From: an uncultured Verrucomicrobia subdivision 3 bacterium
GTDB taxonomy: Bacteria > Verrucomicrobiota > Verrucomicrobiia > Limisphaerales > UBA11358
DNA length: 64,000 nucleotides
Reading direction: 5' to 3'
Assembly: GCA_903850425.1 (NCBI GenBank)
Contig: CAINLR010000141.1
Span: 109,296-173,295, forward strand
Below the pieces are notes generated by a model. That model made no database searches, was not told the DNA's origin, and was given only the letters and a program-made list of their open reading frames with translations. The position numbers and the translations under genes are program-made. Of this stretch, positions 1 to 64,000 are shown piece after piece. Each line of letters starts with the position of its first letter. The stretch's first letter is position 1.

Positions 1-1244
1 GTCAGCCCATTTCGTCCGGGTTTGACATGTGCGGGATCAAACCCCTGGCCATTATCCTGCACGACGACAATCAGCTTCTGTCCCTGCCAATAAATTTTCA
101 ATTGCAACTCGGTGGCCTTGGAATATTTGACCGCGTTGTTCAAGGTTTCCTTGATGGCCATGAGCAGACTGCGCCGGAGCGGCAGATCGAACGTGGCGGC
201 CGACAACTCGGGGTCCACTTCAAAGAGACATTGAATGGGCGTGGCCTTCAAAGCTGTTTGCGCATAGCTGCAAACGTAGGCGGCGAAATCGCGCAGCGTG
301 TCGCGCCGGGGATTCACCGCCCAGAGAATTTCATCCATGCTCGACAACAGCCCGCGCGCCTCCTCACAAATGCGATCCAGTTGCGGGCGCAGCTTGGAGT
401 TGTCCGGCAGATCGCTTTGGGCCACTTCCCCCTGCAACACCAGTTGCGTCATGCGCGACCCGATGTCGTCGTGGATGTCGCGCGCAATCCGGGCGCGTTC
501 CTGCTGCAACAACCACCGTTCTTTCTGGTGCAAGGCCAGTTGCGCCATCAGCCGCAAACTAAAAAGCATGACGCCGCCACAGATCGCCAACAGAGTGATC
601 TGGAACCAGCCGGTCTGCCAGAAGAACAATTTGATCGGCTGCAACGTCGGCATCACGTTGATATTTTGCGGCGTCGTCCAGTAAGGCATGACTCCAAACG
701 CAAACCAAACCTTCGCGGCGGGCCATGACTCGGCTGCCTCCAGCCGTTCTTCCCAGCCGCTGGTCCGCTCGGGAACGATGCGCCAGGTCGCATCGGACCG
801 GACTTGGAGCATTCGACCATCCGCCAATATTATCCGCAGGCCAAACAGCATCCCCGCCGTCGAGGAGGCGTTGAAGGCTCTGACCGCGAGCACATGCCGG
901 CCCGGCGACATGAGCGGCGTCAAATCAAAATCAAATAACTCGCGCCATTCCACGCCGCGCCCCAGTTCGCGGCCATCGAGGAACAGGGTGAATTCGTTGT
1001 CCACGGTCATCAGGAGCCGGGCTTTGGCGACGGGGCTGTCGGCGGGAATTTCAAACGCCCGCCAGAGTTGACAGGTCTGCCGGTCGAACACTTTATCCGC
1101 CCAAATCCAAGCTCCCAGCCCGTTGGTGGGGTTGTCGTATTCTTCCAGTGTATCCAACGAGACTGGCTTGGAGCCGGTCAACGCATTGGTTGCAGCGGCG
1201 ACCACGCCGGGAGCGAGGCTCAAAAGCAGCAGGAGCGGGACCAT
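1..1244 (-). CDS. Sensor histidine kinase with jelly-roll-like sensor domain (3' end cut off by window)
   Basis: This is a partial gene of 414 codons whose end lies outside the window. An N-terminal signal sequence (Leu-rich, residues 1-17) is followed by a domain of about 150 residues (about 45-195) resembling the beta-sandwich module found at the N-terminus of rhamnosidases, with the motif FLDGRELGRG near residue 88. One membrane segment lies at about 212-232. The H-box RDIHDDIGS places the phosphoacceptor at His258 in a HisKA_3/NarX-type dimerisation domain. The N-box KETLNNAVKYS and the G1 box DNGQGFD follow, and the window ends at the G2-like GRNGL. The ATG at 1244 was chosen because it starts the hydrophobic stretch. 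The frame is open further upstream with basic residues, so a TTG start there is possible. It probably senses an extracytoplasmic, perhaps carbohydrate, signal; this is inferred from the fold only. The response regulator is not in the window. Confidence 0.85.
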   Translation of the reverse strand, partial: MVPLLLLLSLAPGVVAAATNALTGSKPVSLDTLEEYDNPTNGLGAWIWADKVFDRQTCQLWRAFEIPADSPVAKARLLMTVDNEFTLFLDGRELGRGVEWRELFDFDLTPLMSPGRHVLAVRAFNASSTAGMLFGLRIILADGRMLQVRSDATWRIVPERTSGWEERLEAAESWPAAKVWFAFGVMPYWTTPQNINVMPTLQPIKLFFWQTGWFQITLLAICGGVMLFSLRLMAQLALHQKERWLLQQERARIARDIHDDIGSRMTQLVLQGEVAQSDLPDNSKLRPQLDRICEEARGLLSSMDEILWAVNPRRDTLRDFAAYVCSYAQTALKATPIQCLFEVDPELSAATFDLPLRRSLLMAIKETLNNAVKYSKATELQLKIYWQGQKLIVVVQDNGQGFDPAHVKPGRNGL

Positions 1245-1419
1245 GGGTCGAATCCAGTCAGCTACCCGCCACCGGTGTCGTCGGTAATGATAAGTCAGTA
1301 ACAGCTTCAAGCAGGGTTTAGTGCGGCCGCATTGGGTGACAAGATAGTCCGGCCCGCCGCCAACGCCAAGCTGGATATGGACGCAGATGCATCCGTGAGC
1401 GCATCCGCCAACTGCCCCT

Positions 1420-1543
1420 GGAGCGCGGCTGTGTTGCAGACCAGCGGCAGCAACTTCGCAACGAAGTGGCCGCTGGAATGGTCCTGACGCCGTCGCGGCT
1501 TTCCAGCGGCTGCGGCTGGTCAAGGACGACACCACCGCGCTCC
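1420..1543. repeat. 124-bp interspersed repeat with inverted ends, upstream of trpE
   Basis: The element begins GGAGCGCGG and ends CCGCGCTCC, a perfect 9-bp inverted terminal repeat. Inside are complementary tracts such as CCAGCGGCAGC and GCGGCTGCGG. It lies in the 369-bp gap between the divergently transcribed kinase and trpE genes (1245-1613), where I see no credible gene. The sequence type matches GGAGCGCGG...CCGCGCTCC repeats that I associate with Verrucomicrobiota genomes. It may affect transcription of trpE, but no promoter motif is obvious. Confidence 0.7.
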
Positions 1544-1613
1544 GTGTCCTTCAGCCGTGGTTTCCTGCGGCTTCCTGCTTTTGTTTTCCGCTGGCTTCGG
1601 CTAAACATGGCGC

Positions 1614-3119
1614 ATGTATTCGCCAACCCTGGATGAATTTTTGAAGTATGCGACGCAGGGAAATTTGATTCCCGTCACGCGCCGCATTCTCGCCGATCTG
1701 GAAACGCCGCTCTCGGCCTACCGGAAAATTCGCGGCCAGGGCGAATCGTTCCTGTTTGAATCCGTCGAAGGTGGCGAACACATCGGGCGCTATTCCTTCG
1801 TCGGCTGCAATCCGCGAGCGGTCATCCGACAAGATGGCCAGCATGTTCAGATGTTCGAGAACGGCCGCGTCACTGAAACCGCGATGGTCGGACGCGACGT
1901 GAAGGACGGCCTCGAAGTCATCGAGCGCGTGATGAAGAAATTTCGCGCCGTGTCGGTGCCGGGCTTGCCGCGCTTCACTGGCGGCGCGATCGGTTTTATC
2001 GGCTACGAATTCATCCACGATGTCGAACCCGTGGTGCCGCGTCCGGCGCATGACGAGTTGAAAACGCCCGTGATGTATTTCCTCGTGGCCGACCAGCTCT
2101 TGATTTTCGACCGCGTGCAGCAGACGATCACCATTCTGGTCAACGCGATTCTCGATGACGCGGAAAGCCCAACCGACGCTTACGAAAATGCCATTGGCGA
2201 AATCGAACGCCTCGTCTCGCTGCTGGAACAACCCAGCGAACATCAGCCCGTGAGCGTGCTTAAAGATATTCCGCCGGTTGCCTTCACGTCTAATCAGACG
2301 AAGGAAAAGTTTTTCGCCAACGTCGAGGCGTCGAAGAAATACATCACCGGCGGCGACATCATTCAGGTCGTCGGTTCGCAGCGGTTTTCCGCGCCCGTCA
2401 CCGCGTCGCCGCTGGATATTTACCGCGCGGTGCGCAACATCAATCCGTCGCCGTATTTATTTTTACTGGAGTTGGACGGCTTTGCGCTCGTCGGCGCGTC
2501 ACCCGAACTGCACGTCCGCTGCGAGGAAGGCAAAGTGGAGATCCGCCCCATCGCCGGCACGCGGCGGCGCGGGAAGAATGAAGACGAAGATGCCGTGCTG
2601 GAAAAGGAGTTGCTCGCCGACCCGAAGGAACGCGCCGAACACGTCATGCTCGTGGACCTCGCGCGCAACGACATCGGCCGCGTGTGCGATTTCGGCAGCG
2701 TGCAGGTGAAGGACTTGATGTTCATCGAGCGCTACAGCCACGTCATGCACATCGTCTCGCAGGTCGAAGGCAAACTTTCCGCCGACAAGACGAATTACGA
2801 TTTGATGCGCGCGACGTTCCCTGCCGGCACCGTCAGCGGCGCGCCGAAGATTCGCGCGATGCAGATCATTTCCGAACTGGAACAAACCACGCGCGGCACC
2901 TACGCGGGCTGCGTCGGTTATTTCTCCTTCAACGGCAACCTCGACACCTGCATTACCATCCGCACGGCGCTCATCAAAGACGGCAAGGCTTACGTCCAGG
3001 CCGGCGGCGGCTGGGTGAACGACTCGACTCCCGAAGGTGAATATCAGGAGACGATCAACAAATCCATGGCCATGCGCAAAGCCATCGCGATGGCGGAGAA
3101 TTTTGCCAGGGTGGATTAA
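1614..3119 (+). CDS. trpE: Anthranilate synthase component I
   Basis: The protein (501 aa, usual length) catalyses chorismate plus glutamine or ammonia to anthranilate, the first step of tryptophan synthesis. The N-terminal domain carries FLFESVEGG at about residues 46-54, the position of the LLES feedback-binding motif. The chorismate-binding domain shows GGDIIQVVGSQRF (246-258), PIAGTRRRG (312-320), the signature ATFPAGTVSGAPKIRA (400-415) and GGGWVNDSTPEGE (464-476). No trpG, trpD or other trp gene is adjacent, so the amidotransferase subunit must be encoded elsewhere. The start follows a second out-of-phase ATG six bases earlier and has no clear Shine-Dalgarno sequence. The stop codon runs directly into an inverted repeat. 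Confidence 0.97.
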   Translation: MYSPTLDEFLKYATQGNLIPVTRRILADLETPLSAYRKIRGQGESFLFESVEGGEHIGRYSFVGCNPRAVIRQDGQHVQMFENGRVTETAMVGRDVKDGLEVIERVMKKFRAVSVPGLPRFTGGAIGFIGYEFIHDVEPVVPRPAHDELKTPVMYFLVADQLLIFDRVQQTITILVNAILDDAESPTDAYENAIGEIERLVSLLEQPSEHQPVSVLKDIPPVAFTSNQTKEKFFANVEASKKYITGGDIIQVVGSQRFSAPVTASPLDIYRAVRNINPSPYLFLLELDGFALVGASPELHVRCEEGKVEIRPIAGTRRRGKNEDEDAVLEKELLADPKERAEHVMLVDLARNDIGRVCDFGSVQVKDLMFIERYSHVMHIVSQVEGKLSADKTNYDLMRATFPAGTVSGAPKIRAMQIISELEQTTRGTYAGCVGYFSFNGNLDTCITIRTALIKDGKAYVQAGGGWVNDSTPEGEYQETINKSMAMRKAIAMAENFARVD

Positions 3120-3192
3120 CCGCGAACCATGCGAAATACGCGAACGGGATAGGCAAATTCTTTTCGCGTATTTTGCGTATTTCGCGGTTCAC
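3118..3192. repeat. Inverted repeat of the 'AACCGCGAA...ACGCGAA' type after trpE
   Basis: Left arm: AACCGCGAACCATGCGAAAT followed by ACGCGAA. Right arm: TTCGCGTATTTTGCGTATTT followed by CGCGGTT. The two are near-complementary around a short loop and can form a long stem. The element begins inside the trpE stop codon. It could act as a 3' stabiliser or terminator, but there is no U-tract. Confidence 0.7.
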
Positions 3193-3200
3193 AAAGAATT

Positions 3201-3359
3201 GTGGAAGCCAAGCCAACTTATTCCGTCAATGAAAGCGCAGACTGTGAGGAGTGCGGTCAGTTTGACGCGCTGGAAATCGCCGGACGCCAGCTTTGCACTG
3301 ATTGCGTGACGCTGGCCGGTGCCAGTTGTGGCGGTTCCAAGACGGACAAAGGTTGTTGA
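3201..3359 (+). CDS. Small Cys-rich zinc-ribbon-like protein, 52 aa
   Basis: The short frame starts at GTG 3201 and encodes a 52-residue protein with paired cysteines: CEEC at 15-18, CTDC at 32-35, and further Cys at 43 and 52. Two CxxC knuckles 14 residues apart suggest a single bound metal. The body also has the pattern ECGQF...EIAGRQLC, which resembles small unannotated proteins I recall from Verrucomicrobiota. No ATG is available in this frame, and the GTG has only a weak upstream AAAGAA. It lies between the trpE repeat and nfeD, on the same strand. Function unknown; a metal-binding or thiol-redox role is inference. Confidence 0.6.
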   Translation: MEAKPTYSVNESADCEECGQFDALEIAGRQLCTDCVTLAGASCGGSKTDKGC

Positions 3360-3416
3360 ATAAGTTTCATTTGCAGAAGTGGCGGCTTTTGTTAGGTTGG
3401 AAGCGAAAGGAAATTT

Positions 3417-4691
3417 ATGCGTCACTGGCGTTTCATCGCGGTGTTCGGAATCTTCTTCAGCGTGGCGGTCCACGCTGCGCAAGTCGGGCTGATTAAAATC
3501 AACGGGGCCATCGGCCCAGCCACGGCCAGCTACATCGCCCGCGCGCTTGACGCGGCGACGGTCCAAGGCCACGAATGCCTCATCATCCAACTCGACACGC
3601 CGGGCGGATTGGTGGATTCCGCGTCGCAGATCGTCGAGAAATTCTACGCCGCCAAAATTCCCACCGTGGTTTATGTCGCCCCGGCCCCGGCGCGGGCCGG
3701 CAGCGCGGGCGTGTTCATCACCATGGCGGCCGACGTGGCGGTGATGGCGCCGCACACCCGCATCGGCGCGGCGCATCCCGTGGAACTGGGCGCGAGTGGC
3801 GAGGTGGAAAAAACCGACGACGTGATGAAGAAGAAAATGGAGAACGACACCGCCAGTTTTGCCAAGTCCATTGCGCAAAAACGCAATCGCAACGAAGACT
3901 GGGCGCGCGCAGCCGTCTTGGAAAGCGCTTCAATCACCGCCGAGGAAGCGCTGAGCAAGAACGTCATTGATTTCCTAGCCGGGGACATGCCGGACCTGCT
4001 CAAGCAATTGGACGGACGCAAATTCAACGGCAAAGCCCTCCAGACCGCGGCGGCGAAAGTGGTTAAAATCCCCATGAACCCGTTCGAGAACTTTTCCCAA
4101 TTATTCCTGCGGCCGGAAGTGATGTTCATCCTGATGCTGATGGTGATTTACGGCATCATGGGCGAGTTGAGCAGCCCGGGCGCGATTTTGCCGGGCGTGG
4201 TCGGGGCGATCGCGCTGATTCTGGTGCTCTACATGTCGGCGATCCTGCCGGTGAACATCACTGGGCTGGTGCTCATCGGGCTGGCCATCGTGTTGTTCAT
4301 GGCGGATATTTACGCCACGACGCATGGCGTGTTGACGGCGGGCGGCATCGTGACTTTTTTCCTGGGGGCGATGATGTTGTTCAGCCAGGCCGGACCGGGC
4401 TTTGGCTTGTCGTTGCGCTGGATCATTCCGGCGACGGCGGTCACGGCGCTGTTTTTCATCTTCGTCGTCGGCAAGGGTCTGGGCGCGCAATTCAAGCCCG
4501 CTCAAACCGGCAAGGAATCCATGCTGGGAAAATCGGCGAATGCCTTTTCGCGCATTGACTCGGCTGGCGGCAAGGTGTTTATCGAGGGCGAGACGTGGAA
4601 TGCCACCAGTGCCACGCCCGTCGAAGCCGGGCAGCCGATTGAAATCACCGGCATCACCGGACTGACTCTGCAAGTTAAACCAAAAACCTAA
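3417..4691 (+). CDS. nfeD: NfeD family membrane serine protease (long form)
   Basis: The protein (424 aa) has a signal sequence (1-20) and then a ClpP/SppA-like protease domain with [11 protein letters not shown] (59-69) and the serine motif ARAGSAGVF, giving the likely nucleophile Ser96. About four membrane helices follow (about 225-345), and a C-terminal OB-fold NfeD domain occupies roughly 365-424. The full-length domain order is the 'long' NfeD type, which cleaves or regulates partner SPFH proteins. It is followed 14 nt later by a slipin gene, the classic partner. A clear AAAGGAAA ribosome-binding site precedes the ATG. A weak promoter-like pair (TTGCAG 3371, TAGGTT 3393, 16-nt spacer) lies upstream. 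Confidence 0.93.
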
Positions 4692-4705
4692 AACCCGAAA
4701 AAATT

Positions 4706-5482
4706 ATGGAAACACTCTTCAACTTGGCACTGCGCTCCGGCCTCGGGCCGATCGGCATCATCCTCATTGTGCTGGCGATCTTCATTTTGCCGCAAGCCAT
4801 CCGCATTCTGCGCGAATACGAGCGCGGCGTGATTTTCCGGCTCGGCAAATTGCAGGGCGCGAAAGGGCCGGGGCTGATTTTCCTTTGGCCATTCATTGAC
4901 AAGATGGTGAAGATGGATTTGCGCGTGGTGACCATTGACGTGCCCAAGCAGGAGATCATGACCAAGGACAACGTGCCCGCCACGGTGGACGCGGTGATGT
5001 ATTTCCGCGTCGTGGATCCAAACGCGGCCGTGGTGAAGGTGGAGAATTTCTGGAAGGCGACCTCGCTCATCGGACAGACGACTTTGCGCAGTGTGCTCGG
5101 CCAGTCGGCGCTGGATGAATTGCTGTCGCAGCGCGACGTCATCAACCTGAAATTGCAGGAGATCATTGACAAGCAAACCGAGCCGTGGGGCATCAAGGTC
5201 ACGTCGGTCGAGGTGAAGGAAGTGTCGCTGCCCGACAGCATGAAGCGCGCGATGGCCAAGCAGGCCGAGGCCGAACGCGAACGGCGCGCCAAAGTCGTGA
5301 ATGCGGAAGGCGAATTCCAAGCCGCCGAAAAAATGGTGCAGGCCGCCGCGCTGATCGCCAGGGAGCCGATTGCGCTGCAACTGCGCTATCTCCAGACCAT
5401 GCGCGAAATGGCGAGCGAACACAACACGACGACGTTCCTGCCGCTGCCGATAGATTTGTTCAGCGCGTTTTTGAAGAAGTAA
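4706..5482 (+). CDS. Slipin/stomatin-like SPFH protein
   Basis: At 258 aa it has the usual length for prokaryotic slipins. A membrane-inserted hydrophobic segment (about 12-32) is followed by the SPFH domain starting [21 protein letters not shown] (about 36-56), then an Ala/Glu-rich coiled coil (about 180-225, with [13 protein letters not shown]). It probably scaffolds membrane microdomains and is the substrate or partner of the NfeD protease encoded just upstream. The C-terminal [11 protein letters not shown] resembles the conserved hydrophobic tail of stomatins that oligomerises them. It starts 14 nt after nfeD and is clearly co-transcribed. Confidence 0.95.
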
Positions 5483-5494
5483 ATTGAGGTCTAG

Positions 5495-5878
5495 ATGGGC
5501 ATTGAGTTTCAAAAACGACTTGCAGTGGCGCTCGGTGTAATTTGCATAACGCTGCTCATATTGATTGGATGGCTGTTTTGGAATTATGGCTCGCTTCAAA
5601 TTCAAGTCGCTTTCGCTAGTGAACAAACTCGAATTATTGAAGAAATGCGTCTGAAGGCGCTACAGTCCAGCGTGGCCGATGCAGCGGGATATTTACAGTC
5701 AGTTGTGAATTATTACCCGACGGGGACCAAGCAGTTGACCGGCTCTCGCCTCGACCGAATTGTTGAACACGATCGAAAACAATCCGCAGACGACATTGTT
5801 AATTATCTGCGGAACAAGACCGGAGAAAATTTGGGGGAGAATCCGGAAATTTGGATTGAAAAGTATGCCGCCAAATAG
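5495..5878 (+). CDS. Unknown single-pass membrane protein
   Basis: The protein is 127 aa. One hydrophobic helix lies near the N-terminus (about 9-30, ALGVICITLLILIGWLFW) and the rest is a soluble domain with a helix-rich segment. I do not recognise a family. It lies 12 nt after the slipin gene and 24 nt before a TPR membrane protein, so it belongs to the nfeD operon. It has lower GC and more AT-rich codons than its neighbours, which may indicate later acquisition. Confidence 0.7.
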   Translation: MGIEFQKRLAVALGVICITLLILIGWLFWNYGSLQIQVAFASEQTRIIEEMRLKALQSSVADAAGYLQSVVNYYPTGTKQLTGSRLDRIVEHDRKQSADDIVNYLRNKTGENLGENPEIWIEKYAAK

Positions 5879-5902
5879 TGGCATTTTGTTTTTGGCGGTT
5901 GT

Positions 5903-6946
5903 GTGATCATTTTTCTAAACATCAGCGTGCTGGCGCTCGTAGCAGGCGGAACGTGGTGGCTGACCGGCTTTGATAAAACGGCGGGCGGTGAAAGCAAGCG
6001 GACGCATTACCTCTCACGCGTCATCCGTTGCGTCGCCATCGTTTGGCTCGCAGGAGTTTGTCTCTGGTTCATCGAGTCGCCCAGCACCGGGCTGGGCGGC
6101 ATTCCGTTGCTGATGATTTTGCCGCCGTCGCTGGCCTTACTGTTGCGCAGCAGTATCGCAGAACTGTTTACGCACGGTTTCCTCCGGCTGGTGGATCCAA
6201 ATTTGCACGACACTCGCCCGCTCGATCCTGGCAAAAGCCGACGTTACATGGACACCATCGCGCACCTGATTCAAAACGGGCGGCGCGATGACGCCATCAA
6301 GTTGTGTGAGGAACTCAAATCATCCGGCGAAGTGGAGCCTTCGACGCTGGAAATGACGCTGGATTTTCTGGGTGTGAAACAGGATCGGACTGCGATTCCC
6401 AAACCGCTGGCGGAGGCGGCGCGGCTGCGGGCCGAGGGGAAAGCTGCTGAGGCGGAGCCGTTGTTGAAGTCGCTGCTCGTGAAAAACCCGGCGGACACCG
6501 GCGCGGCGCTGATGCTGGTGCGGCTTTATGCCCAGGACTTGCGCCAACCGGCCAAGGCGCATGCAGTGTTGCGGGCGCTGGAAAAGCAGCCGAAGATTCC
6601 CGCCAGCCATATCGAGTTTGCGCGCCGCTCCATTGCCGAATGGAGCCGCCCGAAACTGGAGAAGATTGTGACCTCGGCGCGAATTGAATCCGTAGATGAG
6701 TTGCTGGCGGGAGGTTTTTACGGCACGGCAATTGAAAGGCTGGAAGCACAGACCGCCGCGCAGCCGGCGGATTTTGCGGCGTGGCTGAAACTGGCCGAGG
6801 CGCAGGGCCGGTATGCCGGCAATCTGCCTCGCGCCGAAAAAATAATGCGCCAGATCGAGGCCAACCCCACTTTTAGCCCGGCGCAAATTCAACTGGCGAA
6901 ATCCAAACTCAAAGCATGGCGGGAGACCACGATTCATGGTAATTAA
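5903..6946 (+). CDS. Membrane protein with C-terminal TPR-like repeats
   Basis: The protein is 347 aa from a GTG start. Three hydrophobic segments lie in the first 95 residues (about 3-20, 42-58, 68-85). A cytoplasmic or periplasmic helical-repeat region follows, with TPR-like units such as GRRDDAIKLCEEL, GKAAEAEPLLKSLLVKNPADT and GFYGTAIERLEAQTAAQPAD. TPR arrays mediate protein contacts, so a scaffold role in the nfeD-slipin membrane complex is plausible but inferred. It ends 15 nt before an FmdB-type gene. Confidence 0.8.
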   Translation: MIIFLNISVLALVAGGTWWLTGFDKTAGGESKRTHYLSRVIRCVAIVWLAGVCLWFIESPSTGLGGIPLLMILPPSLALLLRSSIAELFTHGFLRLVDPNLHDTRPLDPGKSRRYMDTIAHLIQNGRRDDAIKLCEELKSSGEVEPSTLEMTLDFLGVKQDRTAIPKPLAEAARLRAEGKAAEAEPLLKSLLVKNPADTGAALMLVRLYAQDLRQPAKAHAVLRALEKQPKIPASHIEFARRSIAEWSRPKLEKIVTSARIESVDELLAGGFYGTAIERLEAQTAAQPADFAAWLKLAEAQGRYAGNLPRAEKIMRQIEANPTFSPAQIQLAKSKLKAWRETTIHGN

Positions 6947-6961
6947 TTGGCATCGAATTTT

Positions 6962-7207
6962 ATGCCTCTTTACGAATACGAACTCTGCGCAGGCGACTGC
7001 AAGATCTGCGGCGGGAAATTCACTCTGAACCGGCCGCTGTCCGCGCCGCCGCTAACGAAATGCCCCGCGTGCAAAAAGCCGGTGCAAAAAGTGTTTTCCG
7101 CCTTCAGCACGCCGCACAAGCTCAAGCCGCTGTCCGTCTCGGATGCCAAGAAATCCGGGTTCCAGGTCTATAAACGGCTCGGCAAAGGCGAATACGAAAA
7201 GCAATGA
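6962..7207 (+). CDS. FmdB-family zinc-ribbon protein
   Basis: The protein (81 aa) begins MPLYEYEL, the FmdB/CxxC_CxxC_SSSS family signature, with Cys at 9, 13, 16 and a CPAC pair at 34-37, followed by KKPVQKVFSAFSTP. The ATG at 6962 was preferred to an upstream TTG at 6947 because the family begins exactly here. FmdB proteins are small regulators of uncertain mechanism. It closes the nfeD-slipin operon. A second family member occurs at 29688. Confidence 0.9.
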   Translation: MPLYEYELCAGDCKICGGKFTLNRPLSAPPLTKCPACKKPVQKVFSAFSTPHKLKPLSVSDAKKSGFQVYKRLGKGEYEKQ

Positions 7208-7330
7208 TGGGATGTCAGATGCTAGCATCCAATGCCCGCGCTGCGATATCATCAACCCGCAACTTCCCCGAACTAGTTTTGAATTCATTTTGACGGGGAT
7301 TGTCCATTGCTCTAGCGTATAGATCTGAAG

Positions 7331-8344
7331 ATGAATTTTTGGCCGTCCAACTGGTTCGCTCCCCTCGCCCTCGGCGCGGTGCTGGCCACCGCCTGTTCGG
7401 CGTCGGCGCAGCAGACGATCCAGTTTTCCAAGCCGACGGAGAACGCGGAGGAAAAGGCGAATTCGTTCATGATGGAACCGTCGTCGAAACTGCAAGGCCG
7501 GGCCAGTCAATATAACGCGCCGAAGCCGCTTTTTGATTTAACTCCGGAAGATCCGGTTCTGCCGCCGCCCCAGTTGCCGCCAGCTTTATCCAAGTCGTTG
7601 AAAGATGATTTGAACAAGCGGAAATACTGGACACTGATGACGCCGGAAGAAATTATCGGGCGGACGACGCCGGAAAAAATCCTCGGGCTGCCCGACCCGA
7701 CGGGCGATGACGAACGCACGCCGGAAGAACGCTTTCTGCGAAACCGACATCAGGCGGCCGCGTTTTCGGCCACGAATGCCGCGCATCGTTTGGATGCGGC
7801 GCGGTGGCGCAATGAGGCCAGTCCCTTCGCCCTCCGCGATGCCCGCGAGGGGGGTGACGAGTTTTCCAAGCCGGACGCGCGGACGGAACTCGGTTCCCGA
7901 AAATATTTCGACCGGCTGGTCACCGCGCCTGGCGACTCGCCTTTTGGTGGCAGTCAAAATGCCGATTCCGCCTGGTCCAGCGCGTTTGCGCAGCCCGCGC
8001 CGCTGCCGAAGCCCAACTTGGAACAGATTGCGGCCAGGGAACGATTCCGCGCGATGATGGAGCCGAGTGCGCCGCCGGAAAAACCGACGACTCCAACACG
8101 TTTTGCCCCCGCCTTGACGCCGGCGTCGAATCCCGATCTGCCAGCGGCACCGCTGTTCAATCCGCTGGGTAGATCTTACGCGCCGCTGCAAAGCGGGATC
8201 AGCCGGCCAGCGGGGATTACCCCGCTGCCCACGCTCACGGGTCCCAATCTGCCACCCACTACGCCAAAAAAATCCCTGGTGGATTTGCCGCCGTGGCTCT
8301 CGGATGGCCCGCAACCGTTCGGCAGCCAGACGCGACGGTTTTAA
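7331..8344 (+). CDS. Secreted Pro-rich low-complexity protein, unknown function
   Basis: The protein (337 aa) has an N-terminal signal sequence (about 1-27, cleavage near SASAQQ). The mature part is rich in Pro, Ala, Arg and Ser with no folded domain I can name. Segments such as LPPPQLPPAL, TPEEIIGRTTPEKIL and APLPKPNLEQIAARE suggest a largely disordered periplasmic or surface protein. It converges with the pilB gene, with only 6 nt between the stop codons. No clear promoter is visible in the 123-bp upstream gap; a TTGACG at 7290 lacks a well-spaced -10 box. Confidence 0.75.
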   Translation: MNFWPSNWFAPLALGAVLATACSASAQQTIQFSKPTENAEEKANSFMMEPSSKLQGRASQYNAPKPLFDLTPEDPVLPPPQLPPALSKSLKDDLNKRKYWTLMTPEEIIGRTTPEKILGLPDPTGDDERTPEERFLRNRHQAAAFSATNAAHRLDAARWRNEASPFALRDAREGGDEFSKPDARTELGSRKYFDRLVTAPGDSPFGGSQNADSAWSSAFAQPAPLPKPNLEQIAARERFRAMMEPSAPPEKPTTPTRFAPALTPASNPDLPAAPLFNPLGRSYAPLQSGISRPAGITPLPTLTGPNLPPTTPKKSLVDLPPWLSDGPQPFGSQTRRF

Positions 8345-8350
8345 CGCGGG

Positions 8351-10096
8351 TCAATATGCGGAGGTGGTGACGAGCACTTGTTCGAGCGTGGAGGCGGCAT
8401 CGCGGGCGCGATCCAGCGCCACCATGCGGAGCGTGCGCATTCCCTGATTCACGGCGAGCTTGGCCATTTCGCGCGTGCTGGCGCGGGCGATGATGAGTTT
8501 GCGGATCTGATCCGTGATGGTCATCGCCTCAATGATGGCCATACGACCGACATAGCCGGAATTCTTGCAGCGGTCACAGCCGCGCCCGCGGTAAAGTTGG
8601 ACGCCATCAAAGATGACGGGATCAATGCCGAGGTCTTCAAACATTTTCGCCGGATACGTCACCGGTTCCTTGCAGTGCGAACAGATGCGGCGCATGAGGC
8701 GCTGCGCGCAGCACAAGATCGCGGAGGAGGAAATCAGAAAGGGCGCAATGCCCATGTCGTCGAGACGCGCGATGGCGCCGGGCGCGTCATTACAGTGCAT
8801 CGTGCTCAATACCTGATGGCCCGTGAGCGCGGCTTCAATGGCAATTTCCGCCGTCTCGGTGTCACGGATTTCCCCGATCATGATGATGTCGGGGTCCTGC
8901 CGCAAAATGGAGCGCAGCGCATTGGCGAAGGAGAGGCCGATTTCTTTTTTGGTCGGCACCTGGTTGATGCCGGGAATTTGAAATTCGACCGGGTCCTCGA
9001 CGGTGATAATGTTCCACTGCGGGCTGTTGAGTTCGTTGAGCGCGGAGTAAAGCGTGGTGGTTTTGCCGGAGCCGGTCGGACCGGTGACGAGAATCAAGCC
9101 GTGCGGCGCATCAATGGCCACCTTGAATTGTTTGAAAGTGCCTTCGTCCAACCCCAGCTTGTCGAGGCTCGCCGACAAATTACTTTTATCCAGGACGCGC
9201 AGCACCATTTTTTCGCCGTGAACGGTGGGCAGGGCCGAGACGCGCAAATCATAATCCTTGCCGCTGACCTTGACGCGCATGCGGCCGTCCTGCGGGAGGC
9301 GGCGCTCGGCAATGTCGAGGTTGCTCATGATTTTCAGGCGGGAGGCCAGCGCGAGTTGCATCTGCTTGGGCGGCGGCGTGGCGTCAATGAGCACGCCGTC
9401 AATGCGGTAGCGCAGGCGCATCACCTTTTCAAACGGCTCAAGATGGATGTCGCTGGCGCGGTCTTTGATGGCCTGCAGGATGATGAGGTTGGCCAGCTTG
9501 ATGACCGGCGCTTCCTCGCTGGAGGCGGCGAGCTGGTCGAGATTCATCTCCTCGACATTCTCTTTCACCGATTCGAGCGTGTCGGCATCGGCTTCCGCAT
9601 CCCGCTTCTTCTCGGCATCCTGGATAAGGTCCTCCATGGAACCGCTTTTGGCGGCATCGAGAAAAATCAATTTCTCGCTGATCGCTTTTTCGGACGCGAT
9701 CAGGGGCGCAATCTCCAGCTTGGTAATGCGTCGCACGTCATCAATGGCCAGGACGTTCAACGGGTCGGCCATCGCCAGAAACAATTTATTTTCGAGGCGG
9801 CTGACCGGGACCACCCGGTGGTTGTGGGCGGTTTCGCGGGGCACCAGTTCCACGATCTCGGGCTGGATGTTGATCCGGGCGAGATTGATCGGCGAGACGT
9901 TCAGGACGCGGCCCATGCACACCGCCAGGTCGTCGGGGCTGACATATTGCTTGTCTTTATCAATGAGCAGCTTTACCAGCCGCGCACCTTCTTTCTTCTG
10001 GCGTTCGAGCAGTTCCTCAATCTGACTCGCGCTCAACAGCCCATCCTCGACGAGCGCGTCGGCGATGCGTTCCGCAAATGATTTGATTTTGGCCAT
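8351..10096 (-). CDS. pilB: Type IV pilus / type II secretion assembly ATPase (PilB/GspE family)
   Basis: The protein is 581 aa. An N-terminal MshEN/GspE-N domain (about 1-150) is followed by the secretion ATPase core: Walker A GPTGSGKTT (339-347), Asp box EDPVEF, Walker B IIMIGEIRDTETAE and the His box STMHCND. A tetracysteine zinc element, CSHCKEP...CDRCKNSG, lies near the C-terminus and is typical of PilB/GspE. The start was set at ATG 10096 because the longer open frame upstream overlaps the preceding gene and lacks family similarity. The start lies 2 nt after the stop codon of the TPR/MshEN partner gene, showing co-transcription. It powers pilus or pseudopilus assembly at the inner membrane and would suit the prepilin encoded at about 60 kb. 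Confidence 0.93.
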   Translation of the reverse strand: MAKIKSFAERIADALVEDGLLSASQIEELLERQKKEGARLVKLLIDKDKQYVSPDDLAVCMGRVLNVSPINLARINIQPEIVELVPRETAHNHRVVPVSRLENKLFLAMADPLNVLAIDDVRRITKLEIAPLIASEKAISEKLIFLDAAKSGSMEDLIQDAEKKRDAEADADTLESVKENVEEMNLDQLAASSEEAPVIKLANLIILQAIKDRASDIHLEPFEKVMRLRYRIDGVLIDATPPPKQMQLALASRLKIMSNLDIAERRLPQDGRMRVKVSGKDYDLRVSALPTVHGEKMVLRVLDKSNLSASLDKLGLDEGTFKQFKVAIDAPHGLILVTGPTGSGKTTTLYSALNELNSPQWNIITVEDPVEFQIPGINQVPTKKEIGLSFANALRSILRQDPDIIMIGEIRDTETAEIAIEAALTGHQVLSTMHCNDAPGAIARLDDMGIAPFLISSSAILCCAQRLMRRICSHCKEPVTYPAKMFEDLGIDPVIFDGVQLYRGRGCDRCKNSGYVGRMAIIEAMTITDQIRKLIIARASTREMAKLAVNQGMRTLRMVALDRARDAASTLEQVLVTTSAY

Positions 10097-10098
10097 GG

Positions 10099-10947
10099 TC
10101 AGCGAAAGGCCTTGCGGAGGTTGGCCACGATGTCGTTGGGCGCGGCCACATACCACAGCAGCCGGTGCGTGGTCGCCGCCGCGAGTTCCTTGGCCGCCTG
10201 CTGATTGAAGGGGTTGGCCGTCGCCACCAAAATCGCCTTGCTCATCCGGTCGAACGGCAGCACGCACCAGCGCCGGCAGACCTCCACCGGAAATCCGCGC
10301 GCCAGATCCATGTCAACGTCGTAGCGATCCAACGGCAGATAGGCCACGCGCGATTTGTCGGAAAGCAGCCGTAGCGATTTTTCAATCAGTGAAACCCCTT
10401 TCTCGTGCAAGGTCTGGATGAACGGTTCCACCACATCTTTCGGGGCGGACGCCACCTCCACATTGCGCCAGCATAAATCAAAATCGCCCGCCGTGATCAG
10501 TTTGCTCTCCACGAAAACTTTGTAGAGCGATTTGCGGCCGTCATCCACGGCATCCGTCACGACGGCCCGCGCCTTCTTCCGGAGCAACGTGGTTTCCGAA
10601 ACCGACGGGATCACCATCGCCTCCGCCGTGGGCTGCGCCATCGAACTGCTGGCCTTGTCCTCGATCTGCTTCAGCGCCAGCCGCACATCGGCGTCTTCGG
10701 GCCGCCGCTGCAGCACCGTTTCATATTCGAGAATTGCCGAGGAGAGCTGCCCCATCTGGAGATATGCCTGCGCAATCCGCTTGGACGTGTTGATCACATC
10801 GTCCTCGCGCGCGAGTTTGGAGTAGGCCTCTTTGAGAATTTCCAGCGACTGCGTGTCCGTCGGCTGCGACTGCGCGATGACCTCGAACATCTCAATTGTT
10901 TGCAGCAATTGAGCGGCCTCGCCCGGATTTAAATTCGTCGTCGCCAT
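10099..10947 (-). CDS. TPR protein with GspE-N/MshEN-like domain
   Basis: The protein is 282 aa. Residues 1-100 form helical repeats (TPR-like, for example AYLQMGQLSSAILEYETVLQRRPED). The rest resembles the N-terminal domain of GspE/PilB ATPases: KKARAVVTDAVDDGRKSLYK, LPLDRYDVDMDLARGFP and WCVLPFDRMSKAILVATANPFNQQAAKEL. It has no ATPase motifs. Encoded immediately upstream of pilB in the same operon, it probably docks or regulates the ATPase; this is inferred from position and shared domain. Confidence 0.85.
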   Translation of the reverse strand: MATTNLNPGEAAQLLQTIEMFEVIAQSQPTDTQSLEILKEAYSKLAREDDVINTSKRIAQAYLQMGQLSSAILEYETVLQRRPEDADVRLALKQIEDKASSSMAQPTAEAMVIPSVSETTLLRKKARAVVTDAVDDGRKSLYKVFVESKLITAGDFDLCWRNVEVASAPKDVVEPFIQTLHEKGVSLIEKSLRLLSDKSRVAYLPLDRYDVDMDLARGFPVEVCRRWCVLPFDRMSKAILVATANPFNQQAAKELAAATTHRLLWYVAAPNDIVANLRKAFR

Positions 10948-11062
10948 CAGTTAAAATTCCACAGCTGGCCGCCAAGTTAATTCGCCCTCGTCACCAACGC
11001 AATCCAAAGAAAAACCAATTTTCCATTTCGCAACCCGCCGCTTCCTGCTAAAAGTTTTTCCG

Positions 11063-14000
11063 GTGGAACAACCCAGCCCAATCATGACTCCGGCCACCGG
11101 CGAACGCCGCCTGCGTTTTGTCGGTGACAAAATTCATTTCGCCATTCGCGCCGACAAAAAAATCGCGACGCCCAAGCACTGGTCCGCCTGGCTCCGCACC
11201 AATCTCGGCCGCGCCGCCGCGCGCCGCCGCGAAATCATTTCCGCGCACGCCGGGCAAGCGGTGGTGGCCAATTCTTCCTGGCGCGACCTGCCGATGCCAC
11301 GCACCGCCGACGGCTGGGAAATCGAACTGCCGCTCGCCGAAGTCGGCTACTTCAAGGCCAAGGCCTACTTGCTCGATGAAAAAAACTGGCAGCACTGGCC
11401 GGACGGCTCGGACGTTGGCATCTCGGTTCATCCCAATTTCGCGCGGACGGCGAACACGATTTACTGCGCCTTCACGCGGCTTTTTGGCACGACCAAAAAT
11501 CTCGCTTCCACCGCCGACGACAAAATGGAGGCGCAGCTCAAATCGCTCGAAGTGCTTGGCTACGCCACGTTGCCGCCATCGGGAAAGTTTCGCGACCTCG
11601 CCAAACAGTTGCCGCATATCGTCAATAAACTTGGCTGCCGCATTATACATCTGCTGCCCGTGCATCCGACGCCCACGACCTACGCGCGGTTCGGCCGCTT
11701 CGGCAGTCCGTATGCCGCGCTGGATTTGACCGCCGTGGATCCCGCGCTCGTCGAGTTCGACAAACGAACGACCGGCATTGACCAATTCTGCGAACTTACC
11801 TACGCCGCGCACGCGCTGGGCGCGCGGGTGTTCATTGACATCGTCATCAACCACACCGGCTGGGGTTCGGCGCTGCAAGAAAACCATCCGGAATTTTTCC
11901 TGAAAAATCCGGCTGGCGAATTTGCCAGCCCCGGCGCGTGGGGCACCGTTTGGGAAGATTTAGTCGAGCTGGAGCAGCACGACGTCAAGCTCTGGGATCT
12001 CATCGCCGATTCACTGATCACCTGGTGCCGGCGCGGCGTGGACGGCTTCCGCTGTGATGCCGGTTACAAAATTCCCGCGCCCGCCTGGCAATACATCGTC
12101 GCCCGCGTCCAGGAAGAATTTCCCGAAACCATTTTCCTGCTTGAAGGACTCGGCGGCTCATGGGACGCCACCGAACTGCTGCTGACCGAAGGCGGCATGC
12201 ACTGGGCCTACTCCGAGCTGTTCCAAAATTATTCCGGGCGCGACGTGACGGCTTACCTCGATTACGCCAACCGCCAGAGCGAACGCATCGGCGGCTATGT
12301 CCATTATAGCGAGACACACGACAACGCGCGCCTCGCCGCAAAAAAAAGTGACGAGTGGCAAATGGCAAGTGGCAAGGCCGACGCCGCAAACATCACTTCT
12401 CCGGGTCGCGCCTGGTCGCTGCTGCGCAATCGTCTCTGCGCGCTCACCAGCCCCAGCGGCGGCTTCGGTTTTACGTGCGGCGTGGAATGGCTCGCCGCCG
12501 AAAAAATCCGAGTCCATGGCAACACCGGTTTGAACTGGGACTGCGCCGAGAACATCGTCCCCGAACTCACGCAACTGAACCAACTCCTCGCCAACCACCC
12601 GTGTTTTTTTGACGGCGCGAAGCTCACCCGCGTGAGCGCTGCCGACTCGCCCATCTACGCGCTGCTCCGCGAATCCGTCGAAGGCAAGGACGCGGTTTTG
12701 GTTTTGGTCAACACCGAGGTCGAAAACGAAAACTCGATTGCGTTCGCTGCTCAAGCTGGCGCGACGGCTGCGCCCGCCGCCGATTTCAAATTTCAAATTT
12801 CAAATTTCAAATTCGACCTGCTCGGCCAGTCGCCGCCAAAAGTGTCAACCTTTGGGCAGAAAAATTCAATCACCGTGCCGCCGGGCGCGGCATTTTGCCT
12901 CGCGCCGACCGAGCAGCCTGTCGGCCTGAGCGGCGACGGGTATCGCCGGGCCCGTGCGCAGGCGGCGTGGGTGATTCAGGCTCTGTGCAAAATCATTCCG
13001 GCCGAAACCGTGGATGGGCTCGATTGGCAATGGCTCGCGCAACAAGTCGAACGCTCACCGAAAGACCTGCTTGCCGCCGCCAGTGAACTTGCCGCGCGCG
13101 AAGTCAAAGTCGCGCTGGCTGATTTGCTGGCCGAAGTTGAAGCCGCAAGAGTGTTTTCGCGGGTCATTGAATGGACTTTGCTCGACGCCCGCCGCATCAC
13201 GCTGGTGCCGCCGGGCCATTGGTTGTTGATTGAAGACTCGGCACCATTCCGCGCCACGCTGGCGAGCGGCGATTCAGCAGCCAGCAGCCAGCAGCCAGCC
13301 ACGCACGTCGAATCCATCGCCGCGGGCGACCGGCACCTCGCCTGCTTCGCCCCGCGCGATTCAGCAGCGGAAGCAAAACTGACGTTGGAACGCTACGCCG
13401 CCACTTCGCAAAAAGTTACGGCCATGATCCGTTTTCTTGCGCCCGAACCTGAATGCTCAGCCCTCAACCTTCAACCCTCAACTCTAGTTTTGCTGACCAA
13501 TGGCATCGGCGGCATGGCGCGGTTGTGCGTGGATTTGGGCCGCGTGAATTCCAAATACGACTGCGCGCTCGGCGCGAATTTGAATCCGACGGTGCCGGTG
13601 GACCGCCACGTTTTTGTGAAGCGCCTCCGCGTCTGGGTGAATGCCGACGGCTTTCTCTCACCGCTCGACTTCAAGAATCTCAAGTCATTCACTGCCGGTT
13701 CGCCGGCTGTCTGGAATTTTGTGGCGAACGCCGGTGATAGCCGCACGGTGGAAATCGAGTTGCGTGCCGAAATGCGCGCCGGCAAAAACACCACGCTGTT
13801 TCGCTTCAGCCGCCCGGATGCGAAACTCGCGCATGGCAAGCAACTGCCGGCCGACGCCGACGTGCGCCTGACCGTGCGCGTGGACATCGAAGACCGGAAT
13901 TTTCACAGCGAAACCAAACGCAATGACGGCGCGGATTTCCATTTTTCATCAAACGTCCATCCGACGTTGGCCCCGAAATCCAAGACTCCGGTTGGTTTCG

Positions 14001-15547
14001 CTTTCACGCCGGCGGTGGATCGCCAGTTGGGCGTCGTGGCGGATGTCGGCGAGTTTCATCCGCAGCCCGAGTGGTGCGAAAACATTCCGCACCCGGTCGA
14101 ACAAACGCGCGGCCAGACCGGCAGCGGCGACGCCTACAGCCCCGGCTGGTTTGAGTTGCCGCTGGCGAAAGGCGCGAGCGCGACGCTGGCGCTGACAGCC
14201 GAAACCAAAGAAACCAAAGAAATCAAAAGCGGAAAGCGGAAAGCGGAAAGCGAAAATTCAGAAGCCAATTTTGAAGCGCAGTTGGAACACGCGGCGAAAC
14301 AGTTCGTCGTCCGCCGCGATGACGGCAAGACCGTCATCGCCGGCTATCCTTGGTTTTTGGACTGGGGCCGTGACTCGCTCATCTGCGCCCGCGGACTGCT
14401 GGCCGCCGGCATGACCGACGAAGTGAAACAACTGCTGCTCACCTTCGCCAAATTTGAAAAGGATGGCACGCTGCCGAACACCATTCACGGCAACGACGTT
14501 TCCAATCGCGACACTTCCGACGCGCCGCTGTGGTTTGCCGTGGTCTGCGAGGACCTGGCGGCTTTGGAGTGCGGCGACACGTCGCCGCTTTCGACGACGC
14601 GACCGGTCGCGTCGTTGCCAAGCGCGGCCAAGTCCGCGCACTCCAAATTCTTCGCGACTCGCGTTGATAAATCAGGCCGCACCATCCGTGACGTGCTCAC
14701 CAGCATTGCGGACAACTACGCCACAGGCACACCCAACGGCATCCGCATGGATGCCGACTCCGCGCTGATCTGGAGTCCGAGCCATTTCACCTGGATGGAC
14801 ACGAATTATCCCGCCGGCACGCCGCGCGAAGGTTATCCCGTCGAGATTCAGGTCTTGTGGGTTCGCCTGCTGCGGCTGCTGGAAAAAATTTCCGCAACCG
14901 CCGAACAAAAGAAATGGCGCGACCTTGCCGATCACGCGACGGCTTCGTTTGAAAAGCTGTTCTGGCTCGAAGAGCAAGGCTGGTTTGCCGATGAACTCAT
15001 CGCCAAGTCACACGTCACCGCCCGCGACGCCACGGTGAGTGATGCCCTGCGGAGCAATTGTCTGTTCGCCGTGAGCCTCGGTCTCGTCACCGGCGAACGT
15101 GCCAAACGCTGTGTCGCCGCCGCCCAGAAATACCTCGTCGTGCCGGGCGCGCTGCGCACGCTCGCGCCGCTGCCGGTGTCGGTTCCATTGCCGATTTACA
15201 GCAACGACGGGCGATTGATCAACAATCCTCCGGACCCGTATTGGCCGCGCTACGAAGGCGATGAGGACACGCGCCGCAAACCCGCGTATCACAACGGCAC
15301 GGCGTGGACATGGACCTTTCCGACCTTTTGCGAGGCGCTCGCAGCGGCTTGGGATTTTTCACCGGAAGCTGTGGCGGCGTCGAAAAGTTATCTGGGCAGC
15401 GCTGACAGACTGTTGAAGGAAGGCTGCCTTGGCCAGCTTCCCGAAATCCTCGATGGCGATGCGCCGCACACGCAACGCGGCTGCGACGCGCAGGCGTGGG
15501 GCGCGACCGAGGCACTGCGCGTGTGGAAATTATTGGGTCAGGATTGA
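11063..15547 (+). CDS. Two-domain glycogen-debranching-type enzyme (GH13-like plus amylo-alpha-1,6-glucosidase)
   Basis: The protein is 1494 aa from GTG 11063; an ATG at 11084 is an alternative start. Residues 120-540 form a GH13-type barrel with INHTG (262-266), GVDGFRCDAG (likely nucleophile Asp332), LLEGLGG (Glu361) and YSETHDNARL (His419-Asp420). The C-terminal part (about 1075-1494) is a GDE_C (alpha/alpha)6 domain with GYPWFLDWGRDSLI and the end motif NGTAWTWTFPTFCEAL. This pairing of a transferase-like and a glucosidase domain suggests glycogen or alpha-glucan debranching. There is no signal peptide, so it is cytoplasmic. Unusually, six short repeats appear to be read through in frame (near residues 430, 573, 738, 798, 1046 and 1167), adding low-complexity peptides. 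Confidence 0.88.
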   Translation: MEQPSPIMTPATGERRLRFVGDKIHFAIRADKKIATPKHWSAWLRTNLGRAAARRREIISAHAGQAVVANSSWRDLPMPRTADGWEIELPLAEVGYFKAKAYLLDEKNWQHWPDGSDVGISVHPNFARTANTIYCAFTRLFGTTKNLASTADDKMEAQLKSLEVLGYATLPPSGKFRDLAKQLPHIVNKLGCRIIHLLPVHPTPTTYARFGRFGSPYAALDLTAVDPALVEFDKRTTGIDQFCELTYAAHALGARVFIDIVINHTGWGSALQENHPEFFLKNPAGEFASPGAWGTVWEDLVELEQHDVKLWDLIADSLITWCRRGVDGFRCDAGYKIPAPAWQYIVARVQEEFPETIFLLEGLGGSWDATELLLTEGGMHWAYSELFQNYSGRDVTAYLDYANRQSERIGGYVHYSETHDNARLAAKKSDEWQMASGKADAANITSPGRAWSLLRNRLCALTSPSGGFGFTCGVEWLAAEKIRVHGNTGLNWDCAENIVPELTQLNQLLANHPCFFDGAKLTRVSAADSPIYALLRESVEGKDAVLVLVNTEVENENSIAFAAQAGATAAPAADFKFQISNFKFDLLGQSPPKVSTFGQKNSITVPPGAAFCLAPTEQPVGLSGDGYRRARAQAAWVIQALCKIIPAETVDGLDWQWLAQQVERSPKDLLAAASELAAREVKVALADLLAEVEAARVFSRVIEWTLLDARRITLVPPGHWLLIEDSAPFRATLASGDSAASSQQPATHVESIAAGDRHLACFAPRDSAAEAKLTLERYAATSQKVTAMIRFLAPEPECSALNLQPSTLVLLTNGIGGMARLCVDLGRVNSKYDCALGANLNPTVPVDRHVFVKRLRVWVNADGFLSPLDFKNLKSFTAGSPAVWNFVANAGDSRTVEIELRAEMRAGKNTTLFRFSRPDAKLAHGKQLPADADVRLTVRVDIEDRNFHSETKRNDGADFHFSSNVHPTLAPKSKTPVGFAFTPAVDRQLGVVADVGEFHPQPEWCENIPHPVEQTRGQTGSGDAYSPGWFELPLAKGASATLALTAETKETKEIKSGKRKAESENSEANFEAQLEHAAKQFVVRRDDGKTVIAGYPWFLDWGRDSLICARGLLAAGMTDEVKQLLLTFAKFEKDGTLPNTIHGNDVSNRDTSDAPLWFAVVCEDLAALECGDTSPLSTTRPVASLPSAAKSAHSKFFATRVDKSGRTIRDVLTSIADNYATGTPNGIRMDADSALIWSPSHFTWMDTNYPAGTPREGYPVEIQVLWVRLLRLLEKISATAEQKKWRDLADHATASFEKLFWLEEQGWFADELIAKSHVTARDATVSDALRSNCLFAVSLGLVTGERAKRCVAAAQKYLVVPGALRTLAPLPVSVPLPIYSNDGRLINNPPDPYWPRYEGDEDTRRKPAYHNGTAWTWTFPTFCEALAAAWDFSPEAVAASKSYLGSADRLLKEGCLGQLPEILDGDAPHTQRGCDAQAWGATEALRVWKLLGQD
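12350..12377. repeat. Short tandem 'AGTGGCAAATGGCAAGTGGC' repeat inside the debranching gene
   Basis: Units of roughly ATGGCA/GTGGCA recur about four times here and encode the peptide EWQMASGK in frame, just after the GH13 His-Asp motif. The neighbouring protein is well conserved in type, so the stretch looks like an insertion into a loop. Confidence 0.5.
12783..12813. repeat. Tandem 'ATTTCAA' repeat inside the debranching gene
   Basis: About four tandem copies of a 7-9 bp unit (TTTCAAA) encode the peptide FKFQISNFKF in frame. AT-rich runs of this sequence are common between genes in Verrucomicrobiota, as far as I recall. Here the run lies in the linker between the GH13-like domain and the middle region. 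Confidence 0.65.
13275..13301. repeat. Tandem 'CAGCAGC/CAGC' repeat inside the debranching gene
   Basis: Three copies of the 7-bp unit CAGCAGC are read in frame as a Ser/Gln-rich peptide (SAASSQQPAT) inside the debranching-enzyme gene. It is low-complexity and unlike its surroundings. Confidence 0.55.
13456..13488. repeat. Tandem 'CCCTCAACCTTCAAC' repeat inside the debranching gene
   Basis: About four degenerate CTCAACC/TTCAACC units are read as CSALNLQPSTL in frame within the middle region of the debranching-enzyme gene. Confidence 0.5.
14200..14262. repeat. Purine-rich tandem repeats inside the debranching gene
   Basis: ACCAAAGAA units are followed by three GCGGAAA units, and together they encode a charged peptide (AETKETKEIK, then SGKRKAESEN) just ahead of the GDE_C domain. 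A close relative of the GCGGAAA run occurs at 21291, upstream of the CbiX gene. Confidence 0.6.
14563..14647. repeat. 85-bp palindromic element inserted in frame in the debranching gene
   Basis: The termini are TTTGGAGTGCGG and CGCACTCCAAA, an inverted repeat. The centre holds a perfect 22-nt palindrome at 14594-14615, containing GACGCGACCGGTCGCGTC. The element is translated as part of the GDE_C domain (ALECGDTSPLS, then SAAKSAHSKF), so the reading frame survives. Elements with the same GGAGTGCGG ends are, to my recollection, common between genes of Verrucomicrobiota. Confidence 0.75.
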
Positions 15548-15612
15548 ACAACAAAGAAACAAAGGAACCAAGTCCGCTCAAGCTTCCCCTTCGTTACTTC
15601 GTTCCTTTGTTG
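15548..15612. repeat. Inverted repeat 'ACAACAAAG...CTTTGTTG' between two plus-strand genes
   Basis: The left arm ACAACAAAGAAACAAAGGAA is largely complementary to the right arm TTCGTTCCTTTGTTG. It begins directly after the debranching-enzyme stop codon and could form a hairpin in the transcript. Without a terminal U-run, terminator function is uncertain. Confidence 0.55.
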
Positions 15613-15663
15613 ATTCAAATTTTTCCTATTGGCGAACCGGTGTCGCACCGGCAGACTGGCAAT

Positions 15664-16149
15664 GTGAATTTCCGCAGTAAAATCATTGCTTGGGACAAAT
15701 TGCCAGCGTGGCGCGAAGCCGTTCGTGCGACGGGCAAAAGGCTCGTCGTCACGAATGGCTGCTTCGACATTTTGCACCTCGGCCACGTTACCTATCTGGA
15801 GAATGCGCGCAACTTCGGCGACGCGCTGCTGATTGGCGTGAATAGCGACGCAGCGGTGCGCGGTTTGAAAGGCGCGGGCCGGCCAGTGAATTCGGAGACA
15901 GATCGCCAGTCCGTGCTCGCCGCGCTGCAAAGCGTGGATGGCGTTTGCGTCTTTACCGACACGGCAGCCACGAAATTTCTCGCCGCCGCGCAGCCGGACA
16001 TTTACGTCAAAGGGGGCGATTACACCTTGGAGACGTTGAACCAGGACGAACGCCGCGCCGTCGAGTCGGCGGGCGGCAAGATTGTTCTGGTTCCGTTCGT
16101 GCCCGGCAAATCCACCACCGGCCTGCTCGAAAAAATTTCGCGGCTCTGA
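15664..16149 (+). CDS. rfaE2: RfaE2/HldE-C-type heptose 1-phosphate nucleotidyltransferase
   Basis: The protein is 161 aa from GTG 15664. A longer frame to 15496 exists, but its first 56 residues come from the preceding repeat and the 3' end of the neighbour gene. The cytidylyltransferase-like fold shows TNGCFDILHLGH with the HxGH motif at His38-His41, IGVNSD, and the C-terminal GKSTTGLLEKI. The family transfers AMP from ATP to D-glycero-beta-D-manno-heptose 1-phosphate. Only the nucleotidyltransferase half is present; no ribokinase-type HldE kinase domain is encoded nearby. It precedes a GT4 gene and faces a GDP-heptose-type operon. Confidence 0.88.
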   Translation: MNFRSKIIAWDKLPAWREAVRATGKRLVVTNGCFDILHLGHVTYLENARNFGDALLIGVNSDAAVRGLKGAGRPVNSETDRQSVLAALQSVDGVCVFTDTAATKFLAAAQPDIYVKGGDYTLETLNQDERRAVESAGGKIVLVPFVPGKSTTGLLEKISRL

Positions 16150-16166
16150 TTTCACGCCCCGCCGAC

Positions 16167-17273
16167 ATGCGTTTCCTGATGCTCAACTGGCGCGACCCGA
16201 AAAATCCGCTTTCCGGCGGCGCGGAGCGCGTGACACTGGCCTACCTCCTCGCTTTGGTTGAACGCGGACACGAGGTGTTTTGGTTTGCCAATGATTTCCC
16301 AGGCGCGGCGAAGGAGGAAATTTTTCAGGGAATAAAAATTATTCGCGGCGGCGGCAAAGGCAGTTCCGTGGTCAAGGCGCGGCAGTGGTATCGCCGGCAG
16401 AAACGTTTTGATCTTGTCATTGACCAGCACCACGGCATTCCGTGGTTTGCGCCTTGGTGGGCCAAGACCAATTGCGTCGCCTACATCCACGAAGTTCTGG
16501 GGCCGATCTGGAATTCATTTTATCCGTGGCCGCTTAGCGCCATCGGCCAGGCGCAGGAACGCTGGACGCATTCGTTTTACGGTCGGGTGCCGTTTTGGAC
16601 GCCGTCCGATTCCACGAAAAAAGTTTTGTCGCAGCACGGCGTCCGCGAAATCCGCGTTTTTCCCAACGGCACGGATGCGACGCCGCTCGCCGCGCTGGAA
16701 ACCAAACGGATGGCCGCTCCGCTGCGCCTGATCACCGTTTCCCGGCTCGCGCCCAACAAGCGGGTGGAGCACGCGATTCGCGCGCTGAAGATTTTGTTGG
16801 AGCGGAAGGCGGACGTCCGCCTGACCATCGTCGGCACTGGCGATACGGAAGCGGCATTGAAACAAACAGCCAAGGAACTCGGCGTCAGCGACCGGGTCGA
16901 GTTCGCCGGATTGCTCAACGAAGCCGCGAAAAATGAGCAACTCCGCCGCGCGCATTTTCTGGTTCACACCTCGGTGCGCGAAGGCTGGGGCTTGAACGTC
17001 ATCGAGGCCAACGCCATGGGCACGCCGGCGATTGTTTATCCCGTCGGCGGACTGGTGGATTCAACGGTCCACAATGAAACCGGCTATGTGACGCCTGACG
17101 AAACGCCGGCGGCGGTCGCGGAAGCGGCGCTGAAAATTTTGGGTGCGCCGGAAAAATACGAACAACTGCGCGTGAATGCGTGGAACCGCTCCAAGACGTT
17201 TGCGTGGGACAAAGTCGTAGAACCGGTTTGCGACTGGCTGGAAAAAGAGGCCGCGCGGAAAATTTCAAAGTGA
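16167..17273 (+). CDS. Glycosyltransferase family 4
   Basis: The protein is 368 aa and starts MRFLMLNWRDPKNPLSGGAE, the nucleotide-proximal loop of GT4 enzymes (GGAERVT). The C-terminal Rossmann domain has VSRLAPNKRVEHAI, the donor-site stretch VREGWGLNVIEANAMGTP with the E-x7-E pair, and PVGGLVDSTV. It probably adds a sugar, perhaps heptose given the neighbours, to an envelope glycan at the inner membrane. The ATG at 16167 lies 17 nt after the rfaE2 stop codon. A longer frame to 15945 only overlaps rfaE2 and is not believed. Confidence 0.92.
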   Translation: MRFLMLNWRDPKNPLSGGAERVTLAYLLALVERGHEVFWFANDFPGAAKEEIFQGIKIIRGGGKGSSVVKARQWYRRQKRFDLVIDQHHGIPWFAPWWAKTNCVAYIHEVLGPIWNSFYPWPLSAIGQAQERWTHSFYGRVPFWTPSDSTKKVLSQHGVREIRVFPNGTDATPLAALETKRMAAPLRLITVSRLAPNKRVEHAIRALKILLERKADVRLTIVGTGDTEAALKQTAKELGVSDRVEFAGLLNEAAKNEQLRRAHFLVHTSVREGWGLNVIEANAMGTPAIVYPVGGLVDSTVHNETGYVTPDETPAAVAEAALKILGAPEKYEQLRVNAWNRSKTFAWDKVVEPVCDWLEKEAARKISK

Positions 17274-17303
17274 AATATTGTCACGACGTCGTTGTTTTTA
17301 TGA

Positions 17304-17457
17304 GGTAGAACAGGCGTCTCGCCTGTCAAATTCGGCGTCCCGCCGAATTTCGGAGGGAGACGAGATGCTTCAAAAAATAAATAAAGTGGGACCAATCTTT
17401 GGCCCCACCAGTTTTCGGCGGGACGCCGAAAACGACAGGCCGGAGGCCTGTGCTACC
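17304..17457. repeat. 154-bp nested-hairpin repeat between convergent genes
   Basis: Outer arms are GGTAGAACAGGCGTCTCGCC (then TGTC) and GACAGGCCGGAGGCCTGTGC (then TACC). Inner arms are TTCGGCGTCCCGCCGAA and TTTTCGGCGGGACGCCGAAA. A central pair is GTGGGACC/GGCCCCAC. It fills the gap between the converging GT4 and transaldolase genes and may work as a bidirectional terminator. The ACAGGC...GCCTGT outer arms are a repeat type I have seen in this phylum. Confidence 0.75.
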
Positions 17458-17459
17458 AA

Positions 17460-18182
17460 TTACAGCGTAAAGCCGGCGGCCTTGGCGTCGTTGGCAAACA
17501 TCTTCACGGTGTCGAGCGAGAGTTCGCCAAGATCCATGCCGGCCATCTTGATTGCCTTGCCCAGAATATCGTGCGGCACGGTGACGATGTGCGACCCGCA
17601 GTCGTTAGCCTGGAAAATATTCAACACTTCGCGCACGCTCGCCCAGAGCAGTTCCACATGCGGCAAGTTCTTCAAGATCGTTTTGCTCTCAGTCATGATG
17701 CCGACGGGATCCACGCCCGTGTCCGCGATGCGTCCGGCGAAAATGGAGACGACGGCGGGCACGTTGGGATTCAACGCGGCAGCGACACCTTTGACCTGAT
17801 CCAAGGTGAGAATCGCGGTCACGTTGAGTTTCACGCCTTCGTTCGCGAGTTCCTTGATCAGCGACAAGGAGGATTCGTTGCGCGTGTTGGTGATCGGAAT
17901 CTTGACGTAAACATTCTTGCCCCAGGCGTTGATCTTCAAGCCCTGGCGTTTCATCTCGGAAAACTCGTCGGAAAACACTTCGAGCGACAGCGGCTTGACG
18001 GTGATGGTTTGGAGCACGTCGCGCGCGAACGCCTCGAAATCGGTCAGGCCAGCCTTGCGCATGAGCGTCGGGTTGGTCGTGAGGCCTTGGATCAGCGGAT
18101 TGGCGTTGAGTTCCAACATGCCTTTTTTATCCGCGCCGTCGGCGAAAATTTTGACAGACAAATCTTTGAGGGTTCGTTTCAT
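17460..18182 (-). CDS. Transaldolase-family protein
   Basis: The protein is 240 aa and fits the short (TalC/FSA-like) class. TTNPTL lies at 35-40, and the Schiff-base lysine is Lys94 in NVYVKIPIT. LNVTAILTLDQV and VSIFAGRIADTG complete the barrel signature. It either transfers dihydroxyacetone units (making sedoheptulose 7-phosphate) or is a fructose 6-phosphate aldolase; sequence alone does not decide. It lies 4 nt after gmhB in the heptose operon, which supports a role in supplying sedoheptulose 7-phosphate. The ATG at 18182 fits the family N-terminus. Confidence 0.9.
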   Translation of the reverse strand: MKRTLKDLSVKIFADGADKKGMLELNANPLIQGLTTNPTLMRKAGLTDFEAFARDVLQTITVKPLSLEVFSDEFSEMKRQGLKINAWGKNVYVKIPITNTRNESSLSLIKELANEGVKLNVTAILTLDQVKGVAAALNPNVPAVVSIFAGRIADTGVDPVGIMTESKTILKNLPHVELLWASVREVLNIFQANDCGSHIVTVPHDILGKAIKMAGMDLGELSLDTVKMFANDAKAAGFTL

Positions 18183-18186
18183 AAAA

Positions 18187-18780
18187 TTATTGATGCGTTT
18201 GGGCCAAGATAATGTCCGCAGCCTCACCCAGATGGCGAGCCGAAAAATCAGGTTTTTGCTTCAGCTCCTCGGCGTAGCCGCGATCAATGAAAATCGTTTT
18301 GCAGCCCGCGGCGTGGCCGCAATCCACGTCGCGCCAGCGGTCGCCGACCATCCAGCTTTGCGTGAGATCAATGCCCAACTCGCGCGCCGCGTGGAGCAAC
18401 ATGCCGGGCTTGGGCTTGCGGCAGTCGCAATCGGACAAGCCTTTGCCGGCATGATAACAAACTTCCACGCGGTCAATCGGCAGTTGCGCCAGCATATGCG
18501 CGTGAATGGTCTCGACAATTTCCTGCTTGAGCGTGCCACGACCGACGTCAGGCTGGTTGGTGGAGACGATCAGCACAAAGCCAGCGGCTTTGAGTTGGGC
18601 GCACGCTGCTGGAACTTCCGGGAGAATTTCGAACTCAGTCAAACTGGTGGGCGGATACGGCTTAGACTCGCGCTCCAGCGCGCGATTGATGACCCCATCG
18701 CGGTCGAGAAAGACGGCAGCTCTCAACTTTGTAGGAGCCGACGTGAGGAGGCTCTGACTAATTGGTTTATTCGCGGACAA
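18187..18780 (-). CDS. gmhB: D-glycero-D-manno-heptose 1,7-bisphosphate phosphatase-like HAD enzyme
   Basis: The protein is 197 aa as drawn from ATG 18780. The HAD IIIA motif VFLDRDGVIN gives nucleophile Asp26 and Asp28. STNQPDVGRG follows, then a Cys-rich zinc loop (CYHAG...CDCRKPKPGM), and the C-terminal MVGDRWRDVDCG completes the catalytic set. It removes a phosphate from heptose 1,7-bisphosphate. The first 18 or so residues are encoded by a palindromic repeat (18731-18820), so the ancestral start may be TTG 18726, right after the repeat. It lies between the SIS gene and the transaldolase gene. Confidence 0.9.
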   Translation of the reverse strand: MSANKPISQSLLTSAPTKLRAAVFLDRDGVINRALERESKPYPPTSLTEFEILPEVPAACAQLKAAGFVLIVSTNQPDVGRGTLKQEIVETIHAHMLAQLPIDRVEVCYHAGKGLSDCDCRKPKPGMLLHAARELGIDLTQSWMVGDRWRDVDCGHAAGCKTIFIDRGYAEELKQKPDFSARHLGEAADIILAQTHQ

Positions 18781-18820
18781 TTTGGAAATTAAGTTAGAGC
18801 CTCCTCACGTCGGCGGCTAC
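18731..18820. repeat. 90-bp palindromic repeat at the 5' end of gmhB
   Basis: The left arm GTAGGAGCCGACGTGAGGAG (then GCTCT) mirrors the right arm, whose complement reads GTAGCCGCCGACGTGAGGAG (then GCTCTAA). The spacer is about 35 nt. A second copy of the family, GTAGCAGCCGCCGTAAGGAG (then GCTC), lies inside the GH43-like gene at 38378. Confidence 0.8.
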
Positions 18821-18824
18821 GAAA

Positions 18825-19421
18825 TCACTTCGTTGATTCCCATTTGGTCTGCGCGACCTTGAGCTTGGGATGCGACACGAACAGATGCCAGATGACGCCT
18901 TGAAACGCTTCGCTGAGCGGCGTGACGTGTGTGGGGTTCACCGTCGGCACGATGACGCACGCGGTCGCCTGCTGCGCCGTGTAGCCGCCGTCGCGACCCA
19001 CGATGCCGACCACTGATGCGCCGACCGCTTTGGCGACTTGGATCGCGCTGACGAGATTCGGACTGACATTCTTTTCGAGATTGCCGCCGCCGACAGAAAA
19101 GATGAGCAAGCCGTCCTTCGCGTTGATGCGACTGCCTTTGAGCCACTCGGAGAATACCGTTGCCCAGCCTTCGTCGTTGGTGCGCGCGGTGAGTTCGGAG
19201 ACGTTGTCGGTCGGCGCGTAGGCTTCGAAGCCGCAGATTTTGCGAAAGTCATTCACGGCGTGGCCGGCGTTGCCCGCGCTGCCGCCGACGCCGAGGATGA
19301 ACAGGCGGCCGCCGCGCTCGCGGATGGCGGCCAGTTCGTCCGCCGCCTTTTCGATGGCCGCTTCGTTGAGTTGCGCCGTGACCTGCTGGACTTCGGCGAG
19401 AAATTGTTTGGTAAAGCTCAT
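18825..19421 (-). CDS. SIS-domain sugar isomerase, GmhA-like
   Basis: The protein (198 aa) has a SIS fold with the phosphosugar loop ILGVGGSAGNAGH (43-55), SVGGGN, and GIVGRDGGY. It resembles sedoheptulose 7-phosphate isomerase (GmhA), and its operon position between hddC and gmhB supports that reaction. However, the zinc-binding H-x3-E of GmhA appears as H-x3-D (HAVND), and a canonical gmhA with H-x3-E lies at 33625. It may therefore act on a related phosphosugar or be a diverged isomerase. Confidence 0.82.
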   Translation of the reverse strand: MSFTKQFLAEVQQVTAQLNEAAIEKAADELAAIRERGGRLFILGVGGSAGNAGHAVNDFRKICGFEAYAPTDNVSELTARTNDEGWATVFSEWLKGSRINAKDGLLIFSVGGGNLEKNVSPNLVSAIQVAKAVGASVVGIVGRDGGYTAQQATACVIVPTVNPTHVTPLSEAFQGVIWHLFVSHPKLKVAQTKWESTK

Positions 19422-19525
19422 AGACTGGCAAAATGAAACACGATTTGAACCGCGATTGCACCAAAAATGAAAGGCCCGAAAACCGGCTGATTCCTTAGCT
19501 TTAATTATTAAAGAAAGCCAAGACC

Positions 19526-19591
19526 CGAATGACTAATGACTCGGCGCGTGCCGAAAGCCGTTCGTCATTCGATTTTAATCATTCATCATTC
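19526..19591. repeat. 'AATGACTAATGAC / TCATTCATCATT' repeat overlapping the hddC stop codon
   Basis: CCGAATGACTAATGACTCGG is followed about 20 nt later by CGTCATTCG and ATCATTCATCATTCC. The runs are imperfect inverted copies of an AATGA unit. The hddC C-terminus (GMMND and stop) is encoded inside the right half, so the repeat supplies the stop codon. Confidence 0.6.
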
Positions 19592-20306
19592 CCGCTGGCT
19601 TTGATTGCAGCAACCGCTCCAGTTCTTCCAATCCCGCCGGCGAACCCATTTCGTAAAAACGTTCCAGCACTTCGTAGCCGGCCAATTGTTTTTCGCGCAC
19701 GAGCCGGCCCATGACTTCGGCGAGGTCAAAAACCTGGTCCGCTGCATAGGCGTCGAACACCGAGGATTTGAAGAGGCTCAAGCCATAATCAATGTGCCGC
19801 ATCTCCGACAGCTTGACCTTTTTGTCATAGACCGCGATTTCGCCGTCGCGGAAAACGACGTTGCTCGCATCATATTTGCCTTCGTTGCGATAAACCGTCA
19901 TCAGGCCGAGCTTGCCGCTGCGATGAAAGGTTTCAGCCACGGGCGCATAGGGAAGCGGCAGATACGAATCGCCGTAGAGGATAAAAAATTCTTCGCCGAG
20001 CTTCGGCAAAGCGCGTTTGATCGCACCGCCGGTGCCGAGCAACTTCTCGCCATCGAAGGAATAGTCGAGCTTGATGCCAAAGGCTTCGCTGCCGAAATCG
20101 CGCTGGATCATCTCGCCGAGGTAGCCGATGCACAACACCGCGTGGCGGATGCCGCGCGCGTGCAACATCTCCAACTGGTGCGCCAGAAACGGCCGGCCCT
20201 CGACGGGCACGAGCGACTTGGGAATTTTTTCCGTGATGGGCCGCAGCCGCGTGGCGAGTCCGCCCGCAAGAATGGCGACGGGAATTTTTTCCAATGTTTT
20301 GCTCAC
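19575..20306 (-). CDS. hddC: HddC-type heptose 1-phosphate nucleotidyltransferase
   Basis: The protein is 243 aa. It has the nucleotidyltransferase motif PVAILAGGLATRLRPITEK (9-27), with KIPKSLVPV and the metal-binding ILYGDSYLP. It transfers a nucleotide to a sugar 1-phosphate. Adjacency and 4-nt overlap with the HddA kinase gene point to GDP-D-glycero-alpha-D-manno-heptose synthesis, as in known hddA-hddC pairs. Without its neighbours it would be called simply a mannose/glucose 1-phosphate nucleotidyltransferase. Its C-terminal residues come from a short repeat. Confidence 0.87.
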   Translation of the reverse strand: MSKTLEKIPVAILAGGLATRLRPITEKIPKSLVPVEGRPFLAHQLEMLHARGIRHAVLCIGYLGEMIQRDFGSEAFGIKLDYSFDGEKLLGTGGAIKRALPKLGEEFFILYGDSYLPLPYAPVAETFHRSGKLGLMTVYRNEGKYDASNVVFRDGEIAVYDKKVKLSEMRHIDYGLSLFKSSVFDAYAADQVFDLAEVMGRLVREKQLAGYEVLERFYEMGSPAGLEELERLLQSKPAGMMND

Positions 20307-21283
20307 GAGATGACAAGTTTGGTTCCCTCAAAATCAAACCGGAAGCGCACTTCCTTCAAGCCGCTTTGGCGCATGGCGTGACGCAGTTTGGCCTTGTCCT
20401 CCGCGTAGAACATCAGGAAGCCGCCGCCGCCCGCGCCGATGAGCTTGCCGCCGAGCGCGCCGTTGGCCAGCGCGAGGTCATACCATTCGTTGATCTTGGG
20501 ATTGCTCATGCCGCCGCTGCGCTGTTTCTTGCGCTGCCAATGCACGTCCATCAGCCGTGCGAACTCGTGCAGGTTGCCCGTCTCCAGCGCGACCTTGCTT
20601 TGCTGGCCGAGATCTTTGACGAAGTGCAGATTCTCGATCATGGACTTGTCGTCCGATTTCGATTTCGTGTCCTGCTCCTTCAAAATCGCCGACGCGCTGC
20701 GCGAATAGCCGGTGAAGAACAACAGCAGATTGTCTTCGAGATTGTCGCGCGTTTCATCGGAGACTTTCAGCGGCCACGCCTCGACTTTGCCGCCGGGCAG
20801 AAAATTGAAGCACGTCAAACCGCCGTAAGCCGCGATGTATTGGTCCTGTTTGCCAATCGGCTCCTTCAGCCGGTTCAACTCGATGTCGCACGCCTGCTCC
20901 GCCAGTTCGGCGGGATGGACCAGATTCCGTTTGTGCGCGTGCAGCGCTTTGAGCAAGGCCGTGGTAAAGCTGCCGGACGACCCCAGCCCGGTGCCAGAGG
21001 GAATATCCGCCATCGAAGTCAGTTCCAAGGAATGACCGTTCATGCCGAGCGACGCAAACGCCTCGCGAATGATCGGGTGCTTCAACTGCGCCGCTTCCGG
21101 CACGCGTTCCAATTCCGAATACTTCACGATCAAATCCGGCACGAACGTCTCGTGCAGCGTGATGTAAACGTAGCGGTCAATCGCGGCGGCAATGAGAAAC
21201 CCGCCGAATTTTTCGTAATACGACGGCAAATCCGTGCCGCCGCCGCCGAGGCTGATGCGAAGTGGTGAACGCGCAATGATCAT
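20303..21283 (-). CDS. hddA: D-glycero-alpha-D-manno-heptose 7-phosphate kinase
   Basis: The protein is 326 aa from ATG 21283 (MIIARSPLRISLGGGGTDLP), a GHMP-kinase N-terminus typical of HddA. The ATP motif IPSGTGLGSSGSFTTALL lies at about 105-122, and the C-terminal GHMP motif is LIGAGGGGFLMFYAED. It phosphorylates heptose 7-phosphate at C1 with alpha configuration, feeding GmhB and HddC. It overlaps hddC by 4 nt (ATGA), so the two are translationally coupled. The frame extends to 21343, but those residues lie in an AAAGCGGAAAGC repeat. It heads the minus-strand heptose operon. Confidence 0.92.
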   Translation of the reverse strand: MIIARSPLRISLGGGGTDLPSYYEKFGGFLIAAAIDRYVYITLHETFVPDLIVKYSELERVPEAAQLKHPIIREAFASLGMNGHSLELTSMADIPSGTGLGSSGSFTTALLKALHAHKRNLVHPAELAEQACDIELNRLKEPIGKQDQYIAAYGGLTCFNFLPGGKVEAWPLKVSDETRDNLEDNLLLFFTGYSRSASAILKEQDTKSKSDDKSMIENLHFVKDLGQQSKVALETGNLHEFARLMDVHWQRKKQRSGGMSNPKINEWYDLALANGALGGKLIGAGGGGFLMFYAEDKAKLRHAMRQSGLKEVRFRFDFEGTKLVIS

Positions 21284-21290
21284 GGGCCGT

Positions 21291-21326
21291 AATGAAAAGC
21301 GAAAAGCGGAAAGCGGGAAAGCAGAA
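21291..21326. repeat. Purine-rich 'GAAAAGCGGAAAGCGGG' tandem repeat
   Basis: Four GAAAGC/GGAAAGC units lie between hddA and the CbiX gene. The run is read by the long frames on both strands, which falsely extends the N-termini of both genes. It is nearly identical to the run inside the debranching-enzyme gene at 14229-14255. Confidence 0.6.
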
Positions 21327-21420
21327 ACTTGCCCCGCTGGCACTTGAAAACCCTGCGGCTGTGACCGGCACTCGCCGGACGCGGCTTGCGGTTGGCGGGC
21401 GGCTGCGCCAACTTTGGCGC

Positions 21421-22266
21421 GTGCAACGTGATCATTTCGCCGATGCCGTGCTGGTTGTGCTCGGTCATGGCACCACCTTGAACGACCAGTCCGCCGCGCC
21501 GGTGTGGCATCATGCGGCGGAGCTGCGCCGGCGGAAAATCTTCGCCGAGGTGCGCGCGGCGTTTTGGAAACAGGAGCCGCAGGTTAAAAAAGTGCTGGCG
21601 GAAATCACCGCGCCGCGCGTTTTTATCGTGCCGTTTTTCATCAGCGAAGGCTACTTCAGCACGGAAATCATTCCGCAGGAATTGGGCTTTCATTTTCCCG
21701 ACCATTTGTCACGCGCCACTCGTCACTCGTCACTGTTTTACGGCCGCCCCGTCGGCTCGCACGACCTGATGACCAAAGTCATTCTCGCCCGGGCGGCTGA
21801 AGTCGTGAGGCAATTTCCCTTTCCGCGCGCACCCAAACCGGCGGACACGACGCTGCTTATCGCCGGGCATGGCACCGGGCGCAACGTCAATTCCCGCCAA
21901 GCCGTCGAGCGACAGGTGGATTTGATCCGGGCGCAAAACATTTATGCCGGAGTCGGCGCGGTTTTCATGGAGGAAGCGCCGTTCATCAAAGACTGTCACG
22001 CGGCGGTGAAAACGAAGAACCTGGTCGTCGTGCCGTTCTTCATCAGCGACGGCTTGCACGCCGTCGAGGACATTCCGGTTTTGCTCGGCGAACCGGCGCG
22101 CCTCGTCCAGGAGCGCCATGCCGCCGGCCGGCCGACCTGGCGCAATCCGACCGAGCGCGCGGGCAAGCTCATCTGGTATTCGCCTTCGGTCGGCACCGAG
22201 CCGCTGCTGGCGGACGTCATTTTGGAACGCGCTTTTGAAACCGCGCGGCTGGCGGATGGAAAATAG
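21421..22266 (+). CDS. CbiX/SirB-family chelatase-like protein
   Basis: The protein is 281 aa from GTG 21421 (VQRDHFADAVLVVLGHG). It has two tandem CbiX-type halves, each with its own GHG motif: VVLGHGTTLN near residue 13 and LLIAGHGTGRN near 148. FIVPFFISEGYFS and VVVPFFISDGLHA are the matching second motifs. CbiX/SirB proteins insert metal into tetrapyrroles, but no cobalamin or haem gene is nearby, so the substrate is unknown. The frame opens earlier, at 21292, but that part is repeat-derived. A short repeat (RATRHSS) sits in the linker between the halves, and the last residues come from another repeat. Confidence 0.85.
   Translation: MQRDHFADAVLVVLGHGTTLNDQSAAPVWHHAAELRRRKIFAEVRAAFWKQEPQVKKVLAEITAPRVFIVPFFISEGYFSTEIIPQELGFHFPDHLSRATRHSSLFYGRPVGSHDLMTKVILARAAEVVRQFPFPRAPKPADTTLLIAGHGTGRNVNSRQAVERQVDLIRAQNIYAGVGAVFMEEAPFIKDCHAAVKTKNLVVVPFFISDGLHAVEDIPVLLGEPARLVQERHAAGRPTWRNPTERAGKLIWYSPSVGTEPLLADVILERAFETARLADGK
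21709..21734. repeat. Tandem 'CACTCGTCACTCGTCACT' repeat inside the CbiX gene
   Basis: Three CACTCGT units (after GTCACGCGC) are translated in frame as LSRATRHSSL within the loop between the two CbiX halves. It is a short direct repeat without secondary structure. Confidence 0.6.
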
Positions 22267-22302
22267 AAGATGGCGTGGCAGGTTGCCATCCGCCATCTTC
22301 CA
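22253..22302. repeat. 'GGATGGAAAATAGAAGATGGC' inverted repeat at the CbiX 3' end
   Basis: CGGATGGAAAATAGAAGATG (then GC) pairs with GCCATCCGCCATCTTCC around a 9-nt loop. The CbiX stop codon lies inside the left arm. It may act as a weak terminator. Confidence 0.6.
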
Positions 22303-22342
22303 GTCGCAATCCTCGTTTGACCAAACCAATTCAACTAAAAAC

Positions 22343-23404
22343 ATGAACAAGCTGCGCATTGGATTCCTGGGCACCGCCGGCATCGGCCGGAAAAACTGGA
22401 AGGCGGTTTTTAATTCCGGCAACTGCGTCGTTGCCGCCGTCGCCAGCCGCGATGTCAATAAAAGCCGCCAATACATTGAGGAATGTCAGCGCGAGTTCGG
22501 CTTCGCCGAAACGCCGCGCGCCGGCGGCAGCTATGCCGAGTTGCTCGCGTCGCCGGACGTGGACGCCGTCTATGTGCCGCTGCCGACGGGGTTGCGCAAA
22601 GAATGGGTGCTCCGCGCCGCCGACGCAGGCAAGCATGTGCTCTGCGAAAAACCGTGCGGTGTCAGCGCCGCCGAACTGGCGGACATGCTGGCCGCCTGCG
22701 CCAAAAATCGCGTGCAGTTCCTGGACGGCGTGATGTTCATGCACAGTCCGCGTCTGGCAAAAATCCGCGAGGTGCTGGACGACGACCAAAGTGTTGGCGA
22801 AATCCGGCGGATCACTTCCGCCTTCACCTTTTATGTGGGCGGGGATTTTTTCCGCGACAACATCCGCGTGGACGCCACCTTGGAGCCGGCCGGCTGCATT
22901 GGCGATCTCGGCTGGTATGGCATCCGTTTCGCGCTTTGGGCGATGCGCTGGCAACTGCCGCGCGAAGTCACCGGCAAAATTCTGTCGCAGTCCGGCACGC
23001 CGGTGCCCACGGAATTTGCCGGCGAATTGTTTTACGACGATGGAGTTTCCGCCGGATTTCATTGTTCGTTTCTCGCCGCCAAGCAGCAATGGGCGCACAT
23101 CAGCGGGCAAAAAGGCTGGCTGCGCGTGCCGGGGTTTGTCCATCCGCTCGACGGTTACGAACCGGCCTTCGAGGTCAACGATGCCGAAGTGCGCGTGGCC
23201 TCCGATGTCCAATGTCCGCCGGGGGCCGACCGGATGTTGTCTGGCCACGCCACCGCGCAGGACACGCGGATGTTCCGCAATTTTGCGAACCAGATTTTTT
23301 CCGGCCAACTCAATAACGACTGGCCACAATGGGCCGTAAAAACGCAACGCGTTCTGGATGCCTGCCACGCCGCGGCGCGGCGCGGCGCGGCGGTCAGGAT
23401 TTGA
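22343..23404 (+). CDS. Gfo/Idh/MocA-family oxidoreductase
   Basis: The protein (353 aa) has an N-terminal Rossmann NAD(P)-binding motif with GFLGTAGIGRKNW (7-19), the AGKHVLCEKP motif near 100, and a C-terminal alpha/beta domain. The ATG at 22343 matches the family start (MNKLRIGFLG); a longer upstream frame is a shadow of the CbiX gene. It oxidises or reduces a sugar or sugar derivative with NAD(P). The substrate is unknown. It lies between a CbiX gene and a PaaK-like ligase. Confidence 0.92.
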   Translation: MNKLRIGFLGTAGIGRKNWKAVFNSGNCVVAAVASRDVNKSRQYIEECQREFGFAETPRAGGSYAELLASPDVDAVYVPLPTGLRKEWVLRAADAGKHVLCEKPCGVSAAELADMLAACAKNRVQFLDGVMFMHSPRLAKIREVLDDDQSVGEIRRITSAFTFYVGGDFFRDNIRVDATLEPAGCIGDLGWYGIRFALWAMRWQLPREVTGKILSQSGTPVPTEFAGELFYDDGVSAGFHCSFLAAKQQWAHISGQKGWLRVPGFVHPLDGYEPAFEVNDAEVRVASDVQCPPGADRMLSGHATAQDTRMFRNFANQIFSGQLNNDWPQWAVKTQRVLDACHAAARRGAAVRI

Positions 23405-23536
23405 GTCCGGCATGAGCCGGCGGGCGGTTCACGCCGCAATGGGGGCCCACTCCCGATCCGGCCAACTCAAGCTCCATGCCTGGTATCTGATGATTTGACG
23501 GCGGCAGTTTCTTTGCCGACATTGTCGCCGCTAAAA

Positions 23537-24766
23537 ATGTCACTCCTTTCCGAACCCGCCCACTGGCCGCAGTTGGCCGCGCGGCTGTCGCAGTGGCGGG
23601 AACTGCCGCTTTACCGCGCGCGGCTCTCGCCGGCCATTCATTCGCCGGCCGAGTTCGCGCGGCTGCCGTTCATCACCAAACAGGAATTGCGGGAGAATTT
23701 CCCCGCCAATTTTCTCGCGCCGGATAAAAACCTGGAGGCGTTGCTGGACGCCGGCGTGGTGGAACTCGAATACACTTCGGGCACTTCGGACGAACGCACG
23801 CCGGTGCTCTTCCGGCGCGGCTGGTGGGACGAACAGGAAGGCCGCGCGCTGCGGCTGAATGAATTTGTGGCGGCCGCGCTGGCGGGACCGACGGCGGCGC
23901 GACGCGCCACGTTGACTTCGCCGGTCTGCAATGGTCGCGCGTGTCCCACGGTCTGGGTGTCGCGCGAGCAACGCATCATCGGCGCGACGCTCTATCTGAA
24001 TCTGGCGCGCATTCCCTTCACGCTCGCGGAAACGGAACTGGCGCGGATGGCGCAGGAGATCACCGACTGGTCGCCGGTGTTCCTCGATGTGGACCCGGTG
24101 CATGCGGTGTGGTTCGCGCGGTATTGCGAACGGCGCGGGCGGCGGTTTCCGTCGCTGCAATTTGTGTTAACCAGTTACGAATTTACGAGCGTGGCGCATC
24201 GCCGGATTTTGGCGCGCGTGTTTGGCGTGCCGGTGTTGAACCTCTACGGCTCGACGGAAGCCGGCCATCTGCTGATGGAGAATACGCTGGGTCAAATGTC
24301 GCCGAGCGAAGCGACGGCGTATTTTGAACTCGTGAATGTGGACGCGGGCGGCGTGGGCGAACTGGTGGTGACGAGCCTGAGCAATGAACTGATGCCGCTG
24401 ATCCGCTATCGCACCGGTGATCTGGTGGCCCGCCCCGGGGAAACCGGCGGCACGATGTATGTCATTCACGGCCGGGCCCGCGACGCACTGCGGGCCGGGG
24501 ATGGCCGGCGCGTGACGACGCTGGAGGTGGACCGCTGTTTTGAAAACGTCACAGGGATCGCGCATTACGAACTGCGCCAGCAGGCCGATGGTGATTGCGT
24601 CCTGCGATTTGTGCCGGACGGGCGCGGGCCGGAGGAATTAGCGGCAGTCATCGCGCGCTTGGAATCACTGCTGCAACCGCCGGGGAAAATCGTCGCGGAA
24701 TCATTGCCCATGGTGGTGCCCACGCACTCGGGAAAATTCCGGCTCACCGTGCCGTGGGCCGGGTGA
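23537..24766 (+). CDS. PaaK/CapK-like adenylate-forming ligase
   Basis: The protein is 409 aa from ATG 23537, with a TTG at 23495 as alternative. It resembles phenylacetate-CoA ligases: LPFITKQELRENFP near the N-terminus, the phosphate-binding LEYTSGTSDERTPV at about 77-90, and LNLYGSTEAGHLL before a C-terminal domain with YRTGDLVARP. It probably activates a carboxylic acid as acyl-adenylate for CoA transfer or amide formation. The partner substrate cannot be told. It converges with a GT2 gene, with 3 nt between stop codons. Confidence 0.82.
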   Translation: MSLLSEPAHWPQLAARLSQWRELPLYRARLSPAIHSPAEFARLPFITKQELRENFPANFLAPDKNLEALLDAGVVELEYTSGTSDERTPVLFRRGWWDEQEGRALRLNEFVAAALAGPTAARRATLTSPVCNGRACPTVWVSREQRIIGATLYLNLARIPFTLAETELARMAQEITDWSPVFLDVDPVHAVWFARYCERRGRRFPSLQFVLTSYEFTSVAHRRILARVFGVPVLNLYGSTEAGHLLMENTLGQMSPSEATAYFELVNVDAGGVGELVVTSLSNELMPLIRYRTGDLVARPGETGGTMYVIHGRARDALRAGDGRRVTTLEVDRCFENVTGIAHYELRQQADGDCVLRFVPDGRGPEELAAVIARLESLLQPPGKIVAESLPMVVPTHSGKFRLTVPWAG

Positions 24767-24769
24767 AGT

Positions 24770-25597
24770 TCAAGCCTCCGCCCGCGTTTGCTCAACCGCA
24801 CCGGCCAGCGGCTGCGGCGCCCGCAATTTCTTGTAAACCCACGCTTCCAACGGCCGCAGCGGCCGCAGCAGTTTGTAAAACGGCGAGTAGATCAGGCGCA
24901 CGCGGATGACCGAGAGCAGCATCGTCAGCGACGAGCGCGCCAGCGTGACTTTCGAGCCAACCTGATCGGTCCATTCGGTCGGCACCTCCAGAATCTTGAA
25001 GCCCGCGCGCTGGATCGAGTAGAGCAAATTGATGTCGAAGGCCATGTCCGCAATGCACAGGGCTGGGTGAACTTTTTCGGCCACGGCGCGCTTCATCACC
25101 TTCGCGCCGCATTGCGTGTCGCGGATGTTCATCCAGAACAAACTCTGCACGATGAAGTGAAACACGCGGCTGGCGAACTGGCGGTTGCCCGTCTGCGATT
25201 GATGAATCACCGCGCCCGGCAGCCAGCGCGAGCCGATGACGCAGTCCGCCGCGCCGATCTTTTTCACCAGCTCGAGATAGGCGCGCGGCGGGGTCGCGCC
25301 GTCGGCATCCACATAGCCAATCAAATCCGCTTTGCCCGCGAGCTTCAGTCCTTCGATGAGCGCGCCGCCTTTGCCGATGGGCGCGGGAAAATCCAGCCAA
25401 CTGATGCTGGGAAAATCCCGGGCCACGCGCTGCACCACGCCGAGCGTGTTGTCCTTGCAGCCATTGAGGACGACGACGAGTTGGAACGGGCCGGAATAGT
25501 TCTGGGCAAAAAAATGGGCGTAAGCGCGCAGCACTGGTTCGATGCGCGCTTCTTCGTTGTAAGCCGGGATGAGGGCCAGCAGGCTGGGTTCGGGCAC
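24770..25597 (-). CDS. Glycosyltransferase family 2 (dolichyl/undecaprenyl-phosphate glycosyltransferase-like)
   Basis: The protein (275 aa) has the GT-A start LLALIPAYNEEARIEPV, the GYVDADGATPP metal motif (about 93-103), GSRWLPGA, and DTQCGAKVMKR, which are diagnostic of dolichyl-phosphate beta-glucosyltransferase-like enzymes. It has at most an amphipathic C-terminus and probably works at the membrane face, loading a sugar onto a lipid carrier. Its start is followed upstream by a 449-bp non-coding gap. Confidence 0.9.
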   Translation of the reverse strand: MPEPSLLALIPAYNEEARIEPVLRAYAHFFAQNYSGPFQLVVVLNGCKDNTLGVVQRVARDFPSISWLDFPAPIGKGGALIEGLKLAGKADLIGYVDADGATPPRAYLELVKKIGAADCVIGSRWLPGAVIHQSQTGNRQFASRVFHFIVQSLFWMNIRDTQCGAKVMKRAVAEKVHPALCIADMAFDINLLYSIQRAGFKILEVPTEWTDQVGSKVTLARSSLTMLLSVIRVRLIYSPFYKLLRPLRPLEAWVYKKLRAPQPLAGAVEQTRAEA

Positions 25598-26046
25598 GCC
25601 GATTCAGTAACAGAAAACTTCGGCGCAGGCAATCTTGGGAAATGCGCCGCATCGGGTGGCGGGCTGGATCGGGATGAGGCTGACATCGCGCTAACACTGG
25701 TTTGTCTTCTGATAATTTCCGGGCGATGTCTTATACCAATTCTCAAAGAAAACAGGGGGAATGCTCGGAAGGCCCCGCCCCTGGCCCTCGCCCAGCCGAT
25801 GGGGAGACGGGGCGAGGGGTGCTCGCTTGCTACCAAAACGATATCCGCACTTGGCCTCAAATGAGGCCGCGCGGCGGCGTCGCCCGCCCGCAGCGAAGCG
25901 CCGGACGGAACAAACCTGGCCAGCCCCGCGCCTTGGCAATTCGTTTGTGTCGCCGGCGGGGGCGGCGTGTCTTGATTCAATTACATTCGCTGTTTGACCA
26001 ACCGGGCACCGCAACCTAAACTGGTCGTCCGTTTTGCTTTAAGAAT
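25598..26046. other. 449-bp intergenic region upstream of serA
   Basis: The region separates the divergent GT2 and serA genes. Open frames here have biased, arginine-rich translations without family character and are not believed. It holds a GC-rich repeat (25782-25821). No convincing promoter, riboswitch or tRNA was recognised by eye. Confidence 0.6.
25782..25821. repeat. GC-rich 'CCCTCGCCCAGCCGATGGGG' repeat
   Basis: GGCCCTCGCCCAGCCGATGG runs into GGAGACGGGGCGAGGGGTG, so CCCTCGCCC pairs with GGGGCGAGGG. A similar sequence, complement CTCTCCGCCCAGCGGATGGG, lies at the 5' end of the MGH1-like gene (51201-51262). Confidence 0.6.
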
Positions 26047-27645
26047 ATGAAAATCATTATCTGTGATCCGATCTCGCCCAAAGGCATTGCGCTGCTGCAA
26101 CAGCGGCCGGAGTTCCAAGTCGTGGTGCTGCCAAAACGCCTGGCCGAGGCGGAATTGATTCCGCTGGTGGCCGACGCCACGGCGCTGGTGGTGCGTTCCG
26201 AAACCAAGGTCACGGCGAAAATCATCGCCGCCGCGAAGCAATTGCGCGTGGTGGGCCGCGCCGGCGTGGGCGTGGATAATGTGGATATTGAGGCGGCCAC
26301 GCAAAACGGCACGGTCGTCATGAACACGCCCGGCGGCAACACGGTGACGACGGCGGAACTGACCTTCACCATGCTGCTTTCGCTCGCGCGCAAAGTGCCG
26401 CAGGCGCACGCGACGATGATCGCGGGCAAGTGGGACCGGAAACAATTTCAAGGCGTGGAACTCGCGGGCAAAACGCTCGGCGTGCTCGGCATGGGCCGCA
26501 TCGGCACGGAAGTGGCCAAGCGCGCGATCGCGTTCGGCATGCGCGTGGTGGCTTACGATCCGTATCTCACGGAAGAGCGCGCCAAAGCCATCGGCGCGGA
26601 ATTCGCCGCGTGCCTGGATGACGTTTATCTGAATGCGGATTTCATCACCGTCCACATGCCGGTGACCAAGGAAACCAAGGAAATGCTGAACGCGGCGGCG
26701 TTTGCCAAGATGAAGCCGGGCGTGAAGATCGTGAATTGCGCGCGCGGGGAAATCATTTCGGAAGCCGACCTGATCGCGGCGCTGGAATCGGGCAAGGTGG
26801 CCGGTGCGGCGCTGGATGTTTTCGCGGTTGAGCCGTTGCCCGCCGACCATCCGTATCGCAAGCAGGCGAATTTGATTCTCACGCCGCACCTCGGCGCGAG
26901 CACGGAGGAAGCGCAGGAGAAATGCGGCATTGAAGTCGCCGAAGTCATCGCGGGCTATTTGCTCACGGGCGAAGTCCGCAACGCGGTGAACCTGCCGTAT
27001 CTCGACGCGAAGACCTACGAGCAGGTGAAGCCGTATCTGCCGCTCGGCGAGGCGCTCGGCAAACTGCTGTCACAGCTCGCGCCCGCGACCGCCGACCGCA
27101 TCTACATCACGTTCGGTGGCAACGCGCGGTTGCTGCCCAATACCGATCCGGTGACGCGCGCGGTGCTGCGCGGTTTCCTGGCCAGCAGCAATTTGAAGGA
27201 CGTGAACAACGTCAATGTCCGGGCGGCGGCGGCGAGCATCGGCATCACGGTGGAGGAAAAAAAATCGGACGAACCGGTGACCTTCAACGAATGGGTGCAT
27301 GTGCAGCTTTTCAGCGGGGCGAAGAAACTGATTTCGGCGGGCGGCACGTTCTTTGGCTCGCCGAACAATCCGCGCATCGTGCGGCTGTTCAGCCAGTCGG
27401 TGGAAATTCCGGTGGCGGGCACGCTGCTGTTGCTGAACAACGCGGACAAGCCGGGCATCGTCGGTCATCTCGGCACGTTGCTGGCGAATCACAAGGTGAA
27501 CATTGCGAGCATGAGCCTGGGCCGCGACACGGCGGGCGGCCGGGCGCTGACCGTGTTGAGCCTGGACAGCGTGCCGCCGGCGGCGGTGCTGAATGAGCTG
27601 CAAAAAGACACTGACATAAGCAACGTGAAGGTGGTAAAGTTGTAA
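26047..27645 (+). CDS. serA: D-3-phosphoglycerate dehydrogenase
   Basis: The protein (532 aa) is the long bacterial form with an ASB and a C-terminal ACT domain. The NAD motif is GVLGMGRIGTEV (145-156). Catalytic residues are Arg233 in NCARGEII, Glu262 in AVEPLP and His281 in TPHLGAS. The ACT domain (about 455-532) begins GTLLLLNNADKPGIVGHLG. It oxidises 3-phosphoglycerate in the first step of serine synthesis, and the ACT domain suggests serine feedback. It stands alone, with no other serine gene nearby. Confidence 0.97.
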   Translation: MKIIICDPISPKGIALLQQRPEFQVVVLPKRLAEAELIPLVADATALVVRSETKVTAKIIAAAKQLRVVGRAGVGVDNVDIEAATQNGTVVMNTPGGNTVTTAELTFTMLLSLARKVPQAHATMIAGKWDRKQFQGVELAGKTLGVLGMGRIGTEVAKRAIAFGMRVVAYDPYLTEERAKAIGAEFAACLDDVYLNADFITVHMPVTKETKEMLNAAAFAKMKPGVKIVNCARGEIISEADLIAALESGKVAGAALDVFAVEPLPADHPYRKQANLILTPHLGASTEEAQEKCGIEVAEVIAGYLLTGEVRNAVNLPYLDAKTYEQVKPYLPLGEALGKLLSQLAPATADRIYITFGGNARLLPNTDPVTRAVLRGFLASSNLKDVNNVNVRAAAASIGITVEEKKSDEPVTFNEWVHVQLFSGAKKLISAGGTFFGSPNNPRIVRLFSQSVEIPVAGTLLLLNNADKPGIVGHLGTLLANHKVNIASMSLGRDTAGGRALTVLSLDSVPPAAVLNELQKDTDISNVKVVKL

Positions 27646-27708
27646 CCCTGTTGTTTGAACGGAAACGAAAAATTTACATCGAAACGAAACGAAAATTAAA
27701 AAAACACA

Positions 27709-28794
27709 ATGAAATTGAAACTGACAGTTTTAGCCGCGTGCGCCGCGGGGTTGATCTCGGCCCAAGCCGCCACGGCCCCGGCCGTGGTTAAAACCAATGA
27801 CAGCACGGCGGATGCGATGACAAAATTATTTGGCGACCCGGTGATCGTCAAAGGCACGGGCTTCGAACTCAAGCGCAGCGCGCTGGACGAAGTGGTGACG
27901 GGTGCCCGGGCCAATGCCGCCGCGCAAGGCCAGCAATTGCCCCCTGATTTCCAAGTTTCGGTGCTGAACCAACTCGTCACGATTCAATTGTTGCTGCAGA
28001 AGGCGACGCCGGCGGATCGCGTAGTGGGCAAGGCTGAGGCGGACCTGCAATACACCAATCTGCTCAAGCGGTTTGGTTCGCTGGAAGCCTTCCAGCGCCA
28101 ATTGACGGCGGTCGGGATGACGGTGGACGATTTGCGCGCCAAGGCGATGCAGGAGGCGGTGGCCAAGGCAACGTTGAAACGCGAATTGAATATCGCGGTC
28201 AGCGATGCGGAGGCGGAGACTTATTACACGAATCACGCGGCGGATTTTGAGGAGCCGGAAACGGCGCACGCGCGGCACATTTTGCTGATGACGATTGATC
28301 CCAGCAACCGCACGCCGCTCTCCACCAACACGGTTGCCGCCAAGCGCAAACAGATTGACGACCTGCTCAAACGGGCCAAGGCGGGCGAAGATTTTGGCGC
28401 CCTCGCCAAACAATACTCGGAGGATCCGGGCTCGAAAGAAAACAACGGCGAGCTGCCGGAATTTCCGCGCGGCCAGATGGTGCCGGAATTTGAAGCCGCC
28501 GCCTTCACCCTGGCCCCGAATCAGATCAGCGATGTGATTACGACCGCCTATGGTTTCCACATTATCAAGCTGCTCGAAAAGAAAGCGGCGAAGAAAGTTG
28601 ATTTTGCCACCGCCGCCGCCGACATCAAGGAAGGTCTCGGCCGGATGAAAATCGCCAAGGTCGCGCCCGCCTACATCAAAGGTCTGCGAACGGAATACAA
28701 GGTGGAAATCTTGGATCCAGCTTTGAAAGCGATGGACCAGGCGGCCCAGGACGCCGCCGCCGCCGCCCCGGCCGCGCCCGAAGCCGGCAAGTAA
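27709..28794 (+). CDS. Periplasmic peptidylprolyl isomerase (parvulin/SurA-like)
   Basis: The protein (361 aa) has a signal peptide (1-21, LISAQAATA) and an N-terminal SurA-like chaperone region (about 30-180). A parvulin domain follows, with ETAHARHILLM (about 184-194) and QYSEDPGSKENNGELPEFPRGQMVPEFE nearby, then an Ala/Pro-rich C-terminus. It catalyses prolyl cis-trans isomerisation and probably helps fold outer-membrane proteins. It is followed by a coiled-coil protein and an FmdB gene on the same strand. Confidence 0.93.
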   Translation: MKLKLTVLAACAAGLISAQAATAPAVVKTNDSTADAMTKLFGDPVIVKGTGFELKRSALDEVVTGARANAAAQGQQLPPDFQVSVLNQLVTIQLLLQKATPADRVVGKAEADLQYTNLLKRFGSLEAFQRQLTAVGMTVDDLRAKAMQEAVAKATLKRELNIAVSDAEAETYYTNHAADFEEPETAHARHILLMTIDPSNRTPLSTNTVAAKRKQIDDLLKRAKAGEDFGALAKQYSEDPGSKENNGELPEFPRGQMVPEFEAAAFTLAPNQISDVITTAYGFHIIKLLEKKAAKKVDFATAAADIKEGLGRMKIAKVAPAYIKGLRTEYKVEILDPALKAMDQAAQDAAAAAPAAPEAGK

Positions 28795-28838
28795 GCAGAC
28801 TTGCTAAAACTAGCGGGGTCGGCCAATTTGGAACCGTT

Positions 28839-29654
28839 ATGAAAATCAAGATTGCCATTGTCATCCTGGCGGTTGCCTGCATTGGGCTGGGCATCGCCCT
28901 GTTCGCCACCAAAAAGTCCGGCGACGAATTGCACGCCACGGATGTGAATTCCATCGTTGATTTTTCCAATCAGGTGGTCAGCGCCAACTCGCAACTGGTC
29001 GAGTTTCGCCAAACCAACTTGTCGCAATCCAACGACCTCACCGCCATTCAACGTGATCTGGCCTCCAGCAAGCAGGAACTGGCGGTGCGGGAACAGCAGG
29101 CCGACCAACTGTCCAACAGCCTGGCCGCCGCCAGTGCCGCGCTGCACAATACTAAAACCAGCCTCGCCAGTGCGCAGGACCAGATTGCCAGCCTCAACAC
29201 CCACATCACCGATTTGGAGACGCAGAACAAGGTGCTCGACCAGCGCGCCAATGATCTGACCAACACCATCGCGCAGTTAAGCCTGTCGATCGAAAACACG
29301 CAGAACCATCTGGCCATTGCCGAAACCAACCGCGCCTTCATCGAGCAAGAGCTGAAGAAACAGATGGCGCAAAAAGCTGAGCTGGAACACCGGTTCAATG
29401 ACATCAACGAGGTCCGCACCCAGGTCAAAAAACTGCGGGACGAAATGTTTGTGGCGCGCCGGCTGCAATTGATGAAAAACGACAATGGCACGAAGAAAGG
29501 TGCGGAACTACTCATGCGCCGCCCTCCGCCGCCGTCAACCAATGCGGCGGACGCCACGGCGCCGGTCAATTACAATCTGAACGTCGAAGTCGGCTCGGAC
29601 GGGTCGGTGCGCGTGATTCCGCCCCTCGGCGCGACCAATGCCGCCGCCCACTGA
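28839..29654 (+). CDS. Coiled-coil envelope protein, unknown function
   Basis: The protein (271 aa) has an N-terminal hydrophobic helix (about 5-27) serving as signal or anchor. A long alpha-helical coiled coil follows (about 40-215), with heptad-like LVEFRQTNLSQSNDLTAI and SLNTHITDLETQNKVLDQ. The C-terminus is Pro/Ala-rich. I do not recognise a family. It is in the same direction as, and 45 nt after, the parvulin gene. Confidence 0.75.
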   Translation: MKIKIAIVILAVACIGLGIALFATKKSGDELHATDVNSIVDFSNQVVSANSQLVEFRQTNLSQSNDLTAIQRDLASSKQELAVREQQADQLSNSLAAASAALHNTKTSLASAQDQIASLNTHITDLETQNKVLDQRANDLTNTIAQLSLSIENTQNHLAIAETNRAFIEQELKKQMAQKAELEHRFNDINEVRTQVKKLRDEMFVARRLQLMKNDNGTKKGAELLMRRPPPPSTNAADATAPVNYNLNVEVGSDGSVRVIPPLGATNAAAH

Positions 29655-29687
29655 CCGCGCGGCGGGAAGAATCCCCGTCAGCTTTTC

Positions 29688-30017
29688 ATGCCCACCTACG
29701 AATACACCTGCGAAAAATGCGGGCTCGAGTTTGAACACGCTCAGTCCATGTCGGCCGCACCGTTGAAAACCTGTCCCGAGGATCTTTGCGCTCAAAAAAA
29801 ATGGGGACGCGGCAAAGTCAAAAAGATGATCAGCAGCGGGGCGGGCCTGCTGTTCAAAGGCAGCGGTTTTTACATCACCGACTATCGCAGCGAAGGCTAC
29901 AAGAAATCCGCCAAGAGCGATTCCGGGGAATCGAAACCCGCCGCCAAACCGGCGGCTGAGCCTGCCGCGAAGCCCGCTCCCAAAGCCGAAACCAAGCCGG
30001 CGGCCAAGGCCAAATGA
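29688..30017 (+). CDS. FmdB-family zinc-ribbon protein with Lys/Ala/Pro tail
   Basis: The protein (109 aa) starts MPTYEYTCEKCGLEF. Cys at 8, 11, 29 and 34 form the FmdB zinc ribbon. A disordered AKP-rich tail (about 80-109) follows KKSAKSDSGE. The tail is longer than in the paralogue at 6962 and could bind nucleic acid or protein; that is inference. It ends in a 4-nt overlap (ATGA) with the next gene. Confidence 0.9.
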   Translation: MPTYEYTCEKCGLEFEHAQSMSAAPLKTCPEDLCAQKKWGRGKVKKMISSGAGLLFKGSGFYITDYRSEGYKKSAKSDSGESKPAAKPAAEPAAKPAPKAETKPAAKAK

Positions 30018-31393
30018 GCGGCCCGCGCGAGCGCTGCGCGATTATCCTCGGCCTGCTGCTGGCCGCCGTCTGCGCCCACAGCCAGGTCGCCGGCCCCGGC
30101 CCCCAGGTCATCCGCAGCCTTTCCGGCCAGTTTGTCATCACCGCCTCGCCGGAATTCTCCCTGCTGCTCCACCGGCCTGACGTGGCCGCCAACACCAATT
30201 TCGTGCGGCTTGAACCCGCGCTCCTCGCCGTCGCCGCCGAGCGTTTCAAATTGTCGCTCGGGCACGCGCTGGGGCTGAAGCCGGAGGCGCCGTGGAGCGG
30301 GAAGATCTTTCTGGCGCTGCGGCCCGCGCGTTCGCTCGACGACGAGGTTTACGTCACGGCCTCCCCGCCGCCTCCGAATTGGAATTACCGGCTGGCGCTG
30401 CCGGACGTGTTGTCATGCCGGCGTTACGCGCGTTCGCTGGCCACGGTGCTGCTACTGGAGATGGCCAATCGCCACCATGCCGCCGGGGCGGATCAGGCGG
30501 CTGAAATCCCGCCGTGGCTGGCCGCCGGGCTCGCGCAGTCGGCGCTCGCGGATGACGTGGCGAAAATCATCTTGTCCGCGCCCGCCAGGAAAATAGATGA
30601 CCTGGCACAAAGTCGGTTGACCAATTCCCTGCAGAGTCTTGATCCGCTGGCTGGGGCCCGGCGAATCTTGCAGAATGATCCGGCGCTGACCTTCGAGCAA
30701 TTGAGCTGGCCGGGCGACGATCAGTTGGACGGGAGCGACGGCGGCGTTTATCTCGCCAGCGCGCAACTGTTCGTGCATGAACTGCTGGGCTTGAAAAATG
30801 GCGCGGCCAAAAGTCGCGACCTGCTTGCCCGGCTGCCGGACTGCCGCAACTGGCAGAGCGCCTTCCTCGCTGCGTTTCACGAGGATTTTCCGCGGGCGCT
30901 CGACGTGGAAAAGTGGTGGGCGCTCCGCGTCGTCACTTTCGCCGCCCACGAATCGGGGCCGCGCTGGCCGACGGAGGTGAGCCGCGCCCGGCTCGCCGCT
31001 TTGTTGAATGTGCCGGTGACCTTCCGCAGCAACTCGAACGCCCTGCCGGTGCCGGTGGGGATTTCCTTGCAGTCCGCCTTGAAAAACTTTGCGCCGGCCC
31101 AGCGCGACGCCGTGTTGCGGACCAAGCTGCGCGATCTGCAACTCGCGGAATTCCGGCTGGCCCCGCCCTTCAACCTGCTGGCGGCCGGCTACCGCAGCGT
31201 GCTTGCGAATTATCTGGATGGACGCAAGCCGGCCTTGCGCCCCGCCCCTGCCAGCGGCTTGCCGGTGACCACGCACCGCTCGCTAAGCGTGGCGCAAACG
31301 ATCGAGCGACTGGATGCGCTGGATGCGAACCGCCGCGCGGTCGAGGCGAAACTTGACTTGCTGCCACGGACTTTGAACTCCGTCGCGCCGTAG
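30014..31393 (+). CDS. Secreted protein of unknown function
   Basis: The protein (459 aa) starts with a signal sequence (about 9-23, IILGLLLAAVCAHSQ). The rest is a globular protein with patterns such as FSLLLHRPDV, WLAAGLAQSAL and HELLGLKNGAAKSRDLLARL, which could suit a peptidase-like or helical domain. I cannot assign a family. Translational coupling (4-nt overlap) to the FmdB gene suggests linked expression. Confidence 0.75.
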   Translation: MSGPRERCAIILGLLLAAVCAHSQVAGPGPQVIRSLSGQFVITASPEFSLLLHRPDVAANTNFVRLEPALLAVAAERFKLSLGHALGLKPEAPWSGKIFLALRPARSLDDEVYVTASPPPPNWNYRLALPDVLSCRRYARSLATVLLLEMANRHHAAGADQAAEIPPWLAAGLAQSALADDVAKIILSAPARKIDDLAQSRLTNSLQSLDPLAGARRILQNDPALTFEQLSWPGDDQLDGSDGGVYLASAQLFVHELLGLKNGAAKSRDLLARLPDCRNWQSAFLAAFHEDFPRALDVEKWWALRVVTFAAHESGPRWPTEVSRARLAALLNVPVTFRSNSNALPVPVGISLQSALKNFAPAQRDAVLRTKLRDLQLAEFRLAPPFNLLAAGYRSVLANYLDGRKPALRPAPASGLPVTTHRSLSVAQTIERLDALDANRRAVEAKLDLLPRTLNSVAP

Positions 31394-31411
31394 TGGTCAA
31401 CTTGACAGGAA

Positions 31412-32680
31412 ATGAAACGAAATTATAGTTCGCCATTGAATATGCAGGCTGACCATCCATCCGCGCACGGTGAGGCACCGCCATCCGCCACGCCTTTTCA
31501 GTCGCTCAAAGCATTCCGTTCCGCCGGGCGCGGTTTCTGGCACGACGTCGCCGATACCGACTGGAACGACTGGCGCTGGCAGATGAAACATCGCATCACC
31601 CATGCCGATCAACTGCTGCGCCTGATGCCCACGCTCACGCCCGAGGAATTTGCCGGCGCGAAACTCGCGAACACCAAGCTCGCCCTGGGCATCACGCCCT
31701 ACTTTTTTAACCTCGTTGATCCGGCCGACGAACACTGCCCCATTCGCCAGCAGGTCATTCCCCGCATTGAGGAGACGCACACGGCGGCGTGGGAGATGAG
31801 CGATCCGTGCGGCGAAGATTCGCATTCGCCCGTGGCCGGCCTCGTGCATCGTTATCCCGACCGCGTTTTGTTTTTGGTGACGGATCGCTGCGCCAGTTAT
31901 TGCCGCTACTGCACGCGCTCACGACTGGTCAGCAACGCGACCGGCTACGACTTTCACCCGGAATTCGACAAGCAAATCGCCTACATCGCCGCGCATCCGG
32001 AAATCCGGGACGTGCTGTTGAGCGGCGGCGATCCGCTGCTGTTGAGCGATGAGAAGCTGGAGAATTTATTGAGCCGGCTGCGCGCGATTCCGCATGTGGA
32101 ATTTTTGCGCATCGGCACGCGCATCCCGATTTTCCTGCCGCAGCGCATTACGCCGGAACTCTGCGCGATGCTGAAAAAGTTTCATCCGCTGTTCGTCAGC
32201 GTGCATACGAATCATCCGCGCGAACTGACCACCGAAGTCCGTGACGCGCTCGCCCGCCTCGCCGACGCCGGCATTCCGCTCGGCAACCAGAGCGTGCTGC
32301 TCAAGCACGTGAACGACGATGCGGACGTAATGAAGGCACTCATGCAAAAACTGCTCATGTGCCGCGTGAAGCCGTATTACATCTACCAGTGCGACTTGAT
32401 CGCCGGCTCCGCGCACCTCCGCGCGAGCGTGGCGAAGGGTTTGGCGATCATGGAAAAATTGCGCGGCCACACGACGGGCTACGCGGTGCCAACTTACGTC
32501 ATTGACGCGCCCGGCGGCGGCGGCAAGGTTCCCATCAATCCCGAATACGTCTTGTGCCGCAACGCCGGCCGCGTGCTCATCCGCAACTTCGAGGGGAAAA
32601 TTTTCGAGTATCCCGAAACCGCCGACGGCCAGCCCTGCGGCCAGCCGCCGAAGGAAATTTACGAGCCTGAACTTGTCTGA
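31412..32680 (+). CDS. KamA-family radical SAM aminomutase (lysine 2,3-aminomutase-like)
   Basis: The protein is 422 aa. The radical SAM cluster motif is CASYCRYC with Cys at 160, 164 and 167. The PLP lysine is probably Lys372 in APGGGGKVP, the usual KamA motif. LVSNATGYDF and SGGDPLLLSD also match. It probably isomerises L-lysine (or EF-P lysine, as in EpmB) via an adenosyl radical. No efp or epmA gene lies nearby, so it is not clearly EpmB. It overlaps the next gene by 8 nt at the TTG start chosen. Confidence 0.9.
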   Translation: MKRNYSSPLNMQADHPSAHGEAPPSATPFQSLKAFRSAGRGFWHDVADTDWNDWRWQMKHRITHADQLLRLMPTLTPEEFAGAKLANTKLALGITPYFFNLVDPADEHCPIRQQVIPRIEETHTAAWEMSDPCGEDSHSPVAGLVHRYPDRVLFLVTDRCASYCRYCTRSRLVSNATGYDFHPEFDKQIAYIAAHPEIRDVLLSGGDPLLLSDEKLENLLSRLRAIPHVEFLRIGTRIPIFLPQRITPELCAMLKKFHPLFVSVHTNHPRELTTEVRDALARLADAGIPLGNQSVLLKHVNDDADVMKALMQKLLMCRVKPYYIYQCDLIAGSAHLRASVAKGLAIMEKLRGHTTGYAVPTYVIDAPGGGGKVPINPEYVLCRNAGRVLIRNFEGKIFEYPETADGQPCGQPPKEIYEPELV

Positions 32681-33563
32681 CCAGCCGCCAAAACGCCCGC
32701 GCCGCCGGCTGAAAATTATCAGCGCGCTGGTTTTCGCCACCGCACTTCTTGGAGCCATTTTCGTTTGGAACATCGGCGGCGTGCTCGTCGCTCCGGCCAA
32801 TCGTCCGGTTGGCCAGCCACCCGCGAACCTTGGCGCACAAGCCATCGAATTTCCCAGCGCCAGCGGGGCAACGCTGCACGGCTGGCTGGTGGCGGGCCAA
32901 CCGGGAAAAGGCGCGGTGGTGCTGATGCACGGCATCCACGCGAACCGGCTTTCGCTGGTGGCCCGCGCGGAATTTCTGGCGCGGGCCGGCTATGCGGTGC
33001 TGCTGTTTGACTTTCAAGGCCACGGTGAAAGCCCCGGCAAAACCATCACGTTCGGTTTTTTGGAAAGCCGCGACGCGACGGCCGCCGTGAAGTTGGTCCG
33101 CGAAAAATTTCCTGGTGAGAAGATCGGCGTCATCGGCATTTCGCTGGGCGCGGCGGCGGCGCTGCTGGCCGAACCACCATTGCCGGTGAACGCGCTGGTT
33201 TTGGAATCTTCGTATCCGACCATTTATCAGGCTACGGCAGATCGGATGAGGCAGCGCTTTGGATTTCTGGGGGAACTGGCGACGCCCCTGCTGGCCTGCC
33301 AATTGAAGCCACGCTTGGGCATTGGATTGGACGCTTTGAAGCCGATTCAGCACGCCGCGAAAATCACCACCCCGAAATTCTTCATCGCGGGCACCGCCGA
33401 CCGCGATACGACCTTGCCGGAGTCGCAGGCGTTATTTGCCGCCGCCGCCGAGCCGAAGCAGTGCTGGTGGCTGGACGGTGCCGGCCATGTGGACATGCAC
33501 GCCTTCGCCAAGGTCGAATACGAAAAACGGCTGTTGGAGTTCCTCGCGGTGCATTTGAATTAG
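32673..33563 (+). CDS. Alpha/beta hydrolase with N-terminal membrane anchor
   Basis: The protein is 296 aa from TTG 32673. The frame extends upstream but then only shadows KamA. A basic N-terminus precedes a membrane helix (about 15-34). The alpha/beta-hydrolase domain has an LMHGIHANR oxyanion motif, the nucleophile elbow GISLG at Ser157, and Asp/His in GTADRDTTLP and DGAGHVDMH. It probably hydrolyses an ester or amide on the periplasmic side. Substrate unknown. Confidence 0.85.
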   Translation: MSDQPPKRPRRRLKIISALVFATALLGAIFVWNIGGVLVAPANRPVGQPPANLGAQAIEFPSASGATLHGWLVAGQPGKGAVVLMHGIHANRLSLVARAEFLARAGYAVLLFDFQGHGESPGKTITFGFLESRDATAAVKLVREKFPGEKIGVIGISLGAAAALLAEPPLPVNALVLESSYPTIYQATADRMRQRFGFLGELATPLLACQLKPRLGIGLDALKPIQHAAKITTPKFFIAGTADRDTTLPESQALFAAAAEPKQCWWLDGAGHVDMHAFAKVEYEKRLLEFLAVHLN

Positions 33564-33624
33564 CGGTGCCGCGCTTCCCATTGGAGGGCCATGACCCGAT
33601 GCCAAACCAAGGTTCAAACTCGAC

Positions 33625-34191
33625 CTAAACCTTCGGCAGTTTTTCCTCCACCATTTCGCAGAGCGCGTGATAGAGAACCTTTTGTCCCTCCTGAATCCGC
33701 GCCGTCACCGTGCCGGGCACGATCAAGTCAATCGTCGCCACGCCTTTGGTGAAACCGCCGTCGCGCCCCAGAATGGCAATGCTCTCGACGCCCTTGCGAT
33801 TGGCCTCTTCCAACGCGCGCAAAATATTTTTGGATTTGCCGCTCGTGGTGATGCCGATGAGCACATCGCCTTTTTCCGCCAACCCCCAAACCTGCCGCGC
33901 AAAAATTTCGTCGGCGTGATAATCGTTGCAAACGGCGGTCATGAACTCGCCGTTGGCGGTGAGCGAGATGGCGGGATACGGCCGGCGTTCTTCGCGGAAG
34001 CGGCAGAGAAATTCCGTGGCCAGGTGCGTGGCGTCCGACGCGCTGCCACCATTGCCGCAGACGAGCAGCTTGTGGCCGCCGGTGAGCGCGCGCAACACCA
34101 GTTGCGCCGCGCGAGCCAGCGGTTCTTCCAGCGCGGTCAAGCCACGCAGGGTCGTGATGGAAGCTTCAATCGCCGATTGCAAATGCGTCAT
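33625..34191 (-). CDS. gmhA: Sedoheptulose 7-phosphate isomerase
   Basis: The protein is 188 aa and has the canonical GmhA motif CGNGGSASDATHLATEF (45-61) with the H-x3-E zinc pair. TTSGKSKNILRAL and the C-terminal QEGQKVLYHALCEM carry the Gln/His zinc residues. It converts sedoheptulose 7-phosphate to D-glycero-D-manno-heptose 7-phosphate. It lies about 15 kb from the heptose operon, which has its own, more diverged SIS protein. It is transcribed alone, convergent with the alpha/beta-hydrolase gene. Confidence 0.93.
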   Translation of the reverse strand: MTHLQSAIEASITTLRGLTALEEPLARAAQLVLRALTGGHKLLVCGNGGSASDATHLATEFLCRFREERRPYPAISLTANGEFMTAVCNDYHADEIFARQVWGLAEKGDVLIGITTSGKSKNILRALEEANRKGVESIAILGRDGGFTKGVATIDLIVPGTVTARIQEGQKVLYHALCEMVEEKLPKV

Positions 34192-34284
34192 GCGCGCAGG
34201 TTAAATGCTGGGCGTTGAAAGAAAAGTCGAAAGCCGCGCGGGAAAGAGCGGGCGGACGCAACGAAGGCCGGATTAATTCGTCCG

Positions 34285-35634
34285 TTATCCCACAGAGTTC
34301 TTCCGGCGTTGTTCCAGCGCCGCGTGAATCTGCGGTTCCAGCAATTCGTATTTTTGGTAGAACCAGACGGGGATCATGCTCAACCCGAAGAAAAATGCCG
34401 GCAGCCAGATGAAGCCGGCTTCGATGCCTTTCAACGATTGGGGCGCTTGTTCGACATTGGGAATGTAACCGTTGGCAGCCATGATCCACGCGGGCAACGC
34501 GCCACCGAGTCCGCTGCCGGCTTTCAAGCAAAACGCCGCGCCAAGGGCGGTCAACAGTCCGGCAGCGCGGATGCCGGTTTTCCAGTCGCCGTAATCCACG
34601 CTGTCCGCCAGCACCGAAAAGGGCATCGCCATCGCCATCCCGCTCGCGAGAAAACCAAACGCCCAGCCGGTCATGATCCATGCCAGAGACAGGTCGTTTC
34701 GCACCCCCAAATAAATGATGAGTTGGCCGACGACCAAGCCCAGCAGGCCGAAGAACCAGACATTGCGCTTGGAAGTCCAGCGGCAAAAAAACGGGAGCAG
34801 GAAGGCGGTGGTCAGCGAAATGAAATCCAGACTGTTGGCGAGGCCGATGAGGTCTTTGCGATGCAGGTTGTATTCAAAAAAATACGGCGCGATGCTCACG
34901 CGCGCGATGAAGGCGATCCAGAAAAACAAGCTGCTGGTAAAAATGATGAACCACGGCCAGTTGCCCCTCAACGCGCCAAAGCCATTCAAAAGCGGCTGCG
35001 GCTTGGGTTCTTCTTTGACGGTTTCTTCCAGATTTTTGAACGCCAACAGGAACAGCAGAATGGTTCCCGTCGCATACAGCGGCATGACAATCATGAAGCC
35101 TTTGCGGTCGTCGCCATGCCCGAAAAATTCCACCAAACGGAACGCGGTGAGGTTGACGAACAGCACGCCCAGCTTCGAGCCGAACATGCGAAAGCACGTC
35201 AGGGTCACCCGTTCGCGCGGGTCGGGGGTAAGCGCGGAAAGGATGGAGGTGACCGGGGTGTTGATACCTGTGTAGAGAATGCTGCAAACAATATAGGTTC
35301 CCGCCGCGTAGAAGATCTTCGCGGAGCCGCCCAAGTTGGGCGTCAAAAATGTCAGCACGCCAAAGACGGCAAACGGCACGCAGAGCCACAGAAACCACGG
35401 GCGGCTTTTGCCCCAGCGGCTGTGCGTCTTGTCAAAGATGATGCCCCAGACCGGCGCGTCAATCGCATCCACACAGCGCGCGACCAATAAAATCGTTCCG
35501 GCCGTGGCGGCAGAAATGCCGTAAACGTCCGTGTAAAATTTCAGGAGATAAAACGAAATGACACAGAATACGAGCTGCCCTGCCGTGTCGCTCGCCGCGT
35601 AGCTGAAGCGCTTGGTGTAGGAAGTTTTGGTCAT
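34285..35634 (-). CDS. GPH/MelB-type sugar:cation symporter (MFS)
   Basis: The protein (449 aa) is predicted to have 12 hydrophobic segments. The N-terminal motif RCVDAIDAPVWGIIFDKT and RWGKSRPWFLW are hallmark GPH loop signatures. It overlaps the upstream Gfo/Idh gene by 4 nt (ATGA) and lies at the 3' end of the glycan-degradation operon. Its probable role is import of oligosaccharides or monosaccharides released from pectin-type polymers. The transported sugar cannot be read from sequence. Confidence 0.93.
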   Translation of the reverse strand: MTKTSYTKRFSYAASDTAGQLVFCVISFYLLKFYTDVYGISAATAGTILLVARCVDAIDAPVWGIIFDKTHSRWGKSRPWFLWLCVPFAVFGVLTFLTPNLGGSAKIFYAAGTYIVCSILYTGINTPVTSILSALTPDPRERVTLTCFRMFGSKLGVLFVNLTAFRLVEFFGHGDDRKGFMIVMPLYATGTILLFLLAFKNLEETVKEEPKPQPLLNGFGALRGNWPWFIIFTSSLFFWIAFIARVSIAPYFFEYNLHRKDLIGLANSLDFISLTTAFLLPFFCRWTSKRNVWFFGLLGLVVGQLIIYLGVRNDLSLAWIMTGWAFGFLASGMAMAMPFSVLADSVDYGDWKTGIRAAGLLTALGAAFCLKAGSGLGGALPAWIMAANGYIPNVEQAPQSLKGIEAGFIWLPAFFFGLSMIPVWFYQKYELLEPQIHAALEQRRKNSVG

Positions 35635-36713
35635 GGCTTCAACAAATCAGTCAGACCAGATCGCGCCAGCACGTCCGCAATTTTCACCGGCAAACCGCGG
35701 ACGCAGGCTTCTTCCATCGCCTGCATCAGCGCGACGGTGACGATGCCTTCGCTCACGTCGGGTTTCGGAGCTTCGCCGGCAGCGAGGCAGCGCGCGAAGT
35801 ATTCAATGTAGTTTTGATATTCGCCCGCATGATGGGAATGGCCGCCGAAACGGAAAAAGTAATCATCCTTGTCCTCGAAGGTCTCCACGACCGACTGCTC
35901 GCCAATTTTCCATGCGTAACGCAGATCGTAGTAATCACCCTGGCTCGCGCCGTTCGCGCAGCGCAGGATGCAGCTCATGTTGCTGTCGCGTTGGAGCGGA
36001 ATCACCGGGCTGTTGTAAGTGCCGCTGACGCGCGCGGGAATGCCGGCGGCAGATTTGAAAATGAACTGGAACGTGTCATCATTTTTTAAACCCAGTTCGC
36101 GACCGTTTTTGCTCAACGACGAATAGCCCATGACCTCGGCGATGTCCGGCAGATACCAGCGCATCAGATCCACCGGATGACTCAAGCCGCCGTAAAGCCA
36201 TTTGAACGCCTCGGTCTTGGCCCAGCCCTTCTTCAAAAACCAGCGATGGTCGGCGTTGTAATAGGCTTCGAGGGTGATGATGTCGCCGAACACACCGCTC
36301 TCGAAATGTTTTCGCTGACGAGCGAACGGCGCAAAGAAGCGCGAGCTTTGCCCGACCATCACGGCTTTGCCCGATTCTTTCTGCGCCGACAAAACCTCCC
36401 TGGCCTGCGACAAGTCATTGAGAAAAGGTTTGGTGCAAATGACGTGTTTGCCGGCACGCAGCGCCTTGATGACATGCTCTGCGTGCAGATGATCCGGCGT
36501 GTAAATGCCGACGACGTCCACGTCTTTATTGGCGAGCAACTCGTCCATTGAAGTCGTGAAGTTGTCCAAGTTGAATTCGTGGCAACGCTCACGACCAAGC
36601 GATTCGTTGAGATCGCAGAGCTGGATGACATTCCAAAGCTCGCTGTGCAACGCGCCAGAAATAATGCTCCGACCTTCGCCCAAACCGAGAACGCCCAGAC
36701 CTAGTTTTTTCAT
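35631..36713 (-). CDS. Gfo/Idh/MocA-family oxidoreductase
   Basis: The protein is 360 aa from ATG 36713 (MKKLGLGVLGLGEGRSI). The Rossmann motif is GVLGLGEG; the usual EKP motif appears as HVICTKPFLND, with Thr in place of Glu. The C-terminal domain has SHPVDLMRWYLPD and FRFGGHSHHAGEY. It is a sugar or uronate dehydrogenase candidate in a sugar-use operon, overlapping the symporter gene by 4 nt. Next upstream is the GxxExxY cassette. Confidence 0.92.
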   Translation of the reverse strand: MKKLGLGVLGLGEGRSIISGALHSELWNVIQLCDLNESLGRERCHEFNLDNFTTSMDELLANKDVDVVGIYTPDHLHAEHVIKALRAGKHVICTKPFLNDLSQAREVLSAQKESGKAVMVGQSSRFFAPFARQRKHFESGVFGDIITLEAYYNADHRWFLKKGWAKTEAFKWLYGGLSHPVDLMRWYLPDIAEVMGYSSLSKNGRELGLKNDDTFQFIFKSAAGIPARVSGTYNSPVIPLQRDSNMSCILRCANGASQGDYYDLRYAWKIGEQSVVETFEDKDDYFFRFGGHSHHAGEYQNYIEYFARCLAAGEAPKPDVSEGIVTVALMQAMEEACVRGLPVKIADVLARSGLTDLLKP

Positions 36714-36719
36714 AAAGGA

Positions 36720-36756
36720 TTTATTTAACCGCAAAGAGCGCAAAGAGCGCAGAGAT
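36720..36756. repeat. Right arm of the cassette, GCAAAGAGC-type repeat
   Basis: The arm comprises AACCGCAAAGAGCGCAAAGA followed by GCGCAGAG. It encodes the last residues of the GxxExxY protein (ALFALFAVK) and supplies its stop codon. Confidence 0.6.
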
Positions 36757-37167
36757 CAAAAGCGAGAAGCTCCCGGGAGATTTCGGCTGTGACATCCCTG
36801 ACCATGCGAACTTGCGAATCTCAAATTTGTAGGAGCCAAAGTTGATGAGCAGACCGTGTTCGAGCCGTGCCGATTTCAAATAGCCGAGAATCTGCGCCTC
36901 GTGCTCCGGGGCAAGCGCCTTGGCAGTTTTGAGTTCGACAATCAGCAAATCCTCGACGAGCAGGTCAGCCAGATATTCTCCAATCAGAGTTCCGTCCTCG
37001 TCGAAAACATTAATGGGCTGCTGCTGTTTCACCTTCAAGCCCACTTTGGTCAGCCGGTGTGCCAGCGCGTTCTCGTAAACCTTTTCAAGATGCCCGTGCG
37101 CATGATAGACGTGAATGTCATAAGCCGTCTGCCGCACCTGATCACACAATGCCTTGATGTCATTCAT
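36721..37167 (-). CDS. GxxExxY protein (predicted PD-(D/E)XK-like nuclease fold)
   Basis: The protein is 148 aa from ATG 37167; an earlier ATG at 37254 would only read a repeat. GHLEKVYENAL (about residues 24-34) is the family's GxxExxY signature. The D-x(n)-E-x-K set in DLLVEDLLIVELKTAK (about 69-84) fits a PD-(D/E)XK nuclease core. The family is widespread but of unknown function. The gene interrupts an otherwise sugar-related operon between DUF3826 and an oxidoreductase. Its ends are made of imperfect inverted repeats, so I treat it as a possible mobile cassette. Confidence 0.85.
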   Translation of the reverse strand: MNDIKALCDQVRQTAYDIHVYHAHGHLEKVYENALAHRLTKVGLKVKQQQPINVFDEDGTLIGEYLADLLVEDLLIVELKTAKALAPEHEAQILGYLKSARLEHGLLINFGSYKFEIRKFAWSGMSQPKSPGSFSLLISALFALFAVK

Positions 37168-37182
37168 ATTTTTCCTTTCTTT

Positions 37183-37214
37183 GAGTTCTCTGTGTTCTTT
37201 ACGGTGAAATAAAT
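37183..37214. repeat. Left arm of the cassette, 'TTCTCTGTGTTCTTTACGG' repeat
   Basis: GAGTTCTCTGTGTTCTTTAC (then GGTGAAATAAAT) is the inverted counterpart of the arm at 36720. On the minus strand it lies just upstream of the GxxExxY start codon. Confidence 0.6.
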
Positions 37215-37853
37215 TTATTTGGCGGCGGCTTTGTCTTTTTGCTTCGCACCCCATTCCTTCCGCGCCTTGGTTTCATCCACGCCTTCCTTGGAAAGATAAT
37301 TGGCAATGCGGCCTTTATATTTTTTGAAAATTGCCGACTTTTCGTCGGCGCTGCCACCGTCCATTGCTTCCTCACGGGCAGTCTTGAGGGTTTCCAGAAT
37401 GTGCGCCTTCTGCGCGTCCGTCAGCGTGGGAATAATTTCGCAATACGCGTCGTAGGTCACTTTGACTTTGTTGTAGGTCATCTTGTCTTTGACCTGCTCG
37501 ACCTGAGACGGCGCAAGGCTCTCCGAAAGTTTGGTGACAAAGCCGTCGTGAATCGTCTTGAGCGTAGCTCGGATTTGCGCCACGACATTTGTGTCCTTGG
37601 CAGACGCTTTCAATTTGGCGTCATTCTCGTCATGCCACGCCTTCAAGGCGCGATACTGGGCAATGATGGCATCGTGAACTTTTACAGTCTTGTCCGCGTC
37701 AGTCAGCGCGAGGACTTTCAAAATATCCGCCGTTCGGCCTTCGATGGCGGCGGTGTAACCGGCCTCGATTTGCTGGGGTGTTGAATTAGTTTCCGCCGCG
37801 AAGGCAAAGACGGAAAACAGCGCAATCGCCGTAATGAGGATTATCTTTTTCAT
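37215..37853 (-). CDS. DUF3826-type secreted protein
   Basis: The protein (212 aa) has a signal peptide (1-19, MKKIILITAIALFSVFAFA). The mature part is helical, with repeated Lys/Ala/Asp-rich patterns such as AEIEGRTADILKVLALTDADK-like stretches (about 35-55) and SLAPSQVEQVKDKMTYNKV. It fits the DUF3826 family, whose members often sit in rhamnogalacturonan/pectin loci; the family function is unknown. It belongs to the same minus-strand operon as the glycosidases. Confidence 0.82.
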   Translation of the reverse strand: MKKIILITAIALFSVFAFAAETNSTPQQIEAGYTAAIEGRTADILKVLALTDADKTVKVHDAIIAQYRALKAWHDENDAKLKASAKDTNVVAQIRATLKTIHDGFVTKLSESLAPSQVEQVKDKMTYNKVKVTYDAYCEIIPTLTDAQKAHILETLKTAREEAMDGGSADEKSAIFKKYKGRIANYLSKEGVDETKARKEWGAKQKDKAAAK

Positions 37854-37861
37854 AAATCAAT

Positions 37862-38887
37862 TTAGTTGAGTGCCGCCTGACTTTTCAGCAGGCCGTCGAG
37901 AATTTCGCGCGGAACCTTGATCGCCGTGCCGTGCTTGTGATTTTCAGGAAATGAAACTTCCTTGGTCACGTTGGTGAAAGTTTTGAAATCGCGGGTTTTC
38001 GCTGCGCCATAAACCTTCTCGCGATAGGCATCGAAGTAAATCAGCCAGTCGTCGCCCACCTTCAACGCGCACGGTCCTTCGGTAAATTTTTGCGTGAACG
38101 GTTCGGAGACATTTTTCCACGGGCCGCACGGGAAATCCGCGAAGGCAACGCGCAGGTTGAGCCGTGGGCGGGAATTATCTTTGTGCACGAGAACGTAGCG
38201 CCCGGCGTCTTTCAAAACAAAACCGTCAATCACGCTGAAGCCCGGATCGAAAAACAGTTTTGCCGGCGCGAAGTTTGTGAAGTCGCGTGTCGTCGTGAAA
38301 TAAAGCCGGTGGTTGTTGTTCGTCGCCTCAAGTTTGTCGGCAAAGCGTCCGGGAATTGTCGAAGCCCAGACGATGATGTAGCAGCCGCCGTAAGGAGGCT
38401 CTGATTCATTTCGGCTGTTGATTTGAGCCTCCGGCCGTCGGCGGCCACGCAAACCATCATCGTAAAACAGCTCCGGTGCCCAGACATTCACGGTCGTCGG
38501 TTCGTTCGTCATCACAGGAACAAATTTCTGCTCCGACCAGTGGATCAAATCGCGTGAACTCGCGCAGCCGAAACCCTGGTCCCCATGCCAGCCGGCCGTC
38601 CAGACGAGGTGAAACATTCCATCCGGCCCGCGCAGCAGACTCGGATCACGAAATTGCCGGCTCACGCCGGCTTTCGCCTCAAGAAAAGTTCCCGGCACAT
38701 TTGTCCAGTGATAGCCGTCGAAGCTGTAAAGGAAACGGAGAAACTTCTGGTCAGCATCGCGAAACGAAGTGAATAAATAAGCAGAATTATTTTTTGCTGG
38801 AGGCAACTTGCTCGCGCACGAGGCACAAGCCAGCAACATCGCCACCAGCCATGCCGATGAGATTCTTTCGAGCGGACGACTTCGCAT
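37862..38887 (-). CDS. GH43-like secreted glycosidase/lipoprotein
   Basis: The protein is 341 aa from ATG 38887 (a start at 38908 or 38983 would read a repeat). The signal segment VAMLLACASCAS has a lipobox-like Cys. The five-blade propeller pattern is suggested by FTSFRDADQKFLRFLYSFDGYHWTN-like repeats, QFRDPSLLRGPDG, WAPELFYDDG, PGFSVIDGF and FTEGPCALKVGDDWLIYFDA. It fits a GH43-type arabinosidase or galactosidase; the subfamily is uncertain. Between WAPELFYDDG and CYIIVWAST lies an in-frame 71-bp palindromic repeat that adds about 24 residues. Confidence 0.82.
   Translation of the reverse strand: MRSRPLERISSAWLVAMLLACASCASKLPPAKNNSAYLFTSFRDADQKFLRFLYSFDGYHWTNVPGTFLEAKAGVSRQFRDPSLLRGPDGMFHLVWTAGWHGDQGFGCASSRDLIHWSEQKFVPVMTNEPTTVNVWAPELFYDDGLRGRRRPEAQINSRNESEPPYGGCYIIVWASTIPGRFADKLEATNNNHRLYFTTTRDFTNFAPAKLFFDPGFSVIDGFVLKDAGRYVLVHKDNSRPRLNLRVAFADFPCGPWKNVSEPFTQKFTEGPCALKVGDDWLIYFDAYREKVYGAAKTRDFKTFTNVTKEVSFPENHKHGTAIKVPREILDGLLKSQAALN
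38378..38448. repeat. 71-bp palindromic repeat inserted in frame in the GH43-like gene
   Basis: The left arm GTAGCAGCCGCCGTAAGGAG (then GCTC) is an inverted copy of the right arm, whose complement reads GTGGCCGCCGACGGCCGGAG (then GCTC). It is the same family as the gmhB repeat at 18731. The insertion lies in a loop between two beta-strands of the propeller fold and keeps the reading frame open. Confidence 0.78.
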
Positions 38888-38909
38888 GATTGCCAGGCAT
38901 ATGTTCATT

Positions 38910-38946
38910 GTGTTCTCTGCGTTCTTTGCGGTTAATTTCGTGGCAG
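38910..38946. repeat. Solo 'TTCTCTGCGTTCTTTGCGGTTAA' repeat at the GH43/GH127 junction
   Basis: GTGTTCTCTGCGTTCTTTGC (then GGTTAATTTCG) is a near-copy of the cassette arms at 36720 and 37183. It provides the stop codon of the GH127 gene and most of the longer frame in front of the GH43-like gene. Confidence 0.65.
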
Positions 38947-40938
38947 CCAGACCGACATTTCGGAGGGTCCGCGATTTTGCCACACCGAATACGGAATGAA
39001 TTTCACGTTGATCGGCTTCAGCTCGACCGGCTGAAATTCGCGATATAATTTACCGCGCCAGTTCTCCCCTGTCCGCGCCAGCACCTTGCCTTCGAGAACT
39101 ACAATGCCATCCAATAATCGCCGGTCATAGCGCGCCATCAGCTTGATATCCGTAGGAATCAGCACGTCGGAAATGTTCACCCCCGGCGGCAAGTCGGGCG
39201 ACTCCAGACAATAAACCACCGGCCCGCGCTGGATGGCCACTTGATTCAAATCTTCCTCCACGAGCGGGTTTGCTTCCATCATCCGCACGGGCATTGGCAG
39301 ATCCACGTCCACAAAATCACCCGTCTCCCAGACGCGGCGAATTTCTGCGTAGGTCACCATCATGGCAGGCTCCGCCGGACGATTATTCACCCGCACACTT
39401 GCGCCCGCCGCCCAGCCGGGGATCCGCAGCTTCAAGGCAAATTCTTTCTTTCCGCCGGCCGCAATTTTTATCCGCACGCGTCCGCTCCACGGAAATTCGG
39501 TTTCCTGCACCAGCTTGATTTTTTCACCGGCAAGTTCCGTCACGAGCGCGCTGCCGCCATAGAGGTTCACCCAGATCGCGTCGGCTGATTTGCCATAAGC
39601 GTAGCCAGCCGATTCAGCAATGGTGCGAACCAGATTTGGCGGACAGCAAAACGAACTCACAAACGGCACGCGCGTCCGCGACCAGCGCAACGTCGTCGGC
39701 AATGGATCCGTGACGCGCAAGGGATTGGAATAAAAATAATTTGTGCCATCGAGCGCAACGCCCGACAGCACGCTGTTGTAAAGTTCCAGTTCCACCACGT
39801 CCATGAACTTCGCCTCGCCGGTTGCGCGAAACATCCGCCAGTTCCACAGCGCATTGCCGATGTTCGCGCAGGTCTCGTTGTGCGCGGTGGTGTTGGGCAG
39901 TTGAAAATTCCGGCCGTAGGACTGATGCACCTTGGTGATGCCGGATTGATAACTTGCCGCGTCCGGCGCAGCTCCGTCGTAAAGCGCACCGCAGCCGCCG
40001 GTGAGATACATTTTTTTGGTGACGACGTTCGTCCAGATTTCGAGCAGCGGTCTCCACAAATTCGGGTCGCCAGTTTCCAGAAATAAATCTGCCGCCCCCG
40101 CGTAAAGATAATTGGCGCGCACCGCATGACCTTCCGCCTCGGTCTGCCTGCCAAAGGGAATTCGATCCTGGTTGTCGCTGCTGCCGTCCTTCACCAAATC
40201 GCGCATGGCCAGCAACCTTTTCGCCAGCGCGAGATAGCGCGGTTCGCCCGTGGCGCGATACAGTTCCACGATGCCCATGTAATGCGACGGACAGATATTT
40301 TGCAGCGCGAGTTCCGGCGTCGGGGTTTTGAAAACTCCGTCCAGACAGGCGGCCGCCTGGCGCGCGATGACGAGGAAATTGGTTTTGCCCGTAACGCGAT
40401 AGTGCACGCTCGCCGCCGTCAACAACTGCCCCAGGTTATACACTTCCCAACGGCCCCGATCCTGAAACGGCGCGATGTTGGAATTCGTCTCACGCTGATG
40501 CAACTGCACCCAGGTATCCAGATAGCCGTTCGTCGCCTGCCCCCGCGCAATGACCGCAATGACTTCATCCAGTTTTTCATTGAGGCGCGCATCATTCGTC
40601 ACCGCCAGCGTCGCACTTGCGCCCTCAAGAAACTTGTAGAAATCGCCGTCGTTGAAGGACGCTCCGTGCGGCTTGCCATCAACCAATCCGGCCAGAATTT
40701 CAAAATTGAAATAAAACTGGCTGTAATTCGTGCCCTGCATCAACCGCGCCATGCCCGGCACCATCTGCGTGCGGCACAGTTCAAAACGATCCGCCCAAAA
40801 GCCATCCGTCCAGCGTGCCTCGCCCGGCGCGAGCGGCTCGACTTTGGCGAACGGGCTTGAGCTGCCGGCAAAGACCGCATTGGCTGCAACGCAAAACAGT
40901 GAAGCCCAAACCAGCCGGCTGGAAATCTTTCGTGTCAT
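38932..40938 (-). CDS. GH127 beta-L-arabinofuranosidase
   Basis: The protein is 668 aa from ATG 40938, after a repeat that extends the frame to 40983. A signal sequence (about 1-24) is followed by the (alpha/alpha)6 barrel of the DUF1680 family. ETCANIG places the catalytic Glu355 and a zinc Cys357, and SFCCPPNL the Cys431-Cys432 pair, both diagnostic for GH127. It cleaves terminal beta-L-arabinofuranosides, as in arabinogalactan or rhamnogalacturonan side chains. It lies between GH43-like and GH67-like genes. Start and stop codons are both embedded in repeats. Confidence 0.92.
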   Translation of the reverse strand: MTRKISSRLVWASLFCVAANAVFAGSSSPFAKVEPLAPGEARWTDGFWADRFELCRTQMVPGMARLMQGTNYSQFYFNFEILAGLVDGKPHGASFNDGDFYKFLEGASATLAVTNDARLNEKLDEVIAVIARGQATNGYLDTWVQLHQRETNSNIAPFQDRGRWEVYNLGQLLTAASVHYRVTGKTNFLVIARQAAACLDGVFKTPTPELALQNICPSHYMGIVELYRATGEPRYLALAKRLLAMRDLVKDGSSDNQDRIPFGRQTEAEGHAVRANYLYAGAADLFLETGDPNLWRPLLEIWTNVVTKKMYLTGGCGALYDGAAPDAASYQSGITKVHQSYGRNFQLPNTTAHNETCANIGNALWNWRMFRATGEAKFMDVVELELYNSVLSGVALDGTNYFYSNPLRVTDPLPTTLRWSRTRVPFVSSFCCPPNLVRTIAESAGYAYGKSADAIWVNLYGGSALVTELAGEKIKLVQETEFPWSGRVRIKIAAGGKKEFALKLRIPGWAAGASVRVNNRPAEPAMMVTYAEIRRVWETGDFVDVDLPMPVRMMEANPLVEEDLNQVAIQRGPVVYCLESPDLPPGVNISDVLIPTDIKLMARYDRRLLDGIVVLEGKVLARTGENWRGKLYREFQPVELKPINVKFIPYSVWQNRGPSEMSVWLPRN

Positions 40939-40957
40939 TTCGTGTGTTTCGTGGTTC
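40929..40957. repeat. 'TTTCGTGTCATTTCGTGTGTTTCGTGG' repeat
   Basis: Three TTTCGTGT-type units follow one another, and the middle one carries, in complement, the ATG of the GH127 gene. A close copy with GTTCGTGTCATTTGTGTGTT lies at 43901. Confidence 0.65.
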
Positions 40958-40963
40958 TTAAAA

Positions 40964-43678
40964 TCATTTTCCAAAGCTCGCATCGCGCTTCTCCAACTTC
41001 ACCGACTGCGGCACGACGCCGAGAATCACAAAGCTGCCGTGGCCGATAAACTCTAATTTCTGCCGCCCCGCGCCGTAACGAAACGCATGAACATCCACAC
41101 CGGGACAATCTTGAATCACCGCCGCGTTTTCAATCACCGTCTCCACGCCGCCGCGCTCGTCCGCCTGCGCGGCGAATTCCAGCCTCGGCACTTGCAGCCA
41201 GATTTCACGCGCCTCCTTGAAATAACCGACCAGCACCAGCACTGGCTCGGCGGCTTCAAATTCCACGGGTTCGTAATGGCCATTTTTCGCCGCCTCATGC
41301 GAGAAGCGGATGCCCTTCAGTCCGTTCAACTCCGGTGCCAGCTCGCGGATTTTATATTCCCGGTCGGCAAACGGAAGCGCCCCGACCTTGACCCGGTAAG
41401 TCTCCGCATTCGGGCTGATGAGTTTGAATTTTGCAGCGGGCAGCGGTTTGATCTCTGCCCGCCGAATCGGGCCCGGAGAATTTGTGCCCGGCTTGAGTTG
41501 CGCCACCTTCGCCTGAAAATCTTCCAGCTCCTTTTGATAAAGCGGCACGAGCTGCGACCACAGATAATTGGTGCCTACGCCATGCTCCCCGCCGCGCACC
41601 GGAATTTTTCGTTGCGACGTCTGCATCGAATTTGCGTAGCGATAATCATTTTGCGCGAGTGCGGCCAGTGCCTGAAAATGCGCGAGGCTCTCAACCAATA
41701 ATTTCTCCGCCCGCTCCATGTCCGTCAGGTCATGGCTGAAATTGAAATGCAAAACCAGTTCCGCCGCCTTTGCTTTGGCCGCGTAACTTTCCGCCAATGC
41801 ATGGATACAATGGGCATCGTTCCGCAAACGCTCAAACTCATCGCGGTGCCTCGTCACGAGTGCGGGGGCGGATTCGACCGCTGCCACGGCGTTGCTCGAA
41901 AAATCCAGAGCTTCCGCGATAATCCTTTCGGGCGTCTCACCAACGTGCGGTTCATGATTCCATTCCTTCTTCACGAATTCGTCGAGCCGCTCACCAGGCG
42001 GCGCTTGCGACAGCCATAAATCCTCAATTGCGCCATACTTTTGCGGGTTCACTAATTGGTCCAGCGTCATGCCGAGCGATAACGTTTGCCGGTTTCCTTC
42101 CGTGATGCCGAACCTCCGGATCAATCGCGGCGCGACTTCACCGGCGGCGTTGTAAGCCTCATAAATCTTCTCCGCCGCGCTGGTGTTGCCGTAAAAATCC
42201 GCAAGCCGCGAAATCCAATAAGCCTGATCTTCTTTCTCTGGCACGTCGGGATTCCACGCGTAACGCGCCCACGCCTCGAACCAAATCCAGTCGCGCTGCC
42301 ATTGCAGCAACGGCGGATCGGCGATGTCGGGCGAGTAAGGCCAGTTCCAATACGACAGCGGATACAAATGAATTCCACTCGCGCCCAGGCGGTCGCGCGA
42401 GGCCTGCACGGATTTTTTGATGAACTCTGTGTCGCCGTAGCGGAACGGCTCGAGGTTGGAAAGAATGTGGATGTTCACCAGGTGCGGACCAAGCTTGGCC
42501 ATCGCCTGATGCGTCGCCTGGCCTTTGCCGCGCGGCTCCCACGTCGTCAGCGACTCGCCGTTGTATTTGGTTTCCGTGAACAGGTTGGAATAAATCTGGA
42601 AACATGCGGGAATGATTACCTCAGCGTCCATCGCGTGCGTGCGGATGACCACGGGCGGTTGCGCCTTCAAGCCGGCGGCTTTCATACCGTCCAGCACGCC
42701 TGGCAAAATGGTCTGGGTCGCCCACGCGACCTGATTGCTCGTCCCCTGCAACGCTTCACCCAGACAAAGCATCAGGCCGACATTCGGATATTGCTTCACG
42801 AATTCCGCGATGGACTTGCGCGTGTAATCGGCGACGAGCGGCGTCGGCACGGAGAGTTGCGTGGAAATGCCGTTCGTCTCGGCGAACGGTTTCGAGACAA
42901 AAATGTTGTAAAACATCTGCACCAGCCAGATGCCGCGCTTGTCGCACTCCTGCGCCAGCCAGCGGAACTGCTCCTGGTTTTTCCGGAAGATGTCCTCCGG
43001 CACCTCGACGGCGTAAGGATAATCCTTCAGCCGCACGAGCGACGCGAACGGATGTCCGTTCCAAAGATACAGCGTGTTCATGCGGTTGGCGCAGAGGAAT
43101 TCGAGATACTCTGTCCAGAGCTTCTGGTCGTAAAACCACGGGAACAGCTCCGGCGTGTAGGGATATTCGTAAACCTTGCGCCCCGGCAGGATGTAAGTCT
43201 TCTGCAACCCGACGCAGGTGCCGCGCAAGCTCATTGCGGGTTTGTCAACAAATTGAAAGTCCTGCGGCAACTTGTGAGATTTGCGGATGCGGTTGGCCAA
43301 TTCTAAACATCCATACAACAATCCGGAGTCATCACGGGCAACCACCGCCGCCATTTTGCCATTGCCCCACGAGCCGATCGCGAAGCCTTCTTTTGTCAAA
43401 CTGTCAAAGTTGACTTTCCATAAACCGCTGGAAACCAGTTCTTGGATAGAACTCAGATCGGGATCTGGATGCGCGACGATAATCATGTGGTCAGGCACGT
43501 GACTCCTGTCCTTTGTGTCGGTTTGAATTTCCAGTCCAATTTCACGGAGAGACCGGGACAACTGTTCCGCACCAAACTCAACCCGCTCCGTGGCGTTCGA
43601 GGCGATAGCGATGGTGATTGTTTCCGCGCGAACCAGTCCGGCAGCAAACGCCACCAACGCGAGCACAATGAAGCACAC
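40964..43678 (-). CDS. GH67-like (alpha-glucuronidase-type N-domain) secreted protein
   Basis: The protein is 904 aa from GTG 43678, giving a signal sequence (VCFIVLALVAFAAGLVRAE) directly at the start. Starts at 43792 and 43912 would add a repeat-derived N-terminus. The N-terminal domain (ETITIAIASNATERVEFGAE) resembles the GH67 N-domain. A barrel follows, with MNTLYLWNGHPFASL, ECDKRGIWLVQMFYNIF and SYWNWPYSPDIADPP. It is probably a glycosidase acting on an acidic or branched glycan; GH67 itself is not certain. It is co-oriented with GH127. Confidence 0.7.
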   Translation of the reverse strand: MCFIVLALVAFAAGLVRAETITIAIASNATERVEFGAEQLSRSLREIGLEIQTDTKDRSHVPDHMIIVAHPDPDLSSIQELVSSGLWKVNFDSLTKEGFAIGSWGNGKMAAVVARDDSGLLYGCLELANRIRKSHKLPQDFQFVDKPAMSLRGTCVGLQKTYILPGRKVYEYPYTPELFPWFYDQKLWTEYLEFLCANRMNTLYLWNGHPFASLVRLKDYPYAVEVPEDIFRKNQEQFRWLAQECDKRGIWLVQMFYNIFVSKPFAETNGISTQLSVPTPLVADYTRKSIAEFVKQYPNVGLMLCLGEALQGTSNQVAWATQTILPGVLDGMKAAGLKAQPPVVIRTHAMDAEVIIPACFQIYSNLFTETKYNGESLTTWEPRGKGQATHQAMAKLGPHLVNIHILSNLEPFRYGDTEFIKKSVQASRDRLGASGIHLYPLSYWNWPYSPDIADPPLLQWQRDWIWFEAWARYAWNPDVPEKEDQAYWISRLADFYGNTSAAEKIYEAYNAAGEVAPRLIRRFGITEGNRQTLSLGMTLDQLVNPQKYGAIEDLWLSQAPPGERLDEFVKKEWNHEPHVGETPERIIAEALDFSSNAVAAVESAPALVTRHRDEFERLRNDAHCIHALAESYAAKAKAAELVLHFNFSHDLTDMERAEKLLVESLAHFQALAALAQNDYRYANSMQTSQRKIPVRGGEHGVGTNYLWSQLVPLYQKELEDFQAKVAQLKPGTNSPGPIRRAEIKPLPAAKFKLISPNAETYRVKVGALPFADREYKIRELAPELNGLKGIRFSHEAAKNGHYEPVEFEAAEPVLVLVGYFKEAREIWLQVPRLEFAAQADERGGVETVIENAAVIQDCPGVDVHAFRYGAGRQKLEFIGHGSFVILGVVPQSVKLEKRDASFGK

Positions 43679-43687
43679 TGGAGGCGG

Positions 43688-43883
43688 GCCGGAAATTAGC
43701 CGGGGGGTGAGCGGAGCGATGCCCCCGGTCAGAGGATAAATTGATTTCAGCACCTTGAAGGTGTGCCAGAACGCGACGAAACAATTCCACATCTCTCGCA
43801 CCCTTTCCGCGTGCAAAATATTTTGCGCGCCGTATCCGGGGGTATCGCCAGCCAACTCGCTCAACCCCCGGCTAATTTCTGGC
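43688..43883. repeat. 196-bp inverted-repeat element with CCCCCGGCTAATTTC ends
   Basis: The right arm GCCGGAAATTAGCCGGGGGG (then TGAGCG) and the left arm, complement GCCAGAAATTAGCCGGGGGT (then TGAGCG), match over about 26 bp. The centre has the palindromic GCACCTTGAAGGTG. It lies directly upstream of the GH67-like gene and is read as an extended N-terminus by longer frames. Confidence 0.75.
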
Positions 43884-43900
43884 AATCTTCCAGGTTGTGT

Positions 43901-43932
43901 CGTTCGTGTCATTTGTGTGTTTCGCGGTTAAC
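43901..43932. repeat. 'GTTCGTGTCATTTGTGTGTTTCGCGG' repeat
   Basis: A near-copy of the repeat at 40929, ending TTTCGCGGTTAA. It sits between the 196-bp element and the stop codon of the DUF5060-type gene. Confidence 0.6.
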
Positions 43933-43933
43933 A

Positions 43934-45523
43934 TCATTCCTGCACCCGCTTGATCCGAATCGCCATGTAGGGCTTGCCTGGCAACGCGAGAGAATGACCG
44001 TCCTTGTCGGCGTAAAAATAATTGTCCTTCTTCTTCAGCGCGAACACCCCTTCGACCGGCGTCACCGTCATGTTCCAAGTGTCGAGAACCTCGGCAGTGA
44101 ACTTCATACCTTCAGCGGCTGGCTGGCCTTTGCCCTGCGGTGGCTTGGGCAGTTGAAATTCCCAGTTCGTCGGCGTCTGCTTGCCCAGGTAAACGAGGTA
44201 ATACTCCGCCGGCTTACCGCCGTATTCGGGATGCTGCCACTTGTCAATCGGCTCGATGCCTTCCGCCGGCGCGTCGTCCAAGACCTTTTTCAGAAACGCC
44301 AGCCGCGCGGGACTCTGGCCTTTGAGCACGCCGCCTTTGGACCACCAAAGAATCTGGTCGTCGCTCTTGTAGGTTTCGCCGTGGCCACAGTAGGTGCCCG
44401 CAACGGTGGCGTTCCAAAAACGGAAGACGAGTTCCTCGGCGGAGAGCTGGCCCCAGCGGCTCTCGATGTTGCCCTCGTATTTCACCTCGTCATACACGAC
44501 CGGCTTGCGATAGACATGGCGATACATTTCCGCGCGGCCGGGTTCCTCCACCGCCGCACCGTTCTGGATGCTCGCATGACTGATCCACGGCAGCGTGTGG
44601 TTGAAAAATTTCTGGCCATTGTGAATCGAGAGCAGGCGATGATACGGATCTTCCAGGGAAACGATTTCGCCGAAGCGCGCAAAATCGGCCTCCGTCTTCT
44701 TCTTCATGAAATCCCACTCGTTTGCCAGCGACCACCAGACGTTGCGATAGGCCGCCAACCGCGCGACGACGTAGCGCAGATAGGCATCGTCCGCGCTAGC
44801 GGGCATGCGGTCGAAGCCCCAATGGTCTTCGTCATACGGATGAAAGATGATGATGTCCGCCTCGATGCCGAGCTTCTGCAAATCGGCGATGCGCTGTTCG
44901 AAGTGTTGGAAGAATTTCGGATTGGGCCGGCTGAAATTCCAAGTGTGCGGCGGCGTGCCTTCAAATGGATACATTTGCGGCTCGTTCGTGTTCCACTGGT
45001 AACGCTTCGGGAAAATGCAGAAACGCAGCTTGTTGAACGGTGCGGCCGCGAGCGTCGTGAGCGTCTGCTCCTGCAACGCCTCCGGCTGATGCGTCCAAAC
45101 GTAGCACGTTGAGCCGAGCTGCTTGTAAGGCGTGCCGTCAGCGTAAGCGAAGTGATACGTATTGGCCACGCGCACCGGCCCGTGATTGTTTGCGGATGGT
45201 TTCGCGACAGTGAACTCGCCGGTCTTGCCGTTCAGGTCTGGCGCGCTGCTGACCGTTTCATATTTCCACGCACCCTGTTTCTCGGGGCTGAAGCGGACGC
45301 GATAATGCCCGTCGCCATCATAGAAGCCGGGAACTTCAATAGTGTCGTAGCCCTGCGCAAAGCGCGCCGCGAAGCGCACGTCAGCAAAAGGATTTCCGTT
45401 CGTCGGGCCTGGCAGAGTGATTTCGTAGAGACCCCATTGTTCAACGGATTCGGCAGAGAAACCTGTGGCCACCGCCGACCACAGCATCAAACCTGCGAAT
45501 GTGGATGCCATTAATGTCTTCAT
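43934..45523 (-). CDS. DUF5060/DUF4038-type secreted glycosidase (apiosidase-like)
   Basis: The protein is 529 aa from ATG 45523 with a signal peptide (about 1-24). An N-terminal beta-sandwich (DUF5060; WGLYEITLPGPTNGNPF) is followed by a TIM barrel of DUF4038 type. WWSLANEWDF (near 274) and YDEVKYEGN (near 346) carry acidic residues expected at a retaining-type active site. A C-terminal DUF5605-like module starts KYQ-like near 450. It is related to the GH140 apiosidases of the rhamnogalacturonan-II pathway, but substrate is unproven. It overlaps the next upstream gene by 4 nt. Confidence 0.82.
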   Translation of the reverse strand: MKTLMASTFAGLMLWSAVATGFSAESVEQWGLYEITLPGPTNGNPFADVRFAARFAQGYDTIEVPGFYDGDGHYRVRFSPEKQGAWKYETVSSAPDLNGKTGEFTVAKPSANNHGPVRVANTYHFAYADGTPYKQLGSTCYVWTHQPEALQEQTLTTLAAAPFNKLRFCIFPKRYQWNTNEPQMYPFEGTPPHTWNFSRPNPKFFQHFEQRIADLQKLGIEADIIIFHPYDEDHWGFDRMPASADDAYLRYVVARLAAYRNVWWSLANEWDFMKKKTEADFARFGEIVSLEDPYHRLLSIHNGQKFFNHTLPWISHASIQNGAAVEEPGRAEMYRHVYRKPVVYDEVKYEGNIESRWGQLSAEELVFRFWNATVAGTYCGHGETYKSDDQILWWSKGGVLKGQSPARLAFLKKVLDDAPAEGIEPIDKWQHPEYGGKPAEYYLVYLGKQTPTNWEFQLPKPPQGKGQPAAEGMKFTAEVLDTWNMTVTPVEGVFALKKKDNYFYADKDGHSLALPGKPYMAIRIKRVQE

Positions 45524-46476
45524 GACTTTTGAAAAATGGATTTCAGATACGCAACGTTGGCGCTGAAATTTTTCTTCACGTTGCGCGCGTCTTTGGCGTC
45601 GCGCGAACGCTCCACCACCAGCCAACCGCTCCAGCCCATTGCATCCAGCGCGCTTTTGATGTTCAGCAAGTTCACCTGCGGATCATTTTGCAGCCAGAAA
45701 CCGTCCGTGTTCGTGCAATGAATCTGGCAGAGGCGGGCTTTGCCGAGCTGCAGCAGTTCCTGGACGTAATTGCGCCCGTGCTGAATCGCGTTGGCGAGGT
45801 TGTAATAAATCTTGATGCCGGGCGAACCGACTTCGTCGAGCAATTTGATCTGCGCCGCCGCATCCAGTTCCGATTCGACGCCGATGACCACGCCCGCCTT
45901 CTCCGCCTGCGCACCGGCGGCTTTCAACCGCTCGAGCACGGCGGGGCGCACTTCGGGATGCTGAAGCAAATCGGATTTCACACCGAGCGGCAGGAAGGCC
46001 GTTTCCACCTGCATCGCCACCATCGTATCGAGACAATCCTGAACCATGCGCGGCACGGTCGCGCGCTCGGCGAACGACTGCGCGTAAAAACCTGACATCG
46101 CCAGCGACGGGATTTCTAGACCGAGTGCACGCGCCTGGTCGAGGAATTGCTGGCGCACTTCGGGCTTGTTCAACTGGCTCTCGAACGTCTCGCGCTCGCC
46201 AAGTGAGCCCATGTCCACCTCCACGCCGTCCGCGCCAAGTTCCTTGGCCAGTGCGAACGCGCCGAGTTTCTGGCGCTTGAGAATCATCCAGTCGCACACC
46301 GCAATCTTGTAGCGCGGCGCCTTGGCGGGCGCGGCGACGGCGTTGGCGTTGGTTTGGGCGAGCAGACTTCCCGGCAGCAACGTCAGCGCGCCACCTACCA
46401 GCGCCGCCCGCTCCAGAAAAGCGCGGCGGTTTATGCGAGGCGCCGTTGTGTTTTGGCATTCTGCGGATGAATTCAT
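45520..46476 (-). CDS. Sugar phosphate isomerase/epimerase (TIM-barrel) with Tat signal
   Basis: The protein is 318 aa from ATG 46476. A twin-arginine signal is seen (NRRAFLERAALVGGALTLLPG). The xylose-isomerase-like TIM barrel has DGVEVDMGSLGERE, VVIGVESELDAAAQIKLLDEV and CQIHCTNTD with potential metal ligands. It probably isomerises a sugar outside the cytoplasm; the substrate is unknown. It overlaps the DUF5060 gene by 4 nt and starts 2 nt after the beta-helix gene. Such exported isomerases are common in this phylum. Confidence 0.88.
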   Translation of the reverse strand: MNSSAECQNTTAPRINRRAFLERAALVGGALTLLPGSLLAQTNANAVAAPAKAPRYKIAVCDWMILKRQKLGAFALAKELGADGVEVDMGSLGERETFESQLNKPEVRQQFLDQARALGLEIPSLAMSGFYAQSFAERATVPRMVQDCLDTMVAMQVETAFLPLGVKSDLLQHPEVRPAVLERLKAAGAQAEKAGVVIGVESELDAAAQIKLLDEVGSPGIKIYYNLANAIQHGRNYVQELLQLGKARLCQIHCTNTDGFWLQNDPQVNLLNIKSALDAMGWSGWLVVERSRDAKDARNVKKNFSANVAYLKSIFQKS

Positions 46477-46478
46477 GC

Positions 46479-49400
46479 TCACTCCTTTGTCAGCCAAACG
46501 ACGGCTGCACTCGGCAATGGGACATTGCTTCCAGCTTTCACAATTTCGCCCAGCGTAACTTCCCCGGACCTTGTGTTCACGGTGTTCACCCGAAATGAGC
46601 CGGCCTCTGTTGATAGATCCAATTCGACTTTGCCGCCGCAAACCAAAAATTGCTTGCCGGCCTCACGCAAAACCCAGCGTTCTTTTGTGGACGCTTCCGC
46701 CCACGGCTGCATCTTGGGAATCGCGGTGAGCAGCTTCGCATCGGTGGTTTTCGGCAGGCGTGGCAGCGAGCCGCCCGCGCAAACCCACGCCCAGCCGGCG
46801 GAATCAAAATCGCAGATCAGCGCCTTGGCGGGAAATTTTGCGCGATACTCGGCCGCCATGCCGGCGAGATTCGAATCGTTCGGGCGACCGCCCTTCCATT
46901 GCCGCTCAAACTGGCGCGGCGCGAGATTTTGTCCGCCGTTCGGTGCGAACAACCCCTTGTCGGTGGTCCACCAATATTTGAAATCAATCACATTCACCAG
47001 CGCACTGCGCGGGGCGTCGGCGAGAATCGCGTCCTGCACGTCCTTCGTGCAACTCAAGGCCACCAGCGGCTTCCGCCCCTTCTCCCGCTCCCATTCGTCA
47101 ATTGTATCCAGCCAGAATTCCACGAACTGTTTTGGGCCGGTGAACTCCGCGCTCGTAAACTGGATCACGTTGGCGTTATTCGTGAAGTTGTCGAGGGATT
47201 GGCGGATGAAACCGCGATGCAGCGCGCGGCGAACCGGATGGCTCACATCATAAAACTGTTCCGCCATGAAAATGCGCTTGTCGCCGGCGAACGGCGGCGG
47301 TTCAGGAAAGCCGGTGGCGTTGATGTTGTTGGCCGGGCGCCACGGACAATCCACCCAATGCGCGCCGGCTTCAATGATGTTGTGCTGGAGATAATTTTCG
47401 TTGAACAGCACCAGGCCGCGCTCGTCGCAAAGGCCGGCAAAACTTTTCAGCCGCGACCAATACCACGGATTAAATTTCGTCAGGTCGTATTGGCTCAAGC
47501 CATCCCACGCCGTCCCCTGCCCGCTTCGTGCGAACGGTTGCTCGAAGAACGGCGGAATCACCTCGCCGTCCATGCGGCGCACACGCTCGTGGTCGTCGCG
47601 GCGGAGGTCATACCAGAGGCCATAATGGTGATCGAGCGCGACCGCGCCGCGCTGTGCCAGCGTGTCGGCGAGTTCGTTGAGGTCGTCCGTGAAACCGGCG
47701 CCGCTGCGGCCCGGGACAAACCGCGTGAGCGCCGGACCAAACGTCGCCGCTTCGTCGGCGTGAATGCTGCCGCGCCACCACGCCACTTCCGTCGTGCCGC
47801 CGATCAGCAGTTTGCCGTCGCCGGTAAGCCAGCCGTTGGTGATGGAAATTGGGTGATGCGTGAGGCGTGAGGCGGGATTCAGTTCGGCGTTGCCTTCAAT
47901 TCGGTTTGCATTGCCAGGTTCACTGGGAATCGGATTTCGCTTGGCAGCAGCAGCGATGTAATCGCCCAGTTGCGGCGCGGGTTGGCGCGATGCAGCGATG
48001 AGTTCCGCCGCTTCCTCGACGGATGGATTGGTGGATTCTTTGGTCGCGCGCGAGATAAGTTGCGTGCGGCGGCCGGTCCGTTCGGCGAGTTGCGCGGCGT
48101 AAAGGCTTTCGGGTTTCATGAACCCGTTCGAGTTGCGCCAGACGCCGTCGCCTTCGAAGCCGGCCCACGAACCAAAGCTCCAGTTTTGCGCGCCGGGCGG
48201 ATTCCAGCAGCGGATGACCGACGCGCTGCAATTCCACAGCACAGAGTTGGCGGCGGCCCAGCCGATGCCGGCATTGTTACCCGCGCGGTAGCCGAGCGAA
48301 ATCGCGTTGCCATCAATACGCACGTTGTCGAACAGCGTGCCGGATGCCCAGCTTTCCACCGCGCCGCTGTCGGCGAGCGCTGCGCTGGCTTCGCATTGCA
48401 CAAATGCATTCGGCCCGGCGGCACAGTGGCCCACGGAAAAATCGTGGCGGCCATGCTCGGCAAAGCAGCGCAGGAACAGCGTCTGTTGCCCCATCGTGAA
48501 AAATGTGTTCCGCCGATAGCCACCGATTTCCGAAATCGGCGCGAGCGACAAACAATCCTCCACCGTCACCCATTTGCAGCTTTCGTAAATAGCCACCGCC
48601 GAGCCGGCAAAATGGCAGAAGGTGACCTGACGCACCCAGACATCTTCGGCGTTTTCCATGGTGATGGCGCACCAGGAATGATCTTCATCCTTGGGATTGC
48701 CTTCGTCAAAAGCGGATTCGAGCCGCAGATTTTCCACACCAACATGGTTGATTCGCCCTGGCCACTGGCACGAAACGACGTGCGGAGTCTCTAACTTCGC
48801 TGGTGTTTCTATTTGCGACTCGTCACCTTGTTTCCTACCAATCATCGGATTTTCAATCGCCGTCGTGATCGGCGCGTCCACGGTCACAAGCTTGCCTGCG
48901 ATGGAAGTCACCACGCGATCCCAGACAATGTCACGACTGCCGGGCTTCCAACCGCCGCCTTCACCGCCGCCGAAATCCGTGGCCCCTAATTGATCAATCC
49001 ACGCTTTCGGGCTGGGACGAACCACCCGAATGGAACTGCCGGCCTGGATTCCATCCGTTTCCTTCAGATGAAAACTCGTGGCTCCGACGGGAACGTAATT
49101 GTCCGTAATCTCCCAGTTTGCATTGGAATGGCTGGACAAAATCTTTTGCCCGACGATGCGAATTAGCGTGCGCCGGTCATTTCCGGCGGCGACCAGAATG
49201 GTCCCGGCTTCGCCCGCGCTCTGGCCGCGCAGGACCACGCCAGAGTTCGTGATTTGTAATCCACCGAGAATCTCGTGCCGGCCCGTGAGCAGCAATACCG
49301 CGCCGCGCCCGCCGTTTGAATCGGCGGGCAAACTGGCAACGTAATCAATCGCCTCTTGGATGCGCGCGGTTTCGTCGCCGGCGATCGGAGAAACGACTAC

Positions 49401-49601
49401 GCGCACTGGCACGTCCGGAATCGGTTTGTCCCCGCCAGCAAAGCCGCAGCTTGAAAAGTCAGGCACGCGATTGCCGCGTGTGTCGGCGTCGTAAATCAGA
49501 TGCCCGTCGGCACCGGTGGCGACGATTGGTGGCGGACCTTTTGGCGCTGCTACACTGGCCAAAGTCGTTCCAAGAAAAATCAGGAAGAGAATTCTTTTCA
49601 T
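46479..49601 (-). CDS. Secreted beta-helix protein with DUF6298-like C-terminus
   Basis: The protein (1040 aa) has a signal peptide (1-18). A right-handed parallel beta-helix of pectate-lyase type follows (about 35-480), with VVLRGQSAGEAGTILV, VGVENLRL and VTVEDCLSLAP. A C-terminal domain (about 600-1040) has GLVLFNENYLQHNIIE, WWRGSIHADEAATFGP and LICDFDSAGWAW, matching DUF6298-type proteins. It probably binds or cleaves a plant polysaccharide. It overlaps the upstream MGH1-like gene by 4 nt. A short repeat (SRLTHHP) lies between the two domains. Confidence 0.78.
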   Translation of the reverse strand: MKRILFLIFLGTTLASVAAPKGPPPIVATGADGHLIYDADTRGNRVPDFSSCGFAGGDKPIPDVPVRVVVSPIAGDETARIQEAIDYVASLPADSNGGRGAVLLLTGRHEILGGLQITNSGVVLRGQSAGEAGTILVAAGNDRRTLIRIVGQKILSSHSNANWEITDNYVPVGATSFHLKETDGIQAGSSIRVVRPSPKAWIDQLGATDFGGGEGGGWKPGSRDIVWDRVVTSIAGKLVTVDAPITTAIENPMIGRKQGDESQIETPAKLETPHVVSCQWPGRINHVGVENLRLESAFDEGNPKDEDHSWCAITMENAEDVWVRQVTFCHFAGSAVAIYESCKWVTVEDCLSLAPISEIGGYRRNTFFTMGQQTLFLRCFAEHGRHDFSVGHCAAGPNAFVQCEASAALADSGAVESWASGTLFDNVRIDGNAISLGYRAGNNAGIGWAAANSVLWNCSASVIRCWNPPGAQNWSFGSWAGFEGDGVWRNSNGFMKPESLYAAQLAERTGRRTQLISRATKESTNPSVEEAAELIAASRQPAPQLGDYIAAAAKRNPIPSEPGNANRIEGNAELNPASRLTHHPISITNGWLTGDGKLLIGGTTEVAWWRGSIHADEAATFGPALTRFVPGRSGAGFTDDLNELADTLAQRGAVALDHHYGLWYDLRRDDHERVRRMDGEVIPPFFEQPFARSGQGTAWDGLSQYDLTKFNPWYWSRLKSFAGLCDERGLVLFNENYLQHNIIEAGAHWVDCPWRPANNINATGFPEPPPFAGDKRIFMAEQFYDVSHPVRRALHRGFIRQSLDNFTNNANVIQFTSAEFTGPKQFVEFWLDTIDEWEREKGRKPLVALSCTKDVQDAILADAPRSALVNVIDFKYWWTTDKGLFAPNGGQNLAPRQFERQWKGGRPNDSNLAGMAAEYRAKFPAKALICDFDSAGWAWVCAGGSLPRLPKTTDAKLLTAIPKMQPWAEASTKERWVLREAGKQFLVCGGKVELDLSTEAGSFRVNTVNTRSGEVTLGEIVKAGSNVPLPSAAVVWLTKE
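47851..47873. repeat. 'GATGCGTGAGGCGTGAGGCG' repeat inside the beta-helix gene
   Basis: Two GCGTGAG units follow GGGTGAT in tandem and are translated as SRLTHHP in frame, in the linker between the beta-helix and DUF6298-like domain. It resembles the CACTCGT repeat at 21709 in kind. Confidence 0.6.
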
Positions 49602-51214
49602 GGGAGCTTTCCAGTCAGTCTCGACAAACTGCTTCCGCGCGCAATCTCTTTGCCATCAGCCAGCACGACCAGTCCCTGGTCATGTCGGTAGCGCGAACCG
49701 TCCTGATCCCAGATGATCGTCAGCATGTGGCCATGATACTTCACGCCGTCGAGACAGAACCAATGCCACGTGCCGGCCGGTAGCAACGGGTAGATTTCCA
49801 CCGTGTTATCCGCCCGCGGACGCAGGCCGACGACTCCCGTAATCAGCAAATCCGCAAACGTCGAGTGATTGTAGTAACGGCTCCTGCCACCGCGTCCATT
49901 GATCCAGTCGCCGGAGACTTCGTCGAGATATTCGCCAAGGTAGGGTTTCCCGTCGGCGTGCTGGCTGTGGACGTAGGTCAAAAAGGCATCAAAGTAATCG
50001 TGCGCAGTGACCACCGCCGCCCCCTCACCTCGGCTGGAGGAGCGGGAGTCGCTGCTGTAATCGCGCAACACATTGGCGAGCGCGCCGAGCGTTTGCGACG
50101 TGGCAAACGGCCAGACTGCTCCATCCCATTCGCAGGTGCCGACGCCATGCGAACGGAACTGCGGGTGCCGCCGCTCGGCGGTGGTGATGCCGGCGGGCGC
50201 ACGGAAACCTTGGGGGTCGGTGAATTGCGCCCAGGCCGTTTCCAAACCATCGCCGGCTTCGGGCAATTCAAATAGCCACGGAATGAATCCAACTTCCTCG
50301 CGCGCGCCTGAGAACTTTCCGTTGTCGCGCCGCACTTCAAAAAACTTCGCGTCGTCGTTCCATAAACTCTCGGTCACGAGCTTTTTCAATTGCGCGGCTT
50401 TCGCATCAAACGTAGCGGCGATGCGGGTTTCGCCTCGTAATCGGGCGATGGCGGCGACGGCGCGCGCATTGGCGAACATGTAGCTGTTGATCGTGGGGCG
50501 CGCGTTTTTGTTCGTGCGCGAACCGCTGATGGATTCCTCCATGCCGTCGCGCACATCGAACTGCCAGAACAAGCCGTTGGTGAGTTGATGGGTTTGCTCC
50601 CACCAATGATAGTCGGCTATGAAATCCCGCAGCAGGCTCTTAGGCAATGTCTGGTCGCCCGTCACCAGCGCACGCTCGCAAGCCGCCGCTGCCAGCCAAC
50701 TGCTGAAGCTGTGATATTTTTTCTGTGGCTGGCCGCCCGGACCGTGAAACCAAAACTTGGTGTAGTCATCCAGATACTTTGGATCATGCAGCCAGCGGCC
50801 CTCGGCCAACTGCAAACCGGCAGCACAACTGATGGCGTTGAAAACATCCGCATGATGCACCGGCAGGAGAAATTCCGTGATGATGAAACCCGCCGGCGTC
50901 TTAACGAGATGTTTGCGAAAGGACCACCAGCGAAAATAATACAGCTCCTCGACTTCGCGGTCGGGACACTCGAAGAAGGGAATTTCCTGTTGCAACCAGC
51001 CCCACGAACGCGCGTTGGAAATGTAGTTGGTGGCGTTCTCGTCCTCCATGGTGTTGAAGCGCTCAACGTGATGGGCAAAGTGGTCGGGCTGGAGAACGGC
51101 AAACTTTTCAGAAGCGAAAACTGGCGGAGCGCAAAAAATGAACAGCAGGACCCAAAGGGCACCGAGTTGCAGCGTGCCTGACGGACCCACCGCGCCCCGG
51201 CCCGCTCCCCCCAT
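49598..51214 (-). CDS. MGH1-like glycoside hydrolase
   Basis: The protein is 538 aa from ATG 51214; the frame extends to 51277. The signal sequence is ALWVLLFIFCAPPVFA. An (alpha/alpha)6 barrel of the MGH1/GH63-like class shows YYFRWWSFRKHL, LFWQFDVRDGMEESISGSR, GTCEWDGAVWPFAT and SRYYNHSTFADLLITGVVG. It is probably a secreted exo-glycosidase acting on oligosaccharides from pectin. The first 12 or so residues are encoded by a GC-rich repeat (51201-51262). It overlaps the beta-helix gene by 4 nt. Confidence 0.85.
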   Translation of the reverse strand: MGGAGRGAVGPSGTLQLGALWVLLFIFCAPPVFASEKFAVLQPDHFAHHVERFNTMEDENATNYISNARSWGWLQQEIPFFECPDREVEELYYFRWWSFRKHLVKTPAGFIITEFLLPVHHADVFNAISCAAGLQLAEGRWLHDPKYLDDYTKFWFHGPGGQPQKKYHSFSSWLAAAACERALVTGDQTLPKSLLRDFIADYHWWEQTHQLTNGLFWQFDVRDGMEESISGSRTNKNARPTINSYMFANARAVAAIARLRGETRIAATFDAKAAQLKKLVTESLWNDDAKFFEVRRDNGKFSGAREEVGFIPWLFELPEAGDGLETAWAQFTDPQGFRAPAGITTAERRHPQFRSHGVGTCEWDGAVWPFATSQTLGALANVLRDYSSDSRSSSRGEGAAVVTAHDYFDAFLTYVHSQHADGKPYLGEYLDEVSGDWINGRGGRSRYYNHSTFADLLITGVVGLRPRADNTVEIYPLLPAGTWHWFCLDGVKYHGHMLTIIWDQDGSRYRHDQGLVVLADGKEIARGSSLSRLTGKLP

Positions 51215-51262
51215 CCGCTGGGCGGAGAGGGAGCAATCGTTCCCGCGGCGGGCGATTTTTCT
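51201..51262. repeat. GC-rich repeat at the 5' end of the MGH1-like gene
   Basis: In complement it reads CTCTCCGCCCAGCGGATGGG (then GGGAGCGGGCCGGGG), the same type as 25782-25821. It overlaps the chosen start codon. Confidence 0.55.
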
Positions 51263-51299
51263 GCGCATGGGCATCATTGATGACAGGCTTAGCGCGGGC

Positions 51300-52223
51300 T
51301 CACAGATTCAGTTTGGCCAACTCGGCCTTGATTTCACTCAGCCTGGCTTTGACCAGCTCGCGCTCTTCCAGACGGAAACGATGGAACGGTTCAGCCATGA
51401 AGTCGTCGCAAATGCCCAGGCAGGCGAGGGTGCACTTGATGCCCTTGATAATGGCGGACGCATGTTTGCCGATGTGATAAAAAGCATCGCTGACGCGCTG
51501 AACCTGTTTTTGCAATTCTTGGGCGCGAGCGAGATTGCCAGCCCGATGCGCCTCGACCAGTTTGACGTAGAGTTTCGGAAACAAATTGGCGCCACCGCTC
51601 ACGCCACCGTGGCCGCCGAGCTGGAGGGCGTCAAATAACTTTTCCTCCGGCCCGATGAACACGGGCCAGTCCGGACGCTGCTTGATCATGGTGACGGCAT
51701 TCTTGAAATAGGCCAGGTCGCCGGAACTGTCCTTGAGGCCGATGATCCGCGGGTTGTCCAGCGCGTGCCGCACGCTTTCCAGCTCGAACTGCACCTTGGT
51801 CAGCGCGGGCATGTTGTAGAGGAAGAGCGGCAGCGGCAGTTCGGGAACGAGATGGTCGAGATACTCCTGGAGCTCCGGTTGCGCTTCGGGCAAATAATAC
51901 GGTGGGGCGGCCACCACCGCGCTCGCGCCGACCTCGGCGGCGTGACGGGCGAGGTTCGCGGATTCGACGAAGGCGGTATCCGTGATGCCCACCAGCACCG
52001 GCACGCGGTTATTGACTTGCCGGCAAACGCGGCCGATGAATTCACGGCGCAGGCGGTAGCTCAAGCTTGGCCCTTCGCCGGTGGTGCCGAGAATGAACAG
52101 TCCGCTCACACCGCCGGCCAGAATATGTTCGATCAACTTCTCCAGCCCGGCCACGTCCAGCTCGTCCCGCGCCCGCAACGGTGTGACCAGCGGCGGCACA
52201 ATTCCGGTCAAAGGTGATTTCAT
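51300..52223 (-). CDS. DapA-family aldolase/lyase
   Basis: The protein is 307 aa. GTTGEGPSL lies at 46-54. The catalytic Tyr136 lies in FLYNMPAL and the Schiff-base Lys164 in GLKDSSGD. It belongs to the dihydrodipicolinate synthase/N-acetylneuraminate lyase superfamily. In this pectin-type locus a 2-keto-3-deoxy-sugar acid aldolase or dehydratase role is more likely than lysine synthesis, but this is inferred from context. It lies between the MGH1-like and pectate lyase genes. Confidence 0.9.
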   Translation of the reverse strand: MKSPLTGIVPPLVTPLRARDELDVAGLEKLIEHILAGGVSGLFILGTTGEGPSLSYRLRREFIGRVCRQVNNRVPVLVGITDTAFVESANLARHAAEVGASAVVAAPPYYLPEAQPELQEYLDHLVPELPLPLFLYNMPALTKVQFELESVRHALDNPRIIGLKDSSGDLAYFKNAVTMIKQRPDWPVFIGPEEKLFDALQLGGHGGVSGGANLFPKLYVKLVEAHRAGNLARAQELQKQVQRVSDAFYHIGKHASAIIKGIKCTLACLGICDDFMAEPFHRFRLEERELVKARLSEIKAELAKLNL

Positions 52224-52251
52224 GGTTTCATTCAGTTTGCTCCGGGGTGGA

Positions 52252-53937
52252 TCACTGCAAAGTATTCAGGTTGCTGCGCGGATCACTCCAGTCAATTTTC
52301 TTCGTCGGATCGAGTCCAGCAAGGTATTTCTCGATGACGGTGTAACCATCGCCCAACAAATCTTTTTGTGCGAGCGCAGCATCGTTCGCGTCGAGGCCAA
52401 ATTTCTTTTTCCATGACAGCGGGATACCGTCAGCACCCAGATCTTTGATCGGTTCACCCTTGTATTCAGGATAGCCGCCGACCTGCGCAACGTCGGTGAT
52501 GATACCGTTGCCCGCCTTGCCGTAATTATTTTTCGCGAGACCCTCCGGCTGCGGCGGCAGAAATTCCTTCCCCGCGCTCCAGACTTTTCCAGTGCGGACG
52601 GTGTTCGCCACGCGTTCGTCCACGGCATCGCGGCGCGGCAGATTTGCGCCGGCATTTTTCAAGACGTCGTCAAACGCCTGCTTTGCCGAGGTGATCGTGA
52701 TCTGCGGCATCGGGAACGCTTGGTCCACGCGCACTTGGGCCACGATTTTTTTCATGGACTCGTTGGTGTTGATGGTCGGATCGTCCTTGGAGCCGCCGTC
52801 GGCAAACTGCACGCCGCCCGCCCAGTTGTCCGCGGTGACTTTTTCATTTCCCTCCACGATGTTGCCGGCGACGTAGGCTTTGCCGAAATACGGAATCAGG
52901 TCCGGCTTCTTTTGCGTGGCCGACGGCTGCAAAATGCGATACGCAATCGGCCCGGAATTCGCCGCCGGGCCGGGTTTGAAATAATTGTTTATGATGTTGT
53001 ATTGGCTGTCCTTGTCCCCGCCATCAATCGAGCGATGCCGCCAGTTGAACAGCACGTTGTTGACGAAATTAAAATCGTAAGTCATCGCCACGCTGGGATT
53101 GCGGCCAGTGTTGCACGCGAAAAGATTGTGGTGAAAGCCGGAGTTGCGTCCGCCCCAGTCGCCGCCGAACGCGTGATTGTAAGTGTTCAACGCCTCGCTC
53201 GTGATCGTCCACTGGATCGTGACGTTCACGGCCGGCAGCTTGAGCGTCGGGCCGCCGTTCGTGGGCTGATACATGTGGCGATAGGTGTCAATGTTTTGAT
53301 CCTGCCCCCAGCTCGCCGAGATGTGATCCAGAATGATGTTGCCGATGGGACTGCCATAATGCACGCCGTGCCGGTTGAAAATATCCATGTTGCCGCGACG
53401 CAACCGCAGATAGCGAATCACCACATCGTGCGCATTGTCATCAATCCCATTGTCGGCGATGCAAATGCCGTCGCCGGGCGCGGTGTGCCCGTCAATCGTG
53501 AGGTAAGGCGCTTCGATATAAATAGGCTTTTCGAGGTGGATGATGCCCGCCACGTTGAACACAACGATGCGCGGCCCGGCGGATTCGCACGCCGCGCGCA
53601 ACGTGCCCGGCCCGCTGTCGGCGAGGCTCGTCACGACAAAAACTTTTCCGCCGCGGCCGCCAAAGGAAAATTTTCCACCGCCCTCTGCGCCGGGGAACGC
53701 CGGCACTTTCGCCTGCGGCAAGTCCGACGGCAGCGCGGCCCAAGGGATGAACGGCTTGCCTTTTTTCTCCCACTCGGCCATCACCGGCGCACAGTTGGAA
53801 ATGACTTGTTGTTCGTATTGGCTCCACGCGGCGTCGCGCGCCTTGATTTTCTCGTCCGGCACCGGCCAGTTTTCGCGGGCAGAAGCCAATTGCGCCGCGA
53901 ACGAAAGGGCAAAGGCGAAAGTGAGTTGAAGTTTCAT
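52252..53937 (-). CDS. Secreted pectate lyase-like protein (PL1 type)
   Basis: The protein (561 aa) has a signal peptide (1-20). A beta-helix follows: VPAFPGAEGGGKFSFGG, LRAACESAGPRIVVF, VIRYLRLRRG, NIILDHISASWGQDQN and NNYFKPGP. The C-terminal part (LGADGIPLSWKKKFGLDAND) is a calcium-binding dockerin-like motif. It cleaves pectate by beta-elimination, or a related uronate polymer. It lies 4 nt after a second such lyase gene, and the pair heads the operon. Confidence 0.92.
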   Translation of the reverse strand: MKLQLTFAFALSFAAQLASARENWPVPDEKIKARDAAWSQYEQQVISNCAPVMAEWEKKGKPFIPWAALPSDLPQAKVPAFPGAEGGGKFSFGGRGGKVFVVTSLADSGPGTLRAACESAGPRIVVFNVAGIIHLEKPIYIEAPYLTIDGHTAPGDGICIADNGIDDNAHDVVIRYLRLRRGNMDIFNRHGVHYGSPIGNIILDHISASWGQDQNIDTYRHMYQPTNGGPTLKLPAVNVTIQWTITSEALNTYNHAFGGDWGGRNSGFHHNLFACNTGRNPSVAMTYDFNFVNNVLFNWRHRSIDGGDKDSQYNIINNYFKPGPAANSGPIAYRILQPSATQKKPDLIPYFGKAYVAGNIVEGNEKVTADNWAGGVQFADGGSKDDPTINTNESMKKIVAQVRVDQAFPMPQITITSAKQAFDDVLKNAGANLPRRDAVDERVANTVRTGKVWSAGKEFLPPQPEGLAKNNYGKAGNGIITDVAQVGGYPEYKGEPIKDLGADGIPLSWKKKFGLDANDAALAQKDLLGDGYTVIEKYLAGLDPTKKIDWSDPRSNLNTLQ

Positions 53938-53941
53938 AGGG

Positions 53942-56233
53942 TCAATGGACAGATAGCGAATACTCGCCGACGAGCGAGTTCAGATACTTTTCAAGATTGG
54001 TGTAGCCGTCGCCGTTCAAATCGTTATTGGCATCGGACGCATCATTCGGGTTCAAGCCATGCGCTTTTTCCCAAACGTCAGGAATGCCGTCGTGGTCCGT
54101 GTCCACCGGCACATTGTAGGTTTTGTAATCGGGCCAAGGAAAATTCGGCGAGCCTTGCGCCGACTTGTCATCGGTGGGTTCGTCAATGATGCCGGGGAAA
54201 TTCGGACCCGGACGATCCCCGTAAGCAGGACCTTTGGTGCCGATATAGTGAGTAGTGCCGTCACGGGTCTCTTCGATGATGTGCGCGTCAATCACATCGG
54301 ACTTGGGAAAGTTAGCCCCGACATTTGCCAGCACATTGGTAAAAGCTCCCTGCGCCGTCTGAGTTGCGACATAGGAAGGATACAATTCCTTATCCACCCG
54401 CACCTGCTTCTCTACTTCCGGCCCATTCTTAAACGCCTGCCAATTGTCACTCTCATAGTCGAAGCCTTCCATCACATTTCCAACCATATAATAGCTCTCG
54501 GTGCCCCACGCCGGATTGATGTCATCCAGCTTCAACAGCCATTTCACGAACGGATTCTTCGGATAGGGTTTGTAGTAGTTATTGACGTAGTTCAACGCCT
54601 TCACGCCGCCGTCCGTCGTGCGCGCCGTCCAGTTATAGACCACGTTGTTGCGAATATCCAGGTAGCCAGCATATTGACCGCTCTGGTTTAAGCCACCCGC
54701 CAGACTCCAGTTACGATCCGTGCAATCCGCGAGCAAGTTATGATGGTAGCTGCCGATATTACCACTAATCGAGCCGGCAAAAGCATGAGTCTCCAGCTTA
54801 GTCCTGTCACTCGCCCGATAGTGTGGCCCATGGTGCAGCGCCTCGGCAACTATGCTGCGCTGGAAAGTAATATTCTTCGCGCCACGCGAACTCGTGCCTT
54901 CATCGGAACTCCAACTGATGGAGCAATGGTCCATAATGCAATGGTCGCAATAGCTCATGCCCGCACCATCCATCGCGCGTTTCGCCGCATCGCCCACGCG
55001 GAAGCGCACATACCGGATGATGACATCGTGGGTGCCGTAAGCCCCCGCACCATAGTCGGCCAGGCAGATACCATCGCCGGGCGCAGTTTGACCGGCAATG
55101 GTGCAGTAGGGTTTCGAAACCGCACAGGGACGCTTTAAGTGAATCACTCCCGAAACACGGAAAATGATGGTGCGCGGACCATCCGACTCTACCGCCGCTC
55201 GCAAACTACCAGGAATTACCGCCTCACCTTTGCCGGGATCATAGTCGAGCAAATTGATTACTTCGATGACTCTGCCGCCACGACCACCGCGCGCAAAGCG
55301 GCCATAACCTTCAGCGGTAGGAAAGGCCGGCGCCCGCGTGCGGAACCGCCAGAGCTCACCGTGCGTCAGGTTCGTTGTGGGGTCTATCTCATCCACGCGC
55401 CAGTAATATGTTTGCATCTGATCCAATGGCGGCAACGAATAACTTGGCGAAGCCAGACTGCCTTTGAACTCCGGTGATGCGGGCGTTGCGGCGGCGACCG
55501 CATTGGAGTCAGTCCCAAAATATAGTTGATGCGAAGTTGCAGCCTTTGGCGCGACCCAGGTCAAGGCCGATTCATTCGGCCAATGTTCATCGTCGTTCGC
55601 CGGCGACGGCTTGATGGCCTTCAAATGCGGATTGGCCGTGTCAATTTCAAAACCGTTGATGAGCACGCTCCGGCTCGCACTAGACTTGTCCGGTTGAAAG
55701 CGGAGGACAATATCTTTGCCAGCAACTGCCTCCACCTCTAAGAATGAACTGGCGACTTCGTAGTCGTTCGTTGCTCGTCTGGTTGGCGTGAGCCCGCTGA
55801 CTCGCTGGGTATCGCCCTCGAAGATATCAAGGCGGCCGGGGACGAGCTCACGCTCTTCATTGTGATAAGTCACCAAAGTATGTTTACCGGGGGTCAGGCC
55901 AGCAATAACCATCTCGATACCACAGTCATTGGTCGCATTCTTGAGTCCAATCCCATCCGCCGCCATCGTTGCGCCGAAGTCCAAGGAACCTTTGAATAAC
56001 ACCGGGATAAGCGTTCCGTTTGGCACCGCGCGGAAGGTAACGGTGACGGTGCCATAAGTCTGTGCGCCCGATTTGCCCTCACGCCACGCCCAGTTATCCC
56101 AATGCGGCGTGAGCAAGTCCTTCCGCCCGTCCGCTGGATTCAAGTCCACCCTTAATTCTGCCGCCTGGATCGCCGTGACCAAAAAAAGAACTCCCGCCAT
56201 TGCCAGCGGAAAAATAACGCGCCCCAGTTTCAT
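53942..56233 (-). CDS. Multi-domain pectate lyase-like protein with malectin-like and FN3-like domains
   Basis: The protein is 763 aa from ATG 56233; 56287 and 56335 are alternative starts. The signal peptide MKLGRVIFPLAMAGVLFL is at the exact N-terminus. An N-terminal malectin-like carbohydrate-binding region (about 27-210) and a fibronectin-III-like domain (about 225-310) precede the pectate lyase helix. This starts at AEGYGRFARGGRGG and contains IMDHCSISWSSDEG and IGSYHHNLLADCTDRN. A Ca-binding DTDHDGIPDVWEKAHG repeat ends the protein. It is the first gene of the long minus-strand glycan operon. Confidence 0.9.
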   Translation of the reverse strand: MKLGRVIFPLAMAGVLFLVTAIQAAELRVDLNPADGRKDLLTPHWDNWAWREGKSGAQTYGTVTVTFRAVPNGTLIPVLFKGSLDFGATMAADGIGLKNATNDCGIEMVIAGLTPGKHTLVTYHNEERELVPGRLDIFEGDTQRVSGLTPTRRATNDYEVASSFLEVEAVAGKDIVLRFQPDKSSASRSVLINGFEIDTANPHLKAIKPSPANDDEHWPNESALTWVAPKAATSHQLYFGTDSNAVAAATPASPEFKGSLASPSYSLPPLDQMQTYYWRVDEIDPTTNLTHGELWRFRTRAPAFPTAEGYGRFARGGRGGRVIEVINLLDYDPGKGEAVIPGSLRAAVESDGPRTIIFRVSGVIHLKRPCAVSKPYCTIAGQTAPGDGICLADYGAGAYGTHDVIIRYVRFRVGDAAKRAMDGAGMSYCDHCIMDHCSISWSSDEGTSSRGAKNITFQRSIVAEALHHGPHYRASDRTKLETHAFAGSISGNIGSYHHNLLADCTDRNWSLAGGLNQSGQYAGYLDIRNNVVYNWTARTTDGGVKALNYVNNYYKPYPKNPFVKWLLKLDDINPAWGTESYYMVGNVMEGFDYESDNWQAFKNGPEVEKQVRVDKELYPSYVATQTAQGAFTNVLANVGANFPKSDVIDAHIIEETRDGTTHYIGTKGPAYGDRPGPNFPGIIDEPTDDKSAQGSPNFPWPDYKTYNVPVDTDHDGIPDVWEKAHGLNPNDASDANNDLNGDGYTNLEKYLNSLVGEYSLSVH

Positions 56234-56301
56234 GTGCAAACTGAGCGTCGCGGCACCCGGTAAATGGTTATGTGGATTAAGAGGCATGTATATCGTTTTC
56301 G

Positions 56302-56343
56302 GCAATAAAAGAGCCGGGGCCAAGTCTGCACTCAACCCCGGCC
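56302..56343 (-). terminator. Rho-independent terminator after the large surface-protein gene
   Basis: On the minus strand the sequence GCCGGGG, a 16-nt loop, CCCCGGC and then TCTTTTATT lies 20 nt after the stop codon at 56363. This is a strong stem with a T-rich tail and separates the surface-protein gene from the downstream glycan operon, which must have its own promoter. Confidence 0.75.
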
Positions 56344-56362
56344 TTCATGATTCAGCCTGTGT

Positions 56363-59300
56363 TTACGGGAAGGTCAGCCGGTAATAGACCGAGTTCGTCC
56401 CGAGGACATTCGTGAGGGTCAGGGTGGTATTGGTCCAAGAACCATTGACCCCGGTCCAAACATAGTTCGTATTCGGGGCCAGCCCGACGGCCAGGGGCGT
56501 TACGAGCGATTGCAGGCGCCAGCCGAAATTGGTTGCGGGCCAGTCAAACTGAATGACGATGTTCGTTTTGTTCGGGGACAAAACAAAGCTGTTGGTCAAA
56601 AACGTTCCGCTCGAAGAACTCACCACGCCGATCGCGCCCAACGGCCATAGCTGGGTCAAGTCCCAAGCCAAGCCCGGTCCGGGGGTCGCCGGAGTGATGA
56701 CGGGATAGGTATTGGTGGCCGTTCCCGTCGAGGAAGGATTGCCGCCACCCGAATACTGGAAGAACGTGAATAACTGGCCGGCGGCAAAGTTGCCGGTCAC
56801 GTTGGTGATGACAATGGTGCAACCATTTTGTGACCGGGCGGTCGCGCTGCCGCCGTAATCCTGGTAGCCGGAGAGCAGCTTCGAGTTGGCAGCCCCAAGG
56901 ATGTCCACCTTGAAAATGTTGGTGGAGCCTTGCGACAGCAACACCCGGCCAGGAAATCCAGAGGCGCTTCCGCCTTGAATGGTGGTCGTTCCAACCATGT
57001 CGCCACCTGGAATAATGGTGGCTCCGGAGTTCGCGGTGAATGTTCCTTTCAAAGTAGTCGTCCCTTCGCCAGTATCCTTGAAGACGCCGCTGATCGTGAG
57101 ATTGAAACCATTGATCGAACCACGATTGAGGAGCATGCCGCCTGCCGAAACTACCGAGGCAGCGCCGATGTTGGCCAGGTTGCCGGTCGGATTATTGACC
57201 AGCAGACCATTGGTGTTCACGGTCACGGAGTTGTTCATGGTGCCGGTGTTGGTAACCATGCCGCCCGGTTGAACCACCAGCGCACCATTGACCGTCCCGG
57301 AGACGGTGGCCACGCCCGCGACATTCAAGTTGCCGGCCTGCGCGCCGCTAAAATCCATGGTGGCAGCCGGGTTGATGGTTGCCGATGCGATGGCCCCGGC
57401 GCCGTTAAACAGGCCGCCATTGATCACCACATTGATGGAGGTCGTCCCGTCAATGGTCAAACTGTTCGTGCCGCTCTTGGTCAGGATGGAACTGCCAATG
57501 ATACTGCCACCACCAGTGTTGTTGATGATGTAGGGATTGGTTGTATTGGTCATGACCACGGCTCCGGGAAGGATGACCGCGCCGGAAACCAGGTTAAGGT
57601 TGAACTGCGCGGCAGTGTCATCAAATCTCACGGTGTCGCCGGCGGCAAAGTTTGTGTGCAGCAGGGTGTCCTTATCCAGCCAGTTGGCTGTGGTGTTGTC
57701 CCAATCCGCCGAAACATAACCTTGCCAGATCAGGTTTTTCGGGGTGCTCAAAATCACTTGGAAGTTCTGCTGCAGCGGATCACCGCCGTCCGTGACAATC
57801 TGACCATTATAGCCGCTTTGATTGAAGACGGTGAAACTGGGCGCGGCGCCGGACGCCCATTTAAACAGCGGGATTTGCATGCCGTTCACCAAGCTGCCCG
57901 GGTTTTTGATGGCGGCGATGACGAGACTGTTGCTGCCAACCATATTGAAATTGGTGGCATAAACCACGGCCACCGTGCTGGTCGCATTCAAGGTTACCGT
58001 CAACTGCGATCCGTTGGCGAACGCGATCGCGTCGAGCATTTGATTGGCGCTGGCGCAAGTGTTGGAAACGATAAGGCTGGAATTGTTGGTCACAGAAATC
58101 CGGTTGTTTTTAGAGTAGCCATAGACGGGACCCCCGACATAAATCGTGCTGGCAGATAATTGTCCCCCACCAATCAGCGTAATCTGGCCCTGATCCTGAT
58201 TTCCCGTAGTGGGATCGCCTTCTTCGTTAAGGTTGTTTGCTACGGTCGAACCCAGCGTGATGGACTCGCTAACCTTGAATGCTGCGGTGTTACTCACGGT
58301 GATGCGACCCACACAATAGCCCAGTGAGACCTGACCCGCCGGAGCGTTCGTCTGGTTGTATTCGCGGAAGCCCAGAATGACGGTCTTCGCATCGACGATT
58401 CCCTTGCCCATTAAGAAATTTCCGACATAGCTGGGATTCTGGCCGGCTGGAATTAATTTCCGGTCGCGACCGACATAAAACCGGTCGGCTAGGATATCCA
58501 CCGTGCCCGCCAAAAAGCTGACGTTGTTGTTCGGGCTGGTTTGCGAACTATTGGTGCCGGCACCGTCCGCGATGGCGAACACCGACATGCGCCCCCCGTT
58601 GGTGCCGCGGAAGATGGCGATGGGATTGCTGGCGGCAAAGATCGAATTAAACTGCGCATTACCGCGGGAGTTGCCACCGCCAAAGTTAATGCTGTCAACG
58701 TAGAAAATGTTGGAGATGCCCAGATTGAGATTTTGCACCGTGGTGGAACCGGCGATCTCAGTGTTGAGCCAGCTGAATCCGAAATGCCGGTCGTCTGCAT
58801 TGGTTGAATTGAAAGGATCGGCGTAAACGGTCTTGATGATGTTGGTGCGTGCCAGATTCAGGCTGTTGAGAAACTGCCGGGGAATGCCGCCATAGCTGTT
58901 CAGATTATTCAGATTGCGGTAGTTCGGGTAGAACGAGTAGTCGCCAACGCCTACTTGGTTGACGTCGGCCACAAAATTTCCCAGCCCGGAGAAGTCCAGT
59001 GTGGTGGCCTGCTGATTGTCCACCAGCGTGACGAAATTCGCATTTTCATTGGTCACCGCGAGGGTTCCTTGATCGCCCCGCACGGTGATGGTCAGGCCTC
59101 CATTGCCGGTAAAAGCATTGAGCGTGTCTTTCATCAAACTGAATCCTTTGTCCCCACCAACGCCCAAAGTCACCCCGGGATTGATCTGGACGGTATAAGT
59201 CTTGAAAGTGCTGTTGGTCGGAGCGAAACGCACCGAAGAAACGGCGGTGCTCGCGGTGACAATCACGTTGGTGATGGTCGCGGCATTTGTCGCGCCCGAC

Positions 59301-59890
59301 TGGCCGAACACCACATCGTCATTGATACCCGGAGCCGAGCCGCCGACCCAGTTGCCGCCGGCATTCCAATTCGTGTTTACGCCAGCGAGATAATTGGCGC
59401 CACTCCACATCGCCGCTACTTGCAGGTCGAACGACCAGTTGTTAGTGGCACCGCCACTCGCAATCACGCTCAGCGGATACAGTCCTTGCGGCACCGAGCC
59501 GTCCAGCGTGAGGGTGATCAGCAAATTGGTGGTGAGGGCGGTGGAGGGAAACCCGCCATCCAGTGGCAAGGCACCCGTCGTCGCCGCGATGCTATACGTC
59601 GCGCCGGCAGGCAGGCCGGAAAGACTCAAATCCACTGGATTCACGAGCGAGCCCACCGTGCAGAGGTTGGTGAAGACATAATTGCCATTGTAGCTCAACG
59701 GCACGGTGGCCCGGTTGACCGGCGAGCGGAAGCGCACCGTCTGCGCTGGCGCGACCGTGGTCATCCCGACCACCAGCGCGGCGGCAACGAGGGCCAGGCG
59801 CCAGGAGCGGCCGAGGGTTTCAAGAACGCTGAGGTGGTTTCTCCGCGTCGAGAGACGAAGAGCCGACGAGGTGTGGGTGGCGTGATACAT
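56363..59890 (-). CDS. Large repetitive surface protein, beta-helix/autotransporter-like
   Basis: The protein (1175 aa) has an extended signal region (about 28-49, RLALVAAALVVGMTTVAPAQ). It is Asn/Thr/Gly-rich with many repeats of about 20-25 residues with patterns such as GSLVVQPGGMVTNTGTMNN-like and TTIQGGSASGFPGRVLLSQ. This fits a right-handed beta-helix of autotransporter-associated type, exported to the cell surface. No beta-barrel or LPXTG motif is seen; a C-terminal VYYRLTFP resembles ends of other Verrucomicrobial surface proteins. Function unknown, probably adhesion or polysaccharide contact. A terminator follows it. Confidence 0.8.
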   Translation of the reverse strand: MYHATHTSSALRLSTRRNHLSVLETLGRSWRLALVAAALVVGMTTVAPAQTVRFRSPVNRATVPLSYNGNYVFTNLCTVGSLVNPVDLSLSGLPAGATYSIAATTGALPLDGGFPSTALTTNLLITLTLDGSVPQGLYPLSVIASGGATNNWSFDLQVAAMWSGANYLAGVNTNWNAGGNWVGGSAPGINDDVVFGQSGATNAATITNVIVTASTAVSSVRFAPTNSTFKTYTVQINPGVTLGVGGDKGFSLMKDTLNAFTGNGGLTITVRGDQGTLAVTNENANFVTLVDNQQATTLDFSGLGNFVADVNQVGVGDYSFYPNYRNLNNLNSYGGIPRQFLNSLNLARTNIIKTVYADPFNSTNADDRHFGFSWLNTEIAGSTTVQNLNLGISNIFYVDSINFGGGNSRGNAQFNSIFAASNPIAIFRGTNGGRMSVFAIADGAGTNSSQTSPNNNVSFLAGTVDILADRFYVGRDRKLIPAGQNPSYVGNFLMGKGIVDAKTVILGFREYNQTNAPAGQVSLGYCVGRITVSNTAAFKVSESITLGSTVANNLNEEGDPTTGNQDQGQITLIGGGQLSASTIYVGGPVYGYSKNNRISVTNNSSLIVSNTCASANQMLDAIAFANGSQLTVTLNATSTVAVVYATNFNMVGSNSLVIAAIKNPGSLVNGMQIPLFKWASGAAPSFTVFNQSGYNGQIVTDGGDPLQQNFQVILSTPKNLIWQGYVSADWDNTTANWLDKDTLLHTNFAAGDTVRFDDTAAQFNLNLVSGAVILPGAVVMTNTTNPYIINNTGGGSIIGSSILTKSGTNSLTIDGTTSINVVINGGLFNGAGAIASATINPAATMDFSGAQAGNLNVAGVATVSGTVNGALVVQPGGMVTNTGTMNNSVTVNTNGLLVNNPTGNLANIGAASVVSAGGMLLNRGSINGFNLTISGVFKDTGEGTTTLKGTFTANSGATIIPGGDMVGTTTIQGGSASGFPGRVLLSQGSTNIFKVDILGAANSKLLSGYQDYGGSATARSQNGCTIVITNVTGNFAAGQLFTFFQYSGGGNPSSTGTATNTYPVITPATPGPGLAWDLTQLWPLGAIGVVSSSSGTFLTNSFVLSPNKTNIVIQFDWPATNFGWRLQSLVTPLAVGLAPNTNYVWTGVNGSWTNTTLTLTNVLGTNSVYYRLTFP

Positions 59891-59945
59891 GGAGTTTAGG
59901 TTTTGTTAGCTCGTGAGGGGATTGAGTTGCGGAAATACAGATGGC

Positions 59946-60758
59946 TTATTTGTAGGGCGCGCGATCCATCACCCATTCGTAATCCGCACTGCGGTTCAAA
60001 TTAACGCCGTTCCAGCGGGAATAGTCGCCATTGCCGAGCACGGGAATAACCGTCCGCGGATCCTTCCATTTGTAAATTTCGGAATGGCCATCGGCAAAGG
60101 AGAAGCTGGAGCAGCGATTATGGTAGCTGGCCGGCAGATCCTGCCACTGCTCCTGCCCGACTGCCTCGCCATATTTACAAGCAAAGGTGGCATCGCCAAT
60201 GCCATCGCCATGCTCGTCCAGGAAAACCAGAATGCTCGCCGGCCCCGGAATGTTGAGGTCCGAAACTTTTTTGGCGGAAAAATAATTTCTCCCGTTGCCA
60301 TTGATGAACTGGCCGGAGCCGCCGCCGGCCCCGACGGATTGAAACATCGAATAGCTGCGCATGCGCTCGCCATTTTTGGCATTCACCTTGTCGCCGGGGC
60401 ATTTATACACACCCGCCGACTTGATATATGCCGACATCAAGGCATTTGAACCAATCAACATGGACACGTTGGTATTGCCCACCGAAGTATTGAAATCCAG
60501 CCAGATACTGGCATCCACCCAACTGGCAACCGACATGAGTTGATCCTCGTTGTCGCCTTGAAACATGATCCAGCCCAAAGTCATCTGTTTGGTATTGCTG
60601 AGGCAGACAATGCCCTGTGCCTTGAACTTCGCCTTGCTCAGGGCCGGCAGCAGCATGGCCGCCAGGATCGCAATGATCGCGATCACGACCAGCAGCTCAA
60701 TCAGGGTAAAGGCGCGTCGGAGCATGGGACGCGAGAATGCATTTGCTTTGGAACTCAT
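59946..60758 (-). CDS. Prepilin-like protein with H-X9-DG motif
   Basis: The protein is 270 aa from ATG 60758. The type IV prepilin cleavage motif is [31 protein letters not shown]; residue -1 is Ala instead of the usual Gly. The C-terminal region has [17 protein letters not shown], where His and DG are separated by nine residues, the H-X9-DG processing domain. It is probably a pseudopilin/minor pilin secreted through the type II-like system powered by the pilB product at 8-10 kb. Standing next to a surface protein and a glycan operon, it may carry a substrate-contact function. Confidence 0.9.
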
Positions 60759-60911
60759 GGCTTTCAAATTTGGGTGTGCGCTAACCTAGCACAACCCCCG
60801 GATTTGGTGTAATACAAAAACGGATAATTGATTTACGAATTCTGCCACCAGTCAAACCGGGGTTTACATCCGACGCCGAACCGACAAAAATGGCGGCGAA
60901 CCATTCCTGTG

Positions 60912-62807
60912 ATGCCACACCCATCCAAACACGCCCGTCTGGCCGCGCTCTGCCTCGCGTGCCTGCTGCCCGCGGCGGCCGGGCGCGCGGTGGAATTTTG
61001 GGTCGCGCCGGCGGGGACCAGCCGCGCCGATGGCGCGCGCGCGAATCCCTTCGCCAGCCCCGCCGCCGCGCTGGAAAAAGTCGGCGCCCTGCGACGGTTG
61101 GGGCAACTTCCTCCCGGCGAACCTGTCCGCATTTTTTTGCGGGAGGGAATTTATCCGCTCACCGGGCCGCTGTCGTTTCAATCGCCCGCTGCGTCGGGCA
61201 CCACCGGCCCGATCCAACTGACCGCGGCGCCGGCGGAACACCCGGTGTTGAGCGGCGGCGTGCGCCTCGCCGGCTGGCACCCGTTGCGGGAAAACCTTTC
61301 CGGGCTGCCGCCCAGCGCGCGGGAAAAGGTCTGGGTCGCCGACGCGCCAAAAATCGCCGGACGCATTTTGGAATTCCGGCAGCTTTGGGTGAACGATCAA
61401 AAAGCCAGCCGCGCCCGGGAACCAAACGGCGACCAGCTCACCCGCCTCGTCGCGTGGGACAAACCGAATCAAGTAGCCACGATTCCAGCCACGGCGCTCG
61501 CGGGAATCAAACAACCTGCCGGGCTGGAAATGGTGGTGGCTCAAGTCTGGGAAATCGCCGGCCTGCGCGTGCAGTCCATCCGCCGCAATGGCACCAATGC
61601 ACTGCTCACATTCAACGAACCGGAAAGCCAACTTGAATTTGAGCATCCCTGGCCGCCGGTGATCGTGAACACGCATTATCGCGCCCCGTTTTTTTTGGTG
61701 AACGCAATGGAATTCCTCGATGCGCCCGGCGAATGGTTTGAAGATGTGCGCGCCGGAAAAATCTATTACTGGCCACGCGCGGGCGAAGACCTGACGCGCG
61801 CCAGCGTTTTTGCACCGACGATCGAAACGCTGGTGCAAATCGAAGGCTCGCTCGACCAGCCGGTCGCCAACCTCGAATTCAGCGGCCTCACGTTTGCGCA
61901 CACCACCTGGCTGCGGCCGTCGCAACAAGGCCATGTGCCGTTGCAAGCCGGCATGTTTCTGCTGGCCGCGAGCAAGTTGTCGCCCAAAGGCACGCCCTAT
62001 CACGCCGGCCTCGACAATCTGGCGTGGATTGGCCGCCCGCCCGCCGCCGTTTCAGTGAAAAATGCCAGTCACATCACATTTGAAAACTGCACCTTTGAAC
62101 AGCTGGCGTCCGCCGGTTTGGATTTTCAAAGCGGCACGCATGATGACCTGGTGCGAGGCTGCACCTTCCGCGACCTTGGCGGCAACGGGATCCAGCTCGG
62201 CAAATTTTCGGACCCGCAGGTCGAAGCCCATATTCCTTATCAACCGGCCGACGCCCGCGAAGTCTGCGCGCAGGAGAAAATCTCCAACAATGTCCTCTCT
62301 GATTGCGCCAATGAAGACTGGGGCGGCGTCGGCATCGGCGTCGGCTACGCACGAAACATTGTCATCGCGCACAACGAAATTTTCAATCTGCCTTACACCG
62401 GCATCAGCGTCGGCTGGGGTTGGACAAAGACGACCAACGCTGCGCGCGACAATTTTATTTTCGCCAATCGCATCCACCGCGTCGGCCAGCGGCTGGGCGA
62501 CTTGGGCGGCATTTACATCTTGTCGGCGCAGCCGGGAACGGTGGTTGCCGAAAATGCCCTGTTTGATCTGCCGCCGAGTCCGTTCGTGCCGGATCCGCAG
62601 CACTGGTTTTATCTCTATCTGGACGAAGGCGCGTCCGGCACCACGGTGCGCGACAACTGGTGTCCGGCGGAAAAGTTTTTGAAAAATGCCAACGGGCCGG
62701 GCAACACGTGGACGAATAACGGTCCACTGGCTTCCGCAAAAATCAAAAACGCCGCCGGCCTGGAACCGGCGTTTCAATATTTGCTCCCAAAAACCAAGGC
62801 CGATTAA
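60912..62807 (+). CDS. Secreted right-handed beta-helix protein
   Basis: The protein is 631 aa from ATG 60912; the frame starts at 60828. A signal peptide (about 1-25, ALCLACLLPAAAGRA) is followed by VEFWVAPAGTSRADGARANPF, the start of a pectate-lyase-3/NosD-like beta-helix. ITFENCTFEQLASAGLDFQ, DLVRGCTFRDLGGNGIQL and NIVIAHNEIFNLPYTGISVGWG are typical parallel coils. It may cleave or bind polysaccharide. It is divergent from the prepilin gene and precedes a GH78 rhamnosidase. Confidence 0.82.
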   Translation: MPHPSKHARLAALCLACLLPAAAGRAVEFWVAPAGTSRADGARANPFASPAAALEKVGALRRLGQLPPGEPVRIFLREGIYPLTGPLSFQSPAASGTTGPIQLTAAPAEHPVLSGGVRLAGWHPLRENLSGLPPSAREKVWVADAPKIAGRILEFRQLWVNDQKASRAREPNGDQLTRLVAWDKPNQVATIPATALAGIKQPAGLEMVVAQVWEIAGLRVQSIRRNGTNALLTFNEPESQLEFEHPWPPVIVNTHYRAPFFLVNAMEFLDAPGEWFEDVRAGKIYYWPRAGEDLTRASVFAPTIETLVQIEGSLDQPVANLEFSGLTFAHTTWLRPSQQGHVPLQAGMFLLAASKLSPKGTPYHAGLDNLAWIGRPPAAVSVKNASHITFENCTFEQLASAGLDFQSGTHDDLVRGCTFRDLGGNGIQLGKFSDPQVEAHIPYQPADAREVCAQEKISNNVLSDCANEDWGGVGIGVGYARNIVIAHNEIFNLPYTGISVGWGWTKTTNAARDNFIFANRIHRVGQRLGDLGGIYILSAQPGTVVAENALFDLPPSPFVPDPQHWFYLYLDEGASGTTVRDNWCPAEKFLKNANGPGNTWTNNGPLASAKIKNAAGLEPAFQYLLPKTKAD

Positions 62808-62827
62808 TCTTCAAGCTGCAACGAAAC

Positions 62828-64000
62828 ATGAAAACATTTCTTGGTCTCCTGTTCGCCGCGTTCACGCTGGCCGCCGCCCACGCCGCGCTGACGCCGGTTG
62901 ATTTGCGCTGCGATTACGCCGTGAACCCGCTGGGCGTGGACTCACAAAATCCGCGACTGTTCTGGAAGCTGACGGGCAGCGAACGCGGCCAGCGGCAGAC
63001 GGCGTATGAAATTCTCGCCGCGTCCGCCACCGCACAGCTCGCGCGCAACACCGGTGATCTGTGGGCCAGCGGCAAAGTGGCTTCGGCTGAAACCATCCAG
63101 ATTCCATATGCGGGAAGGGAATTGACGTCGGCGGCGCGGATTTTCTGGAAGGTCCGCGTGTGGGACGAACACGGGAAAGTTTCCAAGTGGAGCCCGCCGG
63201 CGACGTGGACGATGGGCCTTTTGAACGTCACCAATGATCCAACCTCCTCGCACGGTGTGGTCGGCGGCAATTGGAAGGCGGGGTGGATCGGCGCGGATGA
63301 CACCAACCTTCCATCGCTGCTTCTGCGCCGTGAATTCGTGGTGAACACTGGACTCAAGCGCGCACTCGTGAATGTCTGCGGCCTCGGCCAATACGAGCTG
63401 ACGCTCAACGGCAAAAAAGTAGGTGAAGACTTTCTTTCGCCCGGCTGGACCAAATACGATAAGACGTGTCTTTACGACACACACGACCTCACGGCGAAGT
63501 TGCGGCGCGGTAAAAATGCCATCGGCCTCGAACTGGGTAACGGCATGTATAATGTTCTCGGCGGTGGCCGGTTCACCAAATTCAAAGGCTCGTTCGGCCC
63601 GCAGAAGGCCATCGCGCAAATCCGGCTGGAATACGAAAACGGCATGGTGGAACTCATCAGCACAGACGGAAGTTGGCGCACCGCGCCTGGCCCGATTACC
63701 TTTTCCTCGATCTATGGCGGCGAAGATTTTGACGCCCGGCTCGTGCAAACCGGTTGGAACAAACCCGATTTCGACGACTCAGAATGGCCGCACGCAAAAT
63801 TTGTGGACGGTCCCGGCGGACAATTGCGCGGGCTTTCCTGCGCCGCGCCGCCGATCCGCGAGTTTGAAATTCACCAACCGGTCGCAAAACACACGCTCAC
63901 GAATGGGGACGTGGTTTTCGACCTCGGCCAAAATGCCGCGCACGTTCCGAGAATTTCCGTGACCGGCCCGGTGGGGAGCAAAGTGCGGCTCCTGCCGGCG
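62828..64000 (+). CDS. Alpha-L-rhamnosidase (GH78), 3' end cut off by window
   Basis: This partial gene has 391 codons. The signal peptide is MKTFLGLLFAAFTLAAAHA. The N-terminal domains begin ALTPVDLRCDYAVNPLGVD and NPRLFWKLTGS, the typical GH78 start. LLLRREFVV, CGLGQYELTLNGKKVG and GWTKYDKTCLYDTHDLT form the rhamnosidase-N jelly-roll, the fold also seen in the kinase at the left edge. The catalytic (alpha/alpha)6 domain lies beyond the window. It releases L-rhamnose from rhamnogalacturonan-type glycans. It starts 20 nt after the beta-helix gene and is probably co-transcribed. Confidence 0.93.
   Translation, partial: MKTFLGLLFAAFTLAAAHAALTPVDLRCDYAVNPLGVDSQNPRLFWKLTGSERGQRQTAYEILAASATAQLARNTGDLWASGKVASAETIQIPYAGRELTSAARIFWKVRVWDEHGKVSKWSPPATWTMGLLNVTNDPTSSHGVVGGNWKAGWIGADDTNLPSLLLRREFVVNTGLKRALVNVCGLGQYELTLNGKKVGEDFLSPGWTKYDKTCLYDTHDLTAKLRRGKNAIGLELGNGMYNVLGGGRFTKFKGSFGPQKAIAQIRLEYENGMVELISTDGSWRTAPGPITFSSIYGGEDFDARLVQTGWNKPDFDDSEWPHAKFVDGPGGQLRGLSCAAPPIREFEIHQPVAKHTLTNGDVVFDLGQNAAHVPRISVTGPVGSKVRLLPA

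Follow-up and report, generated by a model that had tools for sequence, protein, structure and literature searches.

The debranching enzyme gene and its repeats

The window analyzed here, a stretch of 64,000 nucleotides, covers positions 109296-173295 of contig C141 in a 6.9-Mb draft genome. The named genomes closest to this one are MAGs of Limisphaerales / Verrucomicrobia subdivision 3. It contains a gene coding for a glycogen debranching enzyme, and this gene is the host of all the repeats listed in Table 1. The ORF begins with GTG, codes for 1494 aa, and is open throughout; an alternative start at 11084 was given by our home-made gene call. Pfam domains Alpha-amylase (residues 174-337), GDE_N (809-1040), and GDE_C (1077-1485) were matched, and by sequence the front part of the protein is closest to solved structures of alpha-amylases, and a stretch of the back part to those of glycogen debranching enzymes. 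These results agree with the sequence-only reading of this DNA, which had described a recognizable GH13 plus GDE_C protein with repeats read in frame: the gene is intact and contains five tandem arrays and one 85-bp palindrome (R6). The enzyme was matched in 56 of 59 relatives. In addition, records titled Methylacidimicrobium, Methylacidiphilum, Holophagaceae, and Akkermansia muciniphila (L112, L118, L143, and L145) carry relatives of the enzyme with 50-78% identity, and the titles of these records may be misassigned.

Table 1. Position and nature of the debranching enzyme gene and of the repeats within it (window coordinates).
Feature	Position	Strand	Description	Basis
Gene	11063..15547	+	Glycogen debranching enzyme (GH13 + GDE_N + GDE_C), host of all repeats	Open ORF, Pfam, relatives
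R1	12346..12376 (array 12356-12376)	+	Degenerate heptad array TGGCAA[A/G]; peptide SDEWQMASGK, aa 428-438	Mismatch-tolerant period-7 scan
R2	12783..12813	+	Heptad array ATTTCAA x4.4; peptide FKFQISNFKF, aa 574-584	TRF
R3	13275..13299	+	Heptad array CAGCAGC x3.6; peptide SAASSQQPA, aa 738-746	TRF
R4	13456..13482	+	Degenerate heptad array CTCAACC; peptide SALNLQPST, aa 798-808	Mismatch-tolerant period-7 scan
R5a	14201..14227	+	Period-9 array GAAACCAAA x3; peptide ETKETKEIK	Read from sequence
R5b	14226..14256	+	Heptad array AAAGCGG x4.4; peptide KSGKRKAESEN, aa 1055-1065	TRF
R6	14563..14647	+	85-bp palindromic dispersed element; peptide LECGDTSPLSTTRPVASLPSAAKSAHSK, aa 1168-1195	Fold, copies, orthologue comparison

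All five main tandem arrays have a period of 7 and five different units, a shared period that the earlier reading had missed; R1 and R4 fall under the TRF threshold. The short period-9 array R5a runs on into R5b, whose unit AAAGCGG is common to several congeners. R1 is a portion of a ~20-aa insertion common only to the window and the congener L018, and the same site in L018 carries an inverted pair of heptad arrays within the gene. From the sampled coding density, 0.12 period-7 arrays would be expected in a gene of this size, compared with the five found (P = 2e-7 for at least five, before correction for the number of genes). A single dispersed family for all six repeats was also considered, and it was rejected because each of the five arrays has its own unit and the palindrome does not resemble them.

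The suggestion that the repeats favor loops was borne out by the alignment and by the structural models. In the alignment of 49 orthologues, 70 period-7 arrays were located close to variable columns, and no such array was located in a conserved stretch; arrays of other periods numbered 1-4 in each of the two classes. The AlphaFold2 models (mean pLDDT 76-77, 34 sequences, with fragment numbering plus 639 and plus 4) placed R3, R4, R5, and R6 in loops that connect secondary-structure elements and in which the pLDDT is mostly < 50, R3 being in a loop that joins two strands. R1 and R2 were placed in stretches of low confidence, at the end of a helix and in a loop.

Period-7 arrays in the genome and in the phylum

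Tandem 7-nt arrays occur in the source genome beyond chance, as do the heptanucleotide long simple sequence repeats of other bacteria. A 630-kb sample of this genome yielded 24 period-7 arrays, compared with none in Markov-3 sequence at an equal threshold, and the runner-up periods reached 6 arrays each; the figures for the source genome are based on these 630 kb (9% of the genome) and on genome-wide pattern searches. The rate was 38 per Mb in the source genome and 37 in the genus (750 kb); other families within the order gave 26, and the phylum's other orders and classes gave 17.5. No period-7 array was found in the 200 kb of E. coli K-12 scanned. The repeats had been attributed to a process of this lineage, but the period-7 arrays are spread through the phylum and are not confined in this way. 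With two mismatches allowed, AAAGCGG-like arrays were detected at ~13 genome loci and ATTTCAA-like arrays at ~10, compared with 1 and 0 for the reversed-pattern controls, so the repeats are not private to the debranching gene and do occur elsewhere in the genome, as the earlier reading implied. An exact search for ATTTCAA x3 returned the debranching gene alone, an outcome that by itself would have spoken against the earlier reading; the ~10 loci appeared once two mismatches were permitted. A search for further repeat families through the most frequent 12-mers gave GC-rich codon repeats only. Three more heptad arrays are present in the window at 21294-21316, 21710-21734, and 47853-47874, one being intergenic, one in a CbiX gene, and one in a gene coding for 1040 aa.

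Many of these arrays are genic and in frame. A simple hexamer gene caller was used to delimit genes in 1.38 Mb of the source genome and its congeners; of the 72 arrays there, 39 lie wholly within genes, and the array density is about 33 per Mb in coding sequence vs. about 160 per Mb outside. The array-bearing genes of the source genome include those coding for MutL, CinA, a MoaE-MoeA fusion, RibD, CbiX, a UvrD-type helicase-nuclease, an NADH dehydrogenase subunit, and an M16 peptidase. For example, mutL (L045 9755-11788), on contig C141, contains a heptad array coding for QISNLKSHI (aa 265-273) at the edge of the DNA_mis_repair domain. The gene for the UvrD-type helicase-nuclease (L053 12430-16080) codes in frame for SHGQDARAT from CACGGGCAGGATGCCCGTG, and that for the NADH dehydrogenase subunit (L054 12196-13818) codes for GVAPTTLSSGATPADARETRALP at the C-terminus; both of these peptides are possibly repeat-derived.

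Like arrays being denser between genes also bears on the possibility that the repeat peptides are adaptive linkers for solubility or flexibility, with the DNA repeats as a by-product. All of the repeats of the debranching enzyme lie in loops or in low-confidence helix ends of the AlphaFold2 models, which is consistent with such a role. However, 7 is not a codon period, the peptides of one loop differ widely among species, and arrays of this type are more frequent in intergenic DNA, which makes this explanation highly improbable. The predicted repeat-derived peptides are most likely without function.

An inverted partner was found near 15 of the 33 intergenic or gene-edge arrays vs. 2 of the 39 coding arrays, and many of the former follow a stop codon by no more than ~10 nt. 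Heptad arrays in inverted pairs, spaced 10-40 nt apart, were seen at L044 13304-13406, L052 17001-17096, L075 5073-5168, and L079 12328-12398. The L079 pair is inside a predicted gene; the first three are intergenic, 3-6 nt from a stop codon, and look like hairpins at mRNA ends.

According to a survey of 2007, heptanucleotides outnumber the other classes of long simple repeat in most of the bacterial genomes covered, and slippage was proposed as their origin (Mrazek, 2007, as cited in PMC4679880 and PMC4692102). The cases described in detail are TAACTGA in Beggiatoaceae and GGGAATC in Xanthomonas and Nostoc (PMC4679880, PMC4692102), and 7-11% of the heptad repeats of Xanthomonas are intragenic (PMC4692102). 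The arrays reported here are similar to these known repeats in that they consist of a few seven-base units, are dispersed in the genome, and often lie near gene ends. In contrast to the TAACTGA and GGGAATC cases, in which one unit dominates and most arrays are intergenic, the units found here number in the dozens (64 distinct ones in 127 arrays), roughly half of the arrays lie within genes, and one gene carries five; one dominant unit and a mostly intergenic location are traits of the two best described cases and not of the general heptad class. In the open PMC literature we found no description of heptamer or palindromic repeats of such kinds in Verrucomicrobia beyond a report on O. terrae (PMC3733652), and likewise none of array density in conserved genes, of unit turnover at fixed loops, or of a ceiling on the length of arrays with non-G units. 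Repeats of these kinds are already known; their number in one gene and the change of unit at a fixed loop are unusual.

Unit turnover, probable decay, and array length at orthologous loops

Across the genus, heptad arrays occur in frame in seven loops of the debranching enzyme, and one loop carries different units in different species: 13 units in 19 species at R4, and 9 units in 17 species at R2 (tree set). When the loop columns were left out of the tree, each site showed 5-14 changes of unit. The mean Hamming distance was 2.32 for units of the same site vs. 3.17 for units of different sites, yet only 12% of the same-site pairs were identical, suggesting that the sites are inherited while the units change. 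The R2 unit ATTTCAA (FKFQISNFKF-type) is present at the same site in about nine species, including the window, down to 77% core identity. Orthologues with the same peptide at the same site, which the sequence-only reading had named, for distant relatives, as evidence against itself, were therefore found for FKFQISNFKF within the genus, and not beyond it.

At the two sites R2 and R4, median loop lengths with and without an array were 18 vs. 18 and 18 vs. 20 aa. The repeats had been taken to add peptides to the protein; at R2 and R4 this does not hold, since these loops are no longer than in array-less relatives, and loop lengths likewise exclude, for R2 and R4, that every repeat is an insertion relative to all relatives. 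The array-less loops retain a weak lag-7 excess (0.310 vs. 0.272 ± 0.004). From the equal loop lengths and this faint period-7 trace we infer that old arrays decay and get rewritten. A stop triplet in some phase was present in 3 of 46 units on the sense strand vs. 12 of 46 on the antisense strand. It is extremely improbable that the arrays are an assembly or binning artefact of a metagenome-assembled genome; although the genomes are drafts and most of the named relatives are MAGs, dozens of species with assemblies of their own have arrays in the same loops, and these arrays are in frame in open genes.

The array lengths in the debranching orthologues cluster at 27-35 nt (four to five units), and only 1 of 75 exceeds 36 nt. 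The lengths in the genome sample have a second peak at the detection limit and the same ceiling near 38 nt. This ceiling counts against simple slippage, which is expected to give a falling tail. In more distant Verrucomicrobiota, longer heptad arrays of ~80-145 nt with drifting units were seen (L098 8480-8590, L100 10000-10088, and L221 6635-6780), unlike the ~38 nt ceiling in the genus. The units follow a partial grammar, with 4.49 bits vs. 3.81 ± 0.12 for shuffled units. Identical units at different loops of one gene were found 5 times vs. 1.5 expected (P = 0.01), three of the five being from one species; L115 has the unit AAATCCG at three loops of its debranching gene. Such recurrence hints at copying between sites.

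The heptad arrays might accordingly be miniature mobile elements, in which units of ~31 nt (inverted pairs between genes) are copied from site to site and local slippage plays no part. The length peak with its ceiling is in line with this explanation, as are the inverted partners of 15 of the 33 intergenic or gene-edge arrays, commonly just behind stop codons, the inverted pair within the gene at R1 of L018, the recurrence of AAATCCG in L115, and the roughly 13 AAAGCGG loci. However, mobile elements are hard to reconcile with dozens of units (64 among 127 arrays) and with an inverted partner at only 2 of 39 coding arrays, and identical pairs were only about twofold more frequent within a genome (7/293) than between genomes (10/835). 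We consider this origin possible but rather unlikely. A little more doubtful still is an active process of Verrucomicrobiota that would write or rewrite ~31-nt arrays, each with about four and a half copies of a heptad whose sequence changes; behind stop codons these arrays would form inverted pairs, and in gene loops they would stand singly. If such a process exists, protein loops would keep their length and be continually supplied with new heptad-encoded peptides.

Selection of the arrays as DNA or RNA would offer another reason for the length peak of about four units. In this case, about four seven-base boxes would serve a nucleic-acid-binding protein, or the arrays would form 3' mRNA hairpins, and the genic copies would be tolerated or regulatory. 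The paired arrays right behind stop codons and the partial unit grammar fit such selection. Similarly, in Xanthomonas and Nostoc a seven-base repeat is reported to occur preferentially in four units, and quadruplex folding has been proposed to account for this (PMC4692102). However, that reason cannot hold here, because most units are without the G-tracts invoked, and the turnover of units at orthologous sites is not what a sequence-reading factor would allow. This explanation is therefore improbable.

The palindrome R6 and the probable origin of the repeats

R6 is an imperfect palindrome with arms that are 75% complementary and a fold of -53 kcal/mol (z = -5.3). Its ends, TTTGGAGTGC...GCACTCCAAA, are terminal inverted repeats with 10 bp perfect, as in MITEs, and the consensus fold of the family has three hairpins. 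The source genome contains five or six near-full-length copies, and the non-self ones are 74-81% identical to R6; the best of them reach only 78-81%, which does not point to recent mobility. Matches to the family were found in 23 of 59 relatives, and the alignment of 20 copies revealed compensatory changes in the central stem. R6 itself is absent from the orthologous site in the orthologues, and comparison with empty sites showed no visible target-site duplication. Copies of the palindrome lie in frame in genes of relatives coding for fumarase, MutS (L171), and HydF, largely in the frame of R6 (LECGDxSPLS...); in the source genome, a copy lies in frame at the end of a radical-SAM protein. Three matches to PF01797 (Y1_Tnp), the transposase family of the REP-associated RAYTs, were found in the source genome.

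Palindromes of 105-146 bp inserted in frame in genes are known as Rickettsia palindromic elements (RPE; reviewed in PMC2229807), and the sequence-only reading had proposed a comparable process with several repeat families. Our results support this comparison for the palindrome only. Compared by its features, R6 is similar to an RPE in being a dispersed, hairpin-forming palindrome that lies in frame in genes for conserved proteins (debranching enzyme, fumarase, MutS, HydF, and radical-SAM), largely in one reading frame; it differs in its length of 85 bp and in its occurrence in Limisphaerales, that is, in Verrucomicrobiota. The likeness does not extend to the five tandem arrays, which are heptanucleotide simple repeats with dozens of units. 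REPs are 20-40 bp long and have a GTAG or CGTC tag at one end, and some are found in ORFs, notably of DNA repair genes; the verrucomicrobium O. terrae is rich in GTAG REPs (PMC3733652). R6 resembles these GTAG/CGTC REPs as a palindrome with some copies inside ORFs, but it is longer, has three hairpins in the consensus fold, and ends in TTTGGAGTGC and GCACTCCAAA instead of either tag. Protein-coding MITEs such as ERIC/RU-1 and Correia (PMC2229807) are likewise small elements with terminal inverted repeats that are fused in frame to ORFs; at R6, no target-site duplication was visible.

Taken together, the repeats of the debranching gene probably reflect two neutral or selfish DNA processes acting under selection on the protein, namely the slippage and rewriting of heptads and one REP- or RPE-like insertion. 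Strand slippage in replication or repair would create and homogenize seven-base arrays wherever the DNA is free to change. Within genes, such arrays would survive in loops only, with net lengths that keep the frame and orientations free of stops, and they would later decay by point mutation or be rewritten with a related unit. The loop may thus remain a slot for arrays while the heptad unit turns over. The palindrome R6 may have been copied in by a REP/MITE/RPE-like route, and its open frame and its position between two helices presumably explain why it is tolerated.

If slippage and rewriting of heptads together with one palindrome insertion is the right explanation, enzyme loops in this phylum are a natural record of heptad birth, unit change, and decay that can be read from orthologues. 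In that case, the question of why seven is the favored unit length in many bacterial genomes would become directly testable. A caution also follows for annotators and for those working with metagenomes: dispersed repeat-encoded peptides in these genomes are not homology. In addition, ribD of the source genome (L051 16695-17894) codes for RRHVGALESGDMAPPAKL, a partial and diverged relative of the R6 peptide.
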